DNA of 48,862 nucleotides from Thermostichus vulcanus str. 'Rupite' (GTDB lineage Bacteria; Cyanobacteriota; Cyanobacteriia; Thermostichales; Thermostichaceae): NCBI RefSeq assembly GCF_022848905.1, contig NZ_JAFIRA010000028.1, positions 1-48,862 on the forward strand, given 5' to 3'. Below are positions 1-48,862 of this stretch, in pieces. The stretch's first letter is position 1; each line of letters starts with the position of its first letter. A model generated the notes under the pieces. It searched no databases. It had not been told where the DNA came from and was given only the letters and a program-made list of their open reading frames with translations. The translations under genes were made by a program, and so were the position numbers.

Positions 1-67
1 AGCGGCAAATCTACTTGAGGGGTGGCCCTCCGGTAATCTAGCTCGGTGCCAGGTCCCTATCCCATCC

Positions 68-106
68 AACCCCCTGCCTCTAAAAAAAGGTGGGGGGTTT
101 TAATTT
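68..106 (+). terminator. Rho-independent terminator of a gene left of the window
   Basis: A stem AACCCCC-TG-CCT pairs with AGG-TG-GGGGGTT across an A-rich loop, and is followed directly by TTTTAATTT on the plus strand. The T-run side means it would end a plus-strand transcript entering from beyond the left edge. It could also serve weakly as a barrier for the minus-strand lpt operon, whose last stop codon is at 198. Bases 1-67 and 107-197 show no gene. Confidence 0.6.
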
Positions 107-197
107 CGTGGGGATTCTAGTTCCCATATAGAGAAAGCTTAGTTTAAACCCGTTTATTCTCCCTTCAGTTCAGTACACTTGTTGTGTTGATCAGAGT

Positions 198-3100
198 TCA
201 TCGCCCCAAATCATCCAAACTAAAGGTAGTAGCAGGAGTGGTCAGGAGAAAATCGCCCCGCTCTTGGGTCAGACCCACTGGGCGACTGGGGAAAGCCACC
301 AGGATCCCTTCCAAGCGCAGCATCTCCGCCGTGGGATCGTAAGCTAGGCGCAACTCGAAATCCCGTAGGTCACGGCGTACTTCCACACGGCGGATCCCTT
401 CTTCCGTTAGGCCCAAGCGGAACCGCCAGTGATTTTGCCATTGCGTGCCGATGGTGGCGTCTAGATCCACCCCGTAGGTGGAAATCTCACCCAGTTTGGG
501 GTCGTAGATTGCTTGCAAGGAATAGCTGATCCCTGGCTCATACACATCCAGGCCCGAGCGTTGATCCCGATTGAACGTGGTGCTGCTGCGCCCCCGATAT
601 TGCAGGCGTACCGGTCGCAGTTCCCCTTCGTTCAGGTCATAGGCGGTTTGTAGTTGAATGTTAAACAGATCTGGCGTGGTATTCCAGGTGAAGTTGGCGT
701 TGACCAGATCCCACTTTTGGTTGATGAAGTCGTAGCCAGCAGTGGTGTCGAGACGCAGCAGATTTTTGACCTCTGCCTGCAACTCTTCCAAGTTGCGGCT
801 GGCAATCGCCTCCAAATCTTCCTGGGTGTCATCGGGGAAGGTCAGGGCAATTGGCATCTCACCGGGCAGGTCATCTTCAAAGGCAATGTAGCCAGGGGGA
901 ACGTTGGGCAAGAGATCGCGAGGGGTAAAGAAGCTGATGTTGGCGTTGATGCGGTCTACATCTTTGGGGCTAGTGGAAATGGTTTGAAAGGGGACGGAGT
1001 TGTTGCCGTAAAAGGTGCGGCTGTAGCGTAGGTCAATCGTATTCCAGTCGGCAGGCCGCAAACTGAGGCGAGGGTTGAGGCTGACGGTGGATTCCTGGTC
1101 AGGGGTGGAGTAAAGCACCTGGCTGTAATCAATCGAGCCGGGCATAATCGTCACCCAACGGGCCGGCTGAATGTCGTTAAACCGTAGGCTGGAGCGCAAT
1201 TCGTAGCGATTAAAGAAATGGAGGCCGGAGCCCACTTCTCGATCCGGTTGTTGCTCCTGGGTGAGGGTGAGGGCATTGGTGAGGGAGATATCGGGGGTGA
1301 TGCGGATTAGGTCAGGGTTGAAGGCCAGCTCGAAGTTGCGGCGTGGCTCGTTGTCGCCGTTGGAACTGCTGTAGGCGCGGTAGTTGAGGCGGTAGCTGCC
1401 TCCCCAGCCTGGCGGGGTGAGTTGTGTACCCAAAGTTAGACGAGCATCGGCAAAGTCAGGCCCATCCTTGATGCTGACCCGCTGGTTGTAGTCCAGCCGC
1501 AAGTCCGATTGCAGCCAGTGCACGCCCCCATAGCGTTGGTTGTGGCTGAGGGTAAGGGGGAAGCTGTAGGTGCCCCGCTCCTGGGATCCCGTGCGGCTGA
1601 TGTTCAGGGTGGTGGTGGAGAGATCCCCCTGGAAGGTGGAGTTGAGGCGCAGATCGGCGTTATCGTTACGCCCACCGGCAGGACGATAGGTGTTGTCGAG
1701 GTTGAGGTTGAGCTGTCCGCGCAGTTGACCTTCTTGGCCGAAAAGGGTGGCAGCATAAAAGTCGAAGTTGTGATCCACCCGGAAGCGACTGGACATCCGC
1801 TGTTGATCTGCTTCCGTTACCAAATAAAATTGCGCCCGCCCATAGTTGACACTGTCAGGGATGGGCAGAATGTAGTCGTGTAGGAAGCCTACCCCTAAGC
1901 CTTTTTTCTGGATGGCATCCACCCGCAAGCCGCCGAAGTTGTACTCATCGAAGCGATAGGCCCAGCTGGACTTGACGAACACGCCTTCCGTCTCGCTTTG
2001 ACCAGGCAAAATCCACTGGTGATCCCGCAAGCTGTAAACGAACAAAGGAAAGTAGCCGATCTGGATGCCCGCCTGCAGATCACCCTGCTCCGTCAGTTCC
2101 CCACCGGCAAACATACGCGCGTCATAAACAATCACCCGGTCATCCGGGAAAACCTCCACCCGATCCCCCTGCACATAGTGGGTAATGGGCGGCTCTGGCG
2201 AGGTGGTGATGGTGGCCTTCTCGAAGAAGATCTGATCCCCCAAGAGGGCGGTGGTTTCTTCACTGCGCACAAAGACCTTCGTCCCCGGTTCTTCCCCCGG
2301 CAGGATCACCAACGAGTTTTCAAATTGGGCAGTGCGGCTGGGAATGTCCAGATCTAGATTTTCCCCTTGGATTTGCCGAACACCCCGTCCTTGAGGGCCA
2401 GGGGGTTGCTCCATACGGAAGGGGCCATCGCTGCGCAAGCGCCGTTCCCGTCGGTAAAACAACAGCCGGTTACCCGTGATACGGCTGCCATCAGAGAACT
2501 GGATTAGGGCATTCCCCTCTGCAATGCCCAGGTCTTCTTCAGCAAGGTAGCTAAGGATATCCCCATTGATGTTAATTTGATCCGGATCCAGGGGGATTTG
2601 CCGTTGGGCAGTGGCGGTGGCCGACAGTTGCTGGCGAATTTGGGATCCCTGACTGGGGGGAAGTGCCGCTTGCAGGTCTGGTTGCAGATCTGAAGAGGGG
2701 GTGTCCACTGCAGCGTCCAGGTCACTAACCGGGTCACTCAACAGAGGGAAACGCTCCAGCAGTTCCGGGGCCAAAGGCAAACCTGCAGTGGGCGTAAAAG
2801 CTTCTGTTGCAGGATCTGCTTCGGTAGGAGACAGGGATCCCGTCTGTAGAAGAGGGAAATTTTCTGCCAGCTCCGGATCCACGGGGGATCCCTGGGGGGG
2901 GACACCCCTCAGCCCTAAATCTCCACCTGCTTGGGAAATCAACAGCGGAGCCGTTTCTGGGAAGGGCGGGATCCGACTCAACTCCCCTTCTGCCTTGGCC
3001 TTCTCTTGCGGTGCGGTTGAGGCCAAGCTCTCGGAGGGGGATGTCTGGGCGGGGGTGAGCAACTCCAACGCATTGAACTCATCCCTTACACGCAGCCAGG

Positions 3101-3779
3101 GTTGCTCTTCCACTTGCAGGGCAGAAGCCTGGGAAGCCGTGGGTTGTGGGGGCTGAGTCGAGGTTGGGATCGGGGCTGAGGACTGGGGTGTCGCTTGCGC
3201 TTGCGCCTGTTGTGCTTGGGCCTGTTGTGCTTGTCGGCGGGCATGGGCTGCCGCTCCTTCCGCCAACAGACGTTGGAGCCGCTGCTGGTTCAAATCTAAG
3301 GGCTCTGTCCCGCTCCTGCCGACTGGCGTCAGGACTTTTTCGGAAGTGATGTCTTGTCCTGCAGAAGAGGAGGGAGGGGCTGCTGCTGCTGTTTGGGCTG
3401 CTAGGGGTTGTGGGGAGGGATCCGGGGGCTGGGCTGTCGCTACCGTCGCGGGAGCGAATGGAAGGGAAGCGGGAGCTGCAGGGGCAGCAGGTTGGAGGGA
3501 TTGTTGTGCCTCCGCCAAAGTTAGGGGATCCCCCAGTAGGCTTGCCCCTGTGGGCAGTTCGGGTTCAGGCTGGGAATCCCGGCGGGCCAGTTGTAGGCGC
3601 TGGGCGGGGGTTTGCATCGCCCAAAACCGCTGGTAGCCTTCCATCTCGGTGGGTAGGGGCTCCAGTTGTGCAAAAACCGACTCCCCCATCACCAGCCAGA
3701 GGGATCCGCTACACCACAAGGCCAACCAGGCGGTTCTCGCCCAAGGGCCAAAGCCGTCCGGGAAGTTGCAGGATTTCAC
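198..3779 (-). CDS. LptD-like outer-membrane LPS assembly protein (DUF3769 type)
   Basis: Predicted 1193-residue outer-membrane beta-barrel that would insert lipopolysaccharide into the outer leaflet. A GTG start at 3779 overlaps the TGA of the upstream permease (GTGA), which suggests translational coupling; an ATG 24 codons upstream would overlap that gene more. The N-terminus has a signal peptide with a hydrophobic stretch (WLALWCSGSLWLVMG) ending near VFAQ. Residues about 40-390 are Pro/Gln/Ala/Ser-rich and low in complexity. An OstA-like segment (NGDILSYLAEEDLGIAEG) follows at about 400-550. The remaining 600 or so residues are rich in alternating aromatic and polar strands, as in a barrel. 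Cyanobacterial LptD homologues are typically this long and diverge from the E. coli protein. The assignment rests on the OstA-like part, the barrel, and the operon with lptC- and lptF-like genes. The symbol is left blank because the family match is by eye. Confidence 0.85.
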   Translation of the reverse strand: MKSCNFPDGFGPWARTAWLALWCSGSLWLVMGESVFAQLEPLPTEMEGYQRFWAMQTPAQRLQLARRDSQPEPELPTGASLLGDPLTLAEAQQSLQPAAPAAPASLPFAPATVATAQPPDPSPQPLAAQTAAAAPPSSSAGQDITSEKVLTPVGRSGTEPLDLNQQRLQRLLAEGAAAHARRQAQQAQAQQAQAQATPQSSAPIPTSTQPPQPTASQASALQVEEQPWLRVRDEFNALELLTPAQTSPSESLASTAPQEKAKAEGELSRIPPFPETAPLLISQAGGDLGLRGVPPQGSPVDPELAENFPLLQTGSLSPTEADPATEAFTPTAGLPLAPELLERFPLLSDPVSDLDAAVDTPSSDLQPDLQAALPPSQGSQIRQQLSATATAQRQIPLDPDQININGDILSYLAEEDLGIAEGNALIQFSDGSRITGNRLLFYRRERRLRSDGPFRMEQPPGPQGRGVRQIQGENLDLDIPSRTAQFENSLVILPGEEPGTKVFVRSEETTALLGDQIFFEKATITTSPEPPITHYVQGDRVEVFPDDRVIVYDARMFAGGELTEQGDLQAGIQIGYFPLFVYSLRDHQWILPGQSETEGVFVKSSWAYRFDEYNFGGLRVDAIQKKGLGVGFLHDYILPIPDSVNYGRAQFYLVTEADQQRMSSRFRVDHNFDFYAATLFGQEGQLRGQLNLNLDNTYRPAGGRNDNADLRLNSTFQGDLSTTTLNISRTGSQERGTYSFPLTLSHNQRYGGVHWLQSDLRLDYNQRVSIKDGPDFADARLTLGTQLTPPGWGGSYRLNYRAYSSSNGDNEPRRNFELAFNPDLIRITPDISLTNALTLTQEQQPDREVGSGLHFFNRYELRSSLRFNDIQPARWVTIMPGSIDYSQVLYSTPDQESTVSLNPRLSLRPADWNTIDLRYSRTFYGNNSVPFQTISTSPKDVDRINANISFFTPRDLLPNVPPGYIAFEDDLPGEMPIALTFPDDTQEDLEAIASRNLEELQAEVKNLLRLDTTAGYDFINQKWDLVNANFTWNTTPDLFNIQLQTAYDLNEGELRPVRLQYRGRSSTTFNRDQRSGLDVYEPGISYSLQAIYDPKLGEISTYGVDLDATIGTQWQNHWRFRLGLTEEGIRRVEVRRDLRDFELRLAYDPTAEMLRLEGILVAFPSRPVGLTQERGDFLLTTPATTFSLDDLGR

Positions 3780-4957
3780 CGTAAAAACCGCCACAGTAAA
3801 GAAAAGCCTACCCCACCGAAAATCATATTCGGCAACCAGGCCGCCAGCCAAGGATCGATATGTTCAACTCGACCCATCGCTCGCCCTAGGCTCATCAGTA
3901 CATAGTAAATAAACACCAGAACAATCGCTAGCGCCACGCCTCCGTAGCGTCCGGTTTGCCGCACCGTTTGTAGGCCCAAGGGGGCAGCTACCAAGACGGC
4001 GAAGAAACTGGCCAGAGGAATGGCGAACTTGAGATGATATTCCGTCAGGCAGCGGGCCACATCAGCCGAGGGGCGTTGTTCCTGTCGGTGCCGTTGGCAC
4101 TGCTCCCACAGCTCCCCGGCCCGTTGCTCTTGGGGCACTTTTTCGGCGTAGATCAGACCCACCAGCTTATTGACGATATTCAACTCCATTTCCCCCACCT
4201 GGCCCTCGTAGTAGGTACGCCCCTGTTGGTCGTAGCGACGTACCACGACATCCCGGAGTTGCCAAGATTGCCCCACTTGCTGGGCTGTTTGGGCGGAGAT
4301 CACTTGTGGGTAGCGCAGGTGACCCGTTTCCGCTTTGCGATCCAGGATGATGAGATCTCGCATCAGGCCCGTTTCGGGGTCAATGGAGCCAACATGAAAC
4401 CAAAGGTCGTCATCCACCCGCACGATTTCTTCCGGGTTAAACAAAATGGCATCCTGAGCCAAAATCAAATTCTTGTTCAGGGTTTTCACTTTTTGGTTGG
4501 TTTCCGGCACAATCACCTCGTTGGTAAACAGAGCCAAACCGCTCACCAACAGGCCAATACACAGCACAGGAATAAACACTTTGCGATAGGGGATCCCGGC
4601 GGCACGCAGAGCGATGATCTCGCTATCGGCTCCCATTTTGCCCAGGGTCAGCAGGGTGGCAAATAGGCCAGCAATCGGGAAGGTCACCACCAAAATAGCG
4701 GGTAGATTCAAGATGAGAATGTGCAAAATGGTCAGGGGGGGAGCCCCCTTTTTCACCAGCAGATCGGCATAAATGAACAACTGGTTGCCCAGCATCATCA
4801 CCGTGCCGCCTGCTACCCCTAGAAAGAAGGGGCGGATCATCTCCTTGAAAAGGTACAGCTCCAAAAAGCCTGCCCCCAATCTCAGGGATCCCCAAAACCC
4901 ACCTTTTGGAGAAGGGGAGGTGCGCGGTTGGGCCTTATCGACAAAGTCAGTGGTCAT
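3776..4957 (-). CDS. LptF/LptG family LPS export permease (copy 1)
   Basis: 393-residue inner-membrane subunit of the LPS-extracting ABC transporter (YjgP/YjgQ family). The cytosolic N-terminus is followed by a first membrane helix pair (RPFFLGVAGGTVMMLGNQLFI). The family signature lies after the second helix (LGKMGADSEIIALRAAGIPY). A periplasmic jellyroll-like region follows at about 170-300, and three C-terminal helices at about 305-393. The gene starts 39 bp after the lptC-like stop and overlaps the lptD-like start by four bases, so the three are almost certainly one operon. No ATPase gene (lptB) is in the window. A second paralogue lies at 40624-41760, so the two could form the LptF-LptG pair although their genes are unlinked. 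The sequence alone does not tell F from G. Confidence 0.93.
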   Translation of the reverse strand: MTTDFVDKAQPRTSPSPKGGFWGSLRLGAGFLELYLFKEMIRPFFLGVAGGTVMMLGNQLFIYADLLVKKGAPPLTILHILILNLPAILVVTFPIAGLFATLLTLGKMGADSEIIALRAAGIPYRKVFIPVLCIGLLVSGLALFTNEVIVPETNQKVKTLNKNLILAQDAILFNPEEIVRVDDDLWFHVGSIDPETGLMRDLIILDRKAETGHLRYPQVISAQTAQQVGQSWQLRDVVVRRYDQQGRTYYEGQVGEMELNIVNKLVGLIYAEKVPQEQRAGELWEQCQRHRQEQRPSADVARCLTEYHLKFAIPLASFFAVLVAAPLGLQTVRQTGRYGGVALAIVLVFIYYVLMSLGRAMGRVEHIDPWLAAWLPNMIFGGVGFSLLWRFLR

Positions 4958-4996
4958 TCTGGTGGTACAAGTTAGACAACAGGGGAAAGCCTTCCC

Positions 4997-6895
4997 CTAG
5001 AGAGAATCGGTGATGCGAAATTGAAACATCCCCTGTTGCGTCTCATCTCCTTCGACGGTGTATTCATCCCGATCCATATTGAGGGTCACTAACTTACCAC
5101 TGAGGCGGTTGGCACCCCGGCACATTTGATCCAACGCATCCCGACCGGGCAAAGTTTCGGTACTGCCGCGCTGGATTGGGTTCATCTCACCCCGGTCACA
5201 GAGGACGACGGGATCCCGTTCGGCGGTGATTTTGAAAATCTGTTCCTGATCAAAGTAATCGGCTCGATCCCCTTCAATAGCTCGATTGGCTTGCACGATC
5301 ACCACATTGCCAAAAAAGCGGGCATCGCTGCTGGCCTGGTCAATCTCCACCCGATCCGCATAAATCACTGTGGGTTGATCCACATCCGCCTGCGTCTCTG
5401 GGTTGGCCAACCGTTGCGCCAGCCAATCCCCTTCAATTTGCTCGATCAGTACATCCCCGCTCAGCTCCACCCTCTCAGGGGTAATGGTGGCTCGCATCGC
5501 CCTAGCTTTCCGCCCCCGCTGGATAAACTCCACAGCATCGCTAAATTCTGAGGTTCCGGTGCGGGAATTGTAGACCAACCGGGCAGCCCGCACTTCGGTT
5601 TCCGCCTGCCGCAGCTCATCCGTCAGGGATCCCCCTTCTGGAGCGGGAGTGGAGGCAGCCATCTGCCGGTAGAGCACGTCTTCCTCAAAAAAGAAGATCT
5701 TGTCACGGTGGTTGCCCTCTAGGCGAACGGAAGTGAGCACCCGGCCCGGCTCCCGCAGAGTAACGCCCCCCGTGAGAATGCTCTGGGATTCGCGGCGGCG
5801 GTAGGTGCCTTGTGCAGATTGAATAATAGTTTCCCCCTGTTGGATCTCCAGGTTGCCTTCCCCTTGGGCAATTTGGGTGTTGCGGTCGTAGGTAAGGCGG
5901 TCGGCGATAATCGTCACTTCTTGATCTTGGCCAGACTCGGGGTCGGGGGAAGCCTGAGCCAGGGTGAGATCCGCCAGCAAGGGATCCCGGTTGCCATCAC
6001 TGGCCAACTCCCGCAAAACCACCCCCCCAGACAGAATACTTTGGGCCTGCTGGCGCAGGTAAGTGCCCTGAGGGGCACGAATTTCAAGGCCACTTTCTTG
6101 AATCCGCAGGTTGCCTTCCCCTTGAGCAACTTGGTTGGTGCGGTCATAGGTGATCTGGTCGGCAGTAATCGTAGTGGAGTCGGGATCGGCAGCGGCACTG
6201 GCCAGCCATTGCGGGGTGCTGGCACTGTCGGCCATAGCAATTTGGGTGGCAGCAGGGCTATGCGCCTCTGGCATACTCGCCCCGTCTCTGGCGGGGTTGA
6301 GGCCGCGACCAGGGGGCAACACGATCAGCTTGCCCTGCTGAGCACTGAGGAGGGCAAATTGAAAATTAAAGGAGCCAGAGCGGCCATGCAGCAGCATTTC
6401 TTGCCCCTTCAGGGTGAACTCTCCTGGCACCTCAATGCGCTCTTCTGGGGTTACTTTGAGAGCATTCGTCAACAGCAGACTGCCATCGTCACTTTCCACC
6501 TGTACCTCTTCTTCTAGATACAACTCATCGGCGGTGGCGTTGTAGCGGGCTTGGTTCGCTCGCCAGGTCATTTGTTCGCTGCTGTCAAAGAAGGGATCCG
6601 GCTCTCCCTGGCGTTGGGTGGCAGGTTCCCCATAGAAGTACCCGTGTGCCCCCTGCTCAAATACCTGCTGCCCGGTTTGCGAGTCCACCTGTTCGGCGAT
6701 CAACCGCCAACGCTGATAGCCTCCCCGATGCCCAAGAATATCCACTCTGCGGCTGACGGAGGCCGGCTGCTCGGCGGGGGGAGCTTCTACCACCACTTCT
6801 TCAATGTCGATGAACAAGGCCCAGCCAATCAAACCGGCCAGCACCCCGCTCCCCACCAGAGCCACGATCAGGTTGGAATTAAAAAGTCGCCGCAT
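4997..6895 (-). CDS. LptC-like periplasmic bridge protein with repeated OstA/LptA-like modules
   Basis: A 632-residue bitopic protein: one N-terminal membrane helix (LIVALVGSGVLAGLIGWALF, about residues 8-27), then a long periplasmic part made of LptC/OstA-like beta-jellyroll modules. Two modules are near-duplicates about 82 residues apart: one begins TITADQITYDR near residue 245, the next TIIADRLTYDR near 327, and both continue with QxAQGEGNLxIQ. Further weaker copies follow (TVIYADRVEIDQ). LptC (about 190 residues in E. coli) passes LPS to LptA and LptD; this chain is three times longer and may cover both LptC and LptA roles. The ATG at 6895 was chosen because the helix follows directly; a GTG at 6967 would add 24 residues with no better ribosome site. 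It is the first gene of the lpt operon. Confidence 0.85.
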   Translation of the reverse strand: MRRLFNSNLIVALVGSGVLAGLIGWALFIDIEEVVVEAPPAEQPASVSRRVDILGHRGGYQRWRLIAEQVDSQTGQQVFEQGAHGYFYGEPATQRQGEPDPFFDSSEQMTWRANQARYNATADELYLEEEVQVESDDGSLLLTNALKVTPEERIEVPGEFTLKGQEMLLHGRSGSFNFQFALLSAQQGKLIVLPPGRGLNPARDGASMPEAHSPAATQIAMADSASTPQWLASAAADPDSTTITADQITYDRTNQVAQGEGNLRIQESGLEIRAPQGTYLRQQAQSILSGGVVLRELASDGNRDPLLADLTLAQASPDPESGQDQEVTIIADRLTYDRNTQIAQGEGNLEIQQGETIIQSAQGTYRRRESQSILTGGVTLREPGRVLTSVRLEGNHRDKIFFFEEDVLYRQMAASTPAPEGGSLTDELRQAETEVRAARLVYNSRTGTSEFSDAVEFIQRGRKARAMRATITPERVELSGDVLIEQIEGDWLAQRLANPETQADVDQPTVIYADRVEIDQASSDARFFGNVVIVQANRAIEGDRADYFDQEQIFKITAERDPVVLCDRGEMNPIQRGSTETLPGRDALDQMCRGANRLSGKLVTLNMDRDEYTVEGDETQQGMFQFRITDSL

Positions 6896-7045
6896 TCTGC
6901 TTTTGTTGCTCTCCTGTCGCCACCCCAATCGCTCCGAACTGAGGCTCAGCGCACCCAAGTCCAGCACACTAGGCTGTAGCTTATCTCAATTTCCCGGTAG
7001 CATCCGGGGGATCCCCCGCACACCTTCCGACTGGCTTAACCCTCT

Positions 7046-7987
7046 CTAACCCAGGCGACTCAGCATAAACCCCAACCCCAGAAATAGCCCCACCCAAAAA
7101 TGCAGAGCAACGGCGATGAACTTGGACTGGCTAATTCGCGGCGGCTGGTCGTGATAGGTGCCCAACAAGCGGGACAGCTGCACCGCAAAAGGGATCCCTA
7201 CCAGGCTAAGCAACGTCCAAACCGGAAACATCCCCAAACCGACAAAGATCGCCGTCAACCCAAAAATGCTGCCACAGATCCAGGGAATCAGGCGGGCCGA
7301 GCGCAACGTACCCAGACGCACCACAGGTGAGCGTTTACCGCAGGCTAGATCATCCTGCACCTGATGAAAATGGGAGCAAAACAGAATCAAGCTGGTGACG
7401 ATCCCCACCACCAAAGAAGCTGCCAACCCCGTCAGCGACCAGGTTTGAATTTGGCTGTAGTGGGCAGCCAAAACCGCCAGTGGCCCAAAACTGAAAAAAC
7501 AGAGAATTTCCCCAATCCCTTGGTAGCCCAGCCGCAATGGTGGTCCCTGATAGGCATAACCCAGTCCACAGGCAATCAGCACCAGGACCAGCACCGTCGG
7601 ATCCGATTGCCGCCAGCTCAACCACAGGATCCCCAATAGGCCAAGGGCCAAGAAGGCGTTGCCCACCCAGAAAACCTGCTCCGGCTTGCCTGTCAGATTG
7701 ACCAGCGAGTGATGCTTGTTTTTGTCAATCCCAGTCTGGGCATCGAACACATCATTGCTGATGTTGGTCCAGGCCAAAATGCAGATGGCAGCCCCGAGAA
7801 ACACCGCCAAAACCTGCCAATCCATTACCCCCACCTGAGCATACGCAATGGCGGATCCCACCCAAATGGGCATGATCGCCACACTGTACATGGGGGGCTT
7901 GATGGCGGCCATCCACAGTTGTTTGCGTGAGGGGCCGTTCCAGGAAGCCTGTTCAGAAGGTTGCGCTGGGCTAGCACCGAGTTCCAT
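7046..7987 (-). CDS. menA: 1,4-dihydroxy-2-naphthoate phytyltransferase (phylloquinone synthesis)
   Basis: A 313-residue UbiA-family integral membrane prenyltransferase that attaches the phytyl chain to dihydroxynaphthoate in phylloquinone synthesis, supplying the photosystem I quinone. It begins with a short soluble stretch, then KPPMYSVAIMP, and the Asp-rich prenyl-diphosphate/Mg site NDVFDAQTGIDKNKHH near residues 80-95. The second Asp-bearing loop (HFHQVQDDLACGKRS) and about eight membrane helices follow. The ATG at 7987 has AAGGAGA about six bases upstream, so it is preferred over a GTG/TTG start at 8023. It is divergent from menF, with about 300 bp between them; the pairing supports the quinone role over other UbiA enzymes. 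Confidence 0.92.
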   Translation of the reverse strand: MELGASPAQPSEQASWNGPSRKQLWMAAIKPPMYSVAIMPIWVGSAIAYAQVGVMDWQVLAVFLGAAICILAWTNISNDVFDAQTGIDKNKHHSLVNLTGKPEQVFWVGNAFLALGLLGILWLSWRQSDPTVLVLVLIACGLGYAYQGPPLRLGYQGIGEILCFFSFGPLAVLAAHYSQIQTWSLTGLAASLVVGIVTSLILFCSHFHQVQDDLACGKRSPVVRLGTLRSARLIPWICGSIFGLTAIFVGLGMFPVWTLLSLVGIPFAVQLSRLLGTYHDQPPRISQSKFIAVALHFWVGLFLGLGFMLSRLG

Positions 7988-8284
7988 GCGAGTTCTCCTT
8001 GGCGGTTCTGGCTGGGTGAGCAAATCTGTACCTGCTCTGTAAAGTAGAGTGCTTCAAGTGGAATCCCTAAGGATGCTAAGAAATTTTGCGGATCGTGAAG
8101 AAGCCCGTGAAGATCCAGGTGTTAAAGGCGAGTTCTGGCCAGACCATCTCGTAATCTCATATCTTAAAGCCATCTTCGCCAGGCACTCCTCCTGATCCGG
8201 ATTGGGCTTTTGGGTTACCCACGGGGCAGAGCCCGTTTCTGACCCCAATCCCACCCAGGCGGGTTTGTCCTCTCCTCTTCTCGC
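7988..8284. other. menA-menF intergenic region
   Basis: Roughly 300 bp between the divergent starts of menA and menF, expected to hold both promoters; I could not place either with confidence. A 40-codon plus-strand frame at 8073-8195 starts MLRNFADREEAR and has ordinary-looking codons, but it has no well-spaced ribosome site and I do not call it a gene. A 66-codon minus frame at 8054-8254 looks like noise. Confidence 0.5.
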
Positions 8285-9922
8285 ATGACCTTCTCCCTTT
8301 CTCCCTGTTCAGAATGGCCCAGAATTTGGCCAACGCTCCCGGTTCAGGCTTCTCCTTGGACAGCTCAGGAGGGGGATCCCCACCGCTGGGATCCCGTATT
8401 AGCCGCCTGCCAACAGACGGCGCGGGCGCGGGGCATTCCCCAAATTCTCAGTCTGTCCCGTTCTTTCTCAGGGTTGGATCCTCTGGTGGTGCTGGCCCAA
8501 TCCCTTGGCTCCAACAGTGGGAGTGGACTGGCGGATTCGAGCTATTGCTATCTTGCCCACACAGCCCGCTACGGCAGCGTTAGGGTGCTCGGCCTGGGAG
8601 CCCTGCGGCGGGTTTACCTATTGGGGGAAGGGCGCTTTCAAGCCTCACGGGCTTTTTTGCAGGAGCTACAGCCCCATGTGCATACCGAAGCGGTGGATTG
8701 GGGATCCCGAGCTTCAACCCCGGCAAGTGGGCAGGAACAGGAACGGCCTTTGTGCTTTAGCCGCTTTAGCTTTAACCCCGAGCGCACCTATGGCCCAGCC
8801 GCCCTGTTGGTGTTGCCGGAATGGCAGATCTGGCAGGAGCAGGGGCCAAGGAGCTCTGTTGTTGCACCGGTTTCAAAGGGATCCCGGACGGTAGCCCGGT
8901 TGAACTTGGAGGTCAGGCCCGAGAGCGATTTGGCGGTCTTGGGCACTCGTATCCACCACTTTTTTGCCCACATGTCGCGGTTGTCTCAACACCCGTTGCC
9001 CCGCTGGGAATTGCAAACGCCTCTGCAGGTGGAGGTCAATCGAGAGGAACTCCTAGCCCGCATTGACAGGGCTTTGCAAGCGATTCGAGCCGGATCCCTG
9101 GAAAAGGTGGTCCTGGCGGAAGCGGTTGATCTGCCTTTGGCTACCCCACCCCCAATCCCAACGGTGTTGGCCTACCTGGAACAGCGCTATGCCGATTGCA
9201 GCGTGTTTGCTTTTGCGGAGGGCATTGGCAGCAGGGAAGCTTGGGCTTTGGACACCGCTGCCGGTCAAGGGCAACCTTTCTCTTCTCCAGAGCGAGTCTT
9301 TTTGGGAGCCAGCCCAGAACGGTTGCTCTCCGTCTGGCAAGGGCAAATCCAGATCGATGCCTTGGCCGGGTCCATAGCACGGGGGGAAACCGTCAGCCAG
9401 GATCAAGCCCTAGCCCAGCAGCTACTGCAGAGTCCTAAAGACCGTCAGGAACATCAGTTGGTGGTGCAATCGGTGGGAGAAGCCCTGCGCCAAGTGGGGT
9501 TAAAGCCGCACATTCCCTCCCAGCCTCGTTTGTTGCAGTTGGCCAATATCCAGCACCTACAAACCTTGATCCAAGCGGAAATGCCGCCTGACCTCCATCT
9601 TTTTGACCTGTTGGCCCGGTTGCACCCAACAGCGGCTGTCGGCGGCTACCCCAAGCAGGCGGCAGTGGATTGGATCGAAGCGGCAGAACCCTTTGACCGC
9701 TCCGGCTATGCGGCACCCCTGGGCTGGGTGGATTTGCAGGGGAATGGGGAGTTTGTGGTGGCGATCCGATCCGCTCTCATTCGTGGGGATCGGGCTCGTT
9801 TGTACGCGGGTGCCGGCATCGTGGTTGATTCTCGTCCGGAGCAGGAGGTAGCAGAGATTCAGCTGAAGTTGCAATCTCTGGCACAAGCTTTGGCCATCCA
9901 ATCAACCCTCTCTGTTTGTTGA
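8285..9922 (+). CDS. menF: Isochorismate synthase
   Basis: A 545-residue chorismate-utilising enzyme that converts chorismate to isochorismate, the first committed step to phylloquinone. The N-terminal 230 residues are poorly conserved. The C-terminal chorismate-binding domain (about 255-540) carries the family hallmarks: a basic stretch LEKVVLAEAVDL, the FLGASPERLL turn, an ALAGSIARGET motif with the catalytic acid/base region, HPTAAVGGYPK, and the closing GAGIVVDSRPEQE with its metal-binding Glu. There is no glutamine-amidotransferase domain, so anthranilate synthase is unlikely; salicylate synthase is less likely next to menA. The start is the first ATG; no clear Shine-Dalgarno precedes it. 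Confidence 0.92.
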   Translation: MTFSLSPCSEWPRIWPTLPVQASPWTAQEGDPHRWDPVLAACQQTARARGIPQILSLSRSFSGLDPLVVLAQSLGSNSGSGLADSSYCYLAHTARYGSVRVLGLGALRRVYLLGEGRFQASRAFLQELQPHVHTEAVDWGSRASTPASGQEQERPLCFSRFSFNPERTYGPAALLVLPEWQIWQEQGPRSSVVAPVSKGSRTVARLNLEVRPESDLAVLGTRIHHFFAHMSRLSQHPLPRWELQTPLQVEVNREELLARIDRALQAIRAGSLEKVVLAEAVDLPLATPPPIPTVLAYLEQRYADCSVFAFAEGIGSREAWALDTAAGQGQPFSSPERVFLGASPERLLSVWQGQIQIDALAGSIARGETVSQDQALAQQLLQSPKDRQEHQLVVQSVGEALRQVGLKPHIPSQPRLLQLANIQHLQTLIQAEMPPDLHLFDLLARLHPTAAVGGYPKQAAVDWIEAAEPFDRSGYAAPLGWVDLQGNGEFVVAIRSALIRGDRARLYAGAGIVVDSRPEQEVAEIQLKLQSLAQALAIQSTLSVC

Positions 9923-9968
9923 AAGTTTGTTGAAAGTCGGTTTTTTGTCAGGCGGCAGTTCTCCGGGG

Positions 9969-9997
9969 TTGACAACTTATACTTTTCCCCTACAGAT
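9969..9997 (+). promoter_or_regulatory. Putative sigma-70 promoter of the sugar cassette
   Basis: TTGACA at 9969-9974 is followed after 16 bases by TACAGAT, a fair -10 hexamer with an extra T. It lies about 170 bp upstream of the epimerase start in a region with no other gene (9923-10168). A single match of this kind is only suggestive. Confidence 0.35.
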
Positions 9998-10168
9998 GTG
10001 TTTCCTCTGGAGACGATTTATGATACGTCATCCCTCCGTGAAGAGGGGTAGATTCCATGAGTGGATGCTCCAATGCGAATTTTCCTTAGGGTTCTTCACG
10101 TCAAGGGTCTTGTCATATCCTGACGAATCTGTTGCCTGCCATCCCCCTACAAAGAGAGGAAGCTGCGA

Positions 10169-11197
10169 ATGGCTAAAATTCTGGTCACTGGTGGTGCCGG
10201 AATGATTGGCTCTAACCTTGTCAAGCGGTTGGTGGCTGAAGGGCACGATGTTTTTGTGGTGGATAACCTCTGGCGAGGCAAACTAGATTATCTAAAAAAT
10301 GAGGTGGGGAACTTCGTAATTCCTTTAGAGGAAAGGTTTTTCTTACTGGATCTTGCCATCGCAGGAATAATCGATAACCTTGTCAGTCAAGTTGAGTACG
10401 TCATTCATTTGGCTGATATTGTGGCAGGCATAGATTACGTTTTTGCCCATCAGGGAGAAATTTTTAGAAAAAATATCGTTATAAACTCAAACGTGATTCA
10501 CTCAGTCAGGAAGAATCGAAGCTCCATAAAAGGATTCATCTATACCGGCACAGCCTGTAGCTTCCCATTGTCTTTACAACAGGATATCGACTCAAGGCCC
10601 CTACGGGAAGAAGACCTATATCCTGCCCAGCCCGAATCCGCTTATGGATGGAGCAAGTTGATTGGCAACTATGAGACCGAGCTCTTGGAAAAAGAAACCC
10701 AAATTCCCTGCGCGATCCTCATGCTACACAATGTCTATGGAACTCCCTGTGATATTGGCCCTCGTCGGCAGGTCATTCCATCTTTAATCACCAAAGCCAT
10801 CCGGTTTCCAAAAGAACCCTTTATTGTTTGGGGCAGTGGATCCCAAGGCAGAGCCTTCGTCCATGTGGATGATGTTGTGGATGCGATTGTGCTGACCTTA
10901 GAAAAGGGACTGGGGCGAGGCACCATTCAAATCGGGCCATCCTCTTGCACCACCATTCAAGCCTTAGCTGAAATGATTGTCAGCATTTCTGGCAAAGACA
11001 TTAAAATTATCTACGACACTACACAACCAGAGGGAGATAAGTCGCGCAGAGCTGACTACTGCAAAGCCAGAGACATTTTAGGCTGGGATCCAAAAATACC
11101 TCTTCGGCAAGGGCTTGAGGAGCAATATCGATGGATTGAGGAACACATCAAACGGCGACAATGGATGATTCCTCTCATGTGCAAACTGGCTTCATGA
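10169..11197 (+). CDS. NAD-dependent sugar epimerase/dehydratase (extended SDR)
   Basis: A 342-residue extended short-chain dehydrogenase acting on a nucleotide sugar, likely for surface polysaccharide. The Rossmann motif GGAGMIG lies at residues 8-14. An acidic residue after the second strand (VVDNLWRG) points to NAD. The active-site Thr/Ser region (YTGTACSFP) and the catalytic YGWSK (Tyr-x-x-x-Lys) near residue 158 are intact. The overall pattern, including the PAQPESAYGWSK approach, is closest by eye to GDP-mannose 3,5-epimerase or UDP-glucose 4-epimerase types; the substrate cannot be fixed. AGAGAGGAAG precedes the ATG at a fair distance. The stop overlaps the next start (ATGA). Composition is visibly AT-richer than the flanks, and no full GGGATCCC occurs inside. 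Confidence 0.85.
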   Translation: MAKILVTGGAGMIGSNLVKRLVAEGHDVFVVDNLWRGKLDYLKNEVGNFVIPLEERFFLLDLAIAGIIDNLVSQVEYVIHLADIVAGIDYVFAHQGEIFRKNIVINSNVIHSVRKNRSSIKGFIYTGTACSFPLSLQQDIDSRPLREEDLYPAQPESAYGWSKLIGNYETELLEKETQIPCAILMLHNVYGTPCDIGPRRQVIPSLITKAIRFPKEPFIVWGSGSQGRAFVHVDDVVDAIVLTLEKGLGRGTIQIGPSSCTTIQALAEMIVSISGKDIKIIYDTTQPEGDKSRRADYCKARDILGWDPKIPLRQGLEEQYRWIEEHIKRRQWMIPLMCKLAS

Positions 11198-11973
11198 GGG
11201 GAGCTGAGATTTGGTGTATGGGCAGATTCTTTGATGTCAACATTGAGTTCAATCGAGATAAAGTTAATGAAATCATTTTCTCCGCTATCTCGAACAAGCA
11301 AAAAGGCTATGTCTGTTCTATTGAAAGTAATAATCTCTCTATTGCCAATGTCAATCCTGAATACAATACGATCATTAACGGATCTTTAGTCAATATATGT
11401 GATGGCTCTGTGTTGGCTAAGATCCTTGCATGGATTCACCAACAGGATTTTGATTCGTACATAGGAGCAGATCTATTCCTCGCTTTCATTGAAATGAAAA
11501 CCTTCAAGCAATATTTCCTGGGAAATACTCAAGAGATTTTGGACAGCCTACGAGTGAATCTTGCCAAGATCGATCCTGCCATTCAAACCATGAGATTTTG
11601 CCCGTTGCCTTTTGTAGATGTGGAGAGGTTTGACTATCCTGCCATTGCCAAAGACATCAATGCTGATCAACCGGATATCATTTGGGTTTCCCTTGGGGCT
11701 CCCAAGCAGGAAATCTTCATGCACAAGCTTCTCCCTTATCTTGAGCAAGGGGTAATGTTCGGTTTTGGTGCGGTCTTTAACTTCAATGCCGACACCGGAA
11801 GCGTAAAACGCGCCCCTAAATGGATGTTGAGGTGGAGGCTAGAGTGGCTGTATCGAGCCTATGAAGAACCCCGGAAGACTATTCCCAGATACATTCGTTT
11901 TCTTTGCCTCCTACCCCGGTTGGTTTGGCAGGAGTATCAGACCCTTAGGCAACAGAGGCGTTTGATCCCCTAA
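11194..11973 (+). CDS. WecG/TagA/CpsF family glycosyltransferase
   Basis: A 259-residue GT26-type transferase that adds an N-acetylaminosugar to a lipid-linked carrier during surface glycan synthesis. Family hallmarks are the N-terminal VCSIESNNLSIAN strand, the Asp/Gly-rich ICDGSVLAK, the central SLGAPKQE motif near residue 175, and FGFGAVFNFNAD. The basic and aromatic C-terminus (PKWMLRWRLEWLYRAYEEPRK) probably sits on the membrane. The ATG at 11194 overlaps the epimerase stop (ATGA); an in-frame ATG at 11161 would force a 37-bp overlap. Its stop is interlocked with the stop of the convergent DUF3727 gene in CTAA. It shares the AT-rich, GGGATCCC-free character of its partner, which suggests joint acquisition. 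Confidence 0.88.
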   Translation: MRGAEIWCMGRFFDVNIEFNRDKVNEIIFSAISNKQKGYVCSIESNNLSIANVNPEYNTIINGSLVNICDGSVLAKILAWIHQQDFDSYIGADLFLAFIEMKTFKQYFLGNTQEILDSLRVNLAKIDPAIQTMRFCPLPFVDVERFDYPAIAKDINADQPDIIWVSLGAPKQEIFMHKLLPYLEQGVMFGFGAVFNFNADTGSVKRAPKWMLRWRLEWLYRAYEEPRKTIPRYIRFLCLLPRLVWQEYQTLRQQRRLIP

Positions 11974-12560
11974 TCTTCGTCTTCGTCATCCACTTCTTCT
12001 TCATCCAGATCCAGCAGTAGGGCATAAAGCTGGTCGAACAGTTCCGGTGGGTCATCCGGGGTTAACAGATAGGGATCCCCTTCATCCGGCAGGGCCGCGT
12101 AGATCAAAATGGGGTCGAGAGGGGTAAAAATGCCATACTTCTGATCTTTGTAGAAGAAAGTGGCCAGCAGCTGAAACTCTTGGGCATCTTCGTCGCTTTC
12201 GCCAATTTCCAGCACGTCTTCATCTTCGACGGCGGGCAACTCCCCCTGAACCGTGAGGATATCAAAGCCATTTTGCTGCAAAGTTAAGTTTAATTCTCCC
12301 AAGACCGCCTGGATTGTGGGCATTGCCGCCTGTAATTCTTCTGGATCCGGTTCATCCAGGATCCCTTCCATATCGGCATCGCCGTTCACGGGTTGGCCGG
12401 GTTCTTCCTCCCCTTCCCAAACCAACACCTTGATCACGGCATCGACAGGAGTGACTAGGGCATAGGTTTGATCCTCGATTACAACCTGCCTCAAGATCTC
12501 GCACTTGAGGAGCTGATCTTGCTCGTCGCGGAGCACCAAGGTTTCATGGGATTCATTCAT
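11970..12560 (-). CDS. DUF3727-type cyanobacterial protein
   Basis: A 196-residue acidic soluble protein. Two related beta-rich halves are visible: residues 1-55 (LVLRDEQDQLLKCEIL...YALVTPVD) and about 115-170 (FQLLATFFYKDQKYGIFTPLDP). They are joined by an acidic linker, and the C-terminus is almost wholly Asp/Glu. This arrangement matches the DUF3727/DUF1292-like family conserved in cyanobacteria and plastids, whose function is not known to me. The ATG at 12560 is preferred to a TTG nine codons upstream. It ends convergently against the glycosyltransferase, with overlapping stop codons. Confidence 0.75.
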   Translation of the reverse strand: MNESHETLVLRDEQDQLLKCEILRQVVIEDQTYALVTPVDAVIKVLVWEGEEEPGQPVNGDADMEGILDEPDPEELQAAMPTIQAVLGELNLTLQQNGFDILTVQGELPAVEDEDVLEIGESDEDAQEFQLLATFFYKDQKYGIFTPLDPILIYAALPDEGDPYLLTPDDPPELFDQLYALLLDLDEEEVDDEDED

Positions 12561-12640
12561 CGAAAACAGCCCAGGGTAGATAAGCAAACGAACGGGTTCA
12601 ACAAAAGTTCATTCTCCCATGTTCTGCCCCACTGCAAAAT

Positions 12641-12910
12641 TCAGGGATCCCTTTCGGGTTCATCCTCGGCGCTTTCTGCTTCCGCTTGCCGTTCCGCCTC
12701 GGCCAGAGCCTCTAGGGCCCGTAGAATTTCTTCTTCCCGCTCAGTGTAGGTGGCTTCGTCAATCTCCCCCAGATCCAGTTGGATTTGCAGGGCGGTGAGT
12801 TCTTTCTGCAGGTTTTCTTTGTTGTCCAGCTGTGCCTCGGCGCGTTCTTGAATTTGCCCCGCCAGCCAGAGCAAGCTTTGGGCAGGCCATGTTAACAACT
12901 GCCAAACCAT
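12641..12910 (-). CDS. GvpG-like small protein (no gas-vesicle cluster)
   Basis: An 89-residue protein resembling gas vesicle protein GvpG. It has a hydrophobic N-terminal segment (WPAQSLLWLAGQI) in the place of the GvpG PVTGPxWxxEQI stretch. A coiled coil of the form ENLQKELTALQIQLDLGEI and EATYTEREEEIL follows, then an acidic tail. GvpG is a minor protein needed for gas-vesicle assembly, but no gvpA, gvpF or gvpN gene is nearby. An AGGA eight bases before the ATG at 12910 favours this start over one three codons upstream. It could be a domesticated homologue with an unrelated scaffold role. It lies 31 bp downstream of the glpD stop on the same strand. Confidence 0.6.
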   Translation of the reverse strand: MVWQLLTWPAQSLLWLAGQIQERAEAQLDNKENLQKELTALQIQLDLGEIDEATYTEREEEILRALEALAEAERQAEAESAEDEPERDP

Positions 12911-12940
12911 GGTAGGCATCCTAACCCCGATGGGCTGATC

Positions 12941-14647
12941 CTAACAGTGGGAGTCCAAATAAGCCTGGTAGTTTGCCCTCTCCATTTGGCAGCGATGCTC
13001 ATCCCAGCCCGCATGATTGCGCAGAATCTCCAAAATATGGGGCATGGGCTCTTGACACGGATGTGCCTGGATACCCACGGTCGTGCGCCGCAGCAATAGA
13101 TCCACCAGGGTTTGGGCCATTTCCGCTTGCAGGGCAAAAATCAGTTGCGCAGCAATATCGGGCCAGGGTGGGGCAATGGGTTGTGCCAGATCGGGGTTGG
13201 TTGCCACGAGTTCCAAGACTTGCAAGGCTCGGGATCCGTACAGGTTAAACAGGTGATGCAGGGTACGGGCGGGGAGAAGGGGAGCATAGGTGCGTAGGGC
13301 TTCCGCAATACGTGGATCCTGGGGGGTGATGGCGCCGGGGAAAGGTTGGTTCGGGGTGGGAGACGGAGAAACGGGTTTGCCCAATTTGCGGAGTACCTGA
13401 TCCACACAGTCTTGGCCCACTTGTCGAAAGGTGGTGAGTTTACCCCCAATCAAGCTGATCAAGTTGGGGATCCCTTCGGAAGCATGATCTTTGAGGATGT
13501 GGCTGCGGGTAATTTGGCCGGGTTTGAGACCCTGGCTGTAGGGGAGAGGGCGAACACCAGCATAGGTGAAGCGAATTTGGGCTCGCGTCAGTTGCGCATG
13601 GGGGAAAAGCCGATTGGCCTCCTGCAGGAGGTAGTCTATTTCTTCCGGGGTCGCTTGCACGGCATCCAAATCCCCCTTGTAGGGAATGTCGGTGGTGCCA
13701 ATCAGCAGGAGTGGGGTTTCCCAACCCCAGGGCACGACAAATAACGGGCGCCCATCGCTTTTGGCCTCCACGTATAAGGCACTGCGCGGGGATCCCGGAA
13801 ACGGCTCCACCAAAATATGGCTGCCCTTCGTCCCCCCAATCAGGGGTTGATATCCAGGCCGAAGGGATCCCAGCAGGGAATCCAACCAGGGGCCGGCCAT
13901 GGCCACCACAATTGCATTGTCCAATCCGGTCAGGCGAAACGGAACTCCACTGAGGTGATCCTGCCCCTGTAGGGTATGGATCCCGTTGGGGCCAGCTTCC
14001 AGGTGGGTCACTTGGGCATAGTTCACCACGGTTGCCCCGGCTTGCTGGGCCGAGAGCACTGTCTCTAGACACAGACGTTCCGCATAAACCACCTGCCCAT
14101 CGTAGTATTGGGCCGCCCCCAGCAGATCCTGAGCATCCACCTGGGGAAACAGTTGCCGAAAAGCCGCCGCCGAGAGCATGCGATGGTTGGGCAAACTTTT
14201 GTCGAAGCTGAGCAGATCGTAAAGGGTCATGCCAGCCCGAATTTGCCAGGGGGGGCGTTGTCCTTGCCGATAGATGGGAATGGTCAGTTGCAACGGCCGC
14301 ACCAAGTGAGGAGCCGTGCGCAGCAAAATTTCTCGCTCTCGTAGGGATTCCCGCACCAAAGCAAATTCGAAGGTCTCCAAATAACGCAGACCCCCATGGA
14401 TGAGGCGGGTTGACCAACTGGTGGTGCCGCCACCGAAATCTCCTTTGTCCAACAGGAGGGTGCTCAACCCCCTCAGGGCTGCCTCTCGCGCCACCCCCGC
14501 TCCATTAATGCCCCCACCAATGACCACCAGATCGTAGGATCGGTGCACCGGGATCCGCCCATCCCCTAGGGAAGATGAGCTCGACTTTGGCTGATCAGGC
14601 GGTAGGGATGACTCTTTTAGTGAGCACAATACGGTATCCGCTGGCAT
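12941..14647 (-). CDS. glpD: Aerobic glycerol-3-phosphate dehydrogenase
   Basis: A 568-residue FAD enzyme oxidising glycerol 3-phosphate to dihydroxyacetone phosphate and passing electrons to membrane quinone. The dinucleotide-binding motif (VVIGGGINGAG) lies near residue 40. The family substrate/FAD segment SWSTRLIHGGLRYLE and the TTDIPYKGDLDAV and SLIGGKLTTFR motifs follow, then the C-terminal DAO_C-type helical domain (about 410-568). The ATG at 14647 has GGAG six bases upstream and shares its CATG with the glpK start on the other strand, so the two leaders are mutually antisense. A GTG at 14548, immediately before the flavin domain, is an alternative start without a good ribosome site. 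Confidence 0.9.
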   Translation of the reverse strand: MPADTVLCSLKESSLPPDQPKSSSSSLGDGRIPVHRSYDLVVIGGGINGAGVAREAALRGLSTLLLDKGDFGGGTTSWSTRLIHGGLRYLETFEFALVRESLREREILLRTAPHLVRPLQLTIPIYRQGQRPPWQIRAGMTLYDLLSFDKSLPNHRMLSAAAFRQLFPQVDAQDLLGAAQYYDGQVVYAERLCLETVLSAQQAGATVVNYAQVTHLEAGPNGIHTLQGQDHLSGVPFRLTGLDNAIVVAMAGPWLDSLLGSLRPGYQPLIGGTKGSHILVEPFPGSPRSALYVEAKSDGRPLFVVPWGWETPLLLIGTTDIPYKGDLDAVQATPEEIDYLLQEANRLFPHAQLTRAQIRFTYAGVRPLPYSQGLKPGQITRSHILKDHASEGIPNLISLIGGKLTTFRQVGQDCVDQVLRKLGKPVSPSPTPNQPFPGAITPQDPRIAEALRTYAPLLPARTLHHLFNLYGSRALQVLELVATNPDLAQPIAPPWPDIAAQLIFALQAEMAQTLVDLLLRRTTVGIQAHPCQEPMPHILEILRNHAGWDEHRCQMERANYQAYLDSHC

Positions 14648-16163
14648 GACTGGCTCCACTTCCTCTGACCCACCCTTCACCATCATGGCCCTCGATTTGG
14701 GCACCACCGGTAACCGCGCCCTTCTCTTTGACCGATCCGGGCAAATGCTTGCCCAAGCCTACCGCGAGCTCCCCCAGATTTATCCGCAACCGGGCTGGCT
14801 GGAGCACGACCCGCAACGCATTTGGCAAGATACCCTCTCCGTCATGCGGGCAGTTATGCAGGAAGCCGGGATCCGGGCTGAACAGGTGGCAGCCCTCGGC
14901 TTGGCGGTACAGCGGGAAACCTGTCTACTTTGGGATCCCACTACCGGAAAGCCGCTTCACAACGCCATTGTCTGGCAGGATCGACGCACCGCGCCTCTGT
15001 GTCAGGAGTTGATCGATCAGGGGCAGGAACCCGACATCCGGCAGCGCACCGGCTTGGTTTTGGATGCCTATTTTTCGGCAACCAAGCTGGCCTGGCTACG
15101 GGAGCACCTGTCTGCTCAAGATCCTGGTCTTCTCTCTCGACGAATCTTGGCGGGCACGATCGATAGTTGGGTGATCTGGAACCTCAGCGGCGGATCCCTA
15201 CACATCACTGACGACAGCAATGCCAGCCGTACCCTGCTTTACAACTTGCAGGAGCGTCGCTGGGATCCAACCTTGTGCGAACGGTTTGGGATCCCGATGC
15301 AATGGCTACCGGACATCTGCCCCAGCCTCGGGAGGGTCGGCTACACGGCTCCCGATCTGTTCGGGGCAGCTATTCCTATTGCGGCCATCTTGGGGGATCA
15401 GCAGGCGGCTCTATTGGCCCACGGCTGTGACCGACCCGGGTTGATGAAATGCACCTACGGCACGGGCTCCTTTTTGGTGGCCCACACCGGCTCAACCATT
15501 GCTCGCTCCCAGCACCGACTGCTCTCCACTCTGGCCTGGACAAGCCCCAACCAACCGGCTGGCTACGCCTTGGAGGGCAGTATGTTCACCAGTGGCGCCT
15601 GCATTCAATGGTTGCGGGATGGCTTGGGGATCATCCACTCTGCTGATGAAACCGCCTCCTTGGCTCAACAGTTACCCGACAGCGGTGGCCTTTATTTTGT
15701 CCCCGCCCTCAGTGGCTTGGGAGCTCCCCACTGGGATATGAGCGCTCGGGGCGCCTTCTTTGGCATTACCGGCGGGATCCGACGGGAACATCTGGTGCGG
15801 GCGGTGCTGGAATCGATCGCCTACCAAGTCAAGGAGGTGGTGGATGCTGTGGCCGAAGATCTGGGATCCCCGTTGCAACGGCTGAAGGTGGACGGGGGGG
15901 CCTGTCGCAACGACTTTCTGATGCAGTGGCAAGCCAATGTCCTCGGGATCCCGGTGGAACGTCCCCAGCTGCTGGATGCAACCGCTCAAGGGGCCGCCTT
16001 TGCTGCCGGTTTGGCGGTGGGTTTTTGGGAGGACTACTTAGCCTTGGTAGCCGCACGACCCGTGGATCGGGTTTTCCAGCCGGATCCCGAAAGCGACCTA
16101 GCCCAAACCTGTTTTCGTACCTGGCAAGAGGCTGTGGCTCGGGCTAAGCAGTGGCCGGAATGA
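14646..16163 (+). CDS. glpK: Glycerol kinase
   Basis: A 505-residue FGGY-family kinase phosphorylating glycerol to the glpD substrate. Family landmarks run in order: the phosphate loop LDLGTTGNRALLFD (residues 17-30), VWQDRRTAPLC, TGLVLDAYFSATK, GDQQAALLAHGC, the adenosine-site CTYGTGSFLVAHTG and VDGGACRNDFLMQ. Length is normal. The start is the ATG at 14646 inside a CATG shared with glpD; an ATG 13 codons later (14685) lies inside the first beta strand and is less likely. Together the divergent pair gives a complete glycerol-to-DHAP route. No glycerol facilitator gene is visible here. Confidence 0.92.
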   Translation: MTGSTSSDPPFTIMALDLGTTGNRALLFDRSGQMLAQAYRELPQIYPQPGWLEHDPQRIWQDTLSVMRAVMQEAGIRAEQVAALGLAVQRETCLLWDPTTGKPLHNAIVWQDRRTAPLCQELIDQGQEPDIRQRTGLVLDAYFSATKLAWLREHLSAQDPGLLSRRILAGTIDSWVIWNLSGGSLHITDDSNASRTLLYNLQERRWDPTLCERFGIPMQWLPDICPSLGRVGYTAPDLFGAAIPIAAILGDQQAALLAHGCDRPGLMKCTYGTGSFLVAHTGSTIARSQHRLLSTLAWTSPNQPAGYALEGSMFTSGACIQWLRDGLGIIHSADETASLAQQLPDSGGLYFVPALSGLGAPHWDMSARGAFFGITGGIRREHLVRAVLESIAYQVKEVVDAVAEDLGSPLQRLKVDGGACRNDFLMQWQANVLGIPVERPQLLDATAQGAAFAAGLAVGFWEDYLALVAARPVDRVFQPDPESDLAQTCFRTWQEAVARAKQWPE

Positions 16164-16181
16164 AAGGATGAAGGGAGGAGA

Positions 16182-16568
16182 TTAATCGTTCCAGTGGTGC
16201 TTCTCGATCCAGTCCATCAGCTCCCAGTCGGAGTGGGTGCAGAGCCGATCCCCCGTAATGGGATCTTGGGCATACCACCAGACAACGCCGGTGCCATCTA
16301 CCCATTGCCGTACTCGCAATTCATCGCGGGCTGTCAACACCTCTTTTAGGTGTTCCCAAGCATGGCGCAATCCTTCCAACAGCGCCGGAGACGAGTGAAC
16401 CGTGCCATACTCAGCAGCCAGTTGCCGTTGCTCTTGTTCCAGCAACTCCACCAAGCGGGTGTTGTTGGCGGCCCTGGCTGCTTCCAGACGACGAGCCAGA
16501 GAGGCAGCGATGTTTTGTTGATGGCGGGCAAGGAGATTAACTCCAGTCATTTCGGCGGCTGCATTCAT
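16182..16568 (-). CDS. Conserved hypothetical protein
   Basis: A 128-residue soluble protein, not assigned to a named family. The first half is a long helix, probably a coiled coil, rich in Ala/Arg/Gln/Glu (ARHQQNIAASLARRLEAARA). The second half is compact and Trp-rich, with VRQWVDGTGVVWWYAQDP and a final ELMDWIEKHHWND. The ATG at 16568 carries GGAG seven bases upstream; longer in-frame extensions to 16772 run through Cys-rich sequence that looks non-coding. It is convergent with glpK. A palindrome of the form GTA-N8-TAC lies about 50 bp upstream. Confidence 0.65.
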   Translation of the reverse strand: MNAAAEMTGVNLLARHQQNIAASLARRLEAARAANNTRLVELLEQEQRQLAAEYGTVHSSPALLEGLRHAWEHLKEVLTARDELRVRQWVDGTGVVWWYAQDPITGDRLCTHSDWELMDWIEKHHWND

Positions 16569-16619
16569 TAAGATGCTCCACATCAATACCTCTACACGAT
16601 CAATCGTACCGTGAATTCT

Positions 16620-16633
16620 GTAGCAAAAGCTAC
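16620..16633 (-). promoter_or_regulatory. GTA-N8-TAC palindrome (possible NtcA site)
   Basis: GTAGC-AAAA-GCTAC is a perfect inverted repeat and fits the NtcA consensus GTA-N8-TAC, 52 bp upstream of the hypothetical gene starting at 16568. I did not find a TAnnnT -10 at the usual 20-24 base spacing. About a dozen chance matches to this loose consensus are expected in a window this size, so this is tentative; it may simply be a small hairpin. Confidence 0.25.
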
Positions 16634-16776
16634 GGAAAATAACAGAATTGTCATTATTGCGATAGTTGCACTGCTGGCATGCCAGACACGAAAGTCTGAT
16701 ATACGGCTCTTTCATGTCCATTTCTTCCTTAGTTGCCTCCGGTGTCCATGGGATATAACGGACTAGCCCCAAAGGG

Positions 16777-18336
16777 GTGTGTTGTGTACCCAGCAGGGGG
16801 AGGTGTGCTGTGGGGCGATTTTGGGTTGGCTTAGGAGCTGTGGTAGCCTTCGGGTGCAGCAGTGCCGTGGCAGGGCCTTTGCCAGAGGCGGTTTGGGGGG
16901 ATCCCAGCTGTGGTCTGCCAGAGGCAGAGCGGCTTGAAAAACAGCGGCTCCTAGAGGCCAGTTCAACCCATCCCGAGGCAGCAGAGCAGTACCGCGCCCT
17001 AATCGGATCCCATGCCCAGCACCTACAAGCTTGTCGCGCTCAAACCTGGCCGCAAACTCAGGCGGTGTGGTTGCGACTCTACGATACCGATGCGCTACCC
17101 GGTGTACTAGATGAGGTTTTGGATCGGATTGTAAACAGAGGTTACAACCAGGTCTTCGTGGAAACCTTTTACGACGGGCGGGTGCTGTTGCCAGAGGCTG
17201 ATAATCCGACCCCTTGGCGCTCGGTGCTGCAGGAGGCGGTGGCCGCCGGGATCCTCCCCGCCGATACGGATCTGTTGGCAGAGGTGATTGAAAAGGGTCA
17301 TGCCAGAGGGCTACAGGTTCACGCTTGGATGTTCGCCATGAATTTTGGCTACAGCTTCAGCGAACGGGCGGATCGGGCTCCTCTGTTGGCTCGCAATGGC
17401 TGGGGAGAAACCAGCATTGCCCAAGCTCGCTTTGATCCGGGTCTGCTCGTCGATGGGCAAGCCTTTTACGAAGATGCCTACGAAACGGAACACCTGTTTG
17501 TGGATCCCTATCATCCGCAAGCCCGACAAGATTTGATCACAGCTATTACCGCCATTTTGGCCCGCCAACCGGATGGGATCCTGCTGGACTATATTCGTTT
17601 CCCAACCGCCGTCGGAGCCGACAAATGGGTCAGCCACCCCCATGAACTGTGGATCCACGCTGAGGCCAGCCGCTCAGCCCTTTTGGATCGCATGGGCCGT
17701 CGCCGAGAGCGGGAGTTGATGCATCGCTACCTGCAAAGTGGGTTTTTATCTGCCGCTGATGTTGCCCAGGTGGATAGTCAGTACGCGGATGAACCGCTGC
17801 CGTCGGTGCTGGATCGGTTACGCACCCACGCTCGCCGCGCCCAGCGGTACGAAGCTCAGTTTTGGCAACAGGCTGTAGACCATGCCCTGCAAGGGGTGAT
17901 CGATTTTTTGGCCGCCGTTGCAGAGCCGGTTCTAGCAGAAGGGATCCCAGTGGCGGCTGTGTTTTTCCCCGGTGGTAACCGCATTCAAGCGGGAGCTTAT
18001 AATGCCAAGCTCCAACCCTGGGATCGTTTTCCGGCCCCGATTGAGCGGCACCCGATGAGCTATGCCATTTGCGGAGACAACAATGCCACTTGTGTCGCCG
18101 ATCAGGTGGGAGAAGTGATCAGCAAAACGCCCGTGGGGACTCCCATTTGTCCGGTTTTGGCCGGCACCTGGGGTCAACCCTTCGGAGGCCATGCCAGCCT
18201 GGAAATTCAGATGGAAACCCTAAAATCTCGCTATCCGCAACTGGAGTGTGTGAGCCATTTCGTCTACTCCTGGATGGAGCCAGACTCCGATCGGGATCGC
18301 AAGTTCCGACTGCAAGCTCAAACTCGGGGTTTTTGA
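16777..18336 (+). CDS. Secreted GHL10/DUF4015-type glycoside hydrolase-like protein
   Basis: A 519-residue exported protein. It begins with a signal-like stretch (FWVGLGAVVAFGCSSAVAG); the Cys there makes a lipoprotein conceivable. The mature part has a TIM-barrel layout typical of the family-10-glycosylhydrolase-like group. Landmarks are VWLRLYDTD, NQVFVETFYDGRVLLPE, GLQVHAWMFAMNFGYS, the HPQARQDLITAITAIL helix, and the catalytic-type strand DGILLDYIRFP followed later by PMSYAICGDN. The related bacterial proteins act on cell-wall or exopolysaccharide material. The start is uncertain: the GTG at 16777 is used, and a later GTG near 16810 would leave a tighter signal peptide. It is divergent from the preceding hypothetical. 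Confidence 0.75.
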   Translation: MCCVPSRGRCAVGRFWVGLGAVVAFGCSSAVAGPLPEAVWGDPSCGLPEAERLEKQRLLEASSTHPEAAEQYRALIGSHAQHLQACRAQTWPQTQAVWLRLYDTDALPGVLDEVLDRIVNRGYNQVFVETFYDGRVLLPEADNPTPWRSVLQEAVAAGILPADTDLLAEVIEKGHARGLQVHAWMFAMNFGYSFSERADRAPLLARNGWGETSIAQARFDPGLLVDGQAFYEDAYETEHLFVDPYHPQARQDLITAITAILARQPDGILLDYIRFPTAVGADKWVSHPHELWIHAEASRSALLDRMGRRRERELMHRYLQSGFLSAADVAQVDSQYADEPLPSVLDRLRTHARRAQRYEAQFWQQAVDHALQGVIDFLAAVAEPVLAEGIPVAAVFFPGGNRIQAGAYNAKLQPWDRFPAPIERHPMSYAICGDNNATCVADQVGEVISKTPVGTPICPVLAGTWGQPFGGHASLEIQMETLKSRYPQLECVSHFVYSWMEPDSDRDRKFRLQAQTRGF

Positions 18337-18617
18337 CATCCTCTCCCAGCAACCCAGAGCAGATATGCAGAGAGACTCCTTGGGTCACCCCAAAGACTTC
18401 CTGCTCCTTAACCTCTTAATTAACATGTTGTTAATATGTTGCTACGCAACTGTTGCTACGCAACGCTAATGCTCCGCACCGCCTAAGCGACTGCTTGCGC
18501 GACAACGCGAAGGCTGGAGCACTGGTCGGCTCTGGATAGTTCCTACCCCTACCCTCGACTGGGATCCACCCGGTAAAGGGCACAGGAATAGTCAGGAATA
18601 GTATTGTGGCTGATTGC
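18337..18617. other. Intergenic region with dispersed repeats, no gene
   Basis: A region between the secreted glycosidase and the IS701 remnant. It starts with a small TTGGG-TCAC-CCCAA hairpin near 18380-18396 that could end the glycosidase transcript, though it lacks a T-run. It then holds the TTGCTACGCAA repeats listed separately. No open frame here is convincing. Confidence 0.6.
18438..18516. repeat. TTGCTACGCAA-type dispersed repeat, copy A
   Basis: GTTGCTACGCAAC occurs twice in direct tandem (18438-18450 and 18452-18464), each an inverted repeat of GTTGC around TAC. It is followed by GCTAATGCTCCGC and a run of GCG/CGC-rich sequence ending near GGCTGGAGC. The same order (TTGCTACGCAA, TGCTAATGCT, then CGCGAC and GCGGAGC) recurs at 36200-36243, beside the tnpB relic. 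This points to a mobile or IS-derived repeat family. Confidence 0.55.
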
Positions 18618-18882
18618 TAACCACTCTAAAGTCCGTTGCAAACGGTGTGCTTGCAAACCAGAGACCAACCAGGGCGACTGCGTCAAAAAATGATGTAAGG
18701 ATTGATGGCTTTCTACCCCAACATGGGGAGCAATGACAGGCAAGCTCTTCCGCTTCATGGGGGAAAGTAAACCCAAAAGGATGAAACTCAAAGCTTCGTA
18801 CTTCAGGAAAGTGGGGGCGGTAGGCCTCACAGTAGTCATCAAGGACTTGAAGGGTGGGTAGCGCCTGACGAGCTAGAGTCAT
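18618..18882 (-). pseudogene. Decayed IS701-type transposase N-terminus
   Basis: The frame from the ATG at 18882 reads through DDYCEAYRPHFPEVRSFE. A frameshift near 18785 moves to a second frame reading LGLLSPMKRKSLPVIA and QSLHHFLTQSPWLV, ending around RLQRTLEWL near 18620. This order is the N-terminus of IS701-family DDE transposases (about 400 residues). Only about 90 residues remain and the catalytic part is gone. Terminal inverted repeats were not recognised. It sits just downstream of zwf, where many cyanobacteria carry opcA. Confidence 0.75.
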
Positions 18883-18960
18883 GGCCGGGTAAGGAGTTCA
18901 GCTTCTACCTCAAGCCTAGCCTCCCCATACTGACGAAAGAGGCATAGGATTCAGACCCGA

Positions 18961-20514
18961 TCAAAGCCGTCGCCAACGCCGCCCCGACTGCGCGAGCAAG
19001 TCTTCCGCCGCCTTCGGCCCCCAAGTGCCAGCCTCATAAGTAAAGACCGGCAGTGCTGCACTGCTGCCGTTGCCACTACTGGGCTCCGCTTCCCAAGCCG
19101 ATAACACCGGGGTGACCACTCGCCAAGCCGCCTCTACCTCATCTGCACGGGTAAACAGCGTCGGATCCGAAAGCAGACAATCCAGCAGGAGGCGGTCATA
19201 AGCATCCGGGGTACCTGCCCCAAAGGCTGTCCCATAACGAAAATCCATATCCACAGAGCGGGTGCGGATCTCTGGCCCTGGCATTTTGGCCTCGAAGCGC
19301 AGTGAGATCCCTTCATTGGGTTGGATCCGCAGCACCAGAATATTGGGACTCACCTCCCGCGCTGCCGACTGAAATAGGGATAGGGGTACCTGCTTGAAGT
19401 GGATCGCAACCTCCGAAATCTTTTTGGGCAATCGTTTGCCAGTGCGCAGGTAGAAGGGCACCCCCTTCCAACGCCAAGTATCGCACTCCAGTTTCAGGGC
19501 CACATAGGTGGGCGTGGTGGAAGCCGGATTCACGTTTGGCTCTTGCAAATAGCCCACCACAGGCTTGCCCGCCATCCAACCCGGACCATACTGACCCCGA
19601 ACAGCGGCAGCAGCCACATTACGGGTGTCCGCCAAACGAGTTGCCTGCAACACCTTGGTTTTTTCGTTGCGTACCCCATCACTGCGCAGAGAAACCGGCG
19701 GTTCCATCGCAGTCAAACAGTAGACCTGCATCAAGTGGTTCTGCACCATATCCCGCAGTGCGCCCGAGGAGTCGTAGTAACCGGCTCGATCCTCAACGCC
19801 AACGGTTTCTGCCACGGTGATCTGCACATGATCAATGAAATTGCGGTTCCAGAGGGGCTCAAAAATGGCATTGGCAAAGCGAAACACCAACAGGTTCTGT
19901 ACTGTTTCTTTGCCGAGGTAGTGATCGATGCGGTAGATTTGCTCCTCATGGCAAACCCGTTGCACAATCCGGTTCAGCTCCTGGGCGGAGGTGAGGTCAT
20001 GACCAAAGGGTTTCTCGATCACCACCCGCGTTTTGACGGGATCCGCCACCATTCCGGCTGCCCCCAAATTCTGAATGGCTTGGGCATAAAAATCCGGCGA
20101 AACGGCTAGGTAGAAAATCCGGTTGCCGCGGGTACCCCGTTCTGAATCCAGTTGGCTGAGCAGTTGGTTCAGCCGGGTGTAGCTGTCTGGATCCCCGATA
20201 TCCAGGCGGGAGTAGAACAATCGGCTGGCAAATTCTTCCCAAAGGGCATCGGGGCCGAGATCCTTGGCGGCAAATTCTTGCATCGCGGCCCGCATCTTTT
20301 CGCGGTAAACCTCGTGCGTCCACTCGCGGCGAGCCACGCCCACTAGGGTGAACTCCGGCGGCAGACGACGTTGCACAAATAGCCGATAGTAGGCCGGAAC
20401 CAGCTTACGGGCGGCAAGGTCTCCTGAGGCCCCAAACTGCACCAAAATACAGGGATCCGGAGTGCGTTCTTGGTTAAGACCAACGCGGAGGGGGTTTTCA
20501 GCCAGGGTGACCAT
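18961..20514 (-). CDS. zwf: Glucose-6-phosphate 1-dehydrogenase
   Basis: A 517-residue enzyme of the oxidative pentose phosphate pathway that makes NADPH in the dark. The coenzyme fold [15 protein letters not shown] lies at residues 28-42. The IEKPFGHDL segment and the substrate-site signature RIDHYLGKE (with the catalytic His context) near residue 195 are intact, as are [12 protein letters not shown] and the C-terminal YDRLLLDCL. The length is as expected. It is 47 bp downstream of fbp on the same strand, the usual cyanobacterial fbp-zwf order. The activator gene opcA, which normally follows, is not present here. Confidence 0.96.
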
Positions 20515-20561
20515 AGAGTTAGCTCGGATGGGGTAGAAAGGATCGACTCAAGGAACAACCG

Positions 20562-21623
20562 CTAAGGATGGGGACTGGGAGAACCCTGAAGGCAGTTCAG
20601 CACTTCCATGACATTCTCGCGGCTGCCAATAATCAAAGGCACCCGTTGGTGCAGGGATTGAGGGACGATGTCCAAAATGGATTCCGTGCCGGTGGTGGCC
20701 ACACCCCCTGCCTGTTCGGCCAAAAAGGCCAGTGGGGCCGCTTCGTACATGAGGCGCAACTTGCCTTCCGGTTTCTTTTGGGTGCCGGGATAGAGGTAAA
20801 CCCCCCCCTGCAGAAGAATACGGTGAAAATCCGCCACCAAAGCACCGCTGTAGCGAGAGGTATAGCCATCGCGGCGGTGGACATAGCGGACAAAGTTCTG
20901 GATCCCTTCGTTCCATTGACAGAAATACCCTTCATTGAGGCTATAAACGGATCCCCGTTCGGGAGTGCGAATCGGGCTTTGGGAGAGGATGAATTCCCCG
21001 AGGCTGGGATCCAACGTAAAACTGTGAACCCCCTTACCGATGGAATACACCAGTTGGGTGCTGGGGCCATACAAAATATAGCCCGCGGCCAGTTGGTTGC
21101 GCCCCGGTTGTAATAGGTCTTGGTTGTCCGCTTCGGGACGGTTCTCTAGGGGGCGGAGGACGGAGAAAATCGAACCGACGGTGAGGTTGGCATCGATATT
21201 GGAGGATCCATCTAGCGGGTCGATCAACAGGGCTAAACGGCTCAGAGAGCAATTTTCCGGCAGGCGGGCCGGGGTTTTCATTTCCTCGGACACCAGCCGA
21301 CAGACCAAGCCCGTTTGTTCCAAAGCTCGGATGAAGGCTCGGTTGGCATAGTCATCCATCTGCTTTTGTTCTTCCCCTTGGACGTTGATGCTGCCGGTGA
21401 TCCCAAGAGCATCTTCGATCAGCCCGGACTGACCCAAACGGCGGGCGATCATCTTGCCGGCCAGAGCAATGCGGTTAAGCAGGGCGCTAAAGTCTTGGGC
21501 TTCGGCAGTAAAACTTTCAAACTGTTGCAGAACATGGCGGGAGAGGGTGAGCACATCCCGCGACATCTCTCGTTCGGTGCTGCTGGGCAACATTGTGGCA
21601 GAGGAGGGAGAACTCAGAACCAT
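20562..21623 (-). CDS. fbp: Fructose-1,6-bisphosphatase, class I
   Basis: A 353-residue class I phosphatase hydrolysing fructose 1,6-bisphosphate in the Calvin cycle and gluconeogenesis. The metal-site motif [15 protein letters not shown] lies near residues 130-145, preceded by the second acidic ligand region ([10 protein letters not shown]). Sugar-binding residues lie in [17 protein letters not shown], and the family end motif [15 protein letters not shown] is present. The start could be the ATG at 21623 or one ten codons later (21593); neither has a good ribosome site. Because cyanobacteria also use a class II FBPase/SBPase, this is the second, often dispensable, enzyme. It is cotranscribed with zwf judging by the spacing. 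Confidence 0.95.
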
Positions 21624-21860
21624 AACAGGGGGCTTCGCCAGTGCGAAGGGGAAAGGCCAAAGTCAGGGATCCCCATCGAAATCTACTGAACATTCATTGG
21701 TTTTGGGCTGCGTCAGCAGCGGGTCAGCACCCGTTCTTCAGGGATCCCTTCACTAGGTAGGCTGGCTGATGATCCTCCTCATCCAAGGAACTTACAGAGT
21801 TGCTTCAGATTTTGGGTGCGCACTTGGGCACTACCGGCTGGAAGAAACAAGATAGGATCA

Positions 21861-21899
21861 ATCCCACTCCCAAGAATGGGATCCCCTTTCATCTTTTTT
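21861..21899 (+). promoter_or_regulatory. Leader hairpin before ilvD
   Basis: ATCCCA at 21861-21866 pairs with TGGGAT at 21877-21882, followed by a pyrimidine tract with a run of six T at 21894-21899, all within 60 bases upstream of the ilvD start. It could be an attenuator or weak terminator. The stem is only six pairs and the T-run is not adjacent, so it may mean nothing. The rest of the 21624-21917 interval shows no gene. Confidence 0.25.
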
Positions 21900-21917
21900 C
21901 TTTGCTCAAACCTTCCC

Positions 21918-23618
21918 ATGACGGCTAATCTTCCCTTCACACTTCGCAGCCAAGTGGTCACCCAAGGGGTGCAGCGTTCCCCTAACCGAGCCATGCTCAG
22001 GGCAGTGGGCTTTCAAGACGAAGATTTCTCCAAGCCCATTGTCGGCATTGCCAACAGTCACAGTACGATTACCCCCTGCAACATGGGGATCCAGCGCCTG
22101 GCCGACCGTGCCGAAGCTGCGCTGAGAAGTTCCGGCTGCATGCCCCAGATGTTTGGCACCATCACCATCAGCGATGGCATCTCCATGGGCACCGAGGGGA
22201 TGAAGTACTCGCTGGTCTCGCGGGAAGTGATCGCGGATGCCATCGAGACCGTCGTGAATGGCCAAAGCATGGATGGTTTGTTGGCGATTGGCGGCTGCGA
22301 CAAAAACATGCCAGGGGCGATGATTGCCATTGCCCGCGTTAATGTACCGGCCATTTTTGTTTATGGGGGCACCATCAAACCGGGGCACTACAATGGCCGC
22401 GACCTGACGGTGGTCAGCGCTTTTGAGGCAGTGGGACAGTTCAGTGCCGGGCGGATCTCGGAAGAAGAGCTTTTGGCCGTCGAGCGTCATGCTTGTCCTG
22501 GGGCCGGATCCTGTGGCGGTATGTTCACGGCCAACACCATGTCCAGTGCCTTTGAGGCGATGGGCATGAGTCTGCCCTATTCTTCTACCATGGCTGCCGA
22601 AGACGAGGAAAAAGCCGATAGCACTGCCGAATCCGCTAAGGTCTTGGCGGAAGCGATCAAAGCCGGGATCCGGCCCCGCGATATTATTACCCGTCAGAGC
22701 ATCGAGAATGCCATTTCCGTGATTATGGCGGTAGGGGGATCCACCAATGCGGTGCTGCATTTTCTGGCAATTGCCCATGCAGCTGAGGTGCCTCTCACTC
22801 TGGATGATTTTGAGACAATCCGTGCCCGGGTGCCGGTGCTTTGCGATCTGAAACCCTCCGGTCGTTTTGTGGCGACCGATCTGCATCGGGCGGGTGGGAT
22901 CCCGCAGGTGATGAAAATGCTCCTCAATCACGGTCTCCTGCACGGTGATTGCCTGACCATTTCCGGCCAGACAATTGCAGAAGTGTTGCGAGAGGTGCCG
23001 GATGAACCCCGCCCTGACCAGGAGGTAATTCGCCCCTGGAACAACCCGATGTATGCCCAAGGCCACCTGGCCATCTTGAAAGGGAACCTGGCCCGTGAAG
23101 GAGCTGTAGCCAAAATTACGGGGGTAAAAAACCCGAAAATGACTGGGCCAGCCCGGGTCTTTGATTCCGAGGAAACCTGCCTACAGGCGATACTTTCCGG
23201 CAAGATTCAGGCGGGAGATGTGGTGGTCGTGCGCTACGAAGGCCCCAAAGGTGGGCCAGGGATGCGGGAAATGCTCTCCCCCACCTCGGCGATCATCGGG
23301 GCTGGCCTGGGAGATAGCGTTGGCTTGATCACCGATGGCCGCTTCTCCGGTGGCACCTACGGCATGGTGGTGGGGCATGTGGCTCCCGAGGCCTATGTGG
23401 GGGGCACAATTGCCTTGGTGGAAGAGGGGGATTCCATCACCATCGATGCCCATGCGCGGCTGTTACAACTGAATGTGAGCGAGGAAGAACTGGCCCAACG
23501 GCGGGCCAAGTGGTCTGCGCCCAAACCCCGCTACGAACGGGGAACCTTGGCCAAATATGCCAAGTTGGTCTCCAGCAGCAGCCTTGGGGCGGTGACGGAT
23601 TTGGGCTTGTTTGATTGA
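21918..23618 (+). CDS. ilvD: Dihydroxy-acid dehydratase
   Basis: A 566-residue Fe-S dehydratase of branched-chain amino acid synthesis, converting dihydroxy-acids to 2-keto acids. Cluster ligands are visible as Cys in ITPCNMG, in [11 protein letters not shown] and in [16 protein letters not shown]. The [17 protein letters not shown] and [11 protein letters not shown] motifs complete the family pattern. The ATG at 21918 was taken because [12 protein letters not shown] matches the usual N-terminus; an upstream GTG frame to 21816 adds 34 residues of leader-like sequence. It stands alone, with no other ilv gene nearby. Confidence 0.95.
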
Positions 23619-23681
23619 GATGGTGATTGAGATGGGACTGACATCCAAATCCCATTTCAAGTGATCTAAACAAACAAAATC

Positions 23682-23713
23682 AAAAAAATGGCAGAGATAC
23701 GGGATCCCTGCCA
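23682..23713 (-). terminator. Rho-independent terminator of phoX
   Basis: On the minus strand TGGCAG pairs with CTGCCA across a 13-base loop containing GGGATCCC, then comes a run of seven T. It lies about 50 bp after the phoX stop. On the plus strand the same stem is followed by CTTTCCTTT and may also serve ilvD. Confidence 0.65.
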
Positions 23714-23763
23714 CTTTCCTTTCGGTTATTGCTAACGGTTGTTGCTAACGGAATGGAACGGAA

Positions 23764-25809
23764 TCAAGTGCCAATGATCCCGCCATCATTCTTGGTGATC
23801 ACCACCGTGGCAGAGCGGGGATAGATGTTGTTGTCAAAATCGGGCCAACGGGATTTTTGATTGCCTGCGGCAAACTCTTCATCTGTTGTCGTGGCACCGG
23901 GGTGCTGCACGTTGATGAACATGGTGCGCTGGTCGGGAGTAGTGATCACACCGGTGATCTCCTGCCCGATCGGGCCCGTCAGGAAACGACGAATTTCGCC
24001 GGTTTCTGGATCGGCTGCCAACATCTGGTTGTTGCCAAATTGGGCAAACTCATCCTTATTCATCAAACTTTCGCTGATGTCGGTTTGGATCCAGAGACGA
24101 CTGTCCGCATCAAACCATAGGCCATCGGGAGAATTGAAGATATTGTCTTCATTCAGGGCCTCGCCCGACAACTTGCGGCTGTCCTCTGGTGGGCCTGCCA
24201 ACACAAAAATATCCCATTCAAACTGCTTGGCATTGGGCTGGTTGTTGGCTTCCTTCCAGCGGATGATGTGTCCCCAATTGTTTTTGGCTCGTGGGTTGGC
24301 TGCATCAATTTGGGCTTCTTCGCGGCGGCTGTTGTTGGTCAGGGTGAAGTAAACCATCCGAGTTTTCGGATCGACAGCACCCCACTCCGGACGATCCATT
24401 TTGGTGGCACCGACGAAATCCGCCGCTGTACGAGTATTCACCAACACATCCGCTTGGCTGTTGAAGCCATTTTCAGGGGTGAGGCCATTTTGCCCAAACA
24501 CCAATGGCAACCACTCGCCGGTGCCATCTTCGTTGAATTTGGCCACGTAAAGGGTGCCGTTATCCAAAAGATGCCCACCCGCGGTAGCTTTCACATAGGG
24601 TTGGGCAGACACGTACTTGTAGATGTACTCAAAGCGGGCATCGTCCCCAGAGTAAGCCACTACCGGCTGACCTTCCACCGGCGGCTGGAACACCACCCCT
24701 TCATGGGCAAACCGACCCAAGGCAGTGCGCTTTTTCGGCGTGCTGTTGGGATCAAACGGGTCAATTTCCACCACCCAACCAAAGCCGTTCGGCTCATTGC
24801 GATAGTCCTGAGTGGCATCGGCAGCCGTGGGAGTGGCGTTGAAGCGGATAAACTCATCTGCGCCGTTACTGGCCAGTTCCCAACCGTAGCGGGAGGTGCC
24901 GGTGCTGACCCCGTAGCGAGATTGTTCGCGAGGCAGGCTAGGCTTTTGATCTTCAGTCTTGAGGTTGGAGAAGTACCCAGCCCAGTTCTCCTCGCAGGTA
25001 AGATAGGTATTCCAGGGGGTCACCCCATGGGCGCAGTTGTTCAGGGTGCCGCGGACCATCGTGCCATCGGGGCTATACTTGGTCTTCACAAAGTCGGATC
25101 CCCGTAGCGGGCCATGAATTTCCATCGGGGTTAAGCCTGTAACCCGGCGGTTGAGACGATCCCGCACCACTTCCCAGGTGCCATTTTCCTGGCGGGCAAT
25201 GTGGACGATGCTCACCCCGTGGGCGTTCAGCTCCTTCAGCACTTGGTCGGGATCCCGCTTGCCATCGGCATTAACAGGGTATCCATCCGCATCCAGTTTT
25301 TGCCCTACCGCCGCTGCATGCATGTAGCGAGGCTCCACATACTCGTGGTTTATGACCAGCAAGCCTTCGGTGGAGCTCCCTTCGTAGGGATCCTCACCCT
25401 CAATTGGGAAAAAGTGCATGCCGTCATGGTGGCTGCCCACCTGCATCCCTTGGTCGGCACCGGTGTTTTCCAGCTTGTACTCAGGATAGTTACCACTGAT
25501 TGGGGTACCCCAAGCTACCAGAGGACGGGCGGTGTAGCCTTCTGGGACAACAATCAAGTCTTCTTCGCTGACGGGAATGGCCTTGAATCCCAGCAGAGCA
25601 CTGCCACTGGCAGCTTTAGCGGATCCGGAGATCAAATTCAATGCTGGGGAAGCAAAAAAGGAAGCCACGGCTGCAGCAATGCCGCCCTGGAGCACCTGAC
25701 GCCGCTGAAGGCGACTACTCAGGATGCTGCTGAAGGTGGGGTTGTTGGAGTGGTTACAAATAGGCTCGTCTCCAGGACGAGGCTTGGGGTTGTGCGAATT
25801 ATTGCTCAC
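23764..25809 (-). CDS. phoX: PhoX-family alkaline phosphatase, Tat-exported
   Basis: A 681-residue periplasmic or extracellular phosphatase of the DUF839/PhoX family, which releases phosphate from organic esters using Ca and Fe. The N-terminus carries a twin-arginine signal: LQRRQVLQGG followed by a hydrophobic stretch (IAAAVASFFASPALNLIS). Family features include HHDGMHFFP, LLVINHEYVEPR, NCAHGVTPWNTYLTCEENW, and the late GVITTPDQRTMFINVQHPG. The GTG at 25809 is preceded by AGAGGAGA at good spacing, so it is preferred over an ATG seven codons upstream. A four-unit Pho box lies about 120 bp upstream, which strongly supports control by phosphate limitation. Confidence 0.93.
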   Translation of the reverse strand: MSNNSHNPKPRPGDEPICNHSNNPTFSSILSSRLQRRQVLQGGIAAAVASFFASPALNLISGSAKAASGSALLGFKAIPVSEEDLIVVPEGYTARPLVAWGTPISGNYPEYKLENTGADQGMQVGSHHDGMHFFPIEGEDPYEGSSTEGLLVINHEYVEPRYMHAAAVGQKLDADGYPVNADGKRDPDQVLKELNAHGVSIVHIARQENGTWEVVRDRLNRRVTGLTPMEIHGPLRGSDFVKTKYSPDGTMVRGTLNNCAHGVTPWNTYLTCEENWAGYFSNLKTEDQKPSLPREQSRYGVSTGTSRYGWELASNGADEFIRFNATPTAADATQDYRNEPNGFGWVVEIDPFDPNSTPKKRTALGRFAHEGVVFQPPVEGQPVVAYSGDDARFEYIYKYVSAQPYVKATAGGHLLDNGTLYVAKFNEDGTGEWLPLVFGQNGLTPENGFNSQADVLVNTRTAADFVGATKMDRPEWGAVDPKTRMVYFTLTNNSRREEAQIDAANPRAKNNWGHIIRWKEANNQPNAKQFEWDIFVLAGPPEDSRKLSGEALNEDNIFNSPDGLWFDADSRLWIQTDISESLMNKDEFAQFGNNQMLAADPETGEIRRFLTGPIGQEITGVITTPDQRTMFINVQHPGATTTDEEFAAGNQKSRWPDFDNNIYPRSATVVITKNDGGIIGT

Positions 25810-25926
25810 GTTGAGTTCTCCTCTTGTCAAGTTCTTGGAAGCCTAGATGTTTCCCAAAGAAAAGCACCGGCCTCATGCGAAATGCTTGCTACACACTCGA
25901 CCAGCCAACACAAGACTAGTGGCTCA

Positions 25927-25967
25927 AGACTAAGGGAAGGTCAAGAGAAGGTTAAGCTTTGGTTCAA
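25927..25967 (-). promoter_or_regulatory. Pho box (SphR/PhoB operator) of phoX
   Basis: On the minus strand four octamers recur every 11 bases: TTGAACCA, CTTAACCT, CTTGACCT and CTTAGTCT, separated by three-base spacers. The cyanobacterial Pho box is tandem copies of PyTTAAPyPy(T/A) with three-base spacing. One copy is perfect, two differ at one position and one at two. Just downstream a TAGTCT could act as the -10. The operator points at phoX and lies 118-158 bp before its start. Confidence 0.85.
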
Positions 25968-26260
25968 TAGGAATTTCTTCAGGTTTAAGCAACAAAATAT
26001 GACGAGGAAAGTACTGTTACAAATTTGTCTTAACAAGAACAACTCAACACCAGGGTATATCTTGGCTGACAGCTAAGAGTGATATTTCAACTGACCTCGT
26101 GAGAAATGACTAGAGATAAGGCCGATAAAATAGAACAAAAAATTATTGAAACGACTGGGTTAGAACTCCAAGATTAGGAGTTCTTCTACCCATCATGGTT
26201 TGATCTTTTAGGGGTTTGGTATCAATCGTAGTGAGCTAGGGATCCTCACCCCTAGTAACC
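25968..26260. other. Gene-free region upstream of the phoX Pho box
   Basis: An AT-richer stretch between the phoX operator and the stop of the next minus-strand gene. Its only structure is a hairpin at 26158-26193 (GGGT and GAACTCC pairing with GGAGTTC and ACCC around an AAGATTA loop), which may end the transcript of the secreted hypothetical to its right. It has no T-run on that strand. I see no gene. Confidence 0.5.
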
Positions 26261-26722
26261 TTAGTAAATGTAGACTCCTCCTTCTGGGTTAAAGTCGAGG
26301 GTGCGATCTCCTCCCCCTTCCTGCAGCAGATTCACCGCCACATTCACCGTGATCCGATTTTGGGCCACATCGTCTGAGACCACATACCGCAGGCTCATTT
26401 CAGAAAAAGGAGGGCGGCTAGGGGTATGAATAGACAGGTAGGCAGGCAACTCACGGATGGTTAGGGTAACTTGTTCGTCCGGCAGCAGCTCTTGATCAGG
26501 GCCCAGATCGGTGGTAATTCCATATTCCACAGTTGCGTCGGAACGGTTGATCAACACGACTTGCACCGGGCGGCTGGGATCAAAGCGAGCCACCGGCTGA
26601 AAAAAACCGGGCTGAAAAGTGTTGGCAGTTTGACCCCAGGCTACTGGAACGCCCAAGCTCAAGGACAAACCTGCCAGGATCAACACTGCTTTGCGGTAAT
26701 CGGATCCCATAAAACAACCCAT
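26261..26722 (-). CDS. Secreted hypothetical protein
   Basis: A 153-residue exported protein of unknown function. The signal peptide (AVLILAGLSLSLGVPVAWG) ends before QTANTF. The mature part is about 120 residues of short beta strands (VQVVLINRSDATVEYGIT, VTLTIRELPAYLSI, ITVNVAVNLLQEG), suggesting a small immunoglobulin-like or beta-sandwich domain, and it ends on VYIY. Two nearby ATGs (26722 and 26710) are possible starts; neither has a strong ribosome site. It lies 52 bp downstream of aroQ on the same strand and may be cotranscribed. I do not recognise a named family. Confidence 0.7.
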   Translation of the reverse strand: MGCFMGSDYRKAVLILAGLSLSLGVPVAWGQTANTFQPGFFQPVARFDPSRPVQVVLINRSDATVEYGITTDLGPDQELLPDEQVTLTIRELPAYLSIHTPSRPPFSEMSLRYVVSDDVAQNRITVNVAVNLLQEGGGDRTLDFNPEGGVYIY

Positions 26723-26774
26723 CCATCGGTGCAACAGCCACTCAAGATGCTACCCCAGTCTGGATAGGCTTGAA

Positions 26775-27272
26775 CTAGGAAGCTTGCAGTCGCAGGTGCT
26801 GGATCAGGGCCTGTAACCCCAACAGGTAGCTTTGTGCCCCGAAGCCACTGATTTGCCCAATCGCTACGGCAGCAATGTAGGAATGCTGGCGGAACGCTTC
26901 GCGGCGATGAATGTTGCTCAGGTGGACTTCTACTGTTGGCAAACCTACCCCGGCAATAGCATCTCGCAGGGCAATGCTGGTATGGGTATAGGCGCCAGGG
27001 TTGATCAAAATGCCTTGGTGTTGCTGGCGGGCGCGGTGAATGGCATCAATCAACACCCCTTCATGGTTGGATTGCAGAATCTCCAGCTTGGCTTTGAGAG
27101 AGTGAGCCTGCTGGTGCAGGGCCTGATCAATCTGCTCCAAGGACAGGGATCCGTAAATACCGACCTCCCGTACCCCCAATAAGTTCAGGTTGGGGCCGTG
27201 TAACACTAGCAGACTGAGGATATCCAGACCCGGTGTAATGGCGGTCGGATCAGCGACGACGAGGGGATCCAT
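26775..27272 (-). CDS. aroQ: 3-dehydroquinate dehydratase, type II
   Basis: A 165-residue dodecameric shikimate-pathway enzyme removing water from 3-dehydroquinate. The type II pattern is complete: [12 protein letters not shown], the catalytic Tyr/Arg loop ([10 protein letters not shown]), [26 protein letters not shown], and the active-site His/Arg segment [16 protein letters not shown]. The N-terminus is about 15 residues longer than usual ([15 protein letters not shown]), and its coding overlaps the 3' end of a 45-codon gene by 23 bp. That overlap suggests translational coupling with the microprotein upstream. Confidence 0.94.
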
Positions 27273-27387
27273 CTTCCACCGGAATAGGAATGGGTTGGGG
27301 CTGCGGCTGGGGATCCCCTAGCAGGGTGTCGATTACACGTTCCACCCATTCCCGGATCTTTTCCAGAACTTTTTCCACCCAATCCAT
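27250..27387 (-). CDS. 45-residue microprotein overlapping aroQ
   Basis: A short frame with ATG at 27387 and TGA at 27250, preceded by AAGAGG about nine bases upstream. The product begins [20 protein letters not shown], an evident amphipathic helix with Trp/Val/Leu/Ile on one face and Glu/Lys/Arg on the other. A Pro-Gln/Pro-Ile tail ([13 protein letters not shown]) and a basic end (SPRRR) follow. It reaches 23 bp into aroQ in another frame. The order of helix, polyproline and basic tail would suit a membrane-surface or partner-binding peptide. I know no family for it, and no homologue could be checked. Coding is supported by the ribosome site, the regular amphipathic pattern and the coupling position. 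Confidence 0.55.
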
Positions 27388-27581
27388 TCCGATCTACCTC
27401 TTAGAGTTTACAGAGCTACCAAGGGGGGTTATTCGGTAGACCTCTATAATAACGTTTCTTTTCGATTGGTGTAGAGTTGACCCGTGAGCACCGCCGTGTG
27501 CCCGGCAGGGATCCCCCATCCTTTCTGCCTTTGCTGAGAATCTGAAAAAAATCCAAACTCTCCCACTCATTCCAAATCACA

Positions 27582-29501
27582 TCAAGCTGGGAGCAGTTGG
27601 CTCACGGCACGCAACAGGATCCCCTGCAACGGTTCTGCCCCGCTCAAATCAAACCGTTCCACCTGGCCTGCCACTGTCAGAGTTACGGTGGATCCCTGTT
27701 GCAGGATCAAGGTGCCATCGGGGTTGAGATCCCGCTTGAGCACCTGCTGCTCTTTTTCAGAGGGATCCCGCAACACCACCAGATCACTGCCCTCATAGGC
27801 CAAGCCCTCGTACTCTAGGGTATCTTCGTCAACTTCCACTAATAGGAGATCTAAGTGAGGATGGCGCAACAGGGTTTTTACCTGCCGGAAATGGCTACCT
27901 TGTCTGGGTCTCACCGTCCGGTTGAGCAGAACCCCTTCACGACAGAGGGATCCCACACACCACTGGGGGTGCGCAGCCAAAATGTGCTCCACCAAGGTCT
28001 GCACCTCTCTTAGAGACAAGCGATTGAAGGTCAAAATCGGGATACGACCGGTTCCCTTGGCTGGAAAGAGATAGTTGAGGATCGCCCCCGGCACATCGAC
28101 CCCATCACCAATAGCGGGTTTCTGGTGCATCAGTACCCCCGGTGCTGCGTTGATCTCGATAATGCCCAGGGATCCCTCCTTCCAGGAGCATTCCAGGCTG
28201 GTGGCAATCACATCGATGCCCAAACACACCAGCGAAAACTGTTGGGCAATGGTTTGGGCCAAAACAATATTGTCGGGATGCACACTGGCGGTGACATCTC
28301 GACTCACCCCCCCCGCCGAAAGATTCGATACCTTGCGCAGGTACACGGTTCGTCCTGGCTCAAGCACACTTTCCACCGTCAGGCCCTGCTCCGCCAAAAA
28401 ACGCTCCATGGCGTCATCCCACTGGATTGGTCCCAAAGGGGAAGTGGGGGTATCCCAACGGGCGGGATCCTGATTGGCTTGGTGGATGAGCTGACCAATA
28501 GTGCTCTGGCCATCTCCTGTCACCGAGGCCGGGCGTCGCTCTGTCGCTGCGACAAAGCGCCCGCCCACGCACAACAGACGAAAATCGGTGCCCTGCAAAT
28601 GCTTCTCCAAAATCAGCTGGATCGGCTGTTCATAGGGAATGGCATCCACAGCTTCGTCATAGGCAAACTCTAATTCTTCTGGGGTTTGAATATTGGCGGT
28701 AACACCAATGCCCTTATGACCGGCCACCGGCTTGAGTACGACAGGGTAGCCGATCGCCTCGGCCTGTTCTAGGGCTTCTGCCAAGGATGTGACCACTTCC
28801 CCTGGCGGCACCGGAAACCCTTGAGCCGACAAAAAGGCTTTGCAATCGTCCTTGCGAGTGGTGAAGGCAGAGTCGAGGTGGCTGTCGCAGTGAAAGGTGG
28901 TGGCAACTCCACGCACTTGCTTACGTCCATAGCCGTACTGCATCACCCCCTCATCCCACAGGTAATAGGTGGGGATCCCGCGTTCGTGAGCAGCTCGCAA
29001 CAGAGCATACACTGTCGGCCCCCCATAGACCGAATCCCGAAACAATTGCTGCAGACGGCGCAGCTCACCTTCAAAATCAAACTCTTGATCCTGTGTGATG
29101 GCCTCTAACCAATCCCAGGCCAGATACACCGCCGCACGGGTAGTGCGGCCATGCAAGGTTTGCACAGCAATGCGCACATACTCTGGAAAGAGGCGAAAGC
29201 TCCACCGGTAGAGGTGTAAACCCATTTGCAATCGGTTCACCTCCGCCACAAGGTGGGCGAACAAGTGGGCATAGGACAGATAGGTTTCTCCCTGCAGTTG
29301 CGGCAGATGCTGACCCACCTGGACTAGATAGCTCTCGATAGGTAACGGCTTGAGAGAGTAGGTAAGGGTGAAGTCGAAGGTGAGCGCAGCGGTATTCAGG
29401 TAGGGGTTGGGGCCGAGGTAGTGCTTAAGGTTGAAAATATCAAAGGCATCGAACTCACGCGCATTAATCCGGGGCGTATCAGCCGCCTTGTGCAAAACCA
29501 T
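27582..29501 (-). CDS. cphA2: CphA2-type cyanophycin synthetase (truncated Mur-ligase part)
   Basis: A 639-residue relative of cyanophycin synthetase. The N-terminal CphA-specific domain (residues 1-165, FNLKHYLGPNPYLN) and an ATP-grasp domain (about 215-480) are intact, including PVVLKPVAGHKGIGV, LEKHLQGTDFRLLCVGG, SNLSAGGVSRDVT and the metal-site IIEINAAPG. The Mur-ligase-like region after 490 is shortened and lacks the GTNGKTT-type P-loop, although LLLVEVDEDTLEYEGLAYEGSDLVVLRD remains recognisable. CphA1 is about 870-900 residues; CphA2 lacks the second active site and joins beta-Asp-Arg dipeptides into cyanophycin. The ATG at 29501 has GAGG six bases upstream. No cphA1 or cphB is in the window. 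Confidence 0.85.
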   Translation of the reverse strand: MVLHKAADTPRINAREFDAFDIFNLKHYLGPNPYLNTAALTFDFTLTYSLKPLPIESYLVQVGQHLPQLQGETYLSYAHLFAHLVAEVNRLQMGLHLYRWSFRLFPEYVRIAVQTLHGRTTRAAVYLAWDWLEAITQDQEFDFEGELRRLQQLFRDSVYGGPTVYALLRAAHERGIPTYYLWDEGVMQYGYGRKQVRGVATTFHCDSHLDSAFTTRKDDCKAFLSAQGFPVPPGEVVTSLAEALEQAEAIGYPVVLKPVAGHKGIGVTANIQTPEELEFAYDEAVDAIPYEQPIQLILEKHLQGTDFRLLCVGGRFVAATERRPASVTGDGQSTIGQLIHQANQDPARWDTPTSPLGPIQWDDAMERFLAEQGLTVESVLEPGRTVYLRKVSNLSAGGVSRDVTASVHPDNIVLAQTIAQQFSLVCLGIDVIATSLECSWKEGSLGIIEINAAPGVLMHQKPAIGDGVDVPGAILNYLFPAKGTGRIPILTFNRLSLREVQTLVEHILAAHPQWCVGSLCREGVLLNRTVRPRQGSHFRQVKTLLRHPHLDLLLVEVDEDTLEYEGLAYEGSDLVVLRDPSEKEQQVLKRDLNPDGTLILQQGSTVTLTVAGQVERFDLSGAEPLQGILLRAVSQLLPA

Positions 29502-29583
29502 AATCGACCTCAAGCGATGGAATGAAACAGCCCAAGCCCAGGATCCCAAAGATCCGCTTGTGCCGCTTCTATTATTTGATCTT

Positions 29584-29620
29584 CCCCTATCGACAGAAAA
29601 GCCACTGCTGTGGATAGGGG
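29584..29620 (-). promoter_or_regulatory. Long-loop hairpin upstream of cphA2
   Basis: CCCCTATC (29584-29591) pairs with GATAGGGG (29613-29620) across a 21-base loop, between the stop of the 49-residue membrane protein gene and the cphA2 start. It could be the terminator of the former or part of the cphA2 leader; there is no T-run, so the role is open. Confidence 0.3.
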
Positions 29621-29666
29621 ATCCCTTGGGGAATGGTTCGGCCTAATCTACACCGAATTAGGAAAG

Positions 29667-29816
29667 TTAGGAAAGAGCGCTCAAAAGCACAATATCCATG
29701 ATCAGCAACGCCCCGGAAAAGGCCAGCAGACTCCGCACGATCATGCGCTCCCGTTTAGAGCGATAGGATCCGCCTAGACGAAGCCACTTGAGAGACTGAG
29801 GGAGAGGGTACAGCAT
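29667..29816 (-). CDS. 49-residue single-pass membrane protein
   Basis: A short frame, ATG at 29816 to TAA at 29667. The N-terminal 25 residues are basic (SLKWLRLGGS, YRSKRER), followed by one hydrophobic helix (SLLAFSGALLIMDIVLLSAL) at the C-terminus. The charge pattern predicts the N-terminus in the cytosol. It lies 165 bp upstream of cphA2 on the same strand. The ribosome site is poor, but the helix and positive-inside pattern are unlikely in random sequence. The family is unknown to me. Confidence 0.5.
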   Translation of the reverse strand: MLYPLPQSLKWLRLGGSYRSKRERMIVRSLLAFSGALLIMDIVLLSALS

Positions 29817-30015
29817 GACGGAAGCAGGTGAGTGAGGATATCGAGCTTGGAGGGTGAGAGGGTAGCAACGCTGTCTAAGGCAATCATGCCCTATTCTCTA
29901 AGATTCAGATCCGGCTGCATTTCCCCACGCTTGGGGGGACTGAAAAGAAGCAAGGGGATGGCTAGCTGTGGGGGGCAATTCCCACTAGAGTGAGGGTTAG
30001 CTGTTGCGGGTGTCT

Positions 30016-31257
30016 ATGATCACTCCCTTAGCCGAAGCAGAAACTGTTTTGAACCGTTGCTGGGATCATTGGCAAGTGGTCGCCAACCGTGCCGACCTGA
30101 AGCCGGAGCTACGGGCTTTGGCGGGGTTACGCAAGCGGCTTGGATCGCGGCTGTTTTCCATTGCTGTGTTTGGGTTGGTGAATCGCGGCAAGTCAGCCGT
30201 CTTGAATGCTTTGACCGGAGAAGCTCGGCTGGAAGTGGGGCCGTTAAATGGGGTGACCCAACAACCGCAATCGGTGCTATGGCAACCTGGGCCAGGGATC
30301 CCGTGGCGGGTGAGGTTAATCGATACCCCTGGTTTGAACGAAGTGGAAGGGGAAGCGCGTGAGCAGTTGGCCTGGGATGTGGCCCGCTCAGCCGATTTGA
30401 TTCTCTTTGTGCTTGCCGCCGATCTGACCCAGTTGGAGTATCAGGCTCTGCTAGAATTGCGCACCCTGCACAAACCGATCCTGCTGGTCTTGAACAAGAG
30501 CGATCTGTATTCTGAAGCTGATCTGCAAGCCATTCGCACCCAGATTAGCCGCCCACAGTTGGGCCTAGGGTTGGAGATTGTAACCGTAGCGGCTTGCCCC
30601 AAACCGGTTAAGGTGCGCACCCACTGGCCAGATGGCCGCATCACCATTGAATGGGAACGTCCTGCGCCCCAAATGGAGGCGCTACGGGGGCGAATTGTGC
30701 AGATTTTGCAAACAGAGGCGGGATCCCTGCTGGCTTTGAATGTGTTGAAGCGGCTGGATCGCATTCAGGCTCAAATCCTGCAAAAACAATGGCAGCACCA
30801 TGCCGGTTTCCTGGATCGCTGGAGCAAAGTCTGTAGCCTCGCCAAAGGACTTGGGATCGGGCTGGTTCCCCTGGGATTGGATCTGCTACTGGCCCCGCTG
30901 CTGGATGGTCTTTGGCTGCTGGGTCTCTGTCTGCGGCTGCGACTGCCCTGGGGAGTATTACGTGGGGCGCTGGGATCCCGTCAGGAGGGCTTGTGGCGAC
31001 CGCTGCTGGTGAATAGTGCCCTGCTGCTGTTGGCGGAAGGGTTGGGATCTTGGCTGTGGGGAGGCTGGGGCAGTGGCCTCTTCCCAGGGCTGGTGGCAGG
31101 AGCCAGTTTGTATCGCCTTGGATCCCTGACACCGCCGGTATTAACCCAATTCACAACCCGAGGGTTTGGGTTGGAAGAAAGCCTCAAGGCTCTGCTCGGA
31201 GAAGAAAAGCTAGCAACAAAGCGAGCTGCAACCGCCTTGCCGAGCAATTCTCCTTAG
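30016..31257 (+). CDS. Membrane-associated Era-like GTPase
   Basis: A 413-residue GTP-binding protein. The G domain occupies about residues 45-225: G1 as GLVNRGKSAVLNAL, G3 as IDTPGLNEVEG, G4 as VLNKSDLY. A helical linker with IQAQILQKQWQHHAGFLDRW follows. The C-terminal half has two or three hydrophobic segments (LVPLGLDLLLAPLLDGLWLLGL; LLLVNSALLLLAEGLGSWLW) similar to DUF697/YcjF-linked GTPases found in cyanobacteria. Such proteins are thought to act at membranes; the cargo or partner is unknown. The ATG at 30016 is preferred over TTG/GTG codons just before it. It is convergent with the crystallin-domain gene. Confidence 0.8.
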   Translation: MITPLAEAETVLNRCWDHWQVVANRADLKPELRALAGLRKRLGSRLFSIAVFGLVNRGKSAVLNALTGEARLEVGPLNGVTQQPQSVLWQPGPGIPWRVRLIDTPGLNEVEGEAREQLAWDVARSADLILFVLAADLTQLEYQALLELRTLHKPILLVLNKSDLYSEADLQAIRTQISRPQLGLGLEIVTVAACPKPVKVRTHWPDGRITIEWERPAPQMEALRGRIVQILQTEAGSLLALNVLKRLDRIQAQILQKQWQHHAGFLDRWSKVCSLAKGLGIGLVPLGLDLLLAPLLDGLWLLGLCLRLRLPWGVLRGALGSRQEGLWRPLLVNSALLLLAEGLGSWLWGGWGSGLFPGLVAGASLYRLGSLTPPVLTQFTTRGFGLEESLKALLGEEKLATKRAATALPSNSP

Positions 31258-31265
31258 GCCCCGAA

Positions 31266-32138
31266 TCAATACCGCACACAATAGGCCCCTTGACGATAGT
31301 AGCCATCCAAGCAACCGCTGCTGTCGCGGCCATAGTTGTCTCGCGGGGGCGGCACATACGGCAAAGAGGGGGGGTAGACAACCGAAGGCGGCGGAAGAAG
31401 GGTTCCCCCCGATCCGCCGGAGCCATCGGCTGAAACCAAGCGGACGGAGCTGATGGTGTCATTGTTAATGCCCACCAACCGAACATCTGGATAGCGTCCT
31501 GGCCCCAGTCGCCGACAGTACCCCTGGAAGTTGACATCCTCACAGAGATCCCAAACACCACTGTTGATTTGCAGGCTGGTGGTGAGATCATTGAAGCCTT
31601 GATTGTTGAGGTTGCGCAGGCTGTCGGATACCCCCAAAGACCGACCCTGGTAATTGGCATTTTCGTAGAGGATCAGGGATCCGATTGGTTGCGGGAGAGG
31701 TTGAATACTGCTGCTGGGGGGCAAAACGGAGCCACCACTACCCCCACTGACCCAACGCACCGAACTGAGGGTATTGTTGGGGATCCCGAGGCTGGCGATA
31801 TTTGGATATACCCCTGGCCCCACCTGCCGACATAGCCCTCCGTAATGGGCATCGGGACAAAGTTGCCATTCGCCGGAATGAACTTGCAGACTGGAAGCAC
31901 GATCATTAAAGTTTTGATGGCCGAGAAAGTCGCTATCTCGCACTAAGGTCAGGGAGCGGCCCAAAAGATTGACATCTTCGTAAAGGGTGATCGCCCCTTC
32001 CCCGGCTGGAACAGTAACCGTGATGCCCCGTTGCAACACCTCTAGGGCCACGGCGGGTTCGTGGGAGCGGGTTGCCGTTAGAAGGCTGCTCAGCAACAGG
32101 ATAGAGGAGAGGCCAAAAGGGTTGTGCCACTTGAGCAT
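31266..32138 (-). CDS. Secreted double beta/gamma-crystallin-like protein
   Basis: A 290-residue exported protein. The signal peptide (FGLSSILLLSSLLTATRS) is followed by two similar modules, near residues 50-130 and 155-240. Each opens with a Greek-key strand (ITLYEDVNLLGRSLTL; LILYENANYQGRSLGV), continues with FND plus SLQxxSGxWxLC, then GGLCRQVGPGVYP or QGYCRRLGPGRYPDV, and ends NTLSSVRWV or DTISSVRLV. This is the beta/gamma-crystallin fold, often calcium binding in microbes. The modules are separated by Gly/Ser/Pro linkers, and a Tyr/Pro-rich tail ends in GCLDGYYRQGAYCVRY with a probable disulfide. The ATG at 32138 was chosen for the signal peptide. Confidence 0.8.
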   Translation of the reverse strand: MLKWHNPFGLSSILLLSSLLTATRSHEPAVALEVLQRGITVTVPAGEGAITLYEDVNLLGRSLTLVRDSDFLGHQNFNDRASSLQVHSGEWQLCPDAHYGGLCRQVGPGVYPNIASLGIPNNTLSSVRWVSGGSGGSVLPPSSSIQPLPQPIGSLILYENANYQGRSLGVSDSLRNLNNQGFNDLTTSLQINSGVWDLCEDVNFQGYCRRLGPGRYPDVRLVGINNDTISSVRLVSADGSGGSGGTLLPPPSVVYPPSLPYVPPPRDNYGRDSSGCLDGYYRQGAYCVRY

Positions 32139-32232
32139 GGTTGGAAAAGGTGAGGGTGCCTCAACTATCCCCCATTCCGTTGCTGTTGTGGGGATCCGCC
32201 TCAATTTCCTTCATCCACTTTCACCTTTTGGG

Positions 32233-32991
32233 TCAGTGGAGTCGCCGCATCCCCTGCGCTACGGGATCAAAGTCGGCATCAAATTGGGTCAAGCTGTCGA
32301 AATAGGCACCGGCAAAGGCTGCTCCTGTCAGTTGTGCCCCCCGTAGATCGGCCCCCCGCAAATTGGCTCCGATCAGCACCGCCTGGCTCAAATTGACCCC
32401 TTGCAGGTTAGCCGCCTGACCATTGGCTAGGCGGAGGAGAGCCCCGCACAAATTCGCCCCCTGTAGGTGAGTCTGCCAGAGGGTACAGGCGCTCAGATCC
32501 GCTTGTTCGAGGCTGGCTTCGTTCAAGTTGGCCTGAAACAAGTTGGCCCCGCGCAAATTCGCCAGATTTAGGTCGGCCTCTACCAGTTGAGCTCTCTGGA
32601 GATGGGCCTGTTGCAGGTTGGCCCGCCGCAAGAGGGTGATACGCAAATCTGCTCCCTCCAGATAGGATCCCTGCAAATTAGCCCCGTACAGGTTGGAACC
32701 GCGCAAGTTGGCCTCCCTCAGATCGGCCTCTTCCAGGTGGCTACCCTGGAGGCTACATCCCTCCAAATTGGCTTGGCTGAGGTTGGCCCCTTGCAGATGA
32801 ACCCCCTCCAGATGGGATCCACACAGCATTGCCCCTCGCAGATCAATTCCCGGCAGATGGGATCCCTTCAGGTTAATCTCCCGCAAGTAGGCCGCTGGCA
32901 AACTGGCACCCTGCAGGCAAATGCCGATAAAATCTCGCTCCCAGGCGGCATAGTGCTCCAGCAGTTCAGCAGCAGTGCGAACGGTGATCAT
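32233..32991 (-). CDS. Pentapeptide-repeat protein
   Basis: A 252-residue protein built almost entirely of A(N/D)LxG-type pentapeptides from about residue 25 to the end (for example GANLSQANLEGCSLQGSHLE, then many similar). This predicts a right-handed quadrilateral beta-helix of about nine to ten turns. The first 25 residues form a helical cap (TAAELLEHYAAWERDF), and the last segment caps with FAGAYFDSLTQFD. No enzymatic domain, signal or membrane helix is visible. The role is unknown; known members shield enzymes or mimic DNA. It sits in a co-directional series argC, unknown, this gene, crystallin-like gene. Confidence 0.88.
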   Translation of the reverse strand: MITVRTAAELLEHYAAWERDFIGICLQGASLPAAYLREINLKGSHLPGIDLRGAMLCGSHLEGVHLQGANLSQANLEGCSLQGSHLEEADLREANLRGSNLYGANLQGSYLEGADLRITLLRRANLQQAHLQRAQLVEADLNLANLRGANLFQANLNEASLEQADLSACTLWQTHLQGANLCGALLRLANGQAANLQGVNLSQAVLIGANLRGADLRGAQLTGAAFAGAYFDSLTQFDADFDPVAQGMRRLH

Positions 32992-33044
32992 AACGGCTCA
33001 CAAGCGACAGACTCCGGTGAACCTCAACAGCATACCAGAGGGCT

Positions 33045-34490
33045 TTAATCCTCCGGTTGCTCCAATTTCGGATCCAAGCTCTTGGCGGTAAGGCGCAGGG
33101 CTTCCGCCTGATCCATAACCCGCGGGGCTTCTGCGGCGGCCTCAACACCCTGGCCATAGCTCTCCCATAGAGGCATTTCCGGGTAGGTGGTTTGCAGTTG
33201 CTGAATCTGATCCAGAAGCGCCTCCAACCAACCGGCACTGCTCCAGGTGAGCAAAAACTGAAAGGGGTTCCAAAGGTTCAGTTGCCGCCCCAACTCGTTC
33301 AAGCCTTCGTTGCGAATCGGTGGATCGAAGGTATCGGCCACCGCCATCAACTGCCGCGCCAAGAGGGGCTTGAGGGTTTTCTCGGCAGCTTCGGTGACGG
33401 CGGGAATAGCGGACTGGATCCGCTCTGGGGTCGGGATGTTCCGCGCCTGGGGCAGTGCCTGCAATACCAACTCCAACCGGCGCCCTGCTTCGGCAGATTC
33501 TAAGGCAGACTCGAGGGTGGTGCCCACACTGAGAAACACTTCCCCGGTCAGCAACCGCATCGCGTCGATCACCAGGTGATACAGCGGGGGGATAAGAAGC
33601 TTGATCCATTCGCTCTGGAAAAATTCCCGCAGCCGCCGCGCCACATAATCGCCCACTTGGGTGGTTTGGATCCCCACTTGGGTGAGGCTGAGATACCAAT
33701 CCTCGCCGGGAGGGGATCCCTTGGGATCCAACCAACGGCGCAGGGTTTGCCATTCCTCTTCGGATAAAGCAGTGCGCCCCTGTTTCAGGCCCGTTTGCCG
33801 CAATTTGCCATCGGCACTCAACAGTTTGCGCAACTCAGGGGTGCCCAGCAAGGACAAGGCTCCCGCCGAGCCGACACTGCCGATTTCGATGGCGATCAGG
33901 GTGGTCAGGAGCGCTGCAGAGGCTTTCACCTGGATTTGGCCCGACTTGTCCATCACCAGGGGCATACGGCTGTTGCCATAGGCCCGCGCACTCATGGCTT
34001 CCAAAGCTGAAAGTTGGGCAGGAGCTGGAGAAGGGATCCCGTCGGTTATGGTCTCTGGATGGGGTTGCTGTTGTCCCCAGTGGAAGAGCAGGCTGGCCAC
34101 CAGCGCCCGGTCGGAAGCTCGCGCCAAGGAGGCGATTACCACTTCCCATTGGCTGGGGTTGAGTAGCGGCAGCAAAGCCCGGATCTCCTCCTGAATCGGC
34201 TGCAGGGATGTATCGTCTCTGGCAGTTTCCAAGGCTTGTTGCAAACGATCCCGTGCTTCTCGACATAACCCGCCCCACTCCAGTTGCAACCGGGCTAGGG
34301 TTTGCTGCACCGTTTCTTCGGAGCGTTTGGGGAGTTCCTGCCAGCCCGCCTCCAGTTGCCGCAGCAATTCCTCCCAGTTCAAGCCAGCAGCAGGGGGTGG
34401 GGCTGAACCCTTGGCGGATGCCGATGCCGCCGGGTCGGCAGTGGTTGCGGTGGAGGAAGACTCGGAGGGGGGATCCAGGGGCTCAGGCAT
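33045..34490 (-). CDS. Cyanobacterial protein of unknown function
   Basis: A 481-residue protein I do not recognise. Residues 1-40 are a Pro/Ser/Ala-rich linker. A mostly helical region follows, with LNWEELLRQLEAGWQELPKR and heptad-like stretches to about residue 130. The central part has a hydrophobic patch (AALLTTLIAIEIGSVGSAGALSLLG) that may touch a membrane, and YHLVIDAMRLLTGEVFLSVG at about 290-310. The C-terminal third is amphipathic helices ending in acidic PKLEQPED. In-frame ATGs at 34490, 34523 and 34595 are possible; 34490 avoids overlap with argC. It lies directly downstream of argC. Its proximity to argC gives no obvious functional hint. Confidence 0.65.
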   Translation of the reverse strand: MPEPLDPPSESSSTATTADPAASASAKGSAPPPAAGLNWEELLRQLEAGWQELPKRSEETVQQTLARLQLEWGGLCREARDRLQQALETARDDTSLQPIQEEIRALLPLLNPSQWEVVIASLARASDRALVASLLFHWGQQQPHPETITDGIPSPAPAQLSALEAMSARAYGNSRMPLVMDKSGQIQVKASAALLTTLIAIEIGSVGSAGALSLLGTPELRKLLSADGKLRQTGLKQGRTALSEEEWQTLRRWLDPKGSPPGEDWYLSLTQVGIQTTQVGDYVARRLREFFQSEWIKLLIPPLYHLVIDAMRLLTGEVFLSVGTTLESALESAEAGRRLELVLQALPQARNIPTPERIQSAIPAVTEAAEKTLKPLLARQLMAVADTFDPPIRNEGLNELGRQLNLWNPFQFLLTWSSAGWLEALLDQIQQLQTTYPEMPLWESYGQGVEAAAEAPRVMDQAEALRLTAKSLDPKLEQPED

Positions 34491-34528
34491 GGGCAAAGTT
34501 GGCCTCAGAGGGGCTATCGGCATTATAG

Positions 34529-35641
34529 CTAGGGGTAAAAAGCCAGCCGGGGCAGCCCGAGGGTTTCCGGCCAACCCATCATTATGTTCAGGCACTGTAC
34601 CGCTTGTCCCGCTTGCCCTTTCATCAAGTTGTCGATCACCGAGAGGACAATAACACGGTTGGTGCGGCTATCCACCTCCACCCCAATCATGCAGTTGTTG
34701 GTCCCTGAGACCCACTTGGTTTGTGGGTAAATACCTCGGGGTAACACCCTCACCCAAGCCGATTGGCGATAGAAGGCGTTGTAGATGGTGAGCAGGTCTT
34801 CCCCCACCAGACCGGGATCCCGCAGGGTGGCATACAGCGTGACATGAATGCCCCGCACCATCGGCACCAAATGGGGGGTAAATTGCACCGTGATTGGGGT
34901 ATGGGCTAACTCAGAACAGGCTTGCTCGATCTCAGGAGTATGTCGGTGTTGGGCCACACCATAGGCGGCAAACGAGCCATCCACCTCCGCAAACAGGGAT
35001 CCCACTTTGGCCGCTCGTCCTGCCCCAGAAACACCGGATTTGGCATCGAAAATAAGGCTGTCTAGCTCCACCAATCCCTGCCGCAACAGCGGCGCAACCG
35101 CCAACAGCGAGGCTGTCGGATAGCAGCCGGGGCATCCCACCAATTGCGCTTGCGCAATCGCCTCCCGATACAGTTCCGGCAACCCGTAGACGGATCCCTC
35201 ATTCGCTTGACGATAGTCGGGGCTGGGCCAGTGGGGATCGGTTTTGCCCATGCGATACCAAGACTGATAGGTGGCCAGGTTGCGGAAGCGATAGTCCGCC
35301 GAGAGGTCCAAAACTTTGCAGCCTTTGGCCAAGAGGGGAGGGGCTAGATCCGCAGCCAATCCATTGGGTAAGGACAAAAACACCACCTCGCTGCTAGCGG
35401 CGATCTGATCCACATCCACCGGCTGAATCACCAGATCCACCGCATGAGCCAATTGGGGATAGAGATCCCCATACCGCTTACCGGCGCTGTCTTGCCCAGC
35501 TAGGTAGGTCATCTGGACACCGGGATGTTCACTCAGCAAGCGCACCAGTTGTACCCCCCCATAGCCGGAGGCACCGACAATCCCGACACGAACGGCTTCT
35601 TTAGGGTGAGAAGGACGAGGCGCTGCGGCGCTGTTGGACAT
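34529..35641 (-). CDS. argC: N-acetyl-gamma-glutamyl-phosphate reductase
   Basis: A 370-residue NADPH enzyme of arginine synthesis, reducing N-acetylglutamyl phosphate to the semialdehyde. The nucleotide fold [17 protein letters not shown] starts near residue 18. The catalytic Cys lies in [11 protein letters not shown] (about residue 165), followed by SGVSGAGR and the His-bearing [11 protein letters not shown]. The length is normal for the long bacterial type. The ATG at 35641 is preferred to a TTG six codons earlier. It is the first gene of a minus-strand series reaching the crystallin gene. Arginine is also a cyanophycin precursor, but it is not adjacent to cphA2. Confidence 0.96.
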
Positions 35642-35763
35642 GATAGGGTGCCTGCGCAAAAGAGGTTGCCTTACTTTTATCGCATTTGCCCGGATCCCGT
35701 CTTGCTCAAAAGTGGGGTTTGTTATGCTGAATCCACTTGGAGTAGCTCTGATTTTGACAGGCT

Positions 35764-36048
35764 ATGCAGTATGAGCGACTAATCAATATCGTTTTGCGCG
35801 CCTACGGCCAAACCAGTCGTCACGGTCTGGATCAGGAGACCCTCACCCTTTACGCCGAAGGCCCCTACACCCTCTACAAGCTCACCTCCCACTTCGACCG
35901 CCGCTCCATTTTTGTCTTGGCGCAAAATCAGCGGGATGTGTTCGTTTCTGGCGATGCCTTTCATAACAAGATCATTCCCGGTGACTGGCAGGTGTGGCTA
36001 CAACAGAAGGCTTTGAGCATTGCTCCCGATCAGGCAAAAGCAGGTTAG
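35764..36048 (+). CDS. Small conserved hypothetical protein
   Basis: A 94-residue soluble protein (MQYERLINIVLRAYGQ at the start) with alternating short strands (LTLYAEGPYTLYKLT, SIFVLAQNQRDVFVSG) and a Trp near the end (GDWQVWLQQKAL). It looks like a small mixed alpha/beta fold, probably restricted to cyanobacteria; no function is known to me. It is divergent from argC, with a TTGACA close upstream of the start that cannot act as its own -35 at that distance. The stop is 20 bases before the first IS-like hairpin. Confidence 0.65.
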   Translation: MQYERLINIVLRAYGQTSRHGLDQETLTLYAEGPYTLYKLTSHFDRRSIFVLAQNQRDVFVSGDAFHNKIIPGDWQVWLQQKALSIAPDQAKAG

Positions 36049-36059
36049 CTAGTCGGCGG

Positions 36060-36115
36060 GAAGCCCCGCGCTGTACCGGAACGGTCAGCGTGAGAGCCGC
36101 GCGGAGCACCCTAGC
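36060..36115. mobile_element. IS200/IS605-like end hairpin, left copy
   Basis: CGCTG-T-ACCG-GAA-CGGT-CAGCG at 36069-36090 is a strong hairpin preceded by CCCCG. The same CCCGCGCTGTA with the same CGCTG/CAGCG outer stem recurs after the tnpB relic at 36790-36817. Such hairpins mark the ends of IS200/IS605 elements. This one may be the end of an earlier insertion. Confidence 0.5.
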
Positions 36116-36199
36116 CCTTTTGAATCGGTTATAGACACAACCGCTGTTGCCGCAAACCCGCGCTCACTTTTGGGGTGGCGCAGCCTGCCGTAGGCATTG

Positions 36200-36243
36200 T
36201 TGCTACGCAATGCTAATGCTACGCGACACGCGACTGCGGAGCA
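36200..36243. repeat. TTGCTACGCAA-type dispersed repeat, copy B
   Basis: TTGCTACGCAA, TGCTAATGCT and then CGCGAC and GCGGAGC occur in the same order as at 18452-18516. It ends where the recognisable tnpB reading begins, so the repeat has probably replaced or broken the 5' part of tnpB. Confidence 0.55.
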
Positions 36244-36781
36244 TGAAAGGGCTGTACTTTGCTTTGCTGCTGGTGGAAGATGCCATAGAGAAGCCTGAAT
36301 CCTCCAGTGAGGGCAAAGCAATTGGGATCGATTTGGGGTTGACTGACTTGGCTGTCACATCGGATGGTTCAAAGTATGCCAATTCTCGTCACCTCAAGAA
36401 GTATGAACGCAACTTGAAACGAAAACAGCGCAAACTGTCCAGAAAAAAGAAGGGTAGTTAGAACCGGAACAAGGCCCGCATCAGAGTTGCTAAGGTTCAC
36501 GGCAAGACTGCCAGGGTGAGAGAAGACTTTTGCTCAAACCCCTGCTACCGCTAGAGAAGATGGAGCTTTCGGTTGGCTCATTTGTATGTCCCCACTGCTC
36601 AGAACGGCATGATAGGGACATCAATGCAGCGATCAACATCAGAAATATCAGATATGAAGGTATCAGATATGAAGGCTTGCGGATTCTGATCTCAGGAAGT
36701 GGGGTTTCTGCTCTAGGAGGCGATGTAAGACCAAAGGAAGGAAGGCCGCAAGTCTACTCTCTCCGAGGCTGTCGTGGTTGA
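36243..36781 (+). pseudogene. tnpB (IS200/IS605 OrfB) relic
   Basis: The first readable segment starts KGLYFALLLVED and contains the RuvC-I motif IGIDLGLTDLAVTSDG with its catalytic Asp, then KKYERNLKRKQRKLSRKKKG. A TAG at 36459-36461 interrupts the frame. The frame continues beyond it as NKARIRVAKVHGKTARVRED, then breaks. A second frame from 36530 gives the zinc-ribbon remnant and RuvC-III (SFVCPHCSERHDRDINAAIN). The N-terminal domain, the RuvC-II Glu region and the first CxxC are gone. IRYEG is duplicated near the end. It cannot encode an active nuclease. tnpA is absent. Confidence 0.85.
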
Positions 36782-36785
36782 TTAG

Positions 36786-36830
36786 AGAAACCCGCGCTGT
36801 ATGCAGAGCCTCAGCGTCAGGCACTTGACA
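36786..36830 (+). mobile_element. IS200/IS605-like right end, possible omegaRNA remnant
   Basis: CCCGCGCTGTA with the stem CGCTG/CAGCG (36795-36816) directly after the tnpB relic stop, followed by TTGACACT. TnpB guide RNAs (omegaRNA) arise from this position in intact elements. With the nuclease broken, only a relic or trans-acting RNA is possible. Confidence 0.45.
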
Positions 36831-37406
36831 CTTTCCTCAGCATAATTGCGTGGGAACCTAGCTTGATCCACACCCGTCCATAAGAATCAACGGCCAGAAA
36901 TTCCCTTCTGTCCAGCACTGGGCAAGCCCTTCTCTAAGCCAGAAGAACTCCTACCCTTAGCTTGCATGGCCAATCCTTCAATGCCATACCCGACAAGGCG
37001 CTGAGCCGAAGATTCTGTTGTTCACCTTCTGCCAACTGTGAAGAAAGTTACGACTGGGGATCAGCGGGGATCCCATAATGAATAAAAGTTTTGAATCGGG
37101 GTAAATTTTGGTGTCTGTCCTGGGAAGAGTGTTGAATACTACACTCCGTTGAGATAGGCTTTGCCTATTATGTGAGCCTAATCACTTTCTTGAGTGTTTG
37201 TCGGTCACTATGCTAGATATGGTTCTGGTGCTTAAGCATAAATTACTAATTGCAGCTCTTTCGTGGATTTTCTACAACAATGCTTGTACTCTTGTCGGGC
37301 CATAGGGATGCTCTCTTGACAGACCTGCGAAGGGGCCAGCGAAAGGGTTGTAGCTCGTTTGCAGCTGGATTAGGCCCCTACTGGGCGATTTCTTAGGAGG
37401 AGTGTG
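36831..37406. other. Gene-poor region and leader of the DUF1815 gene
   Basis: About 575 bp without a firm gene. A 33-codon minus-strand frame at 36817-36918 (reading LDRREFLAVDSYGRVWIKLG) looks peptide-like and may be a gene fragment. Further right lie small hairpins: GAGTGT/ACACTC near 37127-37146, and ATAGGC-TTT-GCCTAT near 37155-37170. A TTGACA occurs near 37316, and the pair AGGGGCC and GGCCCC (37330 and 37374) could fold the leader just before the strong AGGAGG of the DUF1815 gene. These suggest a structured 5' leader or a small RNA, but nothing is proven. Confidence 0.4.
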
Positions 37407-37754
37407 ATGTTCACACGGTTGGCGGAACAGTACCGCAGCTATGTTCAAGACTTGGTGATGAGTTTGCAGGCGCTGGCCATTGTTTTAGAGAAGCGGGGCT
37501 ACCCGGCTTCCTGCTATACCTGTGGCACTTCATTCGAGAGTGCCTCGTTCATGGTCAGTTTGCGAGAAGGACACCTGATCCGCTTCTTGGTTTCCGAGTG
37601 CTCGATTAGCTGGACGGAAATGCGGGATGACCGAGAGCTGATGAAATTGGAAGGTGCCGAAGCAATCCGCCAACTCCAGGAACTGGCGGAGCTGATCAAA
37701 GAGGAGCTTGTGGTTGCTGCTACAGCTCCAGAGGCCCTAGTGGCCGGTGTTTAG
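37407..37754 (+). CDS. DUF1815 family protein
   Basis: A 115-residue protein of a cyanobacteria-restricted family of unknown function. Conserved features are the N-terminal FTRLAEQYRSYVQDLVMSLQ helix, RGYPASCYTCGTSFESASFM with a paired Cys (CYTC), and the invariant-looking SWTEMRDDRELMKLEGAEAI. The two close cysteines could bind metal or switch redox state. AGGAGG ends six bases before the ATG, one of the best ribosome sites in the window, suggesting strong translation. The leader upstream is long and structured. Confidence 0.88.
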   Translation: MFTRLAEQYRSYVQDLVMSLQALAIVLEKRGYPASCYTCGTSFESASFMVSLREGHLIRFLVSECSISWTEMRDDRELMKLEGAEAIRQLQELAELIKEELVVAATAPEALVAGV

Positions 37755-37865
37755 GCCCAATCTGAGTAGATTTCATCAGATCTCACTGAACCTGTTTTGG
37801 CAGAGGCAGGGATCCAAGGGATTTACTTGAATGGGAATGGGTGGGACGGGAATCTGGCCTCCGCT

Positions 37866-38309
37866 TCAGACTATCCAGGGCTCCCGGCAGGCGGTGTGGA
37901 TGTACTTGCCAAGGTACACCTGATTACCTGTCTCATTCCACTGTACAAAGTCAAAAATTTGGGTGAGCAGAAAGGTGCCTCGCCCCGCTTCTTCCGTTTC
38001 CGGGATACCGCACTGGCAGCGATGGAGCTCGTGTTGGGGACGAAACCCAGACCCTTGATCTCGCACCAACCATTGGTAGAACGGCTCCGAGCTAGCGTAC
38101 TCGATGATGACGTGCTTACTGGGATCAAGACCATTTCCGTGCTGAACGGCATTGATAATCGCCTCCTGTAGGCCCAGGCGCACCTCAGCTCTCCAGGCAG
38201 GTGGCACTTTTGAGAGCAGCAGGTCAAGCACAGGCTGCGTGTAGAGGGTGGAGGGGAAGCTGATGACGCTCCAGGAGCAGTTGACAGGTCTGAGGGAGAG
38301 GGCAATCAC
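37866..38309 (-). CDS. Anti-sigma/RsbW-like serine kinase
   Basis: A 147-residue stand-alone GHKL ATPase domain of the HATPase_c_2 (RsbW/SpoIIAB) type. The N box is EAIINAVQHGN, the G1-type loop is VRDQGSGF, and the G2-type loop is GRGTFLLTQIFD. Such kinases bind sigma factors or phosphorylate anti-sigma-factor antagonists in stress signalling. In cyanobacteria they usually stand alone, as here; no STAS-domain partner or sigma gene is adjacent. The start is a GTG at 38309, with a possible later GTG at VNCSWSV. It is convergent with the DUF1815 gene. Confidence 0.82.
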   Translation of the reverse strand: MIALSLRPVNCSWSVISFPSTLYTQPVLDLLLSKVPPAWRAEVRLGLQEAIINAVQHGNGLDPSKHVIIEYASSEPFYQWLVRDQGSGFRPQHELHRCQCGIPETEEAGRGTFLLTQIFDFVQWNETGNQVYLGKYIHTACREPWIV

Positions 38310-38463
38310 AGAGGCGGTCTTCCCGGGGGCACAACGCTCTCTTCTATTCTAGCGAAATCCCAGGTTGCGTCAGCCTAGATGGGTTGACCAGGACAACGCC
38401 GCGACCGGGGCGCGGTGGCATCCTTTTGCCGTACCATCTTGAGTGGTGAAGTTCTTCGCGGCT

Positions 38464-38661
38464 ATGTTGATCAAAATTGGGGATAAGGTTAGGGTTCGCT
38501 CGGTTCAGGATCGCGGGCAGGAAGACATGAAGGCGCTGGTGGGCAAAGAGGCTGTGGTGCTAGCGCGGCGGGTGGTGGATGGCAGCGGCGTCGGCTACAT
38601 TTTGGAGTTTCCTGACCGATCTCGGCATTGGTTTTTTGAGAGTGAACTGGAAGGGATTTAA
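38464..38661 (+). CDS. DUF2862 family small protein
   Basis: A 65-residue SH3-like beta-barrel protein found in cyanobacteria. It shows the pattern IGDKVRVRSVQDR, then a short helix, then DGSGVGYILEFPDRS with RHWFFESEL. The function is unknown to me. The ATG at 38464 is preferred over an upstream GTG seven codons earlier. It precedes the HU-like gene by 34 bp on the same strand and may share its transcript. Confidence 0.78.
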   Translation: MLIKIGDKVRVRSVQDRGQEDMKALVGKEAVVLARRVVDGSGVGYILEFPDRSRHWFFESELEGI

Positions 38662-38695
38662 GCCCCTGCTTGTGTTGCCGTTGCCTGGATAGTCT

Positions 38696-39040
38696 TTGGA
38701 TAATCTGTTGGCTACTCCTCCTCCCCATTTGAATCGCCGTTTGTTAGCCCGCCAGATGGCCGCACAGGTGGATGGCCTGACGGTAGAGATGGCGGCGGCG
38801 GCCCTAGAGGCGATGCTGGAAAGCATTAGCCGGTGTCTGGCTCAAGGGGGATCCGTGCGGCTGGCTCGCTTTGGCACGTTTTCTTTGCGACATCGCTCCG
38901 CTCGGCAAACCTATCACCCGCGCACCAAGGCCCCGATCCGGATCCCGGCTGCGGATGTGCCGCATTTTGTCCCCAGTCCGGAGTTGGGTCGTCCGGCTGT
39001 AGCTGCCGTTCTGGAATCCGAGCCGAACAAGCCCGTCTAA
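38696..39040 (+). CDS. HU/IHF-family DNA-binding protein, divergent
   Basis: A 114-residue protein with the HU fold. Two N-terminal helices (NRRLLARQMAAQVDGL; EMAAAALEAMLESISRCLAQGG) are followed by VRLARFGTFSLRHRSARQTYHPRTKAPIRIP, matching the HU signature GFGTFxVxxRxARxGRNPxTGExIxIPA, with the Pro-bearing DNA arm shortened. It ends PHFVPSPEL as HU does. About 15 extra residues precede and follow the fold. No ATG exists at the right place, so a TTG at 38696 is used. It is followed by CRY-DASH after nine bases. Confidence 0.78.
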   Translation: MDNLLATPPPHLNRRLLARQMAAQVDGLTVEMAAAALEAMLESISRCLAQGGSVRLARFGTFSLRHRSARQTYHPRTKAPIRIPAADVPHFVPSPELGRPAVAAVLESEPNKPV

Positions 39041-39049
39041 GATGGCCAC

Positions 39050-40525
39050 ATGATTGCCACGTTGCTTTGGTTCCGCACCGATTTGCGTCTGCTGGATCAC
39101 GAGCCTTTGCGGCGGGCCTGTGGACAGGGATCCCCATTGATCCCGTTGTATTGCCTGGATCCGCGCCAATGGGGGCAGACCTCCTTTGGCTTTCCCAAAA
39201 CCGGGCCATTTCGCAGCCAGTTTTTGCTCGAATGTTTGGCGGATCTGCGGCAGGCGCTGCAAAAGGAGGGATCCGACCTGGTGATCCGGCAGGGCTATCC
39301 AGAAGCGGTGATCCCAGCCCTGGTTAAGACATGGCAGGTCAAGGCGGTCTATGCCCATGAGGAGGTGGGTACGGAAGAAGCAGCGGTGACTCAAGCTGTG
39401 AGACAGGCTTTGCAACCGTTGGGTGTATCTCTACACACTGACTGGGGCCATACCCTCTATCACCCTGAGGATCTCCCCTTTCCCCTATCCCAATTGCCGG
39501 AGCTGTTCACCCGGTTTCGCAAACAGGTGGAAGAGACCCCTACCCTCATCCGGGATCCCTTACCCATCCCTAAGATACCCCCTTTGCCTAGGGGTTTGGA
39601 TCCCGGTTTGCTGCCAACGCTGAAGGATTTGGGCTTGTCGTTGCCGCCCCCCGATCCACGGGCGCAATTCACCTATAGAGGGGGAAGTACAGCTGGTCAG
39701 GCCCGCCTTCACAGCTACTTCTGGGAACAGGATCGGCTGCGCTGCTACAAAGAGACTCGCAACGGCATGTTGGATCCCAACGCTGGGTCACGGCTTTCCG
39801 CTTGGTTGGCTTTAGGATGCCTCTCCCCCCGCACGGTGTACGCAGAGGTAAAGCGGTACGAACAGGAACGGGTGCGCAACGAATCCACCTACTGGCTGGT
39901 CTTCGAGCTGCTGTGGCGGGATTATTTTCGCTTTATCTTGGCCAAACACGGGCGCAAGCTGTTTCGTCCTTCCGGTTTGCAAGGGATCCCGATGCCTTGG
40001 CAACAGGATTGGCCCCGCTTTCAGCTGTGGTGTCGGGGAGAAACCGGCTACCCGCTGGTGGATGCCAACATGAGGGAGCTGGCGGCGACAGGGTTTATGT
40101 CCAATCGGGGACGGCAGAATGTGGCCAGCTTTCTCACCAAGAACCTGGGGATTGACTGGCGCATGGGGGCGGAATGGTTTGAGTCGCTGTTGATCGACTC
40201 CGACGTGGCCAGCAACTACGGCAATTGGAACTACAGCGCCGGCGTGGGCAACGATGCCCGGGGTTTTCGCTACTTCAACATTCCCAAGCAATCCCGTGAT
40301 TATGACCCCAAGGGGGAGTACCTACGCCACTGGCTACCGGAACTGGCCGGGCTTCCGGGGGATAAAATCCATGAGCCCTATCGTCTTAATGCCTTTGAGC
40401 AGCGGCAGTTTGGGGTACACCTGGGAGTAACCTATCCGCGCCCTGTGGTGGATCTCCAGAAATCCCTACAGGTCAATCAGCGGGCCTACGAAGCTGCTTT
40501 GGAGCGCTGCCGCTCTCAGGTTTAA
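39050..40525 (+). CDS. Cryptochrome DASH (photolyase family)
   Basis: A 491-residue flavoprotein of the photolyase/cryptochrome family. The N-terminal alpha/beta antenna domain (1-135, LLWFRTDLRLLDHEPL) is followed by the FAD-binding helical domain, with YRGGSTAGQARLHSYFWEQDRLRCYKETRNGML across about 204-235 and SRLSAWLALGCLSPRTV. The CRY-DASH type is favoured by TYWLVFELLWRDYFRF and by GFMSNRGRQNVASFL with the Trp/Tyr electron path. DASH proteins repair pyrimidine dimers in single-stranded DNA or sense blue light. It is probably cotranscribed with the HU-like gene (gap of nine bases), a suggestive pairing for a DNA repair enzyme. Confidence 0.9.
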   Translation: MIATLLWFRTDLRLLDHEPLRRACGQGSPLIPLYCLDPRQWGQTSFGFPKTGPFRSQFLLECLADLRQALQKEGSDLVIRQGYPEAVIPALVKTWQVKAVYAHEEVGTEEAAVTQAVRQALQPLGVSLHTDWGHTLYHPEDLPFPLSQLPELFTRFRKQVEETPTLIRDPLPIPKIPPLPRGLDPGLLPTLKDLGLSLPPPDPRAQFTYRGGSTAGQARLHSYFWEQDRLRCYKETRNGMLDPNAGSRLSAWLALGCLSPRTVYAEVKRYEQERVRNESTYWLVFELLWRDYFRFILAKHGRKLFRPSGLQGIPMPWQQDWPRFQLWCRGETGYPLVDANMRELAATGFMSNRGRQNVASFLTKNLGIDWRMGAEWFESLLIDSDVASNYGNWNYSAGVGNDARGFRYFNIPKQSRDYDPKGEYLRHWLPELAGLPGDKIHEPYRLNAFEQRQFGVHLGVTYPRPVVDLQKSLQVNQRAYEAALERCRSQV

Positions 40526-40623
40526 TTTTGCTGAAGCTGCTGTATATGCTGTACCTGCTCCAGGGTTAGTCCTATTGCTGTGGCAATCCTCTACTGTTCA
40601 TTCTTCATTTGTTCATTCTTCAT

Positions 40624-41760
40624 TCACCGCAAAAAGCGGGCCAACAGCAGCATACCGATGCCTCCAAACAGAATATTAAAGCTCCAGGCCGCCGCCCAAG
40701 GAGGCAATGCCCCGGCTTCCCCCAAACTGCGGGACACACTCAAAATCACGTAGTAGCCAAACACCAACAAAATGCCAAAAACTACGCCACCATAGCGGCC
40801 TACCCGGCGGGCTGTACTGGATCCCAGGGGCAGAGAAATCAACACCGCAAAAAAGCTGGCCAAGGGCAAGGAAAAGCGCAGATGAAACTCCGTGCGCAGA
40901 GCCTGGGTATTCAGATTAGAGCGGGCTAGGCGAGCAATCCGTTCTGCCAATTCCGGTAAGCGCAACTCGCTCGGGGGAACCGGTGGTTGCATGAGGGTGG
41001 CCAAATCCTCCGACACTTGCAATGGCTTGCGATCGAAGGGTTGCTCCGCAATGCTGGTGCCAGCAGGGCCATAAATGTGGTGAACTCCTTCAATCAAGCT
41101 CCACTCCAGCCCATTCCACACTGCTTGGGCCGCCAGCGTCACTTCCACCAACTGGTATTTTCCCCCCGGCAATGGATTCACTCGCAACACGCTCACATCC
41201 TGCATCGTATTCAGCCGCGGATCCACTTGGCGGATGAAAAACCACAGGTTGTCTTCTGTTTTAAAAAAAACATCGTATTGAACAGGTGTAGTGGCCTGGG
41301 TGAGCAAAGCCTGCTGATCAATCTCGCGGATCTGTTGTTTGCTGGCCGGAAGTAACACGTTACTGATACCAAAGGCGCTCAGGCTCATGGTCAAGCCCAC
41401 CAATAACAGGGGCCTGAAAATCCGCGTAAACGGGATCCCGGCTGCCCGCAAAGCGGTGATCTCGCTATTGCCGCTCAGTTTGCCCAACGTGAGCATGGTG
41501 GCAAAAAAAGCGGCGATTGGCATGCCCAGCACCACCATCTCCGGCATATCCAGAACCAGAAGGCGCAACACCATCAACGGCGGGACGGATCCCTCTACCA
41601 ATCGTTCGGCCAAGGTAAACAGTCGGCCCACCAGCAGCAGCAGGGTGCCCCCCGCCACACCAGCCAGCACTGGGGTGAGCATCTGCCCAAACAGATAGCG
41701 CTCCAACAGCCAGAACTTGGTTAGCAAAGGGGCAATCCTCCAACTGCACCGGCCACCCAC
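40624..41760 (-). CDS. LptF/LptG family LPS export permease (copy 2)
   Basis: A 378-residue inner-membrane permease paralogous to the one at 3776-4957. It shares GVAGGTLLLLVGRLFTLAERLVEGSVPP, the signature LGKLSGNSEITALRAAGIPF, the periplasmic middle and three C-terminal helices (about 285-378) with PLASFFAVLISLPLG. Two unlike copies suggest an LptF-LptG heterodimer, encoded at two loci. The GTG start at 41760 comes one base after the stop of the upstream pentapeptide gene (TAGAGTG), indicating translational coupling. A 15-base tandem repeat (TGTTCATTCTTCATT, two copies) reaches its stop codon. Confidence 0.92.
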   Translation of the reverse strand: MGGRCSWRIAPLLTKFWLLERYLFGQMLTPVLAGVAGGTLLLLVGRLFTLAERLVEGSVPPLMVLRLLVLDMPEMVVLGMPIAAFFATMLTLGKLSGNSEITALRAAGIPFTRIFRPLLLVGLTMSLSAFGISNVLLPASKQQIREIDQQALLTQATTPVQYDVFFKTEDNLWFFIRQVDPRLNTMQDVSVLRVNPLPGGKYQLVEVTLAAQAVWNGLEWSLIEGVHHIYGPAGTSIAEQPFDRKPLQVSEDLATLMQPPVPPSELRLPELAERIARLARSNLNTQALRTEFHLRFSLPLASFFAVLISLPLGSSTARRVGRYGGVVFGILLVFGYYVILSVSRSLGEAGALPPWAAAWSFNILFGGIGMLLLARFLR

Positions 41761-41761
41761 T

Positions 41762-42955
41762 CTAGCCTATGGGGCCTGGCGGTTCTGAGGCACTGGGGTT
41801 AGGATCCGGATTCTTGTGCAGCACCTGCAGAGGCAGTTCTGGACTAAGTTGGGCTCCCCAAGTGGCTAGGTAGGCCCGTTGTTCTGGGGAAAGACGACGC
41901 ACCTGACGAAAATCGGCCCCTGCCACGACCGCTCCGGCATAGGCTCCGCTTTTGAAGTCTGGCTTTTGTCCCGGTTGAGCAGGAGAAGCGGTTTCCAAAG
42001 ATCCGACAAACAACAAAGCCCGATACAAATCCGCTCCCCGCAAATCCGCATGGCGTAGGTTAGCCCCACACAAGTTGGCATGGCTGAGGTCACAGTCCCG
42101 CAGGTCGGCCCCCTCTAGGCTGGCTTCACTCAGGTCAATGGCCCGCAGTTGGGTTCCGTGCAAATCGGCCCCCTCCAACATCGTTTCCAGATTCACGACG
42201 CGGATCCCGTGCAGGCGATCCCGTTGGTAGCCCCCCTTGCCATCCAAAATCGGGCGACCCAAGTGATCATCGCGCCGTAGGGGGCTGAGCAAATTGGCTG
42301 TAGACAGAAAGCGCAGGATCTTGGCTTTGCCAAAGCGATCCACCCCATTCAACAGCGCGGCGGTGCGTCCAGCGGCAATGGCGCGTTCTAAGGGCCAATC
42401 GTCCAGTTGTCCATCCGGGGCCAAGACCAAACCGGAGATCCCCTCAAAGTAAGCATCGATGGTTTGCTGTTGGGTGATCACATTCTGCTGAATCGTCAGA
42501 TCCCGCGAGATGATGTACTGCCTCCAGGCAATGTAGGCGGCCAAAATGGCGATCAAGATTTGCCCTGCCGCCCCAAACACCTCCCCCAACGCTCCAATCG
42601 CCTCCCAACTCAGGGATCCCACTCCGGAGAAGACTCCACTCAGGCTCATCCCCCCGATCAAGGCTAAGCTCAGGGCCAAAACCATCCACAGAGAACCCGG
42701 CCAGGTACGCACCTGATGCCAAAGGCCGCGCCCAACCCTGATCCAAAACGGTCGTCCCCACCACCCGGCCAGACCCAGTAGCAGCAGCACCGCGACCCAA
42801 CCCATTCCCTGCTGATCCCACAGCAAGGCCAGCACCAATAGCCCAGTCGGGATCCCCAACAACAATAGGTTCAAGAGCGTCCCCAACCCAGAACCGGCCA
42901 CTGGAGAGACAGAGTCGAAAGCAAGAAACTCGGGGGCAAAGGGTTTGGCGGTCAT
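41762..42955 (-). CDS. Membrane-anchored pentapeptide-repeat protein
   Basis: A 397-residue protein. The N-terminal 145 residues hold three to four hydrophobic helices (LLNLLLLGIPTGLLVLALLW; WVAVLLLLGLAGWW; SLWMVLALSLALIGG; AAGQILIAILAAYIAW). A helical stretch follows (QYIISRDLTIQQNVITQQQT), then about 15 pentapeptides at 245-330 (ATLEGADLRDCDL-like units). The layout resembles cyanobacterial membrane pentapeptide proteins with cytoplasmic repeats. The ATG at 42955 avoids overlap with the divergent gene; a frame extending to 43135 exists but is less likely. Its stop is one base before the GTG of the LptF/G permease, so the two are probably made together. The role of the pair is an open question. 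Confidence 0.8.
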   Translation of the reverse strand: MTAKPFAPEFLAFDSVSPVAGSGLGTLLNLLLLGIPTGLLVLALLWDQQGMGWVAVLLLLGLAGWWGRPFWIRVGRGLWHQVRTWPGSLWMVLALSLALIGGMSLSGVFSGVGSLSWEAIGALGEVFGAAGQILIAILAAYIAWRQYIISRDLTIQQNVITQQQTIDAYFEGISGLVLAPDGQLDDWPLERAIAAGRTAALLNGVDRFGKAKILRFLSTANLLSPLRRDDHLGRPILDGKGGYQRDRLHGIRVVNLETMLEGADLHGTQLRAIDLSEASLEGADLRDCDLSHANLCGANLRHADLRGADLYRALLFVGSLETASPAQPGQKPDFKSGAYAGAVVAGADFRQVRRLSPEQRAYLATWGAQLSPELPLQVLHKNPDPNPSASEPPGPIG

Positions 42956-43137
42956 GGGATCTTTACTGTTGTTTGGATTGGCGGCAGGAAACTCTAGGGC
43001 TAGTGTTGAGGTTGGGGAAAAAGCCTGCGTTTCTCCGTATCTGGGGCTGAGTGCCAGGGCAGGATCCCGTCCCCCAGGTTTGTTAGGATAACTTCGACCT
43101 TCCTTCTCTAGCCCAACCCGGTGTGAGGGTGACAACT

Positions 43138-44937
43138 ATGATGATCTCTTTATTGTCTGTCCGGTTGATGGCTGGCAAGTCCAGCTTACGTGTTCAGCGT
43201 CTCACCTCTTCATTGCTCCTCAGCACCACCTTACTGCTGGCAGCAGGCTTTGATCCTGGCTGGGCACAAACCTCTTTGGATACAGGCATTTCTGGCGATC
43301 AAACCCTACCCAGTGCTCCGCCGTTACCCGACAACCGCCCCGCCATTTTTGTGGACGCGGCCAATGGCAGCGATACCCGTGGTGATGGATCCCGTAACAA
43401 CCCCTTCCAAACCATTACCCATGCGACTCAGCGAGCCCCTGCCGGTAGTGTCATTCAGCTTTTCCCAGGGATTTATAGCGAGCAGAGCGGTGAGATTTTC
43501 CCGATTCGTCTCAAGGCTGGCCTCACCCTGCGGGGCGACGAATCCACCTTGGGGGAAGGCTACCTGATCACGGGAGGCGGCACCTACATCAGCCCGACCG
43601 TGGCCCGACAAAACGTCACCATGCTGGCGGAAACGGGGGCAGAAGTACGGGGCGTCACGATGCGCAATGAAGGGCGGCGGGGCTATGCCCTTTGGATTGA
43701 ATCGGCTTCGCCGCGTGTGCTCAACAACAGCTTTGTCGGCAGCATCCACGATGGTATTTTCATCACCGGCGCTTCCAATCCTTGGGTGGAAGGGAATCGC
43801 TTCTACCAAAATGGGGCCAATGGCATTTCCGTCTTGGGTACCTCTCAGCCCACCATCGTCAATAACCTATTTCAAGAAACCGGCTTCGGCCTTACCCTCG
43901 ATCAGCGCTCTACCCCGATTGTGCGCAACAACCGCATTCTGCAAAATCGCACCGGTGTGATCGTCGGGGGCAGCGCCCGGCCCATTCTGCGCAACAACTT
44001 GATCGCCCAGAACCTGGAAACCGGCCTCACCGCCATCACCACAGCTCTACCGGATTTGGGTACGGCTGTGGATCCCGGCAACAACATCTTTGAAGGCAAC
44101 GGCCAATACGACATCAACAACTCCACTCGCGGCCTGCGCATCAATGCCAACGGCAACCAGTTGCGAGGCCAAACCAAAGGGGATCTGGATCTGGCGGGCC
44201 AAACCACCGTTGCGGCTGCCCCCACCGCCGCTCCCAACCCGATTTCCCCTGGCGCGCTTTCCTTGCCCAGCACCCCCACTTTACCGGCGGCGTCTGCGCC
44301 TGCGGCGACTACCCCTACGGAAGCAACGCCCACCTTGCCGACCCTGACCGTGCCAGAGACCACCTCCCCCACTGCTATTCCCCCCACGGATGGAGCGCAA
44401 GGTACCCTAGCCCAGGGATCCGGAGGGCGCATTTTACCCCCTGCCGGTGAGGCAGAAGCCGCAACCGCAGCCCCCGTAACGGCCAGTGAAACTGCTCCAC
44501 AGCCCCAAGCCCAAGAGTTTACGGCTGTTCCCTTTACTCCGGATGGATCCACCACCCCTGCTCTACCGGTAGCCCAGTCTCCTGCGGCCAGCAGTAATCC
44601 TAGCTCGCCCCCTCTGACAGATATCACCACCCTGTTGCCTCCTCCCGCACAGCGCCAATCTCAAGCTGCTCCAGTAGCTCCAGCACCTGCAGCTCCTCCA
44701 GCACCTGCGGTGGCTGCTGCCGATTCCGCCACTCGGTTCCGCGTCCTGGTCACCCCCAGAAGCAGCGAGGATCTGAGCCGCTTGCAGCAACTTATCCCTG
44801 GGGCTGTGGAAACGGTTTTTAACGGCAGAAATGTGCTCCAGGCTGGTCTTTATGACAGCCGCAGCCAAGCCCAGTCGGTGTTGGATCAGCTGTTGGATGC
44901 GGGCTTTGAGGCCGTTGCCGAGATGATCTTCCGCTAA
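43138..44937 (+). CDS. Secreted DUF1565/beta-helix protein with C-terminal SPOR-like domain
   Basis: A 599-residue exported protein. A signal peptide (LTSSLLLSTTLLLAAGFDPGWAQ) precedes a DUF1565 domain (DAANGSDTRGDGSRNNPFQTITHA, PGIYSEQSGEIFPIRL). A right-handed parallel beta-helix follows to about residue 345, with NNSFVGS, GNRFYQNGANGISV and NNRILQNRTGVIV rungs. A Pro/Ala/Thr-rich linker (about 355-510) leads to a final 75 residues resembling SPOR (FRVLVTPRSSEDLSRLQQLI, then FNGRNVLQAGLYDSRSQAQS). SPOR domains bind bare peptidoglycan glycan strands, so this may tether the beta-helix at the wall. GAGGGTG precedes the ATG at 43138; a GTG at 43123 is an alternative. Confidence 0.82.
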   Translation: MMISLLSVRLMAGKSSLRVQRLTSSLLLSTTLLLAAGFDPGWAQTSLDTGISGDQTLPSAPPLPDNRPAIFVDAANGSDTRGDGSRNNPFQTITHATQRAPAGSVIQLFPGIYSEQSGEIFPIRLKAGLTLRGDESTLGEGYLITGGGTYISPTVARQNVTMLAETGAEVRGVTMRNEGRRGYALWIESASPRVLNNSFVGSIHDGIFITGASNPWVEGNRFYQNGANGISVLGTSQPTIVNNLFQETGFGLTLDQRSTPIVRNNRILQNRTGVIVGGSARPILRNNLIAQNLETGLTAITTALPDLGTAVDPGNNIFEGNGQYDINNSTRGLRINANGNQLRGQTKGDLDLAGQTTVAAAPTAAPNPISPGALSLPSTPTLPAASAPAATTPTEATPTLPTLTVPETTSPTAIPPTDGAQGTLAQGSGGRILPPAGEAEAATAAPVTASETAPQPQAQEFTAVPFTPDGSTTPALPVAQSPAASSNPSSPPLTDITTLLPPPAQRQSQAAPVAPAPAAPPAPAVAAADSATRFRVLVTPRSSEDLSRLQQLIPGAVETVFNGRNVLQAGLYDSRSQAQSVLDQLLDAGFEAVAEMIFR

Positions 44938-45018
44938 TCTCCGCTCATCTTTTCCTGCACTGCGACCCAAACGGGATCCAAGCCAAAATAGGGGTAATTC
45001 GCCACGGAAGGGATCCCT

Positions 45019-47007
45019 TTGGAACCTCATTGCCGTTTGATACCCACCACTCACCAGCTTGTCTTGTTCAGTGGCAAGGGAGGGGTGGGTAAAACGACCC
45101 TCACCTGTGCCTTGGCCCGCCAACTGGCCCAAGCGGATCCCCAGCGTCGCTTGCTTTTGATTTCTACCGATCCGGCCCACTCACTGGGGGATGTGTTGGA
45201 TCTGCCGGTTACGGATCGGGCTCAGCCTTTGCCCGACTGCCCCAATTTGCAGGTGCGCGCTCTACAGGCTGAGGTGTTGCTGGCGGCCTTTAAGCAAACC
45301 TACGGGGCAGCGCTGGAACTAATTGCCGAGCGCGGCAGTTGGTTTGGTCGGGAGGATCTGCTGCCAGTTTGGGATTTGGCCTGGCCGGGGGTGGATGAAT
45401 TGATGGCAATTTTGGAGGTAAATCGGTTGCTGGCGGGCGGAGCCATCGATACGGTTATTCTGGATACTGCTCCCACCGGGCATACCTTGCGCCTGCTGGA
45501 GTTACCGGACTTTTTGGATAATGTGCTGGCGGTTTTTGCTACCTTTCAGGCCAAGCATCGAGAGCTCTCCCAAGCTCTGACGGGCACCTACCGAGCGGAT
45601 GAAGCGGATGCCTTTTTGGCCCAACTGCAAGGGGAACTGCAAGCGGGAAAAGCGCGACTGACGGATCCCGACAGTTCTTCGGTCTGGTTGGTGATGCTAC
45701 CGGAGCATTTAAGTCTGGAGGAAACCCGGCGTTTTTGTCAGCAATTGCAGCATCGCCGCTTGCCCATCGGCGGCATCCTTGTCAATCAGGTTTTACTGGG
45801 ATCCCTGCAGCCCTCCCCCCTTTACTTGGCTCGCCAGCAGGAACAATATCGTCTGCTCAAGGCCCTAACAGAAGGCTTGCCTGGCTATCGGATTTGGATT
45901 GCGCCTTATCAACTGCAGGAGCCGATTGGAGCAACTGCCCTGGATCGTTTGGTCACCCAGTTATTGCCCCTGCAGGATTTGCCTGAAGTCAACTTAGTTC
46001 CAGCTGGTTCTCCAGGGATCCCTGTCGAACTAGGCACCGAGGTGCGCATCCCGGATCTCCTCAACCATGGGATCCGACTGGCCCTCACAGGGGGTAAGGG
46101 GGGGGTGGGCAAAACAACGGTGGCTGGGGCATTGGCCTGGAACCTAGCGAAGCGACATCCGGATAAGCAGCTGTTGCTGGTGTCCATTGATCCGGCCCAT
46201 TCGCTGGGAGATTTGTTCGAGGTGAAGTTGGGGCAGGATCCTGTCCCTCTGCTGCCAAACCTGATGGGGCAGGAGATCGATGCCGCAGTGGTGCTGGAGC
46301 AATTCCGGCAGGACTATTTGGAGGACATTGTCGCCATTTTGGCCGGAGAATCCACCCCCGGCGTGGAGGTGCAATACGACCCCCAAGCCTGGCGGCAACT
46401 GCTGCAAATGCCTCCACCCGGCTTGGATGAGGTGATGGCCCTGTTGACGGTCTTGAAACAAGGCTCAGCCGGTCAATTTGATTTGGTGGTGCTGGATACG
46501 GCCCCTACCGGTCATCTGCTGCGGTTTCTGCAGATGCCCCAAGCTTTGGAAGGATGGGTGAGCCTAGCCCTGAAACTGTGGTTGAAGTATCGGGATGTGG
46601 TGGGCAGAGCGGAATTGGCTCAGCGCTTGCGGGGGTTACTGGCTCAGGTGCGGCAACTGCGGCAACAACTTCAGGATCCCCAATTTGTTACTTTTATTCC
46701 GGTTTTTAACCCAGAACAGGCGGTACTGGCGGAAACGCAGCGATTGCTCACCGAACTGGATGGACTGGGGATCCCACATCCCTATGCCGTGTTAAACCGG
46801 ATTTGGGTGGATCGTTCCGATGCCTTCGGACAAGCCGTGGCCGAAAGGCACCAAGCGCTTTTGGCCCAGCTCCCTGAACACCTAGCTCAGCAACTGCTGG
46901 TACGGATCCCGTTTCTGCATCCCCCCAGCCTGGAATCGATAGGCGCCTATCTTCTAGAGGCAGCAGGGACAAACACCCCTTACCCCTGCGGTAAGGATCT
47001 CGGATGA
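45019..47007 (+). CDS. Tandem ArsA/Get3-type ATPase
   Basis: A 662-residue protein with two complete deviant-Walker ATPase halves: P-loops SGKGGVGKTT (near residue 20) and TGGKGGVGKTT (near 358), switch regions STDPAHSLGD and SIDPAHSLGD, and the family signature LDTAPTGHTLRLLELP and LDTAPTGHLLRFLQMP. ArsA of plasmid R773 has the same two-half layout and drives arsenite export, but this protein lacks matching metal-site cysteines in the second half. The only cysteines are near the N-terminus, in PDCPN, RRFCQQ and at the extreme C-terminus. No arsR, arsB or arsC gene is nearby. A Get3-like chaperone role or another transport role is therefore as likely. The start is a TTG at 45019, uncertain. 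Confidence 0.85.
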   Translation: MEPHCRLIPTTHQLVLFSGKGGVGKTTLTCALARQLAQADPQRRLLLISTDPAHSLGDVLDLPVTDRAQPLPDCPNLQVRALQAEVLLAAFKQTYGAALELIAERGSWFGREDLLPVWDLAWPGVDELMAILEVNRLLAGGAIDTVILDTAPTGHTLRLLELPDFLDNVLAVFATFQAKHRELSQALTGTYRADEADAFLAQLQGELQAGKARLTDPDSSSVWLVMLPEHLSLEETRRFCQQLQHRRLPIGGILVNQVLLGSLQPSPLYLARQQEQYRLLKALTEGLPGYRIWIAPYQLQEPIGATALDRLVTQLLPLQDLPEVNLVPAGSPGIPVELGTEVRIPDLLNHGIRLALTGGKGGVGKTTVAGALAWNLAKRHPDKQLLLVSIDPAHSLGDLFEVKLGQDPVPLLPNLMGQEIDAAVVLEQFRQDYLEDIVAILAGESTPGVEVQYDPQAWRQLLQMPPPGLDEVMALLTVLKQGSAGQFDLVVLDTAPTGHLLRFLQMPQALEGWVSLALKLWLKYRDVVGRAELAQRLRGLLAQVRQLRQQLQDPQFVTFIPVFNPEQAVLAETQRLLTELDGLGIPHPYAVLNRIWVDRSDAFGQAVAERHQALLAQLPEHLAQQLLVRIPFLHPPSLESIGAYLLEAAGTNTPYPCGKDLG

Positions 47008-47097
47008 GCGTTCCGTAGCCCTTCTCCCACAAGGCGTGAGTCCAACCCCATCCGCGTTGTCAACCCCTTTCTGCTGTTTCCCACATCCCTTTTGCCC

Positions 47098-47193
47098 ATG
47101 GCCCTACTCACCCTCAATTCCGTTCGCAAAGATTTTGGCGTCAAGGAGATCCTCAAGAGCGCCAGTTCCAGAACCCAATGTTCCCCATTTTGA
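47098..47193 (+). pseudogene. N-terminal stub of an ABC-F ATPase
   Basis: An ATG at 47098 opens a 31-codon frame beginning MALLTLNSVRKDFGVKEILK, which looks like the first two strands of an ABC-F/Uup-type ATPase. After KSAS the match stops (about 47170) and the frame ends at TGA 47193. The Walker A that would follow is absent. The next gene's ATG at 47178 lies inside it in another frame, so a deletion or insertion has joined an ABC-F gene start to the C45-type gene. Confidence 0.6.
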
Positions 47194-48398
47194 ATGTGTA
47201 CGGAGATCCCCAGCAACGGGGTTACCAATACGGAGCCCAGGCGGCCCTGCAAATCCGCCACAGCATCGCCAGTTATGCCCGCCAGTTCGCTTACCGTTGT
47301 GGACTCACCTGGCACCAGTCCCAAACTTTAGCCGAGGGATCCCTGCCTTGGCTAGAACGCCACACTCCCCAGCTGCTGGAGGAGATCCAAGGCATTGCCA
47401 CTGGCAGTGGTTTCACCTTCTCCGAGATTCTGGCCCTTAACCTACGTACTGAGATCTTAGCCCGAGCCGTATCTGGGGGATCCCATCCCCATTACGCTGC
47501 TGCAGTGGAACACAATCGTCAGGCCGGAGTGCCTCAGCACCCCCCGGATCCCGTCCCGGAATTCAAGGAGATCGATGAGATTGATGAGAGCAATTCCTCT
47601 CAAGCCCACCCAGATTGGGGAGAATGTACCACCCTGGCCGCCCTGCCCCAGGTCACCGCTACCCAGCACACCTACCTGGCCCAAACCTGGGATTGGGTCG
47701 GGGCTCAACGGTCAGCTTGCTTGGTTTTGCGGATTCATGCCCCAGATCATCCACCCTGTTTGACCTTGACCGAAGCCGGGATCCTCGCCAAAATCGGCCT
47801 CAACCAAGCGGGGCTGGCGGTAACCCTCAACCTGTTGCGCTCCCAGCAGGATGGCCAAACCCAGTCTGGGGGAATGCCCGTCCACTTGTTGTTGCGGCTG
47901 CTGTTACAGTGTGAGACTTGGCAGCAGGCACTGGAAAGGGTGAAATCCTACCCCTATACCGCTTCTTCTTGTGTCAGTTTGGCCAGTGCCAGCGGACAGT
48001 TGATCAGCTTTGAACTCAGCCCCCAGGGAATCGGTTTGCATCACCCTCAAAGGGGCCTCCTGGTGCATACCAACCACTTTCTCGATCCCACCCTGCAAGT
48101 GCATGAGCTACCCCCCTACGTGGGATCCTCCACAAGACAACGGCTGGAACGGGCCAGTTATCTCCTGCATCAGAGCGCCCAAAGGGGATCCCTCAACGCA
48201 GTTGCCTTACAAGAGATTTTGCGGGATCGGACGAATGCTCCCCGCTGCATTTGTCGCCATCCGGATCCCCATCTACCTGCTGTAGATCGCACCGAAACTG
48301 TGGCGGCTGTGGTGATGGATCTGAATCAGCAGATTTTGCACCTAGCTCCCGGCCTTCCCGATCAAGTGGAGTTTGTGCCAATCCCCATCCAACCCTGA
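47178..48398 (+). CDS. Peptidase C45-like Ntn hydrolase (acyl-CoA:6-APA acyltransferase family)
   Basis: A 406-residue N-terminal-nucleophile hydrolase of the C45/AAT family. The pro-region has the family start (GDPQQRGYQYGAQAALQI) and GFTFSEILALNLRTEI. An acidic low-conservation insert (about 108-145) precedes the likely nucleophile Cys near residue 150 in WGECTTLAAL, followed by YLAQTWDWV. Later landmarks are AGILAKIGLNQAGLAVTLN and GLLVHTNHFLDP. Cleavage before that Cys would expose the catalytic amine. Substrates of bacterial members are mostly unknown; amide hydrolysis or acyl transfer is likely. The start sits inside the ABC-F stub with no clear ribosome site, so its native promoter may be lost or borrowed. 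Confidence 0.82.
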   Translation: MFPILNVYGDPQQRGYQYGAQAALQIRHSIASYARQFAYRCGLTWHQSQTLAEGSLPWLERHTPQLLEEIQGIATGSGFTFSEILALNLRTEILARAVSGGSHPHYAAAVEHNRQAGVPQHPPDPVPEFKEIDEIDESNSSQAHPDWGECTTLAALPQVTATQHTYLAQTWDWVGAQRSACLVLRIHAPDHPPCLTLTEAGILAKIGLNQAGLAVTLNLLRSQQDGQTQSGGMPVHLLLRLLLQCETWQQALERVKSYPYTASSCVSLASASGQLISFELSPQGIGLHHPQRGLLVHTNHFLDPTLQVHELPPYVGSSTRQRLERASYLLHQSAQRGSLNAVALQEILRDRTNAPRCICRHPDPHLPAVDRTETVAAVVMDLNQQILHLAPGLPDQVEFVPIPIQP

Positions 48399-48736
48399 AG
48401 TTGCAAGCTACATGGCTAAAGACAAGACAATACACAGATATATACACTTATATTATATATACTACACATATATGCACTTGAATATATGATGCACTTGAAT
48501 ATATGCACTTAAGCGTTAACTCTTTCGCGAGTCTTGCAGCGGCTCAAAACCATGAATCTAACTCAGCTAGCGGGAGATCTCATATCACAGGGCTACGCGA
48601 TCTTGATGTGACTACAATACTCATGGCTGTCACCTCACCACACTTAGTCAAAGCAGGTTTGCTGCTTTCTCGAACATTTTTATCAAAGATCCAGAATTGG
48701 CTTTATATGAGTAACTTGTATAACTTATATGAATAT
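48399..48736. other. AT-rich gene-free region with short direct repeats
   Basis: The first 110 bases are an unusually AT-rich tract (ATATATAC, TTATATTATATATAC) followed by three direct copies of TGCACTT(G/A)A, starting at 48473, 48490 and 48504. A plus frame at 48553 begins MNLTQLAGDLISQGYAI and stops after about 20 codons, and a neighbouring frame continues to 48739, so a broken gene is possible. No tRNA or intact gene is seen. Confidence 0.4.
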
Positions 48737-48862
48737 TGACACTCCCCCGGTTAGAAACCGGGGGATTCTCCCTTCTAGCTCCCCACAGCTTGAAGCTGTG
48801 AGGGATTCATGGAGTTCAGGGGATTGCCAAATACCCCATCCCCTGAGCCGACCCTACCTATT
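48737..48862 (-). mobile_element. Probable IS200/IS605 right end with two hairpins, cut by the window edge
   Basis: A hairpin of CCCCCGGTT and AACCGGGGG lies at 48744-48764, next to TTGACACT, and a second of CACAGCTT and AAGCTGTG at about 48785-48801. The reverse complement reads as the typical cyanobacterial IS200/IS605 tnpB 3' end (hairpins, then GGGGGAGTGTCAA). A minus-strand frame open from the window edge stops at TAG 48775-48777 and could be the C-terminus of the element's protein. The body of the element would lie to the right. Confidence 0.45.

Follow-up and report, generated by a model that had tools for sequence, protein, structure and literature searches.

Among the systems closest to the locus described here, the Uup- and EttA-type ABC-F ATPases have been studied by gene deletion in Escherichia coli: the excerpt of one study (PMC6723617) reports that deletion of uup, or of uup together with ettA, caused neither cold sensitivity nor a change in polysomes. 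As for mobile elements, the excerpt of a second study (PMC2246112) describes recently active insertion sequences (ISs) in only two hot-spring strains among the Synechococcus then sequenced. Our literature search found nothing on a junction between an ABC-F gene and a hydrolase gene, and nothing on Thermostichus genomes in connection with ISs. The sequence analyzed here, which we call the window, is the whole of contig C28 (48,862 nt) of Thermostichus vulcanus str. 'Rupite' (G000), a draft assembly of 3.72 Mb in 120 contigs with a reported completeness of 99.99%. We take the two hot-spring strains to be members of the same genus. The Rupite genome is IS-rich and strongly rearranged relative to its sisters.

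In the window, the first codons of an ABC-F gene stand directly before a complete gene for a C45-family hydrolase (Table 1). This junction, known from one draft assembly of one strain, is very probably the scar of a chromosomal rearrangement in which the ABC-F gene was lost past codon 23–24 and the hydrolase gene was joined behind the remnant, since the sequence matches the ArsA-like/ABC-F locus of the sister genome G003 up to 47171 and separately matches the hydrolase loci of G003, G004 and G005.

Table 1. Features at and around the junction (window positions).
Feature	Position	Strand	Basis or remark
ArsA-like double ATPase gene, probable ancestral upstream neighbor of ABC-F	45019..47007	+	PF02374, E 4.9e-112
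Leader of the lost ABC-F gene	47008..47097	+	DNA match to G003 throughout, to G002 from 47049
31-codon remnant ORF	47098..47193	+	23–24 ABC-F codons, then 7 unrelated codons running into the hydrolase start
Breakpoint interval	47167..47177	.	Match to ABC-F up to 47171, to the hydrolase gene from 47178
C45-family autoproteolytic acyltransferase/hydrolase (putative), 406 aa, complete	47178..48398	+	NF040521, PF03417; start shared with the orthologues of G003, G004 and G005
End of IS200/IS605-type element, 3' part of tnpB	48736..48862	-	Contig end

The two halves of the junction

A 31-codon frame with an ABC-F N-terminus had been recognized in the first-pass annotation, and the frame is present (codons at 47098–47190, stop TGA at 47191–47193). 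When its peptide was compared with eight other genomes (G001–G008), six gave matches at E ≤ 1.5e-4, over residues 1–24, and no match was found in G001 or G004. Over these residues, the remnant is most similar to the intact ABC-F genes of G003 (22 of 24 identical, 92%, E 8.9e-9) and G002 (88%, E 2.1e-8), followed by those of G005 and G006 (75% each), G007 (71%) and G008 (63%); a second, weak match in G007 (41%, E 0.795) was disregarded. In G002, G003, G005 and G007, the counterpart is a long ABC-F frame opening with the same residues as the remnant, so that the expected intact genes do exist in sister species; that of G006 is shorter (open frame of 268 codons) and that of G008 is more distant. 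A Pfam search gave no match with the 31-residue peptide, which is too short, and the ABC-F identification therefore comes from the orthologue matches. The G003 protein has two ABC domains, a linker (ABC_tran_Xtn) and a Uup-type C-terminal domain; among the NCBIfam models, it falls short of the cut-offs of EttA and of Uup and exceeds only that of the general 'ribosomal protection-like ABC-F' model. The remnant stops ahead of the first Walker A motif, and the two nucleotide-binding domains, the Walker motifs and the linker are all lost. Judged by its sequence, 47098–47171 is a pseudogene remnant that would yield no working ABC-F.

The DNA match to G003 is unbroken over 40628–47171 (86.9%, 6585 columns), spanning the ArsA-like gene, the intergenic leader and the first ABC-F codons, and then ends. 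The ArsA-like protein is 91% identical to that of G003, in which the intact ABC-F gene comes next, and the last 48–49 bases of the leader also stand upstream of ABC-F in G002. Resemblance to the hydrolase genes of G003 and G004 begins exactly at 47178, where the hydrolase ATG lies six bases past the end of the ABC-F match and, as had been proposed, in another frame (offset 80); the two ORFs overlap by 16 nt. If the T-to-C change at 47168 derives from the other side of the join, the ABC-F similarity ends at 47167 instead. Residue 24 is Phe in all six translated relatives and Ser in the remnant, so only the first 23 codons can be assigned safely to ABC-F. The earlier estimate of a 24-residue match with a break near 47170 has to be narrowed to 23 codons and widened to a break at about 47167–47177. 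Over these 23 codons, the remnant differs from G003 by four synonymous changes and one non-synonymous change; in this tiny sample, most of the divergence looks older than the break.

The statement that no repeat marks the break was broadly right. Within 47000–47350 there are short matches only, the best exact one being the 9-nt CGCCAGTTC at 47160–47168 and 47280–47288, and the 601 bases around the junction occur only once in the Rupite genome. At the join itself there is no insertion sequence. A 3-nt overlap (CAG) may be present there. The former upstream sequence of the hydrolase gene is too poorly conserved among the sisters to place its side of the breakpoint. A link between the break and an RNA element found no support: an Rfam search of 44000–48862 gave no match, and the predicted fold of 47050–47230 is unremarkable (z −1.46).

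The hydrolase matches NF040521 at 255.6 bits (cut-off 85) over residues 9–385 and PF03417 at 84.9 bits (cut-off 23.2, E 8.4e-24). Its start and first residues are identical in all four genus copies, and a GECTT motif with Cys150, located behind an N-terminal leader domain, is kept in the four aligned copies. This cysteine is presumably the nucleophile, as in the C45 family. On these features, the product of 47178–48398 is assigned to the C45 autoproteolytic hydrolase family, self-cleavage and acyl activity being putative. The first-pass annotation had called the two genes fused, which is correct for the DNA and not for the protein: the hydrolase has a complete ORF of its own that opens with its conserved Met. 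A fusion protein was accordingly rejected, the frames being different. When contigs of named genomes were scanned for the hydrolase gene, 63 loci were returned, one of them in a genus member (Synechococcus sp. MAG M44_DOE_062); the other 62 belong to distant relatives (24–37% identity) and were left out of further comparison.

Downstream of the hydrolase gene, the 337 bases of 48399–48735 are rich in AT (37% GC, the window as a whole having 56%), contain ATATATG-type repeats and have no second copy in the Rupite genome. The IS605-type element that follows has 39 further copies in the genome (90–100% identity), and a full copy encodes OrfB_IS605 and Cas12f1-like_TNB domains. The contig ends within this repeat, 464 bases past the hydrolase stop.

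Gene order in sister genomes and fate of the old neighbors

In G003, the ArsA-like gene, the ABC-F gene, a TerC gene and genes for an Mla-type ABC ATPase, an Mce-type protein and GlmS follow one another on one strand (the last three names are presumptive and were given by sequence). The hydrolase gene of G003 is located on another contig, more than 1 Mb in, with a rhodanese gene before it and an LptA-like gene behind it, and the rhodanese gene directly precedes the hydrolase gene in G004 and G005 as well. The two halves of the junction are accordingly unlinked in all three sisters holding the hydrolase gene, and comparison of the locus among sisters thus places them at separate loci. Adjacency of the ArsA-like and ABC-F genes was found in G003 and the Rupite genome only, the two being apart in G002 and G005. 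A 601-base query across the join, searched in eight family genomes including that of Rupite, found the whole junction in the Rupite genome and in none of the seven others; four of the seven contain one or both halves, but apart, and three contain neither at E ≤ 0.001.

The old neighbors are all separated in the Rupite genome. A 10-kb stretch of G003 around ABC-F finds its match partly in C28, as far as 47171, and partly in two blocks of contig C1 (169192–174971). These blocks cover a MerR-type regulator and the genes from GlmS to TerC, and fail to reach the ABC-F stop by 160 bp. Directly after the TerC block comes a larB-like (AIR carboxylase) gene, and this second break is internal to C1, a 261-kb contig. 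(C1 also carries a DnaB-like helicase frame, L118 8835–10643, with a candidate mini-intein running from a CLSGETEVLDVDRGK start to a VHNS end as judged by eye.) The corresponding 10-kb stretch around the G003 hydrolase gene splits over four contigs, C55, C46 (rhodanese), C28 (hydrolase) and C7 (LptA). C46 ends 252 bases past the rhodanese gene, inside an ISL3-type element, copies of which elsewhere carry an ISL3-type transposase. The body of the ABC-F gene is absent: apart from three pieces of 35–51 bases at ATPase motifs, no match to it was found in the Rupite genome, and the G002 protein has its only full-length match in a 34% paralogue on C6, its further matches being to the remnant and to parts of unrelated loci for ABC proteins. 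The missing body and the separate halves in sisters both fit the rearrangement that had been suggested for this locus.

These arrangements bear on two other explanations. An assembler could have joined two unlinked loci and left the true ABC-F gene unassembled, an artifact made conceivable by the 120-contig draft, by the presence of the junction in one of eight genomes and by the contig end in a repeat 464 bases after the hydrolase stop; we consider it very unlikely, however, because both flanks of the junction are free of repeats elsewhere in the genome, the ABC-F body is missing rather than displaced, the TerC side shows an independent break within a 261-kb contig, and the reported completeness is 99.99%. 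Even less probable is a simple local deletion that removed the ABC-F body, the ABC-F and hydrolase genes being already adjacent in a recent ancestor. The same orientation and the very short join would suit it, but the hydrolase gene follows the rhodanese gene in G003, G004 and G005, TerC follows ABC-F in G003, and the Rupite TerC gene lies on another contig beside the larB-like gene; it was rejected on this sister synteny.

For the rearrangement itself, we infer that the order in G003, with ArsA-like ATPase, ABC-F, TerC and Mla genes in a row and the hydrolase gene elsewhere between the rhodanese and LptA-like genes, is ancestral. A break within ABC-F codon 23–24 would then have been joined just ahead of the hydrolase start, a few bases from it, the remaining ABC-F sequence and about 160 bp past its stop would have been lost, and the TerC block would have been joined to the larB-like gene. 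The joining would have been illegitimate, with an overlap of at most about 3 nt.

The ABC-F orthologue gave no match in G001 and G004, two of the five sister species, and no remnant was found there, which indicates that its loss is tolerated; the gene was apparently lost repeatedly, or was regained after a loss. Together with its absence from the Rupite genome, this makes the ABC-F gene dispensable in the genus, in agreement with the deletion results in the excerpted E. coli study (PMC6723617).

Divergence and putative expression of the hydrolase gene

Compared with G003, the hydrolase gene has a dN of 0.149 and a dS of 0.90 (ratio about 0.17), which indicates purifying selection, while the ArsA-like gene has a dN of 0.047 and a dS of 0.50. 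Its horizontal acquisition and insertion into ABC-F, to which the raised distances might point, is nonetheless unlikely: the rhodanese gene, its ancestral neighbor, is similarly raised against G003 (dS 0.81) and both genes are far from those of G004 (dS 1.39 and 1.20), so that the pair behaves alike, the GC and GC3 contents of the hydrolase gene (57.7 and 62.3) equal those of its neighbors (57.4 and 61.9 for the ArsA-like gene), and a search of the Rupite genome gave no further copy of the hydrolase gene. Horizontal gain was thus weighed and not favored. The hydrolase dS is 0.90 between Rupite and G003 and 0.91 between G003 and G004, a picture unlike that of the ArsA-like gene (0.50) under which the history of the hydrolase gene may be more complex. 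We read the raised distance as a quirk of the rhodanese/hydrolase pair in the G003 lineage rather than as foreign origin of the Rupite gene, while allowing for the opposite.

For the rhodanese gene (L119 9407–9814) and the hydrolase gene, dS is 0.69–0.94 between G003 and G004 or G005, against 0.81–0.90 between G003 and Rupite, a pattern unlike that of the ArsA-like gene. Exchange between lineages in G003 is possible for this pair.

After the rearrangement, the hydrolase transcript would read through the ArsA-like gene, start in the old ABC-F leader, or both, and expression by such routes is somewhat more probable than its opposite. Use of the lost ABC-F promoter or ribosome entry, as the first-pass annotation suggested, is plausible, and read-through from the upstream ArsA-like gene is an equal candidate; a search of 46850–47300 found no sigma-70-like site, and scans for promoters and terminators found nothing on the plus strand. 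The old ABC-F start precedes the hydrolase ATG by 80 nt, and the remnant frame closes only 13 nt beyond this ATG; with such a spacing, translational coupling would be possible. The remnant might even act as a short upstream frame, with ribosomes entering at the ABC-F start, ending 13 nt past the hydrolase ATG and re-initiating there; we regard this as unlikely, but it would mean that the leader of a translation factor had been co-opted to set the hydrolase level.

Comparison with known systems

At base level, the locus shows cleanly how gene loss and rewiring of upstream context go together in a cyanobacterial genus of the hot-spring type. Such a scar is an ordinary, common kind of genomic event, and the general picture is unchanged by it; it would gain greater weight only if the remnant drives or tunes the hydrolase gene.

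With the Uup/EttA-type ABC-F ATPases, the sister gene shares the full domain set, of which the Rupite genome keeps just the first 23–24 codons. The hydrolase shares with C45 acyltransferases/hydrolases the profile match, the conserved Cys of GECTT and the preceding leader domain. A structure of this family, 2x1c/2x1d, is by its Pfam family an acyl-coenzyme A:6-aminopenicillanic acid acyltransferase. The hydrolase resembles 2x1c in sequence along two stretches, which does not imply a penicillin pathway. With the gene remnants known from breakpoints in IS-rich bacterial genomes, the locus shares a truncated 5' end abutting an unrelated intact gene, dispersal of both loci relative to a sister genome and insertion sequences nearby; there is no essential difference from them, the join itself here being free of an insertion sequence.
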